The translations under genes and the position numbers were made by a program. Shown piece after piece: positions 1-39,171 of a DNA stretch of 39,171 nt. The stretch lies in the IMG/VR virus record IMGVR_UViG_3300044911_003700, positions 1 to 39,171 of that record, one strand, 5' to 3'. Below the pieces are notes generated by a model. That model had not been told where the DNA came from and did no database searches. It was given only the letters and a program-made list of their open reading frames with translations. This DNA is from a virus. Position 1 is the stretch's first letter; every line of letters starts with the position of its first letter.

Positions 1-2
1 AT

Positions 3-1520
3 GAAACGCTGCTAAAGCGCATCCACCCGGGCATGGTGGTTGAAATCTATGCCTCTCGCAACCAGGACCCGTTGACCAACGTAGAAGCATTTGTCCCCCA
101 GGACCCGGCTACTAACCCGGTAGTATTTCAAACCGCTGATGGCAGTGGCTCTAACTTGAGTGATGCCTACGCGCCTGCCAATGGCCAACCTAAGCCGCCC
201 CCTGAGCCCGACTGGGAGGATTACCTAGACAAAGCGCCCTACTTACTGATGCGGGGCATTACTAGCGCCTACGGACGGTCCTCAGCGGTGATGGGGGGCG
301 GTGGGGCGGAGACTACTCTGACCCTATCGGGTGAGTCTTACGGTGCTATCTACCGCAATGCCCAAGTACTCACCGACACCAACGCGCCCACCTCCCTAGG
401 GCGATCGCTGGAGGTACGGTTCCAGACCGTTGACGTCAATACCGTCGTGCCTATCTACTACGGCATCCTGCGCCACTGGGTAGAACAATTCTGGTTTGAC
501 CCAAGCGACGGGCAAGGCGAAACCGGCTGGGAGGCTAGAACCCGACCAATCCCGATCCCGCCGGACGTATTCGCCAGGATTGCCAATGAGGGAAGCGCCT
601 GGAGTGCGCTTCAGTACCTAACCGTCAATGGCATCTTTCAAATGTTTGTGGACCATACCGGCGCGATCGTTTGGGAAAAGCTACCCTACTCCGGCAAGTG
701 TCAGACGGTGCTGGATTCGGAATACCTGAAATGGAGCGATCGCCCGCTGCGCAACTGGGAAGACCTACCCTTTGTCCAGTGTCCATCGTCTAGCATTATC
801 GCCTGGGCGGACAGGCTATCCTGCGATCGCATTGCCAACTATGTCCGCTGTACCCTCCAGGGGCAGATGGGCGCCTCCGCCGGTGATACGGCTATGGATG
901 CGGGCCAATGCTACAACATGGGGAGTATCAAGCAGTATGGCGGGCCACGCAAGATGGAAATTGCCATCCCCGCCAGGCTTGTCAATAGCGGTAACAAAGA
1001 TATTGACATAGAGCGAGACGGACGGGCCAGTACCTTTATGGACCTGATCGCCCTCGAAGTCATCCGCTGGTACGATCGCCCGGTGCAGCGTTGCACCCTA
1101 TCGGTGCGGGGTGAGCCGGGCTGGCGCATTAATACCTGTGTAGAGGTGACAGAGAACTGGCATAACCCCGAGGCGGTGCCAGGACAGTACCTAATCCTTA
1201 GCCGTAGCCATAGCATCGAACTAGCCAGTGGCAGCTGGACGACTCAGCTAGAATGTTTGCGCGATCGGCGCAATCGTTACCTGGGCGCCGGGCTAACCGA
1301 AGACCGGGACCAGCTAGGCGGCGACGGCGAGGCAAACCCAGAGCGCGCCTCCGGGCCAGTATCGACCGATGAGGAGCTAAAGGACTTTATCAGCCCCATC
1401 GAGCCTGACTTTTATTATTGGTATAACCGCAAGGGCAACAAGATGGAAGCGATCGGCGGGGCGGAAGAGTATAACGCGCTGATTCAAGAGTATCTACCGG
1501 AAGAGTGCAAGGCAAGTTGA
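3..1520 (+). CDS. baseplate hub-like tail protein, 5' end cut by window edge
   Basis: The frame is open from base 3 to the stop at 1518-1520, so the gene begins left of the window; the first internal ATG at 33 is preceded by in-frame codons reading ETLLKRIHPG and is probably not the true start. At least 505 residues are visible. The segment around IHPGMVVEIYAS, the PIYYGILRHW stretch and the C-terminal PGQYLILSRSH and TTQLECLRDR strands resemble tail hub proteins of contractile phages (T4 gp27, Mu-like gpP or XkdQ type), which form the central ring that carries the spike. It is followed directly by a spike-type gene in a tight operon, which supports the hub role. The C-terminal 70 residues are charged and hub-atypical. 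The family call is by resemblance only. Confidence 0.6.
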   Translation, partial: ETLLKRIHPGMVVEIYASRNQDPLTNVEAFVPQDPATNPVVFQTADGSGSNLSDAYAPANGQPKPPPEPDWEDYLDKAPYLLMRGITSAYGRSSAVMGGGGAETTLTLSGESYGAIYRNAQVLTDTNAPTSLGRSLEVRFQTVDVNTVVPIYYGILRHWVEQFWFDPSDGQGETGWEARTRPIPIPPDVFARIANEGSAWSALQYLTVNGIFQMFVDHTGAIVWEKLPYSGKCQTVLDSEYLKWSDRPLRNWEDLPFVQCPSSSIIAWADRLSCDRIANYVRCTLQGQMGASAGDTAMDAGQCYNMGSIKQYGGPRKMEIAIPARLVNSGNKDIDIERDGRASTFMDLIALEVIRWYDRPVQRCTLSVRGEPGWRINTCVEVTENWHNPEAVPGQYLILSRSHSIELASGSWTTQLECLRDRRNRYLGAGLTEDRDQLGGDGEANPERASGPVSTDEELKDFISPIEPDFYYWYNRKGNKMEAIGGAEEYNALIQEYLPEECKAS

Positions 1521-2068
1521 TGTTTACCCTCGTTGGCGAGTTGCCACGGCATCTCTACTGCTACGTTGATGCTAGCTTTTGCCAGCATAGCGGCGGGTTT
1601 ATCCCAGCGCTATGGTTTGGGCTAGTCTCCTACCCGGACCGGGTATGGAGCTGCACGGTGCTGCTAGAGAATGGTGCCATTTTTCGCAACCTGCCCACCC
1701 ACGCGATCGCGTTCAATGAGTCGCCGCCGCCCTGGGGACCGAAGGACGCCCAAACCTGGAACTGCTACGGCCAGCAATTTACGACGCTGGAGTATAGCTA
1801 CCTGCACGGGCTCAGGATGAAGGCGATCGCGAATGGGCAGCCCTACCTAGGGGAGTACCTATTCACCGCCGCACCGGTTAACGATGGCTTCTCCGCCTAC
1901 CCCGAGCAGGCTAAGGAATTTGTCTTTGTGAAGCTAGATAATGGCAGACTGACGGTGCAACCCACCAACCGCCTGATCGTGGAGGACACAAGCTTTACCA
2001 CCAATGACGCCATGGAGTTTCCCAAAGGCATGAAGGTTCAAGTTGATACCTGGAGTGCAGAGCGGTAA
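1520..2068 (+). CDS. conserved phage tail-region protein of unknown function
   Basis: This frame encodes about 182 residues. I chose the ATG at 1520 because it overlaps the TGA of the hub gene by one base; a GTG at 1505 in the same frame would add five residues. The sequence is rich in aromatics and cysteine near the N-terminus (HLYCYVDASFCQHS) and has a WNCYGQQFTTLEYSYLHGL segment in the middle. I see no transmembrane helix, signal peptide or catalytic motif. Its place between hub and spike, with one-base overlaps on both sides, argues for a structural or assembly role in the baseplate. I do not recognise the family with certainty. Confidence 0.75.
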   Translation: MFTLVGELPRHLYCYVDASFCQHSGGFIPALWFGLVSYPDRVWSCTVLLENGAIFRNLPTHAIAFNESPPPWGPKDAQTWNCYGQQFTTLEYSYLHGLRMKAIANGQPYLGEYLFTAAPVNDGFSAYPEQAKEFVFVKLDNGRLTVQPTNRLIVEDTSFTTNDAMEFPKGMKVQVDTWSAER

Positions 2069-2715
2069 TGGAGCTTAGTCGCTGGTATCGGGTATTAACC
2101 TATGACCCGATCGCTCAGACCTGTGTGCTAGCGCCTGCTAGTCAGCATCAGTCAGGCATCATCTATGACGTGCCTATCCTAACCTGGGGCGGCAATTGGC
2201 AGGACCAAAAGCGCGTCCCATTGCAGCTTACTCAACCGGTTGACCCGGGCGCCTGGGGCAGTAGCGACCAGGGGCCACGGTGGGGGGTAACCTTCCCGGT
2301 GCAGCAGGGCGACCTAGCTAAGGTGGAGTACCTAGACGGTGCTGCGGTAGTGACCGGCTTTGCCAAGGGCATTGTAGGCACCGCAGGACCGGCGATCGCG
2401 GCTGAGGAGCAGGGCGAGTCCATCGACAACCGCTTTGACCTATTGCTACCCTCCGGCGCATGGGCGCGATCGCTAGGCGATGGTAGCTGGGTGCTAAGTA
2501 CTGGCCCGGTGGGTAACCCCGCCGCTCAAATTACCCTAGCCGCCGATGGCACCATTACTCTAGACGGCAGTGCCTTAGTAATCAATACGCCTACCATTAC
2601 CGTCAATGGCCAGACCAGCTTTACTGAGGCAGGGCAGGTGATCAACGGCAAGGAAATAGCGGTGGTTGGTGCGCCGGATAGTCGCGGCGATCGGCTGACG
2701 GGTTCTAATCAATAA
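2068..2715 (+). CDS. baseplate spike (gpV-like membrane-piercing protein)
   Basis: This 215-residue protein starts at an ATG overlapping the previous TAA by one base. The N-terminal half (about residues 20-100) has the look of an OB-fold domain, with the VQQGDLAKVEYLDGAAVVTGF stretch typical of gpV-family spikes. A region of short repetitive beta-strands follows (ITLAADGTITLDGSALVINTP), and the C-terminus GKEIAVVGAPDSRGDRL resembles the tip of P2 gpV and related spikes, which pierce the outer membrane during contraction. It ends the first baseplate block; a GC-rich hairpin follows at 2719. Confidence is good for the family, lower for domain borders. Confidence 0.75.
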   Translation: MELSRWYRVLTYDPIAQTCVLAPASQHQSGIIYDVPILTWGGNWQDQKRVPLQLTQPVDPGAWGSSDQGPRWGVTFPVQQGDLAKVEYLDGAAVVTGFAKGIVGTAGPAIAAEEQGESIDNRFDLLLPSGAWARSLGDGSWVLSTGPVGNPAAQITLAADGTITLDGSALVINTPTITVNGQTSFTEAGQVINGKEIAVVGAPDSRGDRLTGSNQ

Positions 2716-2718
2716 CAA

Positions 2719-2736
2719 GCCCTCCAAGGGGAGGGC
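2719..2736 (-). terminator. hairpin between convergent genes
   Basis: GCCCTCC and GGAGGGC form a 7-bp stem with a 4-base loop. Read on the minus strand it is followed by TTGTTATT, so it may weakly terminate the minus-strand gene at 2766-2975; on the plus strand there is no T-run. It lies in the 50-bp gap between the two convergent genes. Confidence 0.5.
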
Positions 2737-2765
2737 GGGGTAATGGTGGCGCAAAACGGAAAAGC

Positions 2766-2975
2766 TTAGCGTACTTTCTCTACGTTGACCCTGTTCAGAG
2801 ATCCATGGAATATGTTGCCCGTGACTATCTCAGGTACTAATTCGTACTCTAGCAGCGCATCGTCTTCTTCTATGTCCATATCAAACGCAATATCTTCTGC
2901 TTCTGAAGGCGATTCTGCCTCAACCTCAAAGACAGCTTTCCCTACGAGGGGAATTGAAACATAGTATTTAGTCAT
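2766..2975 (-). CDS. small acidic protein, lone minus-strand gene in the tail operon
   Basis: The frame encodes 69 residues, strongly acidic in the middle (EVEAESPSEAEDIAFDMDIEEDDA) with a conserved-looking C-terminus (VTGNIFHGSLNRVNVEKVR). The ATG at 2975 has an AGAGAGGAC Shine-Dalgarno region nine bases upstream. It has its own promoter at 3006-3034 with a perfect TTGACA, and a hairpin after its stop. It sits against the direction of all surrounding baseplate genes, the layout of a phage moron (a gene with independent expression). I know of similar short phage proteins but no function. Acidity, size and own promoter would fit an inhibitor of a host system, but this is only an inference. Confidence 0.75.
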   Translation of the reverse strand: MTKYYVSIPLVGKAVFEVEAESPSEAEDIAFDMDIEEDDALLEYELVPEIVTGNIFHGSLNRVNVEKVR

Positions 2976-3005
2976 TGGCTTGTCCTCTCTGTCGTGTACA
3001 TTTAC

Positions 3006-3034
3006 ACCTTATCAACCCTCTATCGTATTGTCAA
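3006..3034 (-). promoter_or_regulatory. sigma70-type promoter for the 2766-2975 gene
   Basis: On the minus strand TTGACA (3029-3034) is separated by 17 bases from TAAGGT (3006-3011). The -35 box is perfect consensus and the -10 matches 4 of 6. The spacer contains ATACGATAGAGGG, which recurs in part at the promoter at 29386 and near 29310. Confidence 0.75.
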
Positions 3035-3059
3035 CACTTATCGATTGCATTTTTACAAC

Positions 3060-3086
3060 AAAAAAGCCCGACGATCGCGCCAGGCT
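3060..3086 (-). terminator. rho-independent terminator, minus strand
   Basis: AGCCCGACG and CGCCAGGCT (3065-3086) pair over nine base pairs with two wobbles around the loop ATCG. Read on the minus strand the stem is followed by a run of T (complement of 3060-3064). It would stop antisense transcripts just before the small gene's promoter, insulating that cassette. Confidence 0.65.
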
Positions 3087-3132
3087 GTCCTCTTTTCCAA
3101 TCATGCTGACCCCACTATAGCCGAGGTATTCC

Positions 3133-3531
3133 ATGCTCAAGCCATTCCTGATCGGACTACTCAAGACCGTCATCAATACCGATGAATTTCGCACTGTCAT
3201 TGCCGATGGCGTCAAAAGCGCGATCGCATCTAGCCGCACCACTGCCAGCTTTGCCGACAAGGCAAACGAGATCGTTGGTGTGACCTCCGTCCGCTATGAC
3301 GCGCTAGGGCTCAAGGGTAAATTGCTGAAGGGCTACCTGCTGCAATTGCTAAAAGAGCTTGCCAACGAAAGCCCTGCGATCGCGACGGGGTTACGCCATG
3401 GTGAGCCTTACCTAAAAGCAGTGCTTGACGGCATCAGCCCGGACGAGATCGCCACCGTCAGCATGTCGTTGTATAGCTTTCTGAAAATCCAGGCGATCAA
3501 GGTGGCTAAGGAGCAAGGGTTAGCTGAGTGA
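3133..3531 (+). CDS. tail-operon protein of unknown function
   Basis: The 132-residue product starts at an ATG with GAGG seven bases upstream. It is mostly alpha-helical by composition, with leucine- and lysine-rich segments (LKGKLLKGYLLQLLKELANE). There is no signal peptide, clear membrane span or catalytic motif; the N-terminal MLKPFLIGLLKTVI is mildly hydrophobic. It resumes the plus-strand operon after the minus-strand insertion and shares a GTGA overlap with the following tail gene, so it probably belongs to tail or baseplate assembly. I do not recognise the family. Confidence 0.7.
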   Translation: MLKPFLIGLLKTVINTDEFRTVIADGVKSAIASSRTTASFADKANEIVGVTSVRYDALGLKGKLLKGYLLQLLKELANESPAIATGLRHGEPYLKAVLDGISPDEIATVSMSLYSFLKIQAIKVAKEQGLAE

Positions 3532-4721
3532 GTAAGAGCGATCGCGCCCGTTATGCCAGGGCAAACCATATTTTCTTTCGGCACGTTGGCCAGGAAACCA
3601 AGGACGTTTACTTTCGCGTAAACCCCCAGGCGATCCGTGTGCAACAGCAAAGTAAGGGTTCAGTAGTTGATACCCTGGGCGGGTACTTCAGAGAAATTCT
3701 GTACTCTGAAGACCCGCAGCGTAATGGGTTGATGCTACCGGACCTGACGATTGAATGTGACACCGGCGCGGGCTACCGCAAGGAGTTACAAAAGCTGGAA
3801 TGGATATGGCGCAACCACGGCACGCCCAAGGAGGATGGCTCCCCGGCGGATACCTACTTTATGGACATGGCGGACGAGGATACGCTTTGGTTTGATGGGG
3901 CAACGCCCACTAACCCGTGGACCGATGGCGGCATTGGTGCAGGGCTCCCCCAGGGGACTGACCCAACGCCGCCCACCAACCCCGGGCTAACCCAGGCGCA
4001 ACTACAAAAGGCGGTGGACCTAAAGCGGCAGTACAAGAGCAGCATCGCCAAGACCCTCAAGGGTAGTCGCTTTGTACCCCGGTGCTATCGCATTGAAATC
4101 CTTAGCTTTGCCTGGGATGAATCGGTGCAAGACCCTTACCGCATTCGGTTTAACTTTCGGTGCAAGATCCTCAAGGATGAATTTTGGCAGATAGATCAAC
4201 CCCTGGCTGAAGGCACCGCAGTACAACCGCTCGAAGAATGGACTGATGGCGGCATCGGGCCGACCAAAGCGCCCATTGGCGACAAGGGCAAAATGGTAGA
4301 AGAGGCGCTTAAGAAAAGTACCGACTTCCCCCTGAACCCCGCCGCCCAGGTAGCATTGATCCGAACCACCCTAGGCTTGCTGCCTGGCAACGTAGGCGCG
4401 ATCGTGACGCCCTTAATCAATACGGTGATAGACTCCGTTGGGCTAGGGGAAACCCAGATGCTTGCCAATGCCATGGAGCAGGGCTGGAGCGCCTATGACC
4501 CTGAGTTAGGGCAACGGCTCTATTGGCGCTCTGAATTTTCAGGTGTTCAGGTTACCCAAAATATGACTGAGCAACTAAAAAATGTTTACCCGGCCCTCCC
4601 CGCCTCCGTGCAGGCGGTACTGAGTCAGACGGGGGTGCAGGTGGGGCCATGGTCGCCAGCCGCGGTGGATGGGCTATCAGCAGCGGTGCAGACGCTTAGC
4701 ATTTTGGGAGTCAAAATCTAA
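3528..4721 (+). CDS. baseplate/tail protein upstream of LysM-like gene
   Basis: The 397-residue protein starts at a GTG overlapping the preceding TGA (GTGA). Its N-terminal 130 residues (FRVNPQAIRVQQQSKGSVVDTLGGYF, then RNGLMLPDLTIECDTGAGY) resemble phage proteins found just before LysM-type baseplate genes. A Pro/Thr-rich loop with two WTDGGIG repeats (about residues 130 and 238) interrupts the fold. The C-terminal 140 residues are helical and rich in hydrophobics. Gene order (this, LysM-like, gp25-like, J) supports a part that links tail tube to hub. Precise function is unknown. Confidence 0.65.
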   Translation: MSKSDRARYARANHIFFRHVGQETKDVYFRVNPQAIRVQQQSKGSVVDTLGGYFREILYSEDPQRNGLMLPDLTIECDTGAGYRKELQKLEWIWRNHGTPKEDGSPADTYFMDMADEDTLWFDGATPTNPWTDGGIGAGLPQGTDPTPPTNPGLTQAQLQKAVDLKRQYKSSIAKTLKGSRFVPRCYRIEILSFAWDESVQDPYRIRFNFRCKILKDEFWQIDQPLAEGTAVQPLEEWTDGGIGPTKAPIGDKGKMVEEALKKSTDFPLNPAAQVALIRTTLGLLPGNVGAIVTPLINTVIDSVGLGETQMLANAMEQGWSAYDPELGQRLYWRSEFSGVQVTQNMTEQLKNVYPALPASVQAVLSQTGVQVGPWSPAAVDGLSAAVQTLSILGVKI

Positions 4722-5050
4722 TGCCCCTCCTTCTCCCTAGCGAATATTCCCCGGAAGCCTTGATGGCCGATATACCTTTGCAACGGGCCGCCGTAAACCA
4801 GCTAACCATGCAGGTAGTCGCCCTTGATGAAGGCATCAACCTACCCATCTCGCCCACCGTTGGCCCAACCCGCCAGGGTGTACGCCAGTACGAGGTAGGC
4901 ACCTTTGAAACGCTCCCCACGATCGCGGTTAAGGTGTACGGTTCCCCCGACCGATGGACTGCGATCGCGGCGGCGAATGGGCTTAGCTATCCGTACATTG
5001 TCACCCCTGGCCAGTTGCTAACCCTACCGGAGCTACCCGTCGATGGCTGA
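4721..5050 (+). CDS. LysM-like small baseplate protein (XkdP/gp53-like)
   Basis: The 109-residue protein has a C-terminal segment, roughly residues 56-104, with the pattern of a LysM fold (YEVGTFETLPTIAVKVYGSP, then RWTAIAAANGL and VTPGQLLTLP). In phages such domains occur in baseplate proteins such as T4 gp53 and Bacillus XkdP, where they bind tail components rather than cell wall. The ATG overlaps the previous stop by one base (TAATG), and the end overlaps the next gene by eight bases. Placement before a gp25-like protein fits this role well. Confidence 0.7.
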   Translation: MPLLLPSEYSPEALMADIPLQRAAVNQLTMQVVALDEGINLPISPTVGPTRQGVRQYEVGTFETLPTIAVKVYGSPDRWTAIAAANGLSYPYIVTPGQLLTLPELPVDG

Positions 5051-5477
5051 TGTGATTGAGTCGATCTTTGGCAGCGACATTGCCTTTGATGCTTCGCCCG
5101 GGCTAACCGATGCGATCGCCAGTAGCACGGAGACGGACCTAGCCTACCGGGTGGGGGTACTGAGCCTGCGGGAGGAGATCGAGCGGCTATTTATGACCCC
5201 CAAAGGTAGCTTTGTGGATGATCCGACCTACGGCATCGACTGGGGGTTAATTGGCACCAACTTTGACCCACGGGTAAGCCTGGGGATGGCCCGACTAGCG
5301 GCCCTCAATGCACTCCAACACCCTAGCTTTAAGACCCGCTTTAGGGTGCGGCAACTGGAGACCGACTATAGCTTTCAGACGCCTAATGCTATCTACGTCT
5401 ACGGACTACTAGAGGTATTTGGCTTTAGCGGTGCCGCATTTCAGTTCGGACCGATCGCCCTTCAACTCATGGGATAG
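5043..5477 (+). CDS. baseplate wedge protein, gp25/gpW-like
   Basis: The 144-residue product has the gp25-like pattern: a helix with REEIERLFMTPKGS, then FVDDPTYGIDWGLIG, a helical middle (MARLAALNALQHPSF) and beta-strands carrying FRVRQLETDYSF. In T4 and P2 these proteins start sheath polymerisation and join the wedge to the hub. Older databases label the family as lysozyme-like, but no muramidase activity should be assumed. It lies immediately before the J-like gene, the standard order in contractile tails, and ends two bases before its start. Confidence 0.85.
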   Translation: MADVIESIFGSDIAFDASPGLTDAIASSTETDLAYRVGVLSLREEIERLFMTPKGSFVDDPTYGIDWGLIGTNFDPRVSLGMARLAALNALQHPSFKTRFRVRQLETDYSFQTPNAIYVYGLLEVFGFSGAAFQFGPIALQLMG

Positions 5478-5479
5478 CT

Positions 5480-6835
5480 ATGGCTGACAATGTACGGTTT
5501 CTCACCTGGCAGGAAGTATTGGACCAGATGCTATCCTTCCTGCCACCCCAATGGCGTGCCAACTTTACCGGCAAGCTATTTAAGCGCCTCCTGGTGGCCT
5601 TCAGCCTATCGATGGAGGGATTATATGGGTTTCTCTCCCACGTGCTGCGGATGAGCATCCTAGCCACCAGTGAGGGGCAGTGGCTCAGGCAATTGGTAGC
5701 AGGCTTTGGCATGAGCGCCAATGCGGGCATTGCAGCGGTGGCGGCGGTGCGCTTTGAACGCTACGGGGCGACAACAACCGCGGTTACCATCCCTGTGGGG
5801 ACGGCGGTACAAACCAGTGGTGGGCTTGTCTTTACCACCAATTCATCGGCAACGCTGGCGATCGCTCAAAGTTCCGTCCTGGTGGTTTGCACCTGTAGCC
5901 AGCCAGGGACGGTGGGCAATGTGGTTGGGGGTAGCATCAACGCGCTGCGATCGCCGATTGTGGGTATCGATAATGTGGTGAACCTGGACCCGGCGGTGGG
6001 TGGTGCCGACCCGGAGGCGGACGCGTCGATTAAGGCCAGGGTGCCCCAGCATTTAGCAATGTTGCACCGGGCCACCATACCGGCCACCGAGGCGGCGATC
6101 CTGGGCCAGCCCGCGTTATTCCCGTCGGTGGTGAGCTTTATCACTGAACGGCGATCGGACCTACCCGGCTACGTGCGAGGGGTGCTAGCCGATGCCAGCG
6201 GCGGCGACCTATTTCGCCCAGGCACCTGGCAAACGACGGACCTACCCGGCACCTATTACGTGGTGACCAGTCAAACGCCCCAGGGGTTAATCGAGGCGGG
6301 CTGGCCCTGCAAGCGCTTTGGTGTGGTTAGCCAAACCACCGACGGCAGGGAGCAATGGAACCCGTCTGACTCAGCGGTGACCGTCTCCCAGGGTAATTAC
6401 CGATGGTTCTATGACACCAGTAACAGCCGCCTCTATGCCCGGGGAAATGGCGGCAACTTGAATAGCCTGGAGATGGTGATCTACGCGGGGGTGGTATGGC
6501 AAGCGGTGCAGGAGCTAGAAACCAAATGGGTAGCGGCAGGGGTTGGGGTTGATGTGATCGTCCCCACCACCAGCCGGGTTGCCTTTATCCTGTCCTATGC
6601 CCTGGAGCCCGGCTACACCGCCAGCACCGTAGAGGCTGCCCTGGCCGCTGCGGTCAATAGCTACGTTGGCACCCTGCGGATGGGCCAAACCTTAGAGGTA
6701 GAGGCACTCTATGGTGTCCTAGGCGGCGTCCCCGGTGCCGGTGGCATATTGCTGATCTCCCCTGCCACCAACGTGACGGTGGAGCGCGGCTACATTATCC
6801 GGGTGGCATCGGTGCAAGTTATCAGACGAGGTTAA
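5480..6835 (+). CDS. baseplate J-like wedge protein
   Basis: The 451-residue protein is a clear member of the J family (T4 gp6, P2 gpJ). Diagnostic segments are GTAVQTSGGLVFTTNSSATL around residue 115, the GTVGNVVGGSINAL strand-loop around residue 145, and NVVNLDPAVGGADPEADASI leading to a helix near 175. The family forms the periphery of the baseplate and triggers sheath contraction. About residues 220-325 look like an extra beta-rich domain (DLPGTYYVVTSQTPQG, RWFYDTSNSRLYARG) not found in the shortest J proteins. The C-terminus returns to the family pattern (LSYALEPGYTASTVEAALAA). Confidence 0.9.
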   Translation: MADNVRFLTWQEVLDQMLSFLPPQWRANFTGKLFKRLLVAFSLSMEGLYGFLSHVLRMSILATSEGQWLRQLVAGFGMSANAGIAAVAAVRFERYGATTTAVTIPVGTAVQTSGGLVFTTNSSATLAIAQSSVLVVCTCSQPGTVGNVVGGSINALRSPIVGIDNVVNLDPAVGGADPEADASIKARVPQHLAMLHRATIPATEAAILGQPALFPSVVSFITERRSDLPGYVRGVLADASGGDLFRPGTWQTTDLPGTYYVVTSQTPQGLIEAGWPCKRFGVVSQTTDGREQWNPSDSAVTVSQGNYRWFYDTSNSRLYARGNGGNLNSLEMVIYAGVVWQAVQELETKWVAAGVGVDVIVPTTSRVAFILSYALEPGYTASTVEAALAAAVNSYVGTLRMGQTLEVEALYGVLGGVPGAGGILLISPATNVTVERGYIIRVASVQVIRRG

Positions 6836-6838
6836 CCC

Positions 6839-7963
6839 ATGAAAATCTATACCCTTGCCGGGGTGCTCTATGTCCCGGTGGTGACCACTAGCGGCATTGT
6901 CTTGAGGAAGGCGGGCAAGCGATCGCCTGCCCCAGGACAACTAGGACTATTTGACGCTCAGCACCAAGAAGGTGAAACCCGCACTAACCAAGCGGGCCAT
7001 CAGGAAGTATTGCAAGGCGGACGGTGGCACCTAGCCGACAAGCCTGGCCCGGCTCAGCAACAGCCAGCACAGCCACAACAACAACCCCAAGCGCAACAGC
7101 CAGCACAACCACAGCAGTCAGCGCCCACCATGGAAAGCCTCCATACCCTGCACCAACAGGTTGCCCAAACCCATGGGATAGCGCCTAGTCAAAACGATCC
7201 ATTGGCAGCGATCGCGTCAGAAGCATTGCTTAACACAGCTTCCCCTGAGTCAGCCCAATTTGTCCAGTTTCTAAAACAGCTAGACAATCCAGAAACATTT
7301 CTGGAGTTAATTAACTCAGGGGAAACGTCTGACAAGCAACTAAGGCTAAAAGAGGCCAAAGCGCAAAAAATCGTCAGTTTGTTTGATCAATTCGGTGTTA
7401 ACGAATCCAGTGAAGTATGGGACTTGATCGACAAGGTGCCGGGAATGCTTGAAGCCAACGTCCCCCCTGAGCAGCCGCACTTCAAGCCAATTTTTGACTT
7501 AATCAGCCAAGCTGCCGCCGGGCTGGAAGAATTGCAAAATTACGACCTCAACCCTAAATCCCTGGCGCTGGAGTACGCCCAGGAGTACAGCAAAAGCGAG
7601 CTTAAAAGCTTTCGCAGGGAGATGGAACAAGATATGGCAAGCGAAACCGACCCGAAAGAACGGCGCGAATATGAGCTAAGCATCAAGCTTGCTGACAATG
7701 TTTTAGAAAATTACCCGGCAATTGATAAGGAGCTTAGGAAAATCCGGGATATAGGCGATCGCATGCCTGACGAATTTTTCGACCATGACACCGCTGATGG
7801 TGCCAAGCGAAACTTGGCAATGATTCAAACTGCCATGACTCCATCGGCTCGTAACATCGGCAAGATACTCCTTTCCTGGGCAGATGACGATGTTGACGCA
7901 GAAAAGGCTGAAGCCGCTGAAAAAGCCTATGACCATTACTGGCAGCAAGCCTCCCAAGGTTAA
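6839..7963 (+). CDS. unknown protein with Gln/Pro linker inside the baseplate operon
   Basis: The 374-residue protein lies where contractile phages normally place J and I side by side. Residues 1-65 contain a short module (PGQLGLFDAQHQEGETRTNQ, then LQGGRWHLADKPG) resembling N-terminal pieces of phage multi-domain cargo or polyvalent proteins. Residues 70-100 form a Gln/Pro/Ala-rich linker made partly by a repeated DNA unit. The C-terminal 260 residues are acidic, alpha-helical and without recognised motifs. HIP1 octamers are rarer here than in neighbouring genes. It may be an internal or decoration component, or an inserted accessory gene; I cannot assign a function. Confidence 0.7.
   Translation: MKIYTLAGVLYVPVVTTSGIVLRKAGKRSPAPGQLGLFDAQHQEGETRTNQAGHQEVLQGGRWHLADKPGPAQQQPAQPQQQPQAQQPAQPQQSAPTMESLHTLHQQVAQTHGIAPSQNDPLAAIASEALLNTASPESAQFVQFLKQLDNPETFLELINSGETSDKQLRLKEAKAQKIVSLFDQFGVNESSEVWDLIDKVPGMLEANVPPEQPHFKPIFDLISQAAAGLEELQNYDLNPKSLALEYAQEYSKSELKSFRREMEQDMASETDPKERREYELSIKLADNVLENYPAIDKELRKIRDIGDRMPDEFFDHDTADGAKRNLAMIQTAMTPSARNIGKILLSWADDDVDAEKAEAAEKAYDHYWQQASQG
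7061..7118 (+). repeat. short direct repeat encoding the Gln/Pro linker
   Basis: The unit CAACAGCCAGCACA, followed by a CCACA tail, occurs twice about 36 bases apart within a CAR-rich tract. It encodes the repeated QQPAQPQQ linker and probably arose by slippage. Confidence 0.6.
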
Positions 7964-7967
7964 CCAC

Positions 7968-7985
7968 CGCGAACCCCGTTAAAAT
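7968..7985 (+). promoter_or_regulatory. candidate phage promoter motif ahead of the I-like gene
   Basis: CGCGAACCCCGTTAAAAT ends in a TAAAAT -10-like box at 7980-7985. A similar GAGAA...CTAAAAT arrangement occurs at 17032-17049 and 34854-34870, each just upstream of a module start. No consensus -35 is seen. Confidence 0.4.
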
Positions 7986-8044
7986 AGGCAGTAAATTGCG
8001 CTCCTTATCTCCTTCAGGTTCTGCCATTGGCGGAACCCATTTTT

Positions 8045-9529
8045 ATGGCAACCCCTGTTAACCCTGCCTACCAATTAGACGCCTTCCAGGAATTTGAGCG
8101 GCACTTACCGCCCACCTGGTTTCGGCAATTGCACCAGCGACAGGGACCCCTATACCCAGTGGTATGGGCACTCTGTGGCGCGATCGCGGGGGCACGGGAG
8201 TCCATCGACTCAGCGCGATCGATGGCGATACCGCAAACCTCAGAAGGGTTTTGGCTATCGCTACACCTATTAGGGCTAGGGCTAACCCGCCGTAGTGCTG
8301 AGAGCGACGCTCAAGCCCGCACCCGATACCGCTTTGAATTTAGCCAGTCTCGCAATACCCGCCAGGGCTTACAGCTATCGCTAACCAACTTTAGCGGGCT
8401 ATCCGCCAATGAACTACGACTAGAGACGGCCTTTTCAAAGAGCCGCTACGGTGAACTAACCCTGGTCGTTGATACCACCGATCCATGGTTTGACATTGAT
8501 TGGTGGTGGTTGGAGGACCTATTTACCAAATGGGTTGCCAATGGCATTAACTACAAAGCATCTATAACCGCCCAGGGGCTTGAGACAGTCGCCCTGCCCC
8601 CATGGGACTACTACACCCGTTTCCCCACCTCCACGGACCTATTAGCGCCCTTTTGGCAGCGTCCCGCCTTTATCAATGAACTACGGTTAATTGATACCGA
8701 CCTATTGCTAGAGCAATTGGTGGGCGTTTCGCTAGGCACCTATAGCCTACCGGCCAGTGCCGATGCCCTGGACCTACCCGTCAGTGCCGATAGCTACGAC
8801 CTACCGGTGACCATCACCGCGATCGCGCTCACCCCGACCGCTATCAGCAATAGTCCCTTCTCTCGTAATGTGCTGGGCTTCATTTGCCGTACCAATTGGA
8901 ATAACCATAGCCTGCGGCTGGCGGAGCTATGGCGCAACCTAGCCTATACCCAGCAGCCGGGGCAACCCTTTTTCTATGTCGGTGAGGATAACGACTGCTC
9001 TTACTTGGTGGTTGATACCATCACCCTACCGACACCTCCCTTTGTGGGCGATACCGCTGATGAACTGCTAGGCTACGGGCCATGGCGGTTGGCGCTAGGC
9101 AATAGCCAAGCATTAGCGACCGTCATCACCAACCCGATCGCTACCCTACCCCTGGCGGGGCAATGGTGGACTGATGGCGACGTGGAGCAGCGATCGCCGG
9201 TGCCAATCATCGAGGCAGGTGTCCGCTACCTAATGCTGGAATTTCTATTGCCCAAGACCAGCACCGGGACAACAATCCGACAGTTAGAACTACTCCTGGG
9301 CTACGACCAGACCAGCTATGACGTCGTACTGGACTGGAGTTTGCCAAGTAGTGCAGATGAATGGCTAGTGTCCCTCGAAAACCAATGGTTTCTGACAGCC
9401 GGCGAGGACAATGATGCCTTGACGCCTAACCTGCCTAGCCGTAGCAGCATCCATTACCGCACTGTCAACTTGACGGTGCCACCTGATGTGAATACAGCCT
9501 TTTTATTGTTGCTGGAGTATAGCCCGTGA
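8045..9529 (+). CDS. tail protein I-like, fused to long C-terminal region
   Basis: The N-terminal 190 residues match the gpI/tail protein I pattern: HLPPTWFRQLHQRQGPLYPV, a helix with SIDSARSMAIPQTSEGFWL, LGLGLTRRSAESDAQART, and DTTDPWFDIDWWWLEDLF. These proteins link baseplate wedges to tail fibres. At 494 residues it is more than twice the usual P2 gpI; residues 200-494 are beta-rich and contain a DALDLPVSADSYDLPV repeat, probably a platform for fibres. I prefer the ATG at 8045; an in-frame TTG at 8027 is possible. A GTGA overlap links it to the following fibre gene. Confidence 0.75.
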   Translation: MATPVNPAYQLDAFQEFERHLPPTWFRQLHQRQGPLYPVVWALCGAIAGARESIDSARSMAIPQTSEGFWLSLHLLGLGLTRRSAESDAQARTRYRFEFSQSRNTRQGLQLSLTNFSGLSANELRLETAFSKSRYGELTLVVDTTDPWFDIDWWWLEDLFTKWVANGINYKASITAQGLETVALPPWDYYTRFPTSTDLLAPFWQRPAFINELRLIDTDLLLEQLVGVSLGTYSLPASADALDLPVSADSYDLPVTITAIALTPTAISNSPFSRNVLGFICRTNWNNHSLRLAELWRNLAYTQQPGQPFFYVGEDNDCSYLVVDTITLPTPPFVGDTADELLGYGPWRLALGNSQALATVITNPIATLPLAGQWWTDGDVEQRSPVPIIEAGVRYLMLEFLLPKTSTGTTIRQLELLLGYDQTSYDVVLDWSLPSSADEWLVSLENQWFLTAGEDNDALTPNLPSRSSIHYRTVNLTVPPDVNTAFLLLLEYSP

Positions 9530-11727
9530 GCCTGAATGTTTACCGTCATGCCCGGGACTTAGCGATCCTTTGGCTGGGGCAGCAGTCTGATACCGATAGC
9601 CGGGTGCCGACCGCCGAGGAATTGGCGGCGACCGAGGATATTATCCGCAGCCATGTCAGTGCTACCCGGCGATCGCGCCCTAATGGGTTACTGAACCGTC
9701 CTACCTTCACCGGCGGCAGCCAGACGGTAACCCTATCCTCCCTATCGCCTTGGCTCCATAGCCACCCTGGGTTAGCTACTATCCCATCGACGGCGGTGGA
9801 GCTACCACCTTTAACCAGTGGCGCTGTTGTCAACCGCTACGACTACCTTTACCTGGTGGCCATGGCGGTACAGGTGGGCACCGCCCAAGATGCTAACGTA
9901 GCGCTTACGTTTCAATGGCGCAGCGGCAACCTATTGCAGTCAGTCACCCGTGAAAATACGGCACGACTGCGTTCTGTCTATGGCATTTGGGTATCCCAGG
10001 GGGAGATGAGTGCAGCCGCGATCGCAACGGCGATCGGCAACAGCATTGCTGTCTCCACCTCAGCACCGCTTATCTATGGCAACAGTCGCCTTTACCTGAG
10101 TGATACCGCCCTGGCTGATGGCGTCACCTACGCTATCAATGGCACGCCGGAGGTAATTAGCCTATTGCGAGCATGGCGGGTACAGGGCAATACCATTGAC
10201 GGATGGCAATGGGGGCCAACGGAGCAACCGCTGGAGGCCGCCATTCACTTGCAGCCAACCTATCGCTATGTAGGCGACGGGTGGGACAATTGGCGCGATC
10301 GCTTGCAAGAAAGCGTCTATCGACTAATGCGCGGCGAACCCTTGCAGAACGCACCAACCCAGGCAAGAGGTGTTTATAACTTGCTCAACGGGCAGGTAGG
10401 CAGCAATACGGCAGCGCCAGGGGTGGCAACCACCTCCCCCAATGGCTCGACGATGCTGGCCAATGAGCAGCGCATTACCTTCACCAATGAGGCGATCATT
10501 CAGACCACCTACGCGATCGCGCTAACCACGACCAGTGATGGCAGCAGCCCAGCTAAGGCACAGGCGACCATTAACTTTGCTGGCAATTCACCCACCGGGG
10601 CCACCTTTGCCAGTAGCGGCCATGCCATCTTTGATGGCACCGGCGCTAATATCAGCGCCAATGGTAGCTTTACCGGCGGCGGTGGCACCGCCGCCCTAAC
10701 CTGGACGGCAACGACAGCCGGAGCGCCTGCAGTTGGCACGACGCTTTACTTGGTCCCTGCTATCTCCTACCCAGCAGGTTCAGGGTTACCCGTCTGTGGG
10801 GCAATTGAAAAAGTCTACCTAAATGGCACCGCCCTGAGCCCTGCCAACGTGCGGGAGTCAGATATTGCGGGCTATACCAACCCAGCAGCGGCGGAAAGCT
10901 ACATCGTGGTAATGAACCGCAATAATGCGGCTATTCAGTGGATTTACCGCAAATTTACAGTTACCTCCAGTGGCTCTGGCATCGTCACCCTACCCAGTAC
11001 CGCCCGGGGTGAGATCGCCTGGATTAGTGGCACCAATGCCCCCACGACGCGCCAGGATGCGCCGGTCATCACCGGGCTTGCCAATAGCAGCGAGTATTCT
11101 ATCCTGTGCTACCACGCACCGCCCGCTAGTGAGCAATGGCAATTTCAGCTATTGTCTCCCGCCTATGCTGGCACCTTAGATCGGGCTTGGCTAAATGGGG
11201 CGCGGGTGACGACAGCCCCCATGGCGATCGCCCACTCGCTTGGCGGTGGCACTACCTTTAGTGGCACCAGTCGCCCCCTGCCGGACGGCGAAGTGCTGGG
11301 CCATTGTGTCGCGTGGCGGTTGCCGCGTAATAGTGAAGCGCTGGCAGTGGCAGACTATACCCTCAATGCTGAAATTAACCTGGGTGGGCTATTTAGCCGT
11401 AATGCGCCTTTTGTTGTTTTCCCTATCTCTACGCCAGAGGCAGGTTTAGCTGGGCTACGGCCCGGGCAGGTGGTAAACGTCACCAACCTGGTTGCCACCT
11501 ACCCGCGATCGATAGCTGCTTCCCTTAGTGCAAATGGCAACGCGATCGGGGTATTTAAGCCAACCCTTAGCAATAGCAAGGCGTACCAATTGGTGATCTT
11601 TTGCGGGTTAGAAAAGGACGGCGACCATCGGTTTTTGGTGCTTACCTTTAACTCCAGTGCCAACAACCTAGCGGCAAGCACCGATAGCACTGGCTACGCC
11701 GGGATTGATGTTTTTAGGTATTACTAA
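9526..11727 (+). CDS. large tail fibre or baseplate-attached fibre protein
   Basis: The 733-residue product starts at a GTG overlapping the previous TGA. The N-terminal 290 residues look like a baseplate-binding region (NVYRHARDLAILWLGQQSDT; helical, then NRYDYLYLVAMAVQVG). After about residue 300 it becomes rich in Gly, Thr, Ser and Asn with beta-strand periodicity (FDGTGANISANGSFTGGGG; VTLPSTARGEIAWISGTNAP), as in fibre shafts and receptor-binding heads. The position directly after the I-like gene is the usual one for fibres. The receptor cannot be told from sequence. Confidence 0.75.
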   Translation: MSLNVYRHARDLAILWLGQQSDTDSRVPTAEELAATEDIIRSHVSATRRSRPNGLLNRPTFTGGSQTVTLSSLSPWLHSHPGLATIPSTAVELPPLTSGAVVNRYDYLYLVAMAVQVGTAQDANVALTFQWRSGNLLQSVTRENTARLRSVYGIWVSQGEMSAAAIATAIGNSIAVSTSAPLIYGNSRLYLSDTALADGVTYAINGTPEVISLLRAWRVQGNTIDGWQWGPTEQPLEAAIHLQPTYRYVGDGWDNWRDRLQESVYRLMRGEPLQNAPTQARGVYNLLNGQVGSNTAAPGVATTSPNGSTMLANEQRITFTNEAIIQTTYAIALTTTSDGSSPAKAQATINFAGNSPTGATFASSGHAIFDGTGANISANGSFTGGGGTAALTWTATTAGAPAVGTTLYLVPAISYPAGSGLPVCGAIEKVYLNGTALSPANVRESDIAGYTNPAAAESYIVVMNRNNAAIQWIYRKFTVTSSGSGIVTLPSTARGEIAWISGTNAPTTRQDAPVITGLANSSEYSILCYHAPPASEQWQFQLLSPAYAGTLDRAWLNGARVTTAPMAIAHSLGGGTTFSGTSRPLPDGEVLGHCVAWRLPRNSEALAVADYTLNAEINLGGLFSRNAPFVVFPISTPEAGLAGLRPGQVVNVTNLVATYPRSIAASLSANGNAIGVFKPTLSNSKAYQLVIFCGLEKDGDHRFLVLTFNSSANNLAASTDSTGYAGIDVFRYY

Positions 11728-12107
11728 TGGCCACATACACTGTCGAAAATGGTTACAAAAAGCTGGTTCTAGACGACGCGTCCAAGGTGGATGTTGTCGC
11801 TCCCTTGTCGCTCGACGAAGGACAATTTGTTCGGCTTATCCCAGCTCAGCTAACGGTCCTCAACAATATCAAGACCGGCGTTGATACCCTCAACGCGGCA
11901 ACCGGTGCCAACGATGCCCAGCTTGTCCTTAATGCTGAAGACCTGGCGATCGCCTACACCTATAACGACCCTGGCACCGCCAACCAACGCATTGCCACCG
12001 TTGTCTATACCAGCACCAGCGCGGGCCATACGGTGACTGACACCTACGCCTATGCCGGTAGTGCGCCCAACTATTACCTGACCTCTATCACCCGAGTAAC
12101 CACCTAG
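11727..12107 (+). CDS. small fibre-associated protein
   Basis: The 126-residue protein begins at a TAATG junction with the large fibre gene. It has a predicted helix around LNNIKTGVDTLNAATGANDA and a C-terminal beta-rich part with TNQRIATVVYTSTSAG-type strands and repeated Tyr/Thr (DTYAYAGSAPNYYLTSITRV). It could be a fibre connector, small spike or fibre tip. The location between two fibre genes supports a structural role; the family is not recognised. Confidence 0.65.
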   Translation: MATYTVENGYKKLVLDDASKVDVVAPLSLDEGQFVRLIPAQLTVLNNIKTGVDTLNAATGANDAQLVLNAEDLAIAYTYNDPGTANQRIATVVYTSTSAGHTVTDTYAYAGSAPNYYLTSITRVTT

Positions 12108-12109
12108 CC

Positions 12110-13399
12110 ATGGCTTTTAACTTTGGGGATATTCCCCTAATCCTGCAAGAACTACGGCGTTATTTCGCTAGCAAAGCCCAGGGGACACTGGCCGATAGTG
12201 CCCTCCAACCCGGCGCGATCGGCTCCACCGTTCAAGGCTATGACGCGGACCTCGCCGCCGTTGCCGCTATCACCACCACCGGGGGCATTAAGCGTACTGG
12301 CGCTAATACCTGGACCACGTTCCCGCTAACGGCTACTGGCGAAGCCGTGACAGGGGCCGCCGATGCCGCCGCCGCCCGTACCGCATTAGGGGTCACCATT
12401 GGTTCTAACGTGCAAGCCTGGGACGTTGACCTAGACGCGATCGCCGCTATCTCGACCACCGGACCTATCGAACGGACTGGGGCAGGTACTTGGGCGGTCA
12501 GCGATCGGGTGAGGTTGTTTGGGGGTAATGGGCAGGGCACCAATACAGACTTTAGTACTACTGGTAATACAACCCTTGGTGACGGGTTGTATTATTTTCG
12601 CGATTTCACCGTCAATACGGGCCACACCGTTACCATTAGCCGATTTGCTCGCATCTATTGCAGTGGCACCTTTACGGTACAAAGTGGAGCGACTATTACA
12701 GTTACTCAAGCAGCAAAGGCTCAAGGTGCTGGCCACGGCATGAGTGGCGCAGATCGACGCATTTTAGAAATTGGCAACCTGGGAGGCGTTGGAGCTATTT
12801 ACAACCCGTTTGTGTTTCCCTTTGGTTCACCGGGTGCTGGTGGTTCGTGTCGGACAGAGCCCGGCGGCGTTATTCAAAACGTTCCTCAAGGCGGCGATGG
12901 AGGTGGCGCTATTTGGGTAGAAGCCAACGGCGCTATTTCAATAAGTGGCACCATTACAGCGATCGGCGACAATGGCAGTGCGGCAAATAGCCCTAGCGGC
13001 AATTACATTTCAACTGGTGGCGGTGGAGGCAGCGGCGGGGCTATTATGCTGACCAGTCTTGCCAGTATTACTATCGCCTCCACCGCCACCCTATCAGTCA
13101 GGGGCGGCAATGGTGCAAATGGTACGGCGGGAGGTATAGCTAACGCCCGTGGCTATGGCGGCAGTGGTGGCGGCGGTGGATGGGTATGGCTAACCGCACC
13201 TACTGTAACAACGACAGGTGCCACCATTATCCTATCCGGCGGCACCGCCGGCTCCCAAGGTAGCACCGGCGGAACTGCTACGAGCACGGAAGGAATCGCC
13301 TGGGGTGGATCATTCGCAGGAGCAGGTGGGATGGGTGCCATTGGAGCATCCGGCGGATCAGGCACCCTGGTTACTCGCACCTATAAGGCGGTGGCATAA
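12110..13399 (+). CDS. tail fibre with glycine-rich C-terminal domain
   Basis: The 429-residue protein has two copies of the common fibre repeat (VQGYDADLAAVAAITTTGGI near 40; VQAWDVDLDAIAAISTTGPI near 100), followed by an INTP-like beta region with TLGDGLYYFRDFTVNTGHTV. Residues 200-425 are glycine-rich with clusters such as GGGGGSGGAIML, GGNGANGTAGG and GGSGGGGGWVWL. Polyglycine sandwiches of this sort occur in T-even adhesins and some fibre tips that contact host receptors, so this is a receptor-binding candidate. It shares a TAATG start with the next gene. Confidence 0.8.
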   Translation: MAFNFGDIPLILQELRRYFASKAQGTLADSALQPGAIGSTVQGYDADLAAVAAITTTGGIKRTGANTWTTFPLTATGEAVTGAADAAAARTALGVTIGSNVQAWDVDLDAIAAISTTGPIERTGAGTWAVSDRVRLFGGNGQGTNTDFSTTGNTTLGDGLYYFRDFTVNTGHTVTISRFARIYCSGTFTVQSGATITVTQAAKAQGAGHGMSGADRRILEIGNLGGVGAIYNPFVFPFGSPGAGGSCRTEPGGVIQNVPQGGDGGGAIWVEANGAISISGTITAIGDNGSAANSPSGNYISTGGGGGSGGAIMLTSLASITIASTATLSVRGGNGANGTAGGIANARGYGGSGGGGGWVWLTAPTVTTTGATIILSGGTAGSQGSTGGTATSTEGIAWGGSFAGAGGMGAIGASGGSGTLVTRTYKAVA

Positions 13400-13905
13400 T
13401 GTTTTTCTTCATTGACCAAGACAATCAAATTGTTGGCTATTGCAACGACGAAAGCGTCGGCACTCCCTCCGGCTTTACCTTAGTCGAGGGGCCAAACACT
13501 AGCCGCGACGACCTCTACTACGACGGCACCGCCATTCAGCTAAAGCCCGATCGCCCCAGCGATACCACCTATTGGGACAACACCACCAACACCTGGCAGG
13601 AGCCACCCCCGACTCCACCCGCGCCAGTGCTGCCCAACTGGGGCAACCTCGCCGATCGCTTGGTGGCTGACATCGACATCCTGGCTATTCTGGCCACTAA
13701 CCCGTTATTCCCGGCCCTGGTGGGCCGCCTGCAAACCTTGCGCAATGGCGGGGCGATGGGTGACCCGGAACCTTTGATAGCGCTCTGGAACCACCATAGC
13801 TATAGCTTCACTGAGGCACAGATAGATACCCTCAACCTGATGGCCGAAGAGGAGCACATCCCGCTAGTCATTACAGCGGAGGGGACGTTAGCGGCTACGT
13901 CTTGA
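13399..13905 (+). CDS. tail fibre assembly-type protein or small fibre protein
   Basis: The 168-residue product starts at a one-base overlap with the fibre gene. N-terminal residues 1-65 are beta-like (MFFFIDQDNQIVGYCNDES; DLYYDGTAIQLKPD), followed by a Pro-rich linker (EPPPTPPAPVLPNW) and a helical C-terminus (LADRLVADIDILAILATNPLF). This layout (small sheet domain, Pro linker, helix) is shared with fibre-assembly chaperones placed after fibre genes. It is the last plus-strand tail gene; a strong terminator follows at 14003. Confidence 0.65.
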   Translation: MFFFIDQDNQIVGYCNDESVGTPSGFTLVEGPNTSRDDLYYDGTAIQLKPDRPSDTTYWDNTTNTWQEPPPTPPAPVLPNWGNLADRLVADIDILAILATNPLFPALVGRLQTLRNGGAMGDPEPLIALWNHHSYSFTEAQIDTLNLMAEEEHIPLVITAEGTLAATS

Positions 13906-14089
13906 AGTAGCGCCAAGTGCCAATGATGCCCCCCGCGATCGCGGCAAGGCCAGCGGCAAGCATAATTACATCCCCAGCGCGAATTTGCGCCAACATTACT
14001 AAAAAGACCCCATAGCCTAGGCTGTGGGGTCTTTGCTTTGACCATTCAAAAGCCGCCTGGATGGCGGCCAACACCCGCATTAAAGTCAT
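13895..14089 (-). CDS. small membrane protein, holin-like in size
   Basis: The 64-residue product has two hydrophobic stretches (LGYGVFLVMLAQIRAG and VIMLAAGLAAIAGGIIGTW) and a basic end (WRYFKT). Its ATG overlaps the stop of the upstream 191-residue gene as ATGA, good evidence for translation. Oddly, a strong bidirectional terminator (14003-14034) lies inside the reading frame, so expression may be limited or attenuated. Alternatively the real product begins at a Met after the hairpin (33 residues). Size and two membrane spans would suit a holin, but no endolysin is near; function is inference. Confidence 0.5.
   Translation of the reverse strand: MTLMRVLAAIQAAFEWSKQRPHSLGYGVFLVMLAQIRAGDVIMLAAGLAAIAGGIIGTWRYFKT
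14003..14034. terminator. bidirectional terminator between tail operon and membrane operon
   Basis: AAAGACCCCA pairs with TGGGGTCTTT, and an inner AGCC with GGCT, giving a near-perfect two-part stem. T-runs follow on both strands (CTTTGCTTTG on plus; TCTTTTTAG on minus). It ends the plus-strand tail operon and sits within the last minus-strand frame. Confidence 0.85.
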
Positions 14090-14661
14090 TGAGCAAGCGA
14101 CCTAGGAGAACTGCCTGCCATACTAGCATTATTGCTACTGGCTAGCAGGCGACCGTAAAAATGGGTGCCGTGGAAGAAGGCTTCTGGCCCCACCACGTTC
14201 AGCCAAACTGGAAAGGCGCTAATCGCCCAGAGCGATGGCACGCCAAAGGCTAGCATCGACGTTCTCAGGTTGTACGAGTACGCCCAGAAGCCGCCATAGC
14301 CCAGGGCCAGTACCACCGCTATAGTAACCACGGTCCCCAAGGACCGGCTGACCACGTTGTCCGAGCTGAGCCGCTTGATTTCGCCATAGGCCAGCGGTAG
14401 CCCCTGGGGGTGGAAGGCAATGCCACTGATCACCAAGCACAGCAAGTCAGTCGCGATCGCACTACCGTAGCGAGCGATCATCCCCTCCATGCCCGCCCGG
14501 GCGGCCACTGGGGTAAAGTCTACCGTCGCCGCCGCCTTGGCGACTGCACCAATCCCCACTGCCGAATAGTGGATATTGGTGGCCATCAACAGGGCAGCGA
14601 TCGCCAGGGCACCGTAGTTCAGGCTACGGCTAACCATCGGGTTACGTCCTAATGCGCTCAT
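14086..14661 (-). CDS. polytopic membrane protein of unknown function
   Basis: The 191-residue protein has four likely membrane spans: LNYGALAIAALLMATNIHY, around IATDLLCLVISGIAF, VVTIAVVLALGYGGFWAYSY, and LWAISAFPVWLNVVG. The N-terminus is short and basic; the C-terminus is Ser/Ala-rich and probably soluble. It overlaps its neighbours on both sides by ATGA. It belongs to a minus-strand operon of five predicted membrane proteins headed by a MerR-like regulator. I cannot match it to a known lysis, exclusion or secretion family. Confidence 0.8.
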   Translation of the reverse strand: MSALGRNPMVSRSLNYGALAIAALLMATNIHYSAVGIGAVAKAAATVDFTPVAARAGMEGMIARYGSAIATDLLCLVISGIAFHPQGLPLAYGEIKRLSSDNVVSRSLGTVVTIAVVLALGYGGFWAYSYNLRTSMLAFGVPSLWAISAFPVWLNVVGPEAFFHGTHFYGRLLASSNNASMAGSSPRSLAQ

Positions 14662-15305
14662 GATTTTACGTCCTTTATCAACGAAATAATCCGGTTATAC
14701 TTTTCAGTCCCTTTGGACTGACCAAACACCACAGTGACGATCTTGTTTTGACTAACCCCTGCTGTTATCGCCCGCTCCACCCAAACAGACGCATTAACCA
14801 ACGCCTTGCGATCGCGATAATTAGTAACCTGAGCAGGCGGTAAATGCACTGGAAAAAAGCATTTGTTTTGCTCCAACCATTCGTTAGGCGGTAGTGTTTC
14901 CACCTCATTACAACCGGTTGCTCCACCGGTTGTACAACCAGTTGCTACAACCGGTTGTAATGCTGGTTGCACCAAGGTTTCAGGGGCATGTGAGGGGGTA
15001 GGCTCAGAGGCGGTTGCAGGTGAGTCTATGCCTATCCAGGGGTAACGCTCGATCGCTTCTATTTCTTCTTTTGAATACTTACGATCTAACTCATCCCAAA
15101 ATTGTTTAGACGCCGTTGCCCGCACTGGCGGCTTCTCCACTTCAACCCTAGCAGTAGCCATGGCTGGACTTGCTAGCCAGGGCGACCCCTCCCCGCCCGT
15201 TCTTGTCACCAATTCCAGCCGCTCCCGCTCGTTATCCCACTGCGCCAGCTTGGCAGCGCCAATACCTAGAGCAAGGAAGAAAAAGAAAGCGATCGCGTTA
15301 CCCAT
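14658..15305 (-). CDS. N-terminal membrane anchor with possible C-terminal DNA-binding domain
   Basis: The 215-residue protein starts at an ATG with GGAGGG five bases upstream (an earlier start would precede this). Residues 3-18 form a membrane segment (AIAFFFFLALGIGAA), followed by a charged helix. The middle carries a Cys/Gly-containing stretch (VVATGCTTGGATGCNEVE) encoded by an array of CAACCGGTTG-type palindromes. The C-terminal 55 residues (ALVNASVWVERAITAGVSQN, FGQSKGTEKYNRIISLI) resemble a small winged-helix module known at the ends of cyanobacterial and phage proteins. A membrane-anchored DNA-binder is unusual; it may link DNA or replication to the membrane. Confidence 0.7.
   Translation of the reverse strand: MGNAIAFFFFLALGIGAAKLAQWDNERERLELVTRTGGEGSPWLASPAMATARVEVEKPPVRATASKQFWDELDRKYSKEEIEAIERYPWIGIDSPATASEPTPSHAPETLVQPALQPVVATGCTTGGATGCNEVETLPPNEWLEQNKCFFPVHLPPAQVTNYRDRKALVNASVWVERAITAGVSQNKIVTVVFGQSKGTEKYNRIISLIKDVKS
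14911..14970. repeat. array of palindromic CAACCGGTTG-like units
   Basis: Five units spaced 11-13 bases apart: CAACCGGTTG (14911), CACCGGTTG (14924), CAACCAGTTG (14935), CAACCGGTTG (14948) and TGCTGGTTGC (14961). Each is a near-perfect 10-bp palindrome. They lie in the coding sequence of the anchored protein. Confidence 0.75.
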
Positions 15306-15321
15306 ATGCACCCTCCAACCC

Positions 15322-15876
15322 TTAACTACCGGCAATCACCGCCACCAACACACCGAAAAACAATCCGGCAATAATCATTACCCCGCCGCCCTCGCCTGCC
15401 GTTTGGCTGACGGTGATATTAGGGTTTGACTCAACGTAGATATGCTGTGGCTGTTGGGGCTGCTGCTGTTGGGCCATCATGGCCGCCAACAACGCATCAG
15501 AACGCTGTTGCTGTTGAGCCATTAACGCCATCATCTCAGAGACACCTGTAGGTGCCTCCTGAGGGCGTTGGGCGGCCTGGACGATAGCTAGGACATCAGC
15601 GGCGGTTAAGCCGCCTTCCTGGGCCGCAGAAGCGCCGGGAGTGCCGTGGTAATGGTTGTGGGTTTCATTGTGAACATTAACCACCATGACTGGCAGCCCT
15701 GCCTCTTTGCACAGCCGCACAAAGTCAGGCGGATCGTGGGTAATTGCCTCCTGCAGGATAGCCAAATTATCAGGGCGACGCTGCACGGGCGGTAATGCCT
15801 CCCACGCATGGCGCGCGATCGCCAGCTTTTCCTGTGGCTTAGCGAGGGTAATTGCTCTTACATCAACGGTTTCCAT
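15322..15876 (-). CDS. soluble protein with Gln-rich segment and C-terminal membrane anchor
   Basis: The ATG at 15876 has AGGAGG six bases upstream, so I exclude the Arg-rich extension of the longer frame. The 184-residue product has a helical N-terminus (LAKPQEKLAIARHAWEALPP), a PDFVRLCKEAGLPVMVVNVH segment, a Gln-rich stretch (ALMAQQQQRSDALLAAMMAQ), and a final membrane span (GGGVMIIAGLFFGVLVAVIA) just before the stop, as in tail-anchored proteins. The NVHNETHNHYHG motif is His-rich and might bind metal. It overlaps the upstream gene by 14 bases. Function unknown. Confidence 0.75.
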   Translation of the reverse strand: METVDVRAITLAKPQEKLAIARHAWEALPPVQRRPDNLAILQEAITHDPPDFVRLCKEAGLPVMVVNVHNETHNHYHGTPGASAAQEGGLTAADVLAIVQAAQRPQEAPTGVSEMMALMAQQQQRSDALLAAMMAQQQQPQQPQHIYVESNPNITVSQTAGEGGGVMIIAGLFFGVLVAVIAGS

Positions 15877-16183
15877 TCTTCGCCTCCTTCTGCTTGGTGC
15901 GAGACATGGCGACAAGTGCCGCCACCGTGAGCCCAGCGCCAGCGGCCAGAATGCCAGGATCTAACACCGGCCCTGCCATTGGCGTATCAACCGCTGTAGC
16001 GCCCTGGGGAATGCCTAGCACCTCCGCTTGGCGTGGTTCTTGCCCAGCGCAGTAGGTAGCACCATCTACCTGCACGTGGCTATCGCACTCGCGTAATTTC
16101 CGTTGCTCAATATCTATTGCGGACAAGCACTCGCTGGTCGTGCCGTCCTCGTATTCAAACTCCGTGCATTGGTTATCTTCCAT
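15863..16183 (-). CDS. Cys-containing protein with C-terminal membrane span
   Basis: This 106-residue frame begins with an acidic, cysteine-bearing region: four Cys at about residues 6, 19, 33 and 45, possibly disulphide or metal ligands. A Pro/Ala linker follows, then a membrane helix (DPGILAAGAGLTVAALVAM) and a basic tail (SRTKQKEAKNGNR), predicting N-out, C-in topology by the positive-inside rule. There is no cleavable signal. The start lacks a strong Shine-Dalgarno; GGTCTTTTGAGTG (minus strand complement) lies immediately upstream. Overlaps the next gene by 14 bases. Confidence 0.7.
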   Translation of the reverse strand: MEDNQCTEFEYEDGTTSECLSAIDIEQRKLRECDSHVQVDGATYCAGQEPRQAEVLGIPQGATAVDTPMAGPVLDPGILAAGAGLTVAALVAMSRTKQKEAKNGNR

Positions 16184-16184
16184 C

Positions 16185-16197
16185 GGTCTTTTGAGTG
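16185..16197 (+). repeat. 13-base dispersed repeat GGTCTTTTGAGTG, copy 1
   Basis: GGTCTTTTGAGTG occurs here, at 31125-31137 and at 34525-34537, always on the plus strand. Copies 1 and 3 lie just upstream of minus-strand genes; copy 2 overlaps a terminator end. Significance unknown. Confidence 0.5.
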
Positions 16198-16209
16198 GTG
16201 GTTAGGAAA

Positions 16210-16244
16210 GGCGATCGCATAACGAAGGCGCTACGCGATCGCCT
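16210..16244 (-). repeat. HIP1-based inverted repeat
   Basis: GGCGATCGC at about 16210 pairs with GCGATCGCC at about 16236, enclosing a 17-base loop, in the gap between the 106- and 139-residue genes. The AAAGGCGATCGCATAAC left arm is also found in the terminator at 18500. Without a T-run it may be an RNA-processing or stabilising hairpin. Confidence 0.55.
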
Positions 16245-16251
16245 GTAGTAG

Positions 16252-16671
16252 TCATTCAGGCTTGCAGCTGGTGTCGGATGAGCCGGAGGAGAGGCTGGGG
16301 GTCTCCTGACCTAGCGCAAAGGACAACGGCGGCAACGGTTCTAGGGCCAGGTCCACTGTTACCGCCGAGCACTTTGGGAGCGCTTCTAACTTTTGCTTGG
16401 TACGCAAAGCTATCTGTGTCCATGCCGTTTGACCAGAGAGGACGTTAGCAAAAAAGTCGCTAGTGTCTTCAGTCAATGGCGTAAGGGCCGCGATCGTGGC
16501 CTGCTGAATGCCTGCAATATGCTGTTGCTGTTCATTCAACGCCATGCGAACGCCATGGGCGATCGCTAAACTACCTGCCTCACTGGGTACACTCGGACCC
16601 GACTGGGTACAGTTGGGTACAGTCGCCCCCGGATTGCGGGGTTGGTTGAGCTTGTCGGTATTGAGAGCCAT
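16252..16671 (-). CDS. soluble protein of unknown function
   Basis: The 139-residue product has an AGGAG Shine-Dalgarno seven bases before its ATG. It begins with a polar, Pro/Asn-rich stretch that overlaps the previous gene by 92 bases in another frame, then a predicted helix (GVRMALNEQQQHIAGIQQAT), and ends in a Ser-rich tail (SLSSGSSDTSCKPE). I see no known motif and no membrane span. It follows the regulator and precedes the membrane genes; a coupled or co-regulated role in that operon is likely, with unknown function. Confidence 0.7.
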   Translation of the reverse strand: MALNTDKLNQPRNPGATVPNCTQSGPSVPSEAGSLAIAHGVRMALNEQQQHIAGIQQATIAALTPLTEDTSDFFANVLSGQTAWTQIALRTKQKLEALPKCSAVTVDLALEPLPPLSFALGQETPSLSSGSSDTSCKPE

Positions 16672-16942
16672 TAGTTTTCTCCTGACGATATTTTTCGACT
16701 TGTCTGAGCGTATAGTCCAAGGCTTCTTGGTGGGTGTAACCCCAGCTCATGCACTGCCCGTAACAAACCAGCGCTAGGGCATCCTCTTGATCCCACTGCC
16801 GCCGGCGGCCAGGCTGACCAGGTTCATAGCCCAGTTTTGCCATCCACCGGGATAGCGTGGAAGTAGGAATACTTCCACGGCTCAAACTCTCTGCCAGCAA
16901 GGCTTTGAGTTCGGTGTAGGTGTAGGTGACGGTTACTTCCAT
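16580..16942 (-). CDS. MerR/excisionase-like helix-turn-helix regulator
   Basis: The 120-residue protein has an N-terminal winged-helix pattern: YTELKALLAESLSRGSIPT, then TLSRWMAKLGYEPGQPGRRR, WDQEDALALVCYGQCMSWG, which is the layout of MerR-type DNA-binding domains. I choose the ATG at 16942; a GTG at 16963 is also possible. It heads a minus-strand operon and is preceded by a promoter with perfect TTGACA. CGTGGAAGT inverted repeats lie across its start region and inside the gene, suggesting autoregulation. It may control the membrane operon or excision. Confidence 0.7.
   Translation of the reverse strand: MEVTVTYTYTELKALLAESLSRGSIPTSTLSRWMAKLGYEPGQPGRRRQWDQEDALALVCYGQCMSWGYTHQEALDYTLRQVEKYRQEKTNGSQYRQAQPTPQSGGDCTQLYPVGSECTQ
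16582..16623. repeat. three TGGGTACAGT-like direct repeats
   Basis: ACTGGGTACACT (16582), ACTGGGTACAGT (16602) and GTTGGGTACAGT (16612) lie where the regulator and the 139-residue gene overlap. They may be binding sites or only a slippage product. Confidence 0.55.
16856..16879. promoter_or_regulatory. inverted repeat inside the regulator gene
   Basis: CGTGGAAGT and ACTTCCACG are perfect 9-bp arms around the six bases AGGAAT. The same half-site recurs at 16937-16964. This fits a dimeric operator for the MerR-like regulator, placed early in its own gene. Confidence 0.6.
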
Positions 16943-16964
16943 GGAACTTCGTGGAACTTCCACG
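16937..16964. promoter_or_regulatory. cluster of TTCCACG half-sites at the regulator start
   Basis: TTCCATGGAA is directly followed by CGTGGAACTTCCACG, a 15-bp palindrome with one central base. The cluster covers the start codon of the regulator and would block its expression when bound. Confidence 0.6.
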
Positions 16965-16979
16965 CTCTAGGACTCTTGT

Positions 16980-17009
16980 ACTGTAGTTCCGCTATATCTT
17001 CCCTGTCAA
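16980..17009 (-). promoter_or_regulatory. sigma70-type promoter for the regulator/membrane operon
   Basis: Minus-strand TTGACA (17004-17009) is separated by 18 bases from TACAGT (16980-16985). The -35 is perfect and the -10 is 4 of 6. Adjacent AACCCC...GGGGTT palindromic sequence at 17008-17026 lies between it and the plus-strand promoter. Confidence 0.75.
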
Positions 17010-17010
17010 C

Positions 17011-17024
17011 CCCCTATCTAGGGG
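17011..17024. promoter_or_regulatory. palindrome between divergent promoters
   Basis: CCCCTA and TAGGGG flank the bases TC, a 14-bp inverted repeat in the gap between the minus-strand regulator promoter and the plus-strand TAAAAT motif. An operator is likely. Confidence 0.5.
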
Positions 17025-17031
17025 TTAAGTA

Positions 17032-17049
17032 GGGAGAAAGCGCTAAAAT
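17032..17049 (+). promoter_or_regulatory. candidate phage promoter motif GGGAGAA...CTAAAAT
   Basis: GGGAGAAAGCGCTAAAAT lies 31 bases before the 17080 start. It shares GGGAGAA and CTAAAAT with the motif at 34854 upstream of the portal gene. No good -35 box is seen, so an activator or phage factor may be needed. Confidence 0.5.
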
Positions 17050-17079
17050 GGGCGCACTACCTCGATGGAGTAAAATCAG

Positions 17080-17328
17080 ATGTTCCCCATCACAGAACCG
17101 ATGCCTGCTAGCAAGCGGAGACTGAAAGAAATCAAGATCAACGTCCCCGAGGATTTACTGGAAGACGCCCAGCGATTGTTTGAAGCGATCGGGGTTACTG
17201 ATGGCGATGGCCACCGCGACGTATGGATGGATGGAGTCTATCGCCTTGCGGAACGGTACAACAAAATTTTAGTTAACAGGAAATTACTTAGGGATTCTGT
17301 CAAGGCAGACGAAACTGGTGATAATTAA
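17080..17328 (+). CDS. small putative DNA-binding or regulatory protein
   Basis: The 82-residue product contains KEIKINVPEDLLEDAQRLFE, a short strand then helix like ribbon-helix-helix proteins, followed by a helical end (DGVYRLAERYNKILVNRKL). It is the first gene after the divergent promoter region at 17.0 kb. The C-terminal end overlaps a GTG start of the next frame. The motif is not complete enough to be sure; the role may be early-gene control. Confidence 0.6.
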   Translation: MFPITEPMPASKRRLKEIKINVPEDLLEDAQRLFEAIGVTDGDGHRDVWMDGVYRLAERYNKILVNRKLLRDSVKADETGDN

Positions 17329-17350
17329 TTCAGTACTTCTACTTACTTTC

Positions 17351-17704
17351 ATGGCATTTTTACCACCGCCTCCATTAAGCGCGATCGCGCAACTGATAGC
17401 GGCTAACCTTGGCCCGCTTGTGCCCGCCGGCTGTGATATGCAGCTAAAGCGCCACCCCAAAGGGGGATATACAATTTACTTTTATGTAGCTAACGCTACC
17501 GTTGGCACTCTTATTGCAAATAATCTTTTATCTGTTATTGGTATTGCTAAAAACATAATTCCCCTGACCTCTGTCAAAGTCAGGGGAGGGTTTGAGCTGA
17601 TGGTAGATGCAGCACGGCTAGAAAAGCTATACCCTGATGAGACGAAACTGGTGGACGGAAGGATTGACCTTGCTCTTAAAGGCTGTGGTTCGCCTCCCGT
17701 CTGA
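17351..17704 (+). CDS. unknown protein between early regulators
   Basis: I take the ATG at 17351 (117 residues); a GTG at 17318, overlapping the previous stop, would add 11 hydrophobic residues. The product has a Pro-rich start (MAFLPPPPLSAIAQLIAANL), beta-strands (GGYTIYFYVANATVGTLIANN) and a C-terminal LEKLYPDETKLVDGRIDLAL segment. The fold suggests a small alpha/beta domain; this shape is like LAGLIDADG or SpoVT-type halves, but no catalytic motif is visible. An inverted repeat CCCCTGAC/GTCAGGGG occurs within it. It ends convergent with the minus-strand gene at 17676, with 29 bases of overlap. Confidence 0.55.
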   Translation: MAFLPPPPLSAIAQLIAANLGPLVPAGCDMQLKRHPKGGYTIYFYVANATVGTLIANNLLSVIGIAKNIIPLTSVKVRGGFELMVDAARLEKLYPDETKLVDGRIDLALKGCGSPPV

Positions 17705-18020
17705 TGGTGTGGCCATAAACGTCCATCTCACCTAACAGCACTTTTGTCAGGTCATCTATCGATGGACGGGCCGTACTCTCAAGGAAAGTAAACTCCGGCA
17801 CCCTGGATAGGGCAACCAAAACGATCCAGGCGGGCGTCTTTGCCAGTCGCCCCCCACGGTAAAGGATGTCTTTTGAAAGAGGGATGCCAGAGCGATCGCT
17901 TATCCACTGGGTAAAGTCTGTCCAGGGTAGATTGTCGCGTTTTGCTCTTAAAGCATCGACCAACCGCTTAAAGTTGCGGTTGCCTTCATCCGTCACGTAG
18001 CTTCTTCGTTCATCAGCCAT
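17676..18020 (-). CDS. putative transcriptional regulator, XRE-like
   Basis: The 114-residue frame has a helix-turn-helix look: NFKRLVDALRAKRDNLPWTD, then FTQWISDRSGIPLSKDILYR and GGRLAKTPAWIVLVALSRVP. The GIPLSKDILYR part would be the recognition helix. I take the ATG at 18020, with GTAGGTAG upstream. It is divergent from the 18136 gene; the 115-bp gap probably carries promoters for both. It may be one member of a two-regulator switch. The motif is weak, hence moderate confidence. Confidence 0.6.
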   Translation of the reverse strand: MADERRSYVTDEGNRNFKRLVDALRAKRDNLPWTDFTQWISDRSGIPLSKDILYRGGRLAKTPAWIVLVALSRVPEFTFLESTARPSIDDLTKVLLGEMDVYGHTIRREANHSL

Positions 18021-18135
18021 TTTCAACTACCTACAAGTAACACCCGGTCTATCGCAATTCTAAACCCCAGTTGCAAAAATGTGAAAACTAGCACATATGC
18101 ACTACAATGGGGCGCAGTTAGTTGTAGGTGATGAT

Positions 18136-18495
18136 ATGGCCGAGTACAGACGGATTGCATTGCCCCGGCGCTATACCCGGGTAGTAATGGGCGCTGCCGC
18201 ACTAAGGAACATGAAGCCGATCGCTTACCAGGAGAAAATCCTGGTGGCAGCGGCAAAGAAGGTGATTGAAGCGGGGCCGGACGGTAAAGGATTTAAGGCG
18301 ATCGCCCGCAAGCCCGGTGAGCCCAACCTAGCCTTGATCTTTACCAAGGAGGGCTATGATACGATCCGGACAGCAGCTCAGATCGAGGGGCTGAACCCTC
18401 CACAATTTGCCGTGAAGTATTTATTGCCCAGAGCATTTAGGGATATAGAGTCAGGCTTTAGGGCCATCAAGGCTACCTACGACGGGGCAGCGTAA
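18136..18495 (+). CDS. early protein of unknown function
   Basis: The 119-residue product starts at an ATG with AGGTGAT upstream. It is basic and helical (MAEYRRIALPRRYTRVVMGAA; KILVAAAKKVIEAGPDGKGF; FTKEGYDTIRTAAQIEGL). A role in nucleic acid binding is possible from the charge pattern, but no known motif is visible. A -10-like TACAAT lies at 18103. A HIP1-built terminator ends this short transcription unit at 18500-18536. Confidence 0.6.
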   Translation: MAEYRRIALPRRYTRVVMGAAALRNMKPIAYQEKILVAAAKKVIEAGPDGKGFKAIARKPGEPNLALIFTKEGYDTIRTAAQIEGLNPPQFAVKYLLPRAFRDIESGFRAIKATYDGAA

Positions 18496-18498
18496 TAA

Positions 18499-18536
18499 AA
18501 AAGGCGATCGCATAACCGGCGATCGCCTTTTTGTTG
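18499..18536. terminator. terminator made of two HIP1 octamers
   Basis: AAAAAGGCGATCGC pairs with GCGATCGCCTTTTT across a 7-base loop, giving a 14-bp perfect stem. Both arms contain the cyanobacterial HIP1 site GCGATCGC. It can act on both strands. Confidence 0.85.
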
Positions 18537-18635
18537 TTTATTGCCAATAACCACCAGTAAAGGCAATAGAGGTTTAATTGATGAGAGTAACACCTACCAG
18601 AGTATTACCAACAGAATCATTGAGGTAATTTTACC

Positions 18636-19901
18636 ATGAAATATTTTAAGCACGACCTTTTATCCCGCGAGGATGACAAAATTTGGGAACTCATTGACAG
18701 CCACGGGATGCAGGGGTATGGCATCTGGTGGGCCATCCTAGAGGAGCTTTACAAGGCAGAGGCTACAGACTTCCAAGTAGAAGCTACCGACATCTGGCTA
18801 AAGCGCCTTAGCCGCCAGCTAGGGTTAAGCGATTGGCTGACCATGGTACGGACCTTAGATAGGTTTGCTGAATTGAACCTGATTGATAGGCAGCTGTGGC
18901 GCGATCGCGTGATTTATGCCCACGGCATTGCCAAGCGGGCGGAGGCTTACGTCAAAGAGCGCGAGCAAGGCAGGCTACGCAAGCAACGACAGCGGGAAAA
19001 AGAGCGCGAAGCCCTGATGATGTCACCCAGAACAAATGACGCGTCACGCGTGACTCCTGGAGGACAGGTGGCGAGTCACAGATGTGTCCCGGCTAATATA
19101 GATCTAGATCTAAATATAGATTCAGATCCAGATCCGGAGATCGATCAAGATCTATTAAAAAGCTTTATACCTGAGTGTCCGGAACCGAGCATCGAGCCGC
19201 TTTGTAGCGCTGACGCGCTACGCGATCGCGCCCCCATCTCAAAAACCAAAGAACCCGAACCGGCTAAACAGGAAACAGCCGATACCTTTCCCCCTCTGGA
19301 TAGCCAGGTAGAAAAACCTGGGGCTCAACCAAAACCCCGGACAAGAAAAAAATCTGGCGGCGGCGCGCGAAAAATTAGCACACCCAAAAACCATCCCGAG
19401 CAGTTTGATGCTGCATGGGATTCCTACCGCAAGTTTTGCATAGCCGTAGAGAGCACTGTCGCCCTCTCTCAGGCGCGCAAAGAGGCTGTTAGGGAGTGGG
19501 ACAAGCTAATAGAGGGCGGAGACGCCTTAGAGGCGATTCTGGACGGGCTGAACTTCTACATGGAGGTAAAGCGGGTTGAGCATCAACGCAAAGGGGAAGC
19601 GTTTGGCATTTCCCACTTTTGCCGGTTTCTGTCTAACCGCAAATGGGAGGCTGCGATCACCTACCGCGAGCAAAAGCGATCGCAGCCCGCCCCCGCCAAA
19701 GACATCACCGCCAACGTCCACGCGGACCTACAGGACATCACCGTCCTGCTACGTCAATTAGGCCGCTCCGCTGTGCTGCCCCCCGAGTGGCAGGAACGCA
19801 CCGGCAAAACCTTTACCCGCCAGTTGGACGCCGTTGAAAGCGACGACTATGTCGCCTACCTCAAGGGCGAACTAGAGCGTCTTGCTGTGGCCAATCCGTA
19901 G
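18636..19901 (+). CDS. phage replication initiator/helicase-loader type protein (DUF4373-like N-terminus)
   Basis: The 421-residue protein begins KYFKHDLLSREDDKIWELID...GYGIWWAILEELYKAE, the recognisable DUF4373 (Lin1244/Lin1753-type) N-terminal domain of phage replication proteins. Residues 90-125 are basic and probably bind DNA. An Asp-rich low-complexity linker (IDLDLNIDSDPDPEIDQDLL, about 150-170) is encoded by AGATC repeats. A Lys/Arg-rich linker (KPRTRKKSGGGARKISTP) leads to a C-terminal helical domain (EQFDAAWDSYRKFCIAVEST; FLSNRKWEAAITYREQ), similar to DnaD-like or O-like partner-binding domains. It heads the replication operon. Confidence 0.8.
   Translation: MKYFKHDLLSREDDKIWELIDSHGMQGYGIWWAILEELYKAEATDFQVEATDIWLKRLSRQLGLSDWLTMVRTLDRFAELNLIDRQLWRDRVIYAHGIAKRAEAYVKEREQGRLRKQRQREKEREALMMSPRTNDASRVTPGGQVASHRCVPANIDLDLNIDSDPDPEIDQDLLKSFIPECPEPSIEPLCSADALRDRAPISKTKEPEPAKQETADTFPPLDSQVEKPGAQPKPRTRKKSGGGARKISTPKNHPEQFDAAWDSYRKFCIAVESTVALSQARKEAVREWDKLIEGGDALEAILDGLNFYMEVKRVEHQRKGEAFGISHFCRFLSNRKWEAAITYREQKRSQPAPAKDITANVHADLQDITVLLRQLGRSAVLPPEWQERTGKTFTRQLDAVESDDYVAYLKGELERLAVANP
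19097..19155. repeat. AGATC iteron-like repeats, candidate replication origin
   Basis: AGATC is repeated in 6-base steps (TAGATCTAGATCTAAAT, then CAGATCCAGATCC and GAGATCG, AAGATCT), with an AT-rich tract (TATTAAAAAGCTTTATA) directly after. The repeats lie in the linker-coding part of the initiator gene, as the lambda ori iterons lie in gene O. Confidence 0.55.
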
Positions 19902-19923
19902 CAAATTTAATATAACTTTGCTG

Positions 19924-19952
19924 TTGCATATTTGCTTTATGCAGCGTATGGT
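19924..19952 (+). promoter_or_regulatory. promoter with 17-bp near-palindrome, replication operon second gene
   Basis: TTGCAT (19924) is separated by 17 bases from TATGGT (19947). GCATATTTGCTTTATGC (19926-19942) overlaps it and matches the perfect palindrome at 34826 in 15 of 17 bases. A repressor site is likely. Confidence 0.5.
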
Positions 19953-19972
19953 TGTGTTAGGAGGTGATACCG

Positions 19973-20497
19973 ATGAACCATAATCCGTTGGAGCCCGAAG
20001 AACTGCGATCGCTGGTGGCGACGCTTTGCGAAGCTCAGGGCTGGCGCCCTATTAGTGATGAGCTTTTGCAGCAATTTTGGCGGGAGGTTAAGGATATTTC
20101 TGGGCATGAGGTCATCCGCATGTTCGGAAACTCTATGGCAACGCCATACCTGAAGCCAGCCATGTTGCTGGATGGGCTTAAGCAAGAGCGCCGCCGGTTG
20201 CTTGAGGAGCAGGTAGCCAGTGTCCCTAGTGGGCACAAGCGCTATGCGGATATGTCGCCTAAAGAGCAGGCTGCCTATATGGCGGCTCAAAAGCTGGCAA
20301 GGGACAAGCTTAAGGCTGATTTGGCTAGTTTGTACCAACAAGGCAAAATTCCTACTACTCGTGTAGGAGGGTTTAGCAGCCTTGCTGACGTATTAGTCCG
20401 CACTGGTCCTCACCGTGGCGAAAGCCTGATGGACGAAGTTATCGCGGAGGTAGAAGCCCGCGATCGCCTGGAGGCCGCTGGTGGATCGTTTAGATGA
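19973..20497 (+). CDS. replication-operon protein, possible helicase loader or accessory factor
   Basis: The 174-residue protein starts at an ATG with a perfect AGGAGG eight bases upstream. It is helical throughout: ELRSLVATLCEAQGWRPISD, ELLQQFWREVKDISGHEVIR, and a charged KLARDKLKADLASLYQ helix. The C-terminal DEVIAEVEARDRLEAAG is acidic. There is no Walker motif, so it is not itself an ATPase. Position after the initiator and overlap with the next gene support a role in replication, like small DnaC-partner or RpsA-like phage proteins. The family is not recognised. Confidence 0.7.
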   Translation: MNHNPLEPEELRSLVATLCEAQGWRPISDELLQQFWREVKDISGHEVIRMFGNSMATPYLKPAMLLDGLKQERRRLLEEQVASVPSGHKRYADMSPKEQAAYMAAQKLARDKLKADLASLYQQGKIPTTRVGGFSSLADVLVRTGPHRGESLMDEVIAEVEARDRLEAAGGSFR

Positions 20498-20747
20498 TTT
20501 TTTGGCACGTATCCAGTGCAATTTTAAGATGGCAACCCAGTTGCTAAATCAGGATGCTGCCAAAGTCGAGGGTTACATCTATCGGGTAGCCGTGCGCTCC
20601 ATTGTCCTTGAGGACGGTGTAAGCGAGGAAGAAGCTATCCAACGCCTGCAGGGTACATCCCCCATGGGTCAACTGTCGCTGATGTCCTACGAGGCATTAG
20701 AGGCACTTGACCGCAAATTTCAATCCGTTGTGGAGAGTTTTTTATGA
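20481..20747 (+). CDS. small replication-operon protein
   Basis: The 88-residue product begins at a GTG with GGAGG six bases before it and overlaps the previous gene by 17 bases. It is predicted as a helical bundle (QCNFKMATQLLNQDAAKVEG; GVSEEEAIQRLQGTS; EALEALDRKFQSVVESFL). No known motif. The next gene starts within its stop (ATGA overlap), indicating translational coupling. Confidence 0.65.
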   Translation: MDRLDDFLARIQCNFKMATQLLNQDAAKVEGYIYRVAVRSIVLEDGVSEEEAIQRLQGTSPMGQLSLMSYEALEALDRKFQSVVESFL

Positions 20748-21265
20748 TTACACTTACTCCAGATAAATTGGCCCAAGTGGCCACCCACCGCGCCTTTAAG
20801 GGCGTACCAAATGATTGCTTAGAGGCGATCGCTGCCCTGGCCGCCCAAGAAGTACAACAAGCCCAGCGTCCCCTAACCAAGGTGTTGGTGCGGAAAATTT
20901 TGGCTGATTATCAAGCAGGCTATGACTACGGCAGGCTTCAAAATACCTATGCCGATTACGGCTACTTTGGTTATTTCGCTCCCCTGGGGCGGACAGTAGC
21001 CACCTACCGATTTAAGTTTGAGTGCATCGGCTATACCCGCTTATTCCGCACCTTGGCGGAGGCGGACCAATATTTTATTGACACCGTCAGCCGTCAACTC
21101 AGGGCAATTGGCAAAGGTTGTCCCACCTGTGTCTACTCTGGTGACGGCAACGCTGAGGGGCGATTCTGTGCTTCTCAACGGTGTACGGTGCCTTACCGAC
21201 AGCTATGGCAAGCTCATCTTTCCTGTGGAGGCTACGAACCCCTCCAGGCGGAGGTGACGGCATGA
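20744..21265 (+). CDS. protein with Cys cluster, replication operon
   Basis: The 173-residue protein has a helical N-terminus (DCLEAIAALAAQEVQQAQRP), aromatic-rich middle (YGRLQNTYADYGYFGYFAPL) and a cysteine cluster near the C-terminus, CPTC then 14 residues and CASQRC. These Cys may coordinate zinc or be part of an iron-sulphur or disulphide fold. It lies in a chain of ATGA-coupled small genes. Function unknown; zinc-ribbon nucleic acid binding is the likely guess. Confidence 0.7.
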   Translation: MITLTPDKLAQVATHRAFKGVPNDCLEAIAALAAQEVQQAQRPLTKVLVRKILADYQAGYDYGRLQNTYADYGYFGYFAPLGRTVATYRFKFECIGYTRLFRTLAEADQYFIDTVSRQLRAIGKGCPTCVYSGDGNAEGRFCASQRCTVPYRQLWQAHLSCGGYEPLQAEVTA

Positions 21266-21483
21266 ATGAACCGATTTCTATGGTGGCAGAAATTCAACCA
21301 CCAGTGGCCGCCGCGATCGCGGCCTACCTCGATAGCCATCGGGAGTGGGACTGCGATCGCATCGTCAACGCCGCTCTCGCTATGTTTTTGTTGCAGGGTA
21401 GCAATTCAGGTGATCCTGAGTTGGCCCGGGTGTATTTGCAGGCTGTTTTTGGGGATGTGTTTCAGGTGGAGGAACAGCCATGA
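21262..21483 (+). CDS. small protein of unknown function
   Basis: The 73-residue frame starts at the ATG overlapping the previous TGA. It reads MNEPISMVAEIQPPVAAAIA and continues with a helix (DRIVNAALAMFLLQG), similar in outline to ribbon-helix-helix or small dimeric cyanobacterial proteins. It is mildly acidic and has no membrane span. It overlaps the next gene by four bases. Confidence 0.6.
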   Translation: MNEPISMVAEIQPPVAAAIAAYLDSHREWDCDRIVNAALAMFLLQGSNSGDPELARVYLQAVFGDVFQVEEQP

Positions 21484-21647
21484 GCCCCCAGGTGAAGAGT
21501 AACTTGGAGCTTGCGATCGCGCTAACCAAGCAGGAAAAACAAGTTGCCTATCAACTTGCCGAGGCGGTGTTAAAAATGCCGGATGCACCCCCTAAAGTGC
21601 GACAACTGGCGGAGAAGTTATTGAGGCCGTTGAAAGAGGCGGCATAG
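21480..21647 (+). CDS. 55-residue helical protein ending the replication operon
   Basis: The ATG at 21480 overlaps the previous TGA (ATGA). The product is an almost continuous amphipathic helix (NLELAIALTKQEKQVAYQLA) with a basic C-terminal part (RQLAEKLLRPLKEAA). A terminator follows at 21665. The translation-coupled layout supports a real gene. Function unknown; small DNA-binding or adaptor protein possible. Confidence 0.65.
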   Translation: MSPQVKSNLELAIALTKQEKQVAYQLAEAVLKMPDAPPKVRQLAEKLLRPLKEAA

Positions 21648-21664
21648 ACAGGTGACTAACATTA

Positions 21665-21696
21665 AGCGCCATGGGCATCCCGTGGCGTTTTGTTAA
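21665..21696 (+). terminator. rho-independent terminator after the replication operon
   Basis: CGCCATGGG and CCCGTGGCG pair over nine bases (one wobble) around the loop CAT and are followed by TTTTGTTAATT. It separates the replication operon from the metallophosphoesterase gene. Confidence 0.85.
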
Positions 21697-21744
21697 TTAT
21701 TTGTGACATCCGATAGACTGGGGCTATGCACTCTCGTTAGAGAG

Positions 21745-22608
21745 ATGGACATTGACGTAAAGCGCTTATCAGATGAACTTCTCGAAATCCGGATGCGCTA
21801 CACCGGGGAGGAGACCCAGCACTTTTTGTTAGCCTCAGACATTCACCTGGATAACCCAAAGTGCGATCGCAAGCTATTCTTTTCTCACCTCGATAAAATG
21901 AAGGCTCTCGGTGGTAGAGCCTTATTTTTTGGCGACGTGCTATGCCTGATGCAGGGCAAACGCGACAAGCGCGGCAGCAAGTCCAGCATCCGCCCCGAGC
22001 ACCAGGGGGCCAATTATTTTGACTTGGTATTCAAAGAGTCTGCCGATATTCTTGGCCCCTACGGCAAAGAAATTTTGATGATGGGCAATGGCAACCACGA
22101 AACTGCCATTATCAACAATCAAGAGGTGGACCCACTCGCTAACGTAGTGCAGCAGATGCGCGATCGCCATAAGGCGGTTACTGAGCACATGGGTTACCAG
22201 GGCTGGGTGCGCTTTGTGTTCTACAAGCAGCGCGGCAATGGCGTTGAGAAGGTGCGACGCTGCACCCTGTTTTTTCACCATGGCGCCTGGGGCGGCATTG
22301 TCACCAAAGGCACCATGGGCGGCGGTCGCTATGCCAGCATCGCCCCGGATGCCGACATTATCGTCAATGGCCATAACCACGAACGCAGCATTGTCAGCCA
22401 CCCTTGCTATCGCTTGGCGGAGACCGGCAAGGTAAAGGTAACCCCGCGATACCATGTACAGACCGGCACCTACAAAGAAGAATTTGAAGGCGGTAATGGC
22501 TGGGCGGTGGAGCGCATTGTCATGCCCAAAAGTTTAGGCGGCGTTTGGCTGAAGCTTACCCCCGATCGCCAGTCAGGCGTTACCGTATCGCTAGAGCCCG
22601 CTGTCTGA
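21745..22608 (+). CDS. calcineurin-like metallophosphoesterase
   Basis: The 287-residue protein has the complete calcineurin-like motif set: Asp32 and His34 in SDIHLD, Asp64 in FFGD, GNGNHE (Asn117, His118), an HH in FFHHG near residue 178, and GHNHE near 213. The family hydrolyses phosphomono- or diesters with two metal ions, including phage Mre11/SbcD-like nucleases and DNA-repair enzymes. A GTG at 21703 would add 14 residues, but a possible promoter (TTGTGA, then TATGCA) lies there, so I choose the ATG at 21745. It is convergent with the integrase gene, overlapping by 18 bases. Confidence 0.85.
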   Translation: MDIDVKRLSDELLEIRMRYTGEETQHFLLASDIHLDNPKCDRKLFFSHLDKMKALGGRALFFGDVLCLMQGKRDKRGSKSSIRPEHQGANYFDLVFKESADILGPYGKEILMMGNGNHETAIINNQEVDPLANVVQQMRDRHKAVTEHMGYQGWVRFVFYKQRGNGVEKVRRCTLFFHHGAWGGIVTKGTMGGGRYASIAPDADIIVNGHNHERSIVSHPCYRLAETGKVKVTPRYHVQTGTYKEEFEGGNGWAVERIVMPKSLGGVWLKLTPDRQSGVTVSLEPAV

Positions 22609-23931
22609 CGGTTGCTTATTGGCAATAAGCTTTAACCGCACCTCCACCACTTCATTTCCCTGCAAAATCACCCGCTCCACCAATTCCGCGTAGACTTCCC
22701 GACGCCTTACCACCGGCAATAAGTTCAGGTCCGCCTGGGCGATCGCCATTGTTTTTTCCCGGAGCTCTTGCTGGTTAGCGCTGACATGGCTTGCCATTCC
22801 TGCCAAGTTTTGTAGCTCCGCCTCGATGGCAGCAATTTCTTCGGCGATCGCCGCCCGGTGGGCCAAAGGTCGAAGTGCTTCTAGTTCTCGCTCCAGCGCG
22901 ATCGCCTGCGGGTTCACCGTCGAGGGCTGTAGCATATCCGCCGCGATCGCCTCGGCGGCCTCTACCAACGCCTCCTGAATGGCTGCTTCAATGGCATCCT
23001 GGCGGCAAGAACGGGTGTAGGAGCATTCCCGGTCATGGTAGTCAGCTTTGGCCGCACAGGCAAAATAGCGATGGCCCCGGCGGATAAGCGCACGGCACCG
23101 GCAGCCACAAACACAGGACACAATAGGCGGCACCGCATGGATGCGTCCTTGATTGTTGCCGCGCAACTGACGGTTGAGGCTAATCAGGTATTCAATACGC
23201 TTGTACTCTTCTTCGGTGATCAGTGCTGGGTGTGTGTTGTAGCGCCATTCATCAGTTTTGGCATAGTGCAAATGCCCTCGTAGGGCAGCACTACGCAGCC
23301 ACCACCGCCAACCCGCTCGAGACTTATAAAACCCGTAGCGCCCCTCCATGTGGGCTGACAATGCCATCAGGTTGCCGTGCTCTAGGTAAAATTCTATCGC
23401 CGCCCTTGCCTTTGCCCACTCTGGCCCCGGCTCATAGCGGCTACTATCCGGCGATCGCTGGTAGCCAAAGGGAGGCGGGCCACACATGGGGCGCCCCTGT
23501 CGCCTCATCTGGGCATAGGCGCGCTGGATGCGCTCGCCTAGTTCTACCGAATAGTAGTGGGCCATCAGCGACTTAACGCCAGTGGTGAGCAGCCCTGAGG
23601 CGGTCTGTAGCGTGATCTCCTGGCCGGTGGTTAGCTCCTTCACTTGTACGCCCGCCGCCTCCAATTGGGCCAAACTCTCCATCGAATAAACCGTATCCCG
23701 TGCCCACCGCGTCCACTCAATGACCCATACTGTAACTTGATGACGTTGACCACGGAGGTCCAATGCCCGTTCTACCATGCGCAAAAATTCAGGGCGATCG
23801 CGCCGGCGCCCTGACAAATTTTCAGCAAACAGTTCATCAAACTCAAGCTGTTGCTGAAATTGCTGCATCTGTAATTCCAGGCTTTGCTCTTCAGTCGATA
23901 CCCGCCCGTAGCAAAGTTGATAGTGTGCCAT
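22591..23931 (-). CDS. large serine recombinase (integrase), XisF-like
   Basis: The 446-residue protein starts at an ATG with GGAGAGGGG eight bases upstream. The resolvase domain has YGRVSTEEQ with catalytic Ser12 and Arg10, plus WVIEWTRWARDT. The Recombinase domain and a zinc-ribbon with Cys ligands (CVCGCRCRAL...YFACAAK...CSYTRSC) follow, then a coiled coil (EELEALRPLAHRAAIAEEIA type, 350-400). Length and order match serine integrases, including cyanobacterial XisF/XisI excision enzymes and phage phiC31-type integrases. It integrates and excises the phage between attP and attB. A 40-bp palindrome stands 50 bp upstream of its start. Confidence 0.9.
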   Translation of the reverse strand: MAHYQLCYGRVSTEEQSLELQMQQFQQQLEFDELFAENLSGRRRDRPEFLRMVERALDLRGQRHQVTVWVIEWTRWARDTVYSMESLAQLEAAGVQVKELTTGQEITLQTASGLLTTGVKSLMAHYYSVELGERIQRAYAQMRRQGRPMCGPPPFGYQRSPDSSRYEPGPEWAKARAAIEFYLEHGNLMALSAHMEGRYGFYKSRAGWRWWLRSAALRGHLHYAKTDEWRYNTHPALITEEEYKRIEYLISLNRQLRGNNQGRIHAVPPIVSCVCGCRCRALIRRGHRYFACAAKADYHDRECSYTRSCRQDAIEAAIQEALVEAAEAIAADMLQPSTVNPQAIALERELEALRPLAHRAAIAEEIAAIEAELQNLAGMASHVSANQQELREKTMAIAQADLNLLPVVRRREVYAELVERVILQGNEVVEVRLKLIANKQPSDSGL

Positions 23932-23980
23932 GGTCAATCCCCTCTCCAATTTCAGCGTACTACGCCGCATCTAAAGGGAG

Positions 23981-24020
23981 GTGCCATGGTGAGAATTGCT
24001 CAGAGTTCTAGCTATGGCAC
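23981..24020. other. candidate attP, 40-bp imperfect inverted repeat
   Basis: GTGCCATGGTGAGAATTG on the left pairs with the complement of GAGTTCTAGCTATGGCAC on the right; the outer 17 bases match in 13 positions, including perfect 7-bp ends (GTGCCAT/ATGGCAC). The centre falls at T24000/C24001, a non-palindromic dinucleotide as used by serine integrases. It sits between the integrase and a divergent gene. It could instead be an operator for the neighbouring RHH-like protein. Confidence 0.5.
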
Positions 24021-24077
24021 GACTAGCCTAAATTGGGCTGGTATCGTAAGATATACACAAATAGAACCGGAGGCATT

Positions 24078-24302
24078 ATGGCTTGGCGTCCCCAGGCTTG
24101 CTTAGATAACTTAAAACCCAAGGCGCCACGCTATGACGAGCATAAAAAGCGCGGGCAACTTATCTTAACCCCCACCGCATGGGATATTCTCAACACCCTA
24201 GCGAAAGAGGCAGGCTTATCCCGCTCTGAATTTGTGGAGCAACTGGCCAGGGGTGAATTGAACCTCAGTGGCGGTATCGTTACTCGAAAAACTCCCGCAT
24301 AA
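24078..24302 (+). CDS. ribbon-helix-helix-like regulator
   Basis: The 74-residue product starts at an ATG with GGAGG four bases upstream. The core KKRGQLILTPTAWDILNTLA, then KEAGLSRSEFVEQLARGE, has the short strand and two-helix pattern of ribbon-helix-helix DNA-binding proteins. It is divergent from the integrase and may regulate it, possibly through the 40-bp palindrome. The last 23 bases overlap the convergent terminase gene. Confidence 0.7.
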   Translation: MAWRPQACLDNLKPKAPRYDEHKKRGQLILTPTAWDILNTLAKEAGLSRSEFVEQLARGELNLSGGIVTRKTPA

Positions 24303-26571
24303 TTTCGCTCTGGGTCTTGCTGTAGTCAGACTTAAGCTCTATCGGCCCTGTGGGCTCTTCTGTGCCCTCTTCTACCACCTCTGGCTCTGGCAGGCTATAG
24401 AATTCACCCGAGGCGGCTGATAGCTTACACAGTGCCCCCACAACCGACGCTACTGCATCGGCAATATCTTTATGGCTATCCACGTCACTACCTAAGGCGG
24501 TACGCGGGGCATCAATCCGTCCGGTCGATAGCCTCACCAATTTCCGCAATTCCCCGAACAGGATCGGGTCGATGCGGTACACCAACTGTCTGGCATAAAT
24601 AAGCGCCTTTAGTTCATCGTAATAACCTGGGTTACGGTCCACCGAAAAATTCTGGCTGCTAACGCCATAGTGGTATAGCAGCTGTCGAGCCGTAGCGCTA
24701 TTGAATTGGTCGAACGTCACCCGCGCGATCGCAAACCCTAGCCGCTTGCTCAGCAACAATACAAATTCCACCGGTGTCTGCAAGTCTATCTCCGCCTGGC
24801 GGATGTCCACAGTTGTGGAATCGCCGCCCTCCCAGTTAATGCGCTGCAACTGGCCGCGTCCAGTAAAGTGGGCCGCCTTCCAGCGAAAGGATAGGTCCAG
24901 TACCGGTATCAGTCGGTCCGCGCGATCGCCCACCGGCTCCAGGTGGGCCATGGCAAACCCGGCACTATCACCCGATAGCCCCAGGTCGATATGAATGTAA
25001 TACTCGCGTTCGGGCTTGCCCTTGAACCAGTTGGCTAACATCGGAAAGCCATAGCTATCTAGCACCACGTCACCAAATAGGTCGCGCTCTAGGATGGGGT
25101 CAGGGCTGCGATCGCTACCCGTCACGCCATAGCGCTTCAGTAGGTCGGATGTCCCCCCACTGGCATGACGCACAATTAGTTCAGGCGATCTAAAGTAGGC
25201 TTCAGTCGCCGCCCGGGGTTGGGCTGCTAACTTAGCCGCCGATCCCTCTGGGTCCCTAATAAATTCAGTTTCAAAGTCTTTGTATTCCAGGTGGGGCACG
25301 ACTTCCCAGGTGGGGCGACGCACCACAAATAATTCAGGGAACCGTCCCTCCTGGTGGGCTTCAATCAACTGCTCCTGCGGGTCCGATACGCTACGCGGAA
25401 AGCTGGTCAGAAAACCTTTCCATGCCTTTCTAAAGCGGGTGCGGCAGGAGGTGACAAAGGTATTGAACAATGCCTCCGCCGTGGCCCCCTGGGCTTCTGA
25501 CTCTAGCCCTGCAAACTCGCTAATTACAAAGGCCAGTAGGTTGAACCCCTCCGCGCTACTGCTAATCAGCGGTAGGTTGTGGATGCGGATATTGTGCGGT
25601 AGCTCAATATAGTCCGCCGCGTCGGTTGCTTTCTTGATATACCGGTCAACGTCTGCGATCGCAAACTCTGAACGCGCCAGGTGACTTTTCAGCCAGGTGC
25701 AGGTGCGCAATCGGTTCTTTAGCTTGGTGAAGGTTACCCGCCGTGTCTGGCGCAAGGTAGGTGAGGCTAGGGCAATATCAATGGGTTCCTGGGGGGCAAG
25801 CCCTAGAAATTCCTGAGGGTCCCTCAGGCATAGCAGCACATGGGCAAACCACACAAGGCAGACGGAGGCCAAGGTATCTTTGCCGCTGTTGTGGTGGAGG
25901 ATACCCTGGCTGTCAAAGTAGCAATGGGTGTCAGCCACCGTCAGGTCATAGTAGGCACCGACGCCCATGGGCACAATTGAGGCGATCGCTGTCCATCTAT
26001 GCTGGGTTAATAGCCGCCCTTTTGTTAGATCGTAATAGGCGCCAACGTGCAATTGCACCACCGGCATCCACCCCCCAGGCGAGAGGCATCGGTGGTTAGC
26101 CGTTGCTACAAACGATCGCCCATCTGCCAACGTCACCCGGTATAGTTCATCGGTCCCCTTGCAGTAAACCGGCGAAGTATCCTGCAAACAATAGCGATCG
26201 CCGTCCCAGCTCAATACTTGTAGCCCAATACCGCGATCGCTCCATTCTTTAACCGTCAGTGTCTCCCCACTGCGATAATCCTTCAAGCGTTCGTCAGGGC
26301 CAAGGCACCCTTTGCCGTAGCACAAGATGCCACAATTGTAAAGAGTTGGCGGGTTTTGAGTAAATAGTGCCTTAGCATCCGCCGCCGTGGTGCCTAGAAA
26401 CTGGCTTAGGTCCTGTTGCTGCACGTCCCAGGGGGTAACGTCCAGGTAGGCGCGGCAAAACTCACCCAGGGGTAAGGGGTCCTCTAGCCAAGGGGAGTCA
26501 CCCGCCGTTGGTTCCTGGCCCTGGCTCATTAGCTCCAATAGCGCGATCGCGTTACCCTGCTTTCTCTGCAT
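24280..26571 (-). CDS. terL: terminase large subunit with mini-intein
   Basis: The frame encodes 763 residues from the first ATG (26571); a TTG at 26607 would add 12. The packaging ATPase Walker A motif is split: CYGKG is followed by a 140-residue intein, then SGKDTLAS, so splicing restores GKGSGKDT. Downstream are a Walker B-like segment (NLLAFVISEFAG) and the RNase H-like nuclease: HIDLGLSGDSAGFA, VTFDQFNSAT, HKDIADAVASVV with acidic metal ligands. The mature protein is about 623 residues. It packages DNA into proheads with the portal. It overlaps the small-subunit gene by 20 bases. Confidence 0.95.
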   Translation of the reverse strand: MQRKQGNAIALLELMSQGQEPTAGDSPWLEDPLPLGEFCRAYLDVTPWDVQQQDLSQFLGTTAADAKALFTQNPPTLYNCGILCYGKGCLGPDERLKDYRSGETLTVKEWSDRGIGLQVLSWDGDRYCLQDTSPVYCKGTDELYRVTLADGRSFVATANHRCLSPGGWMPVVQLHVGAYYDLTKGRLLTQHRWTAIASIVPMGVGAYYDLTVADTHCYFDSQGILHHNSGKDTLASVCLVWFAHVLLCLRDPQEFLGLAPQEPIDIALASPTLRQTRRVTFTKLKNRLRTCTWLKSHLARSEFAIADVDRYIKKATDAADYIELPHNIRIHNLPLISSSAEGFNLLAFVISEFAGLESEAQGATAEALFNTFVTSCRTRFRKAWKGFLTSFPRSVSDPQEQLIEAHQEGRFPELFVVRRPTWEVVPHLEYKDFETEFIRDPEGSAAKLAAQPRAATEAYFRSPELIVRHASGGTSDLLKRYGVTGSDRSPDPILERDLFGDVVLDSYGFPMLANWFKGKPEREYYIHIDLGLSGDSAGFAMAHLEPVGDRADRLIPVLDLSFRWKAAHFTGRGQLQRINWEGGDSTTVDIRQAEIDLQTPVEFVLLLSKRLGFAIARVTFDQFNSATARQLLYHYGVSSQNFSVDRNPGYYDELKALIYARQLVYRIDPILFGELRKLVRLSTGRIDAPRTALGSDVDSHKDIADAVASVVGALCKLSAASGEFYSLPEPEVVEEGTEEPTGPIELKSDYSKTQSEIMREFFE
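25888..26307 (-). mobile_element. mini-intein in the terminase Walker A motif
   Basis: The insertion begins with Cys (CLGPDERL) and ends HHN, followed by Ser of the extein. Block B is present (SFVATANHRCLSPGGW; Thr and His of the TxxH motif), as are block F/G (YYDLTVADTHCYFDSQGILHHN). At 140 residues it lacks any homing-endonuclease domain. VGAYYDLT occurs twice, about 30 residues apart, which may mark the deletion scar of a lost endonuclease. Splice-site residues all look functional. Confidence 0.9.
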
Positions 26572-27007
26572 GGCGTTGTAGGATGCGGTGGAAGGTTTGC
26601 GCGTCAAAGTCTGGCCGGTTTAGTAGCGCGATCGTCGCCTCCTCCAGCGTGGTCGGGTTCATCTCCCGGTATAGCTGCAGGTACTTAGCCAGCGCTGTGG
26701 CGACGCCCTCCAGCGACTTCGCTTCTGTCTCATTGACAGCACCCGCCAAAGTCTTGATGGTGCGGGTCATATAGTCGTTAACGTCGAGCCCGTCGATGGT
26801 AACCTTGGCCCCCGCCGCGATCGCTGTTGTAACCACTTGGTTAACGCTACGGGTAGGCGTTCGGCTCAAATTATTCTCTTTGACTACCCGCTTAACGGTG
26901 CCAGTGGAGACGCCACAAATTTGGGCGATGTCCTCAATGGTATTACTGGACTCGGCATAAAGCTTTTTGATGCGGGCTTGGATCAACTCTGGAGTCTTGG
27001 CAGGCAT
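26552..27007 (-). CDS. terS: terminase small subunit
   Basis: The 151-residue product lies immediately upstream of the large subunit and overlaps it. It has an N-terminal helix-turn-helix (NTIEDIAQICGVSTGTVKRV, then VKENNLSRTP), the usual DNA-binding module of small terminase subunits, and a helical oligomerisation region (AGAVNETEAKSLEGVATALA). It recognises the packaging site and activates the large subunit. Just upstream (27026-27063) are two palindromes that may be its target. No clear Shine-Dalgarno; the start is the first ATG. Confidence 0.85.
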   Translation of the reverse strand: MPAKTPELIQARIKKLYAESSNTIEDIAQICGVSTGTVKRVVKENNLSRTPTRSVNQVVTTAIAAGAKVTIDGLDVNDYMTRTIKTLAGAVNETEAKSLEGVATALAKYLQLYREMNPTTLEEATIALLNRPDFDAQTFHRILQRHAEKAG

Positions 27008-27025
27008 AGGTTTGTAGCGTTTGGA

Positions 27026-27063
27026 GATCTACCGTAGATCCTTGGATCAACTATAGTTGATCC
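27026..27063. promoter_or_regulatory. two palindromes upstream of terS, candidate pac or operator
   Basis: GATCTACCGTAGATC (15 bp, one central base) and GGATCAACTATAGTTGATCC (20 bp, perfect) lie in tandem, three bases apart, in the gap between terS and the next gene. There is no T-run, so a terminator is unlikely. Confidence 0.6.
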
Positions 27064-27088
27064 TCCCCGCGATCGCGCCAATACCATC

Positions 27089-27703
27089 TCACTGTCCTGC
27101 CCCCAGCTTTGTCCGCCTCACTCGATCGCGCAATGCCCAAGCGACGGTATCAACGCTATGGCGGTTGGGAGAAAGCGTGGGGGTATAGTGTTCTCCCATC
27201 CATAGCCGCTTGGCAGTATCTACCTCCCAGGTCCAATCAGTGGCATCCTGGTAGAAAGCCATCGCTACTTGGTAAAGGATAGCGATCGCGTAGGCGTCGC
27301 GCTCTGGCTGGTTGCCCTGCCAGTCGTCATCGATGCTATAGATCTGCTCAGCGTTGTAGCGCCCATCGTCATTTATCCAATGGTCAGAGACCAGAATAGT
27401 CAGCCGGTGGGTGGAGCGCACCTTACCCCTACCCCTGAGGGGTGCCTTCATCCCTTCAAGGTGGTCACAGGTGATATGAATATCCCTGACACCACCCTCC
27501 TGGCGGTAGGGTTCAAAAATGTAGGCATCCACATGACGCGGGCATAGGGTGCGGGGACGTTGGACACGGTGCAATAGTCCACGCCCCGCTAGCCGCCATG
27601 TCTGCAAGATGCGGTAGGGTCGTTGCTTTACCTGTCGCTCCCGCCACCAGTTGCAGCGGTTGACGTAGCCAAGCAGGTCATTGACTATCCGATCCACCTT
27701 CAT
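27089..27703 (-). CDS. unknown protein of the terminase operon
   Basis: The 204-residue protein is Arg/Trp/Tyr-rich at its N-terminus (NRCNWWRERQVKQRPYRILQ) and has a beta-rich middle (GKVRSTHRLTILVSDHWIND). It is basic overall and may bind nucleic acid. The start overlaps the upstream membrane gene by 26 bases. I do not recognise a family. Placement upstream of terS suggests a head/packaging-linked role. Confidence 0.65.
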   Translation of the reverse strand: MKVDRIVNDLLGYVNRCNWWRERQVKQRPYRILQTWRLAGRGLLHRVQRPRTLCPRHVDAYIFEPYRQEGGVRDIHITCDHLEGMKAPLRGRGKVRSTHRLTILVSDHWINDDGRYNAEQIYSIDDDWQGNQPERDAYAIAILYQVAMAFYQDATDWTWEVDTAKRLWMGEHYTPTLSPNRHSVDTVAWALRDRVRRTKLGAGQ

Positions 27704-28034
27704 CGTCCGGGTCCTCCTCCGAGGATGATTCGCGGGGCATCGCGTTGGTGCCTAGCACCCCGGCGGCGCCGATGCTGATAATGCTTACCGCTAGATCTCG
27801 CAATTGCTTCTGATGCTCTGGCGACCAGTTGAATAGCATCAAGGCACCAATGATCACCGCAGTGCTAAAGCCCAGGGTGAGCCGTTGCTGGGTCTTGAGT
27901 TTACGGGATTGTTCGCGATCGCTTTTCATCAGCTTCAGTTGCCGCTCTTGCAACTCCTGTAGCTTTTCGTTAATCAACTTCAAATGCTTCTCTATTGAGT
28001 CCAAGCGACGGCACAGAATATCAAGGAACTTCAC
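27678..28034 (-). CDS. coiled-coil membrane protein, holin-like candidate
   Basis: The 118-residue protein begins with a long coiled coil (RLDSIEKHLKLINEKLQELQ, then ERQLKLMKSDREQSRKLKTQ), followed by two hydrophobic spans (GFSTAVIIGALMLFNW and LAVSIISIGAAGVLGTNAM) and a highly acidic tail (SSSEEDPDDEGGSD). GTGA overlap couples it to the preceding gene. Two spans, small size and charged end are compatible with a holin or a membrane scaffold; without a neighbouring endolysin this is inference. Confidence 0.7.
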   Translation of the reverse strand: MKFLDILCRRLDSIEKHLKLINEKLQELQERQLKLMKSDREQSRKLKTQQRLTLGFSTAVIIGALMLFNWSPEHQKQLRDLAVSIISIGAAGVLGTNAMPRESSSEEDPDDEGGSDSQ

Positions 28035-28504
28035 GTTAAGGCTGCCTTTCGGACAAATTCCGAGGTGGGGAGGACGGTATCAACTGCAGCCCGCATCCTG
28101 CGATCGCTGGCATATTTCCGATAGTCAAACCCGATCCACACCTCAACGATGCCGGATTCTTCTAACGGTGCGCGGCGTAGGTGGTCCAGGTCCACCACTT
28201 GTAGGTAAGTAGGGTAGGTACAATCCGGTAAGCTCATCGGGATGGTTAGTTCCACCAGGTCCCGCAGGCGATCGTCGATATTGATACGTTGCATCAGGCG
28301 TAGGCTAGCGGCTTGTCTGGTGTCTGGGAACAACCACAGCCAGCTTTCCTCTTCACCCTCCGCCGATAGCCTGGAAAAGTGACAATAGGCCGGTTCCTTT
28401 TGTTGCTGACCAAGCAAAATTAACCCCGACTCACTCTCTGTCGCCAAGGATAGAAACTGAGCACTCCAGGCCCAGCTAAAGAGAGGGGACGGTAGTTGGT
28501 ACAT
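28031..28504 (-). CDS. unknown protein of the terminase operon
   Basis: The 157-residue product has an aromatic N-terminus (LFSWAWSAQFLSLATES), a central SWLWLFPDTRQAASLRLMQR and a C-terminal VWIGFDYRKYASDRRMRAAV segment. It looks like a compact alpha/beta fold; I see no catalytic or membrane motif. It overlaps the upstream gene by 29 bases and the downstream gene by four (GTGA). Function unknown. Confidence 0.65.
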   Translation of the reverse strand: MYQLPSPLFSWAWSAQFLSLATESESGLILLGQQQKEPAYCHFSRLSAEGEEESWLWLFPDTRQAASLRLMQRINIDDRLRDLVELTIPMSLPDCTYPTYLQVVDLDHLRRAPLEESGIVEVWIGFDYRKYASDRRMRAAVDTVLPTSEFVRKAALT

Positions 28505-28940
28505 AGGTTCCAGCGTTGATGAGTTGTAAAGTTTCTCGGCTTGGCAGGCTGGTTAAACTTTCCAGCAACCGGCGATCGCGCTGTGCCCGAGCGTCTAGCC
28601 CGTCGAAATAGCGGGTAAGGGCGATCGTCGTTAGTTCGTGGTAGTCGCGGGCATAGCGATACTTCACCGCATATTCCCACCGGCCACGGGTATGGGAGTC
28701 CAGGGTGAAGGGGATAGTGCCGTCGTTATCAACCGGCTCGCACTCCAGCGTCCCGCCCGCCTCACAAGCTTCGATATAAAGGTCGGTGGTCCAGCGCACT
28801 AGGTCAGCGACGCTCGCTAGCTCCCGCCCGTCCTCTGTCGTTACCCGCGACTTTAGCCGTAGGAAGGTTGCCTCCTGCCTCACCCGGGCCGCGATCGCCT
28901 CGGGGACCAGTAAATTGATCCGCTTATGCTTAGTTGGCAT
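28476..28940 (-). CDS. putative RHH-type DNA-binding protein
   Basis: The 154-residue product starts KHKRINLLVPEAIAARVRQE, the short strand followed by a helix typical of ribbon-helix-helix or Arc-like proteins, then a long helical C-terminus (DLVRWTTDLYIEACEAGG; YHELTTIALTRYFDGLDARA). It overlaps the upstream gene by 11 bases. It could regulate the packaging operon or act as a chaperone. The RHH part is suggestive, not certain. Confidence 0.6.
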   Translation of the reverse strand: MPTKHKRINLLVPEAIAARVRQEATFLRLKSRVTTEDGRELASVADLVRWTTDLYIEACEAGGTLECEPVDNDGTIPFTLDSHTRGRWEYAVKYRYARDYHELTTIALTRYFDGLDARAQRDRRLLESLTSLPSRETLQLINAGTYVPTTVPSL

Positions 28941-29292
28941 TGAGCAGCACCTCCATAAAGCAGCCCTCTGCCAGCATCAACGCTGTTTGGGTGTAGCTGG
29001 TATCTGAATGCTCTAGCGCCCGCCCTAGCCGCTCCATCGTCCAGCCCAGTAGGTGAATGGCAATCAGCATCACCGCCGCGCCGCGATCGCGCACCATCAG
29101 CGACGTTATGGCCTGTTCAATATCCGCATTGGTGAACCGCTCCGCCAAGCCCATCGCCCTGAAGCCATGGCCGGTTAGCACCAGGTTGGGCACCCCGGAG
29201 ACGATGTGGCCAGAGGACATAATATTATCCAGGTTGCCGCTGCCCCATTGCTGGAGCAGAAAACCAAGCTGCGACGGGCTATAGGTTGCCAT
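28930..29292 (-). CDS. first gene of the terminase operon; possible late regulator
   Basis: The 120-residue protein has a helical C-terminus with an HTH-like stretch (AVMLIAIHLLGWTMERLGRA, then LEHSDTSYTQTALMLAEG), reminiscent of sigma-70 region 4 or phage Q/antiterminator-type proteins that precede terminase genes. The resemblance is only in pattern. It begins at a divergent promoter region shared with the 29597 gene. A role in turning on packaging genes is plausible. Confidence 0.5.
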   Translation of the reverse strand: MATYSPSQLGFLLQQWGSGNLDNIMSSGHIVSGVPNLVLTGHGFRAMGLAERFTNADIEQAITSLMVRDRGAAVMLIAIHLLGWTMERLGRALEHSDTSYTQTALMLAEGCFMEVLLNAN

Positions 29293-29385
29293 TGTCTATT
29301 GCAAATACCCACAGCCCTATCGTATCGAACTAGGATAGGCGCGATCGTTTTAGCAACCAGAGAGCTTAATCACAATCGAAACGTG

Positions 29386-29414
29386 TTGACAATTCGATGG
29401 GGTTAGGGTACTTT
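29386..29414 (+). promoter_or_regulatory. sigma70-type promoter for the structured leader and small gene
   Basis: TTGACA (29386-29391) is separated by 17 bases from TACTTT (29409-29414). The surrounding GTGTTGACAAT and CGAT...GGGTT are shared with the minus-strand promoter at 3006-3034. Confidence 0.75.
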
Positions 29415-29596
29415 GGGTATAGCCAAACGGCGCCGCCCCCCGGCGGGATACCAAATAGGGTGCCACCCCGGAACAGGACGGGGATTCAACTAAACCCATC
29501 CTTCCGTAGGGATGTAAACAAATTTACGGCGGTTTACTTTCCGGTTGGTGTCCCGACAGCAACGAACCGGACCCACCATGATTAGGAGATACCGCC
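29415..29596 (+). ncRNA. long structured 5' leader, riboswitch-like candidate
   Basis: About 175 bases separate the promoter from the start codon. Six possible helices can be drawn: 29416-29420/29448-29452 enclosing 29431-29435/29441-29445; 29466-29470/29479-29483; 29497-29501/29510-29514; 29514-29519/29532-29537; and 29541-29546/29565-29570. GTAAA at 29514 can also pair with TTTAC at 29523, competing with the fourth helix, so two alternative folds exist just before the Shine-Dalgarno. I see no match to a known riboswitch class that I can recall. This is inference from hand-drawn pairings. Confidence 0.4.
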
Positions 29597-29803
29597 ATGA
29601 TTGTTCGTTACAGTGTTTTTCCCCGGGATGGAGGCTATCGCGTTTTTGCTATTTCACCGAAAACCTCCCAATGGGAGGACTGCCAGACTCTTTTTGGCAA
29701 CGGCAGCCTATGGGTTACTTACCCCACCGAGGCGGCAGCAAAAGACGCGATCTCGTCGCTGATTAAAGACGACTATTTGACTTTTGATCCTAGCGACTTC
29801 TAG
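29597..29803 (+). CDS. small protein of unknown function with own promoter, leader and terminator
   Basis: The 68-residue product starts at an ATG with AGGAG eight bases upstream. It has a beta-rich N-terminus (MIVRYSVFPRDGGYRVFAIS) and a helix near the end (EAAAKDAISSLIKDDYLTF). It stands as a single-gene unit with sigma70 promoter, 180-base structured leader and a strong terminator, as in phage morons. No family recognised. Confidence 0.75.
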   Translation: MIVRYSVFPRDGGYRVFAISPKTSQWEDCQTLFGNGSLWVTYPTEAAAKDAISSLIKDDYLTFDPSDF

Positions 29804-29829
29804 CCGCCCCGGGACCACCCCGGAGCCAC

Positions 29830-29851
29830 CCCGCCACTTGGCGGGTTTTTT
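29830..29851 (+). terminator. rho-independent terminator after the 68-residue gene
   Basis: CCCGCC and GGCGGG form a 6-bp GC stem around ACTT, followed by six T (29846-29851). Confidence 0.9.
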
Positions 29852-29861
29852 GTTGCCCTAG

Positions 29862-30011
29862 CTACAGTTTTCCCGCAGCTGCCAGCCACACCAGCGCTGC
29901 CACGGCACCCACCACCACGCCGGATAAAGTAAAGCGGATCTCGTGGAGCATGACTTCATGCCGGGCTATCTGGGTAGCGATCGCCTTCACTTGGGCCAGT
30001 TGATCCTCACT
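29862..30011 (-). CDS. 49-residue single-span membrane protein, XhlA/holin-like in outline
   Basis: This gene is too short for ordinary ORF cutoffs. It begins at GTG (30011) with AGGAGG nine bases upstream; a nearer ATG runs into a stop. The product has an amphipathic N-terminal half (LAQVKAIATQIARHEVMLHE) then a membrane helix (LSGVVVGAVAALVWLAAAGK) and ends. That architecture is shared with XhlA-type holin partners and small phage membrane peptides. It is convergent with the 29597 gene. Function is inference. Confidence 0.55.
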   Translation of the reverse strand, partial: SEDQLAQVKAIATQIARHEVMLHEIRFTLSGVVVGAVAALVWLAAAGKL

Positions 30012-30031
30012 CATGACAGCCTCCTGAAGTT

Positions 30032-30090
30032 TGCCGGTGATTATAGCAAACAGGCAACGAAAAAGCCCCAGCTATGACCCTGGGGCTCTT
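30032..30090 (-). terminator. terminator hairpin with direct-repeat flank
   Basis: AAAAAGCCCCAG (30061 on) pairs with CTGGGGC; on the minus strand a T-run follows, so it acts as a minus-strand terminator. The preceding GATTATAGC...GCAAC flank is repeated at 30208-30228 before the next terminator, an imperfect 30-bp direct repeat. Confidence 0.65.
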
Positions 30091-30153
30091 GGCGCAGTGT
30101 TAGGAGAATGGGGCTATTGTAGCGGATGCCAGCGGCGAAAGGCGGAGGAAGCG

Positions 30154-30181
30154 CGATCGCACTTAGCTAGGGCGCGATCGC
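30154..30181. repeat. HIP1 inverted repeat
   Basis: GCGATCGC occurs twice within 30 bases (GCGCGATCGC, then GGGCGCGATCGCG) around an 11-base spacer, so a strong hairpin can form. The 30016-30267 stretch holds only this, two terminators and repeated flanks; I see no gene in it. Confidence 0.5.
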
Positions 30182-30228
30182 GAGTATCAAGGTGTATCTA
30201 ACGGTGTTGATTATAGCGGATAAGCAAC

Positions 30229-30246
30229 AAAAAGCCCCTCGGGGGC
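30229..30246 (-). terminator. minus-strand terminator for the XRE repressor gene
   Basis: GCCCC and GGGGC form a 5-bp stem around TCG, with AAAAA on the plus side, which reads as TTTTT after the stem on the minus strand. It lies 22 bases after the stop of the repressor gene. Confidence 0.75.
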
Positions 30247-30267
30247 CAAGCAATACAGCGCGTGGTT

Positions 30268-30486
30268 CTATGGTAGCGGACTGTCTTTGGTGGGATCAAC
30301 GTATTGAATTAGATCCTGGGGAGAACAGTCTAACGCTTGACATAACTTGGCTATCCGATCAAACCAATCGACGCCAGACCGATTATTTTCCCAATTCCTG
30401 ACCGTAGTTTCTGTAACCCCAACAAGATCGGCTAACTCCCTCTGAGTGAGGGTTTTAGCTTTGCGCAGCTCGGCGACCCGTGACAT
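30268..30486 (-). CDS. XRE/Cro-CI family repressor
   Basis: The 72-residue protein carries a textbook helix-turn-helix: ELRKAKTLTQRELADLVGVT, then ETTVRNWENNRSGVDWFDRI and AKLCQALDCSPQDLIQ. It is a single-domain Cro/CI-like protein. I choose the ATG at 30486 because GGAGAG stands six bases before it; a Met five codons upstream is also possible. It is divergent from the 30660 gene; two 16-bp operators lie between them. It could be the lysogeny repressor or a Cro-like partner. Confidence 0.85.
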   Translation of the reverse strand: MSRVAELRKAKTLTQRELADLVGVTETTVRNWENNRSGVDWFDRIAKLCQALDCSPQDLIQYVDPTKDSPLP

Positions 30487-30526
30487 TGGTATCTCTCCCA
30501 TAACGTGATTTATACCAAGACTATAG

Positions 30527-30542
30527 CGTAAATAGCTTTTCG
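30527..30542. promoter_or_regulatory. operator O1 of the XRE repressor (imperfect)
   Basis: CGTAAATAGCTTTTCG is a 16-bp imperfect palindrome (CGTAAA with TTTTCG). It lies just upstream of a TATAGT -10-like box (30520-30525, minus strand), so it would control the repressor gene itself. Confidence 0.6.
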
Positions 30543-30550
30543 TAAGATAG

Positions 30551-30580
30551 TTGACACCGTAAAGTTCTTTACGCTATTAT
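30551..30580 (+). promoter_or_regulatory. plus-strand promoter with operator O2 in its spacer
   Basis: TTGACA (30551) and TATTAT (30575) are 18 bases apart; both are near consensus. The spacer holds a perfect 16-bp palindrome, CGTAAAGTTCTTTACG (30558-30573), of the same length and half-site as O1. Binding there would block RNA polymerase. Confidence 0.8.
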
Positions 30581-30585
30581 TGAGC

Positions 30586-30666
30586 ATGACAAAGCAAGCC
30601 CCGCCCGGGTTGCAGCCCAAGCGGGGAAGTAAAACCACTCACCAAAAAGGTCTGCTGACATGTTAA
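30586..30666 (+). CDS. 26-residue leader peptide candidate
   Basis: An ATG at 30586 opens a short frame (MTKQAPPGLQPKRGSK...) that overlaps the 30660 gene by seven bases. A CCCCGC/GCGGGG hairpin lies within it. It may couple translation to the next gene; it may also be chance. Confidence 0.3.
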   Translation: MTKQAPPGLQPKRGSKTTHQKGLLTC

Positions 30667-30902
30667 CCCAAGTTGTTGAAGCCCGCACCCCTGTTACCGC
30701 CACCCCTGCCCTTGTCAAATTTTTTGCCTCTTTAGTCGGGGAGGTAAACGGTGAGTTTACCTTCACTGTTGAGGTTGTCGAAATTCAGGACAGTTACATG
30801 GGGCTGGAGGACAAGCAGCGGATTGAGACCGTTGTTGAGGAGCAGTTCCCTGGGCTGGCGGTGCTGGAGTTTTGGCAGTGCCGTCAAGATAGCCTGCTGT
30901 AG
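30660..30902 (+). CDS. small protein controlled by the XRE operators
   Basis: The 80-residue product has the outline of an acidic alpha/beta protein: TPALVKFFASLVGEVNGEFT, a strand (FTFTVEVVEIQ) and a helix (DKQRIETVVEEQFPGLAVLE). Family unknown. The strong promoter with operator O2 directly upstream means this is a main early target of the repressor. Confidence 0.7.
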   Translation: MLTQVVEARTPVTATPALVKFFASLVGEVNGEFTFTVEVVEIQDSYMGLEDKQRIETVVEEQFPGLAVLEFWQCRQDSLL

Positions 30903-30962
30903 TTGCGATCGCTGCCGCCCCACAGCGTTAGCGAGGGGGATTTGTCCTTACCAAATTTTGTT

Positions 30963-31094
30963 ATGCCACGTTCCGCTGTTTATCGTTGGTTAATGCGCCG
31001 CCTAGGGCGGTCCCTGGAAGCCCTGGCCCACTGGATTGATAACACTCTAGCTAGCGCCTGCTACTGGCAGGCTAGGGAGCCAGGAGAGGAGTAA
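30963..31094 (+). CDS. 43-residue basic peptide
   Basis: The ATG at 30963 gives MPRSAVYRWLMRRLGRSLEA and a tail ending REPGEE. It is amphipathic and Arg-rich at the start. An upstream TTG (30942) with GAGGGGG is a possible alternate start. It is followed by a strong terminator. Coding status is uncertain. Confidence 0.4.
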   Translation: MPRSAVYRWLMRRLGRSLEALAHWIDNTLASACYWQAREPGEE

Positions 31095-31102
31095 GATCAA
31101 GG

Positions 31103-31132
31103 GGCCTCCGTAGATCGCTACAGAGGTCTTTT
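31103..31132 (+). terminator. rho-independent terminator
   Basis: GGCCTC pairs with GAGGTC (one wobble) and an inner GTAG with CTAC around ATCG, followed by TTTT. A second GGGG/CCC-rich hairpin follows at about 31150-31175. Together these isolate the DinD-like gene downstream. Confidence 0.8.
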
Positions 31133-31230
31133 GAGTGATGCCCTGGGGGAAACCCTGGGGTTTTCCTTTAGGACGGCTGTTGCGGATATGCTTTTGTAGG
31201 GTCTATGTGCAATAAATAATTTACGTTAAG

Positions 31231-32595
31231 ATGGGCTTGATTAGACTCACTATTGATACAGCCATGGATGACATCGTGTCGTTGGAGCAGGCCCGTCAAT
31301 TTGTCTATTGCAAGAGTAGAGACAAGTTAAATTACAAAAGCGTCAAAAGTTTCCACTTGGCTTTGTGGAAAGTCAGCAAGATGCAGGGCATTGAGCCTGA
31401 CATCCTTGAGGGCTTGCGTAGAGTATTGAAATCTCGAAAAATATCGCTACAGTTTCTAGCGAAGATTGTCGAGCAGGCTTTACTCCCAGGGGGCACTCAA
31501 AGGTTTATCCTTCCAGAAAGCCGTGAGCAAGTGCAAGAGCCTGTAAACAGCGCAAGTGAAAGCGGCTTAAAGGTTGTTGACGTAGGCAAAGATAACCCCG
31601 GCGAAAGCTTTGTGGCGCTTGAGGGAACTGACAATGCAACCTTTGCAAGCCCGTTTGACTCTATTCGCCATTTTGATGGAACCCATTTGGACCCCGAGCT
31701 CCAAGAATATTGGCTAGCCAGAGAATTGCAATCATTCCTGGAGTATGGAACTTGGCAAAATTTTGAGGAGTTAATTGACCGAGCGGCCCAAAGCTTTGAA
31801 ACATATAAGGTTCATCATGGGCTTGAACTCTCCCGTAAAGACCATTTTAGTGAACTCACTAAAATGGTCTCCTTAGGGAGTCGTGCGATGCGGGAAATCA
31901 CGGATTACCGACTCTCTCGCCATGCTTGCCATCTAATCGCCCAGTGCGGAGACCCTGAAAAACCAAGAATTGCGGCGGCACAAGCTTATTTCAGCATCCA
32001 GACGCGCCGGGCCGAGTTGATGGATGCAGGGTTGACCAGGATTGAGCGGACTCAGGAGATTAACAAGTTAATCACGGGGCTAGAAGAGAAGGTTAGCAAA
32101 AACTCTGAAGTGGTTGAGGAAGGCATTGAGCAGTTAGCCGATCAGATTGACTCCCTCACAAACACCTTTCTGTCGGCCATGCAAGGATTGAGTCAACGGA
32201 TAAGTGAGATGAAGGACGGGGCTAATGCTGGGCGCGTCAAAGGCTTTACCAGATCTGTCAAGCAGAAAGCCGCAAAATATCTCTATGAGTTTACTAAGCT
32301 AAATTTTCCCAATACACCAGGGTGTGATCTAATAGATCGGACAACGATTGTCAGAGCCGATGGCACCTGGACAGATGCCTGTGATTTTGATCATTGGGAT
32401 ACTGCCACTATCTGCAACAAGGTAATCAACTGTGTCCCCATGAGCAGAGAAACCCATCGCAGGAAAACATACAAAAGAGCTGACGAACTGACTGACGAGG
32501 AAAAATCAGTCATCAAGGAATTTGTAAGTTTCGTTAAAAGACGGGAAGAGCAAGAGCTTTGCGTATCACATCAAATCAAATTGTTTGACGTGTAG
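31231..32595 (+). CDS. DinD-like protein with HNH-like C-terminus
   Basis: The 454-residue protein has a central domain matching DNA-damage-inducible DinD: HFSELTKMVSLGSRAMREIT, DYRLSRHACHLIAQCGDPEK, RIAAAQAYFSIQTRRAEL (about residues 205-275). An N-terminal 100 residues are basic and unassigned; a coiled coil (EEKVSKNSEVVEEGIEQLAD) follows. The C-terminal 120 residues (ACDFDHWDTATICN then NCVPMSRETHRRK) have an HNH-nuclease-like D-H...N...H pattern. I saw no HIP1 octamer in the gene, unlike its neighbours, suggesting recent transfer. A nuclease-type anti-host or defence role is possible; activity is unproven. Confidence 0.7.
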   Translation: MGLIRLTIDTAMDDIVSLEQARQFVYCKSRDKLNYKSVKSFHLALWKVSKMQGIEPDILEGLRRVLKSRKISLQFLAKIVEQALLPGGTQRFILPESREQVQEPVNSASESGLKVVDVGKDNPGESFVALEGTDNATFASPFDSIRHFDGTHLDPELQEYWLARELQSFLEYGTWQNFEELIDRAAQSFETYKVHHGLELSRKDHFSELTKMVSLGSRAMREITDYRLSRHACHLIAQCGDPEKPRIAAAQAYFSIQTRRAELMDAGLTRIERTQEINKLITGLEEKVSKNSEVVEEGIEQLADQIDSLTNTFLSAMQGLSQRISEMKDGANAGRVKGFTRSVKQKAAKYLYEFTKLNFPNTPGCDLIDRTTIVRADGTWTDACDFDHWDTATICNKVINCVPMSRETHRRKTYKRADELTDEEKSVIKEFVSFVKRREEQELCVSHQIKLFDV

Positions 32596-32607
32596 CTTCC
32601 CATGCCT

Positions 32608-33138
32608 CTAAGCGATCGCTTTCCCGCCAGCCACGATCGCCCGTGCATCCACATCAGCGTTATAGCTAGCTAGGGCATCCGCCGCTATTTCAGCCATGGC
32701 CAGATCCAGTCTATCGAGGTAAACCTGGGGCCTAGCTGGCCAAAAGCAACACAGTCCGGGCTCTGCCTCCAGGGCATCCCCACTGGCCACCAGGGCAAGG
32801 TATTGGGCGGTGTCAGGGTCGATGGGGTCAGGGGGTAGGGTAGACAGCAGCCAGTCTGCCACCAGGCGGGCTTTAATTTCCTGGCCATGGCAAAGCCAGC
32901 CGTAGAACACCTCCCGCAGGTCCCGCACCCAGGCGGGGCACCACCACAGCACCTCCCCGGCCTCAAGCATGGCCTCTAGGGCATCGGTAGGGTAGCCAGT
33001 GACCTCCAAGGCGTCAATGTGGGCGGTGACGGTTTCTAGGGTCTCCTGGTCCAGGTCAGTGTCGAACCATAGCTCCCAATCGTCTGCCGCCGTTGCTGAG
33101 GCGGCCTGGGCTTCCATGTAGGCAGTTGCTAAGCTCAT
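32608..33138 (-). CDS. acidic protein of unknown function
   Basis: The 176-residue product is strongly acidic and Trp/Ala-rich (AADDWELWFDTDLDQETLET; WWCPAWVRDLREVFYGWL; EAEPGLCCFWPARPQ). No known domain. It is convergent with the DinD-like gene, 13 bases away, and coupled to the preceding minus-strand gene by ATGA overlap. Accessory or host-takeover function is possible. Confidence 0.65.
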   Translation of the reverse strand: MSLATAYMEAQAASATAADDWELWFDTDLDQETLETVTAHIDALEVTGYPTDALEAMLEAGEVLWWCPAWVRDLREVFYGWLCHGQEIKARLVADWLLSTLPPDPIDPDTAQYLALVASGDALEAEPGLCCFWPARPQVYLDRLDLAMAEIAADALASYNADVDARAIVAGGKAIA

Positions 33139-33494
33139 GGCCTGTCAGTCCTTCCAAAGAAAAAGTTGGCAGTGTCCTGGGCTACCCGATAGGGCGGCCT
33201 GTGGGACTGATCGTCCCGGCGGATCGGGGTGACTCCCATGGTGTTGCAATAGGCATAGATCGCCTTCCGCAGTAATTCTATGTCACGGATGCGCCATAGC
33301 TTCATCGGATGGATACCCAGGGTATCGACGATCAACTTTTGACACCAGCCAGGGTGAACCCCTTGGGACTGCATGAATGCAAAGAAATCTTTGCCTGCCT
33401 CTCTACACTTCTCTGATAGCTCATCGTCAGAGTAACGAGATACAACTTGCTCGATTTGCAACAGGACCGTCAGTATCTTCTGATTTTGGCTCAT
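33135..33494 (-). CDS. unknown protein with possible DNA-binding C-terminus
   Basis: The 119-residue product is helical and basic: TVLLQIEQVVSRYSDDELSE, GWCQKLIVDTLGIHPMKLWR, ELLRKAIYAYCNTMGVTPIR. The LGIHPMKLWRIRDIELLRKA part could be a helix-turn-helix. It heads a two-gene minus-strand unit divergent from the 33600 gene. Not recognised. Confidence 0.6.
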   Translation of the reverse strand: MSQNQKILTVLLQIEQVVSRYSDDELSEKCREAGKDFFAFMQSQGVHPGWCQKLIVDTLGIHPMKLWRIRDIELLRKAIYAYCNTMGVTPIRRDDQSHRPPYRVAQDTANFFFGRTDRP

Positions 33495-33599
33495 AATATT
33501 TGTGCCTCATTTGTTAGCGAGATTAACAATCGGGGTAGCCGTTCCATCGTTTGTTGGCGCAAACGGTGGAGCGCATTTACATTATACCCCATCCTCCCC

Positions 33600-33854
33600 A
33601 TGCCCCTAGCCGATCGCACCTCCTACCGCAACGCCCTACAAGCGCTCAGGGCTATCAAAGATACCACTGGCAATACGCCCCAGGTGAAAGCCATAGCGGC
33701 CTTCCTGCTAGAGGCGGCCAATGCTGAGTATCCAGGCGGCTACGTGGGCGACCCGAGCGACCCACGGGACAGGGCGGTGGTAGAGGCCCAGCGCGACTAC
33801 TGGCAACGGTTTATGGCGGGTGAGGACGTAGAGGAAAATTATTACGACCTGTAG
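33600..33854 (+). CDS. small protein of unknown function
   Basis: I start at the ATG at 33600 (84 residues); a longer upstream frame would cross the divergent promoter region. A TTGGCG ... TACATT pair (18-base spacer) stands 20 bases before it. The product has ALQALRAIKDTTGNTPQVKA and an acidic end (AGEDVEENYYDL). No Shine-Dalgarno seen, so a short or leaderless transcript is possible. Confidence 0.6.
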   Translation: MPLADRTSYRNALQALRAIKDTTGNTPQVKAIAAFLLEAANAEYPGGYVGDPSDPRDRAVVEAQRDYWQRFMAGEDVEENYYDL

Positions 33855-33860
33855 CCAAAA

Positions 33861-33884
33861 CAAAACCCCCGGCAAGGGCCAGGG
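33861..33884 (-). terminator. minus-strand terminator, duplicated unit
   Basis: CCCCCGGC and GCCAGGGG form a stem with one mismatch; AAAA on the plus side gives TTTT on the minus strand. A near-identical unit at 33921-33943 covers the end of the next gene, so the terminator is duplicated. Confidence 0.65.
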
Positions 33885-33915
33885 GTGAGGGTGAAAAGCG
33901 GTAGGGTTAGATGCC

Positions 33916-34149
33916 TTACAAAACCCCCGGCGAGGGCCAGGCACAAACAGCGGCAAGGGCTTCCATGTCAATATCGGCCACCTTGATGAATTCCGCCCCC
34001 TCAAGGGCGTCCATGGCTTCATCAGGCAGGAGCGTCCCCTCCTGCATGCAGTGAAGGAAGCCTTGGTCATCGACCTTAAAAATGTTGCCGATTCCCAGGG
34101 TGCCGTCATCAGACGGCTTTGTTACCAGACACCAAACGTTTTTATCCAT
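33916..34149 (-). CDS. small protein of unknown function
   Basis: The 77-residue product (start ATG at 34149) begins MDKNVWCLVTKPSDDGTLGI and continues GNIFKVDDQGFLHCMQEGTL with an acidic helix (DEAMDALEGAEFIKVADIDM). It looks like a small beta-alpha protein. Its last codons lie inside the duplicated terminator-like repeat, so the C-terminus was probably reshaped by that duplication. Confidence 0.65.
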   Translation of the reverse strand: MDKNVWCLVTKPSDDGTLGIGNIFKVDDQGFLHCMQEGTLLPDEAMDALEGAEFIKVADIDMEALAAVCAWPSPGVL

Positions 34150-34216
34150 CGTCTTTTCCCAAGGTAATTTACAAAAGCACCCCAGCAGCCACGGGGCCGC
34201 CAGGGTGCAGACTGGG

Positions 34217-34375
34217 CTAGATGTTACCCTTCGCCTTTTCTGTGGCAGCCAAGGCCAGTATCGCCGCCCCAGTGGCGGCATAAAGGAACGCTTGCTCCAC
34301 GGTGCCGGGCACCTGGGAGGGCGGCGGGCTAGGGTTGTCAGCGGGCTGGGCGGTAGTGCTATTAGTCATTGACAT
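34217..34375 (-). CDS. 52-residue single-span membrane protein
   Basis: The ATG at 34375 (or two codons later) has AGGAG ten bases upstream. A Pro/Ser-rich N-terminus (DNPSPPPSQVPG) precedes a membrane helix (AFLYAATGAAILALAAT) and a short basic end. It overlaps the upstream 47-residue gene by 14 bases. Possible holin-like or signalling peptide. Confidence 0.55.
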   Translation of the reverse strand: MSMTNSTTAQPADNPSPPPSQVPGTVEQAFLYAATGAAILALAATEKAKGNI

Positions 34376-34505
34376 TGATATTTAGCTCCTGCTTAAGGTT
34401 TTCCAGTGCAACCCGTGCGCGGCGCAGGGTTTCCAATGTTTGCTGAGCCTTAAGCACCGCCGCCCGTGCGGCTTGCTCATTGGCTTGTTTTTCTTCTTCA
34501 GTCAC
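34362..34505 (-). CDS. 47-residue coiled-coil protein
   Basis: A GTG at 34505 with GGAGG six bases upstream opens a frame of Lys/Glu/Ala/Arg-rich helix (EKQANEQAARAAVLKAQQTL, then ETLRRARVALENLKQELN). A coiled coil is certain from composition. Function unknown; it is coupled to the membrane peptide gene downstream. Confidence 0.6.
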   Translation of the reverse strand: MTEEEKQANEQAARAAVLKAQQTLETLRRARVALENLKQELNINVND

Positions 34506-34553
34506 GCTTATCCTCCGTAAAAGTGGTCTTTTGAGTGATTTGAGTGACGCAAA

Positions 34554-34766
34554 CTAACCCGCTTGGCGCAAATCTTCCATAAGCCGAGCAGTCCCCTGTG
34601 CATCTAGGGCGCGGACAATTCGCACTACATCCGTCTCAGCCAAGGGATCGGGCGCATCCAGCGCCCCGGTTTCCCGGCACGCTTGGTTCCAGGCTTCGAG
34701 CACACCTAAATCCTTGTCCGCAATCAGCGCCTTAGCCCGACGCTCGATTTCTTGCTGATCAACCAT
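34554..34766 (-). CDS. small acidic helical protein
   Basis: The 70-residue product has AGGAG before its ATG and reads VDQQEIERRAKALIADKDLG, then a helix (VVRIVRALDAQGTARLMED). It starts a minus-strand unit of small genes. Its promoter (TTGCAT...TAGAGT) overlaps a perfect 17-bp palindrome. Unknown function. Confidence 0.65.
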   Translation of the reverse strand: MVDQQEIERRAKALIADKDLGVLEAWNQACRETGALDAPDPLAETDVVRIVRALDAQGTARLMEDLRQAG

Positions 34767-34814
34767 AGCTATTTCTCCTAAGTAACTACTCGCAACTATT
34801 GCCGCTGCATATTT

Positions 34815-34844
34815 ACTCTACCATGGCATATTTGCAATATGCAA
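34815..34844 (-). promoter_or_regulatory. minus-strand promoter with 17-bp palindrome
   Basis: TTGCAT (34839-34844, complement) and TAGAGT (34815-34820) are 18 bases apart. GCATATTTGCAATATGC (34826-34842) is a perfect palindrome with a three-base centre, and almost the same site occurs at 19926-19942. Confidence 0.6.
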
Positions 34845-34853
34845 TAACTCAGA

Positions 34854-34870
34854 GGGAGAACCGCTAAAAT
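34854..34870 (+). promoter_or_regulatory. candidate phage promoter motif for the portal module
   Basis: GGGAGAACCGCTAAAAT matches the motif at 17032 in its GGGAGAA and CTAAAAT parts. It lies 22 bases before the portal start codon. Confidence 0.5.
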
Positions 34871-34891
34871 TAGCCTAGAAATAGGCTACCC

Positions 34892-36418
34892 ATGGACCTC
34901 ACCCGCCTCCACCGCCACCTAGAGACCTCCCCTGACCTGGATTTGCCCCTATCCCAGGCACGGGAGCTAGCCAAACGCGCCAATGGCCGTGGCTGGGACG
35001 ATGGCATCGACAAGAAGCCTGGCCGCCGTTATCGCACCACTCCCAATATCTGGAGCACCTTCGAGGGACGCGGCCAACCCCGTCAGGGCTTCCTTAGCCC
35101 CGAGGTGATGCGGATGGTTTATATGCGTTCCGAAGTTGTCCGCGCCTGTGTCGATACCTTGGTGGAGCTAGTCTGCGGCTGTGACTGGACAATCCGCCCC
35201 GTTGACGAAGAGAAAAGCCGGTGGTTGCGCGATCGCAGACCAGATGACTACAAAACCCTCAAAAAGCGCATCCGCTGGCTAGAGAGATTTTTTACCCACC
35301 CGGCCAACCATTACAACCTGGACCAGTTCCACCGGTTAATACTGCGGGACTTACTAATCTACGACGCGGCGGCCTACGAGATCGTGACTGCTGAGGTAAA
35401 TGGCCACCGCCTGCCGCTGGAGTTAGGCGCGATCGCGGGCGATACGGTGGAGATCGACTGTGATGATACCGGTATCCCGCTGGCTTATTGGCAAAGCTAT
35501 AACGTTAAGACCCATGTCCGCTTTGAGCCGGAGGAGCTGGCTTACATCCGACTCAACCCGGTGTCCTGGAGTCCCTACGGCATCTCTCCGATTGAGACCG
35601 CCTACGTCAGCATCGCTAGCGACCTGAACGCTAACCGGTACAATGCCAGCTTCTTTGAAAAGAACGGCATCCCCCCGGCATTGCTGGCGGTGATGGGATT
35701 GTCATCGGCTGAGTTCCGTAGCCTCATGTCCCAGATGCGGCAAACCAGTCAGGACAACCCGTGGAATATCCACGCTTTTCGGGCCGCCCGGGACGCTGAG
35801 GGTAAAAGCCAGCAGGTATTTGATCTAGTGCCATTGTCATCAATATCTAACCGGGAGATGCAGTTTACTGAATTGCTGACCCATGTGGTGCGACGGATTA
35901 CGATGCTGTATCGCATCTCAGCTAGCCAGATCGGCTTTACCGACGAGGTAACTGGCGGCATTGGTTCTGGGGTAGCTGAAACCCAGGTGGACTTGATGGA
36001 GTCCAAGGGCGTAGCGCCATTGTTGCGCAGCCTTTCCTCTATCCATACTGAACAGGTGATCCATGGCGTTTGTGGGTGGGAGGATTTAGAGTTTGCCTTC
36101 ACCCAATCCCAAACGCCGGCGGAGCAGCAAGAATACCAGCGTGATGCCGGTGAAGTCACCATGGGCGCGATGACGATCAATGAGCTCCGCTCTAAATGGG
36201 GTGGCCGTGATGCCGTCGAGTGGGGTGACTCACCCCTCCAGCCGCCGCCCATGTGGGCACAGGAGAAGCAACAATCCCAGCAAATGCTAGCCCAGGCCCA
36301 AGGCATGATGGCCCCACCACCGCCCGGGCAGGAAGACCCTAACCAACAACCACCGGAAAACCCTAACCAGCCCGAGCTAGAGAAAAGCGCCAGGAGGCTA
36401 GTGATCCGATGGAATTAG
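34892..36418 (+). CDS. portal protein
   Basis: The 508-residue protein matches phage portal proteins: FLSPEVMRMVYMRSEVVRAC near 70, LYDAAAYEIVTAE-type stem region, EELAYIRLNPVSWSPYGISP leading to PIETAYVSIASDLNANRY near 230, and a crown region (QTPAEQQEYQRDAGEVTMGA). The portal is the dodecameric ring through which DNA enters and leaves the head; it works with the terminase encoded at 24-27 kb, unusually on the opposite strand. The C-terminal Pro/Gln-rich tail (PPPPGQEDPNQQPPENPNQP) is probably disordered. It overlaps the next gene by ten bases. Confidence 0.9.
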   Translation: MDLTRLHRHLETSPDLDLPLSQARELAKRANGRGWDDGIDKKPGRRYRTTPNIWSTFEGRGQPRQGFLSPEVMRMVYMRSEVVRACVDTLVELVCGCDWTIRPVDEEKSRWLRDRRPDDYKTLKKRIRWLERFFTHPANHYNLDQFHRLILRDLLIYDAAAYEIVTAEVNGHRLPLELGAIAGDTVEIDCDDTGIPLAYWQSYNVKTHVRFEPEELAYIRLNPVSWSPYGISPIETAYVSIASDLNANRYNASFFEKNGIPPALLAVMGLSSAEFRSLMSQMRQTSQDNPWNIHAFRAARDAEGKSQQVFDLVPLSSISNREMQFTELLTHVVRRITMLYRISASQIGFTDEVTGGIGSGVAETQVDLMESKGVAPLLRSLSSIHTEQVIHGVCGWEDLEFAFTQSQTPAEQQEYQRDAGEVTMGAMTINELRSKWGGRDAVEWGDSPLQPPPMWAQEKQQSQQMLAQAQGMMAPPPPGQEDPNQQPPENPNQPELEKSARRLVIRWN

Positions 36419-37908
36419 AATTTATCGGTGATTGGCAACCCTCTGACGCCCACGCGATCGCGGCTACGCTGCGTAAATCCTTAGGTGTTGACGCCGGCGG
36501 TGGTGCTGAGATAACGGTGCAGCAGTTGGACGATAACCCGATCCAACAAATGCTTAGCCAACGGCAAAAGCGATTGCTGGACCTGCTGCGGGAGGCGGGT
36601 AGTAAAACCTTCAGTGAAGCGCCCCTGGCCAAGGCACTATGGACCGATGACCATACCTGCACCCCTGGTTGCCGCCATGATTGGCTAGAAGACTATAGCC
36701 TAGGTTCCTTGACCAAGGCGGTGAACCGTGGGGCACTCAAGCGCGATGCCCAGGGACGCGCCTATGTGTTTAATGCCAATAACCGCTGGCAGCGCTACAA
36801 TGCCACGCCGCCCCCGCCTGGTGACTATCGTTTCCCCCTAGGCGATGGTGACTATGGCCGGGGTGTTTATCTTCCTATCCTGGATACGCCCCAAGGCTAC
36901 GCCAAGCTACGGGTGCGGCTCAACCTATCACCCGCCCAACTCATCAGCGACGATGAGTTTTACGCCATCGAGGATAACTTCGCCATGGACCTGACCACCA
37001 CCCTCGATCTCCAGGGCGTTCGGGGTGTGGTGCAGACCGAAGGCGATCGCGTGTCGCTGTTATTTCTACGCTCCCCCGCCGACATCGAGGTGCTCGGGCT
37101 GATTGCCGATTCCGGCATCGTTCCCTCCGGGCCAGACTTTAGCTACCGTCTATCCTCCTTTGTCGCCAATGACGATCATTGGACGCTGGACCTCGAGCTA
37201 TCCCCTGCTGGCGATCCACCCTCCCCCCAGGCGCTTACCAAGGCGGCTAAGGTTACCCTATTTCCTGATACGCCCCTAGCAACCGCCACCACCAGCCGTG
37301 CCCGTGGGTTGCTTAGCCGTCGCCTGCTGCGCGATGCCTGCGATCGCTGTCGTGCGGATGGGCTACCGCTAGACAGTTGCACCATTCAACTGATTGATAG
37401 CGCCCCCGACTGGCTACCCCGCCATTGCAAAGCCTTTTGTCACCCCTCCACCGGCGTTATCTACCTGGTAGACCACGACCCCGCCGATGCCTTAATGGAC
37501 CGGCTATTGATGCTCAGCCGCCAACTAGAGGACGCGGCTAGCGATGGCATTATCACCTACGCCCAGGCGATGGATACCCTCCAGTCCGGGCTAAAGCTGA
37601 CCAGTCAATGCTGGCTAGAGTGTCTGCTACGGCGGTTTATCGGTGCCTGCGCGATCGCTAGCCGCCATGACCTATCAACCAGCGCTGACTATGGCCCCTG
37701 GCAGGACTACCTATCGCTGCAATCCGCCCGCGGTATTCAGTACTGGGGCGATCGCGCTGCGATCGTTCGGTGCATGGCCGAAGATTATCGCTGTTGCTTT
37801 GAACCAACGGGACTACCTAACGAGGTGACGATGCTCTGGGATATGGTGACGCCTGCGATCGCCAGGATGGCACAACAACGATTGATGGAGGTGTTGAGTA
37901 ATGCCTAA
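36409..37908 (+). CDS. unknown head-region protein downstream of portal
   Basis: The 499-residue product begins MELEFIGDWQPSDAHAIAAT and has several beta-rich segments (DYRFPLGDGDYGRGVYLPIL; DDHWTLDLELSPAGD). Cys/His-containing stretches (DDHTCTPGCRHDWLEDY; LPRHCKAFCHPSTGVIYLVD) could bind metal. Its position after the portal is that of head-morphogenesis, protease or scaffold genes, but no serine protease or Mu gpF motif is visible. A multi-domain fold is likely; function is unknown. Confidence 0.75.
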   Translation: MELEFIGDWQPSDAHAIAATLRKSLGVDAGGGAEITVQQLDDNPIQQMLSQRQKRLLDLLREAGSKTFSEAPLAKALWTDDHTCTPGCRHDWLEDYSLGSLTKAVNRGALKRDAQGRAYVFNANNRWQRYNATPPPPGDYRFPLGDGDYGRGVYLPILDTPQGYAKLRVRLNLSPAQLISDDEFYAIEDNFAMDLTTTLDLQGVRGVVQTEGDRVSLLFLRSPADIEVLGLIADSGIVPSGPDFSYRLSSFVANDDHWTLDLELSPAGDPPSPQALTKAAKVTLFPDTPLATATTSRARGLLSRRLLRDACDRCRADGLPLDSCTIQLIDSAPDWLPRHCKAFCHPSTGVIYLVDHDPADALMDRLLMLSRQLEDAASDGIITYAQAMDTLQSGLKLTSQCWLECLLRRFIGACAIASRHDLSTSADYGPWQDYLSLQSARGIQYWGDRAAIVRCMAEDYRCCFEPTGLPNEVTMLWDMVTPAIARMAQQRLMEVLSNA

Positions 37909-38017
37909 CTGCTCTCCCCGCAACTATTCAACGCCGCAAAGCCCCTGTGTAATGGCGGTTGTGGGCCTGGGTAGCTGTGATTGGACTAAATTTGGACTAA
38001 ATGGAGGGCTGAAGTAG
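37901..38017 (+). CDS. 38-residue Cys-containing protein coupled to both neighbours
   Basis: The ATG at 37901 lies within the end of the previous gene (8-base overlap) and the TAG overlaps the next GTG by one base. The product starts MPNCSPRNYSTPQSPCVMAV. Tight coupling on both sides suggests a real gene. Unknown function; it may be a fibre-linked small protein. Confidence 0.5.
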   Translation: MPNCSPRNYSTPQSPCVMAVVGLGSCDWTKFGLNGGLK

Positions 38018-38637
38018 TGCCTACAGCGTATTTATCGCCCTCGCAACTCAAGGAACTTACCGACGTATCGGTGAACCCTGGAGCGCCCCAGGATGGCTAC
38101 CCCCTGATCTGGAATAATGCGACCGCTAAATGGGAAGCTGGGACAGTTCCGAAGGTAAATGGGCTTAGATTCCCGGCTACTCAAGTAGGCAATTCAAATC
38201 CGAATACTTTGGATGATTATGAAGAGGGTACTTTTAATCCAACCTTTGTTGACGTTAATCCAGGGCTTGGTGTGGACTATCAATCCACTGGTTATGCTTA
38301 CGATTGGTCAATCGGTGGGTATACAAAAATAGGTGGTATTTGTACCTACTTTGGCTTTATTGGAATTACACAAAAGCCTGCTAGAGATTCGGGAAGATGG
38401 GTTTTTTTAAGCACTCCATTTATAGGTGATCCCTTAGTACTCACTCATGTAATGCCGAATAGTTTAAGTAGCTACGGTGGGTTGTGGTCTATAGGTACGG
38501 CAGAGCCTGTCACTAATGTCACTTACGCCTACCTATCAAAAGCCACTTCTTTTAGCGAAGGAACTTCACTGGTAACTTTGGCTGACCTTCAAGTTGGACT
38601 TCGAATATCGTTTTGTTTTTCCTACCGAGCGATTTGA
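38017..38637 (+). CDS. fibre-like protein with receptor-binding type C-terminus
   Basis: The GTG start (38017) follows GGAGGG. The 206-residue protein has an N-terminal connector (LKELTDVSVNPGAPQDGYPL), then FPATQVGNSNPNTLDDYEEG, the widespread motif just before receptor-binding or trimerising tips, and a beta-rich C-terminus (GGYTKIGGICTYFGFIGIT). Its base composition turns AT-rich after about 38160 with no HIP1 sites, a sign of recent domain exchange. It lies next to head genes, so it may be a head fibre or a second tail fibre. Confidence 0.75.
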   Translation: MPTAYLSPSQLKELTDVSVNPGAPQDGYPLIWNNATAKWEAGTVPKVNGLRFPATQVGNSNPNTLDDYEEGTFNPTFVDVNPGLGVDYQSTGYAYDWSIGGYTKIGGICTYFGFIGITQKPARDSGRWVFLSTPFIGDPLVLTHVMPNSLSSYGGLWSIGTAEPVTNVTYAYLSKATSFSEGTSLVTLADLQVGLRISFCFSYRAI

Positions 38638-38640
38638 AAA

Positions 38641-38874
38641 ATGGAAAAAACTATCGAAGTAATTCAAATTACTATCTCTCAAGGTCCAATATTAAATTGG
38701 CTAGAAAAGAGGGTTATTTCTGAAAATAATTTAATTATTGCGGAGCAACTTCATCGAAGAAGCTTTCTTATAGGGAATTCAATTCCAGAGGATACCCCTT
38801 CCTTGGTAATTGAAGTGGCTGAAGCACTAGCTAACCTAGACTGGCCAGTTACGCCCGAGAACCCAAGGCCATGA
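38641..38874 (+). CDS. small protein after the fibre gene
   Basis: The 77-residue product has an AT-rich coding sequence like the fibre tip before it. It is helical (PILNWLEKRVISENNLIIAE, then QLHRRSFLIGNSIPED) with a short acidic end. It may be a chaperone or part of the imported fibre segment. It overlaps the next gene by ATGA. Confidence 0.6.
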   Translation: MEKTIEVIQITISQGPILNWLEKRVISENNLIIAEQLHRRSFLIGNSIPEDTPSLVIEVAEALANLDWPVTPENPRP

Positions 38875-39171
38875 CCCAAGTCCTCCCCGCCGCCCTTGTC
38901 GCCCCCACCCGAGCTAGCCAAAGCGTTGGCTACCAGATCCGTGCGGTGGATGGCACGACCATTGCCACAGCCTTTACCACCACAGGGGTAGCGGAGGTGA
39001 CCAGCACCGGCTGTTACCGGGTAAATGGCGGTATCACCGCCCCGGACGATGGAGGGACGCTGGAGTGGTACTTGAATAATGCCGGTTCGCCGGGGACTTT
39101 CCTGAGTGCCGTAGCGATTGAACCGGCGCCCAACCAAGCAGACCAGGCCGCTGGCATCCGCGCCGCCCTGG
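38871..39171 (+). CDS. structural protein, 3' end cut by window edge
   Basis: The frame starts at the ATG of an ATGA overlap and stays open to the right edge (100 codons). It reads SVGYQIRAVDGTTIATAFTT, then GVAEVTSTGCYRVNGGITAP and LEWYLNNAGSPGTFLSAVAI, a beta-rich pattern of fibre or decoration proteins. HIP1-like codon usage returns here. The remainder lies outside the window. Confidence 0.65.
   Translation, partial: MTQVLPAALVAPTRASQSVGYQIRAVDGTTIATAFTTTGVAEVTSTGCYRVNGGITAPDDGGTLEWYLNNAGSPGTFLSAVAIEPAPNQADQAAGIRAAL

Follow-up and report, generated by a model that had tools for sequence, protein, structure and literature searches.

A 40-bp imperfect inverted repeat located upstream of an integrase gene in the window (the whole stretch of 39,171 nucleotides analyzed here) is very probably the attP site of that enzyme, an XisF-like large serine integrase (Table 1). 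The initial annotation had described a palindrome (GTGCCATGGTGAGAATTGCTCAGAGTTCTAGCTATGGCAC) with 7-bp perfect ends and a central TC. This was confirmed, and the distance to the integrase start, given there as 50 bp, was measured as 49 bp. The integrase-side half reads AGCAATTCTCACCATGGCAC and the terminase-side half GTGCCATAGCTAGAACTCTG; 26 of the 40 bases, corresponding to 13 of the 20 half-site positions, are self-complementary. The proposed assignment as attP is the best-supported reading, as the site tracks the integrase and its inner arms co-vary with the DNA-reading segment of the protein. Counted against it were the lack of an integrated form in the collections scanned, the length of 40 bp and an intermediate arm placement. 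The candidate is an ordinary, expected kind of site, and it provides a concrete 40-bp attP candidate for an uncharacterized family of XisF-like phage integrases.

Table 1. Features in and around the candidate attP site (coordinates refer to the window).
Feature	Position	Strand	Basis or remark
Phosphoesterase / DNA repair exonuclease-like gene, integrase side of site	21703..22608	+	phrog_7339, 1.2e-15
XisF-like large serine integrase, 446 aa	22591..23931	-	Pfam, NCBIfam, phrog_95 and A118 C-terminal domain matches
Short conserved element (GCGTAGTACGCT on integrase strand) between site and integrase start	23954..23965	-	Identical in clades A and B
Candidate attP, 40-bp imperfect inverted repeat	23981..24020	.	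One per record, 14/14 records
Outer arm GTGCCAT, integrase-proximal half-site	23981..23987	+	GCCAT invariant in four site types
Predicted crossover dinucleotide TC (GA on integrase strand)	24000..24001	+	Dyad centre; crossover predicted from the family
Outer arm ATGGCAC, terminase-side half-site	24014..24020	-	ATGGC/GCCAT invariant in four site types
Small divergent protein, 74 aa, beyond site	24078..24302	+	Next to the site throughout clade A
Terminase large subunit, far side of site	24280..26607	-	PHROGs terminase large subunit, 2e-11

The integrase starts with the ATG at 23931. A longer mechanically called reading frame starting at 23970 was rejected as unsupported, since all relatives begin with the same MAHYQLCYGRVS. 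Residues 7-147 match the Pfam Resolvase model (7e-19), and a YGRVS motif with Ser12 is invariant among the aligned relatives, consistent with an N-terminal resolvase-type catalytic domain with a serine nucleophile. A long C-terminal part comprising recombinase domain, zinc ribbon and coiled coil is likewise predicted: the family profile aligns residues 154-429 with the crystal structure of the C-terminal domain of the A118 integrase (E value 4e-05), and a cysteine cluster (C273-C309) is conserved, while the Pfam Recombinase model gave no match in the integrase at 0.001. In PHROGs the protein matches phrog_95, 'integrase' (3e-45). The best NCBIfam model was XisF, the recombinase of the fdxN element of heterocyst-forming cyanobacteria, which covers nearly the whole protein (7.7e-48). 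However, the score of 163.6 bits is below the equivalog cut-off of 375, so that an assignment as true XisF was rejected, and the integrase is phage-borne, whereas the XisF element interrupts a chromosomal gene. An AlphaFold model was set aside because of its mean pLDDT of 52. Judged from its sequence, the enzyme is a large serine integrase that is related to XisF yet distinct from it.

The symmetry of the site by itself is unremarkable in the window. At least 13 of 20 half-positions are complementary in 15 other 40-mers, although none of these has 7-bp perfect ends, and the 39 kb contain 145 inverted repeats that span 30-60 and end in perfect 7-bp arms. Such symmetry elsewhere would allow for a chance palindrome, but the same length and the same place are kept beside integrases that are only 67% identical and in records whose upstream DNA is unrelated, which makes coincidence highly improbable. 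It is thus conservation that carries the case. Related integrases were found in 13 IMG/VR contigs (67-98% identity, one of them a partial gene at 78%). The genome collection yielded no integrase relative above 35% identity and none from cyanobacteria, and no DNA relatives were found among named phages or plasmids. With up to one mismatch allowed, the pattern GYGCCAT-N26-ATGGCAC occurs exactly once in each of the 14 records (the window and the 13 contigs), always with the same 40-bp length and about 50 bp upstream of the integrase; three contigs have one end mismatch, and a reversed control pattern was absent from the 14 records.

Four site types can be distinguished: type A in the window and contigs G001-G007, type B in G008 and G009, type C1 in G010 and G013, and type C2 in G011 and G012. 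The GCCAT/ATGGC motif occupies half-site positions 14-18 and is unchanged in all four. When one representative of each type was compared, 49 of 80 cells were complementary around the dyad centre, whereas other centres gave 13-33 nearly everywhere. The next best value of 40 belongs to a centre 26 bp downstream, at an extra GCCAT copy of clade C. Symmetry fades beyond half-site position 20, and symmetry and conservation both end at 40 bp. The conservation of the site exceeds chance.

Similar arrangements are known from characterized phages. In most phages attP adjoins int, and attP sites of serine integrases are characteristically 45-50 bp long (PMC5311408). The fit to attP claimed from symmetry and size holds for the dyad shape, but the symmetry alone is unexceptional and 40 bp is shorter than usual. 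In the Streptomyces phage phiJoe, an imperfect inverted repeat 18 bp upstream of int serves as attP, and a divergent gene follows on its far side (PMC5311408). The window shares with phiJoe the imperfect inverted repeat with a dinucleotide at its centre, its position upstream of a serine integrase and the divergent small gene; it differs in the distance (49 instead of 18 bp), in the central dinucleotide (TC/GA instead of GG), in the 40-bp length and in being known from sequence alone, whereas recombination has been demonstrated for phiJoe. For Listeria phage A118 (PMC3783163), the C-terminal recombinase and zinc-ribbon region can be aligned, and the pseudo-palindromic A118 site is contacted by a dimer. 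However, sequence similarity is weak, and the A118 site is about 50 bp long with the zinc-domain motif at half-site positions 16-24 in the P-type and 11-19 in the B-type site. The conserved arms described here, at positions 14-20, lie between the two.

A comparison of three contigs shows that the site is linked to the integrase. G013 and G009 have about 19 kb of common backbone (86-94%, with gaps). Their agreement is 97% in the 300-bp stretch upstream of the site, but drops to 67% both within the site and downstream of it. In contrast, G013 and G010 agree at 95% within the site and at 95% downstream, whereas the DNA upstream is unrelated (45%). The integrase and the palindrome of G013 match those of G010, and the switch point is in the outer palindrome arm. 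In G013 the site goes with the integrase rather than with the backbone, which indicates that it belongs to the integrase and not to a neighboring regulator. That G013 arose by integrase-mediated exchange was rejected, as the switch lies in the outer arm and not in the centre. Since serine recombinases cut at the centre, the same observation argues against a recombination site of other use, e.g. for DNA inversion, dimer resolution or module exchange between phages. Such a use would agree with the different genome places that the cassette occupies in different phages and with the absence of an integrated form from all collections searched, but two sites would be required for inversion or resolution and each record has a single one. 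This explanation is regarded as quite improbable.

The region between site and integrase start contains further short elements. The counterpart of the element at 23954..23965 is GTAGGCTAG-like in clade C; this element is possibly a promoter or operator. The outer arm recurs in direct orientation as GTGCCATGGT at 23925-23934, overlapping the integrase start codon, and in G004-G006 16 of 20 positions in this region agree with a half-site. This could reflect autoregulation of the integrase or merely the conserved MAH start of the protein. In clade C (G010, G011, G012 and G013) the extra GCCAT copy, CGCCATAGTAGG, lies between site and start codon and gives rise to a second partial dyad.

The palindrome might instead be only an operator, bound by a repressor or by the integrase itself and controlling integrase transcription, with recombination taking place elsewhere. 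Its location on the 5' side of the integrase gene, beside a small divergent gene, agrees with this, as does the arm copy at the start codon if it is a sign of autoregulation. However, the site follows the integrase rather than the backbone, the small gene is located elsewhere in clades B and C, the interior of the clade B site is inverted without the rest of the promoter region, and no second site-like sequence above background was detected in the site-bearing genomes. A role as operator only, which the initial annotation had named as a finding that would speak against attP, is weakened by the linkage to the integrase and is considered unlikely, whereas an attP site that doubles as an operator is compatible with the preferred assignment.

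Site and enzyme differ jointly between the clades. In A118, Tyr207 and Asn208 of the recombinase domain contact bases 9-11 of the half-site (PMC3783163); according to our own residue count on the profile alignment, they correspond to R205 and A206 of the integrase studied here. The segment aligned with the base-contacting helix of A118 reads YKSRAG in clade A, YKTRGG in clade B and GRNRTV in clade C, and the inner arms of the site are alike in A and B and different in C. This correlation over three clades suggests that the inner arms vary together with the DNA-reading residues of the integrase. Between G010 and G011, 436 of 437 integrase residues are identical, whereas the sites of these two contigs differ at nine of 40 positions, six of them within the central 8 bp. 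Such a pattern would be expected of a protein that recognizes the arms, with a match to attB required only at the crossover bases. The site clades, some with near-identical enzymes, represent a natural experiment on the bases read by the integrase.

The orientation of the site also differs. Clade A and clade B sites agree at 32 of 40 positions when one of them is inverted, but at only 23 of 40 directly; a score of 32 arose by chance in 0.16% or 0.0005% of trials, depending on which of two null models is applied. The DNA separating the site from the integrase start has the same orientation in both clades. By this comparison, the clade B site is flipped relative to the integrase, for which a small inversion between the two arms would be a simple cause. 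The shared central TC predicted earlier is accordingly found in clades A and B only with one site inverted, and not in clade C, where the central dinucleotide is TT (C1) or AA (C2). An inverted core between C1 and C2 was rejected, because only CCTGCAA agrees in the inverted register, which is too little on its own. A flip would result in opposite prophage polarity, and the flipped site raises the question of how the prophage is oriented. It may be proposed, tentatively and with more doubt than confidence, that integrase and attP form a portable cassette across otherwise different phage lineages in which attP flips while the unoriented dinucleotide is kept (GA to TC between A and B, TT to AA between C1 and C2); prophages at one and the same host site would then have opposite polarity. 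Two aspects are noteworthy for specialists: the flip of the site and its exchange together with the integrase as one unit.

The assumption that the window represents the free (circular) form of the phage holds, as all 14 copies of the site are intact and flanked on either side by phage DNA. The clade A contigs are circular permutations of each other, with G005 and G007 permuting one map, and G012 is a circular 74-kb assembly with an exact terminal overlap of 127 bases. The records fit unintegrated circular or permuted phage DNA. The suggested search for attL/attR hybrids was carried out and none were found; as the peptide-pattern scans were of limited reach and did not take in the cyanobacteria as a group, the absence of lysogens is weak evidence either way. 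No integrated copy, lysogen or attB was present in the collections scanned. Two look-alikes of clade A half-sites (L032 and L039) were rejected as coding-region coincidences at a gene start in phage contigs with unrelated genes and no further match, and 25 look-alikes of clade C half-sites as unrelated contigs, many of them at gene starts. The scan with clade B half-sites returned only the two known intact copies, and a terminase scan for clade A phages lacking the cassette gave only the seven known records.

The HIP1 motif provides an indication of the host. In the clade A phages (the window and G001-G007), GCGATCGC was found 883 times with 9.8 expected, and CGATCG 1259 times with 128 expected. 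Due to this strong enrichment, the clade A phages probably infect cyanobacteria. Clades B and C (G008-G013) avoid HIP1 (GCGATCGC 0 versus 7.6 expected, CGATCG 3 versus 94), and they share the integrase and some genes with clade A despite this opposite use.

By analogy with the serine integrase family, two integrase subunits would bind the two 20-bp half-sites, the outer GCCAT arms probably being bound by the zinc-ribbon domain and the inner arms by the recombinase domain. The bound attP would pair with a host attB that is bound in the same mode and has the same central dinucleotide. Cleavage is predicted at the central TC/GA with 2-bp overhangs, followed by rotation and rejoining. In this way the circular phage genome would become a prophage bordered by the integrase on one end and by the terminase side on the opposite end.

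In G009, G010 and G012, homologs of the 74-aa protein (41% identity) are located at a distance of 9-13 kb from the site; in analogy to phiJoe gp52, it may be guessed that the protein is a regulator or a recombination directionality factor. The phosphoesterase-like gene is convergent with the integrase, absent from G007 and located elsewhere in G009 and G010 (about 82% DNA identity). Based on this distribution, it behaves as a mobile accessory gene. The most perfect palindromes of the window are located at 14003-14034 and 31839-31870 (15 of 16 half-positions each), of which the former may be a terminator. The terminase contains an insert of about 140 amino acids (25884-26310), which starts with CLGPDE, ends with HHN before a serine and falls exactly in the Walker A motif, where relatives read GKGAGKDT. 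The terminases of G001, G003, G005 and G007 are without this insert, which by its sequence looks like a mini-intein.
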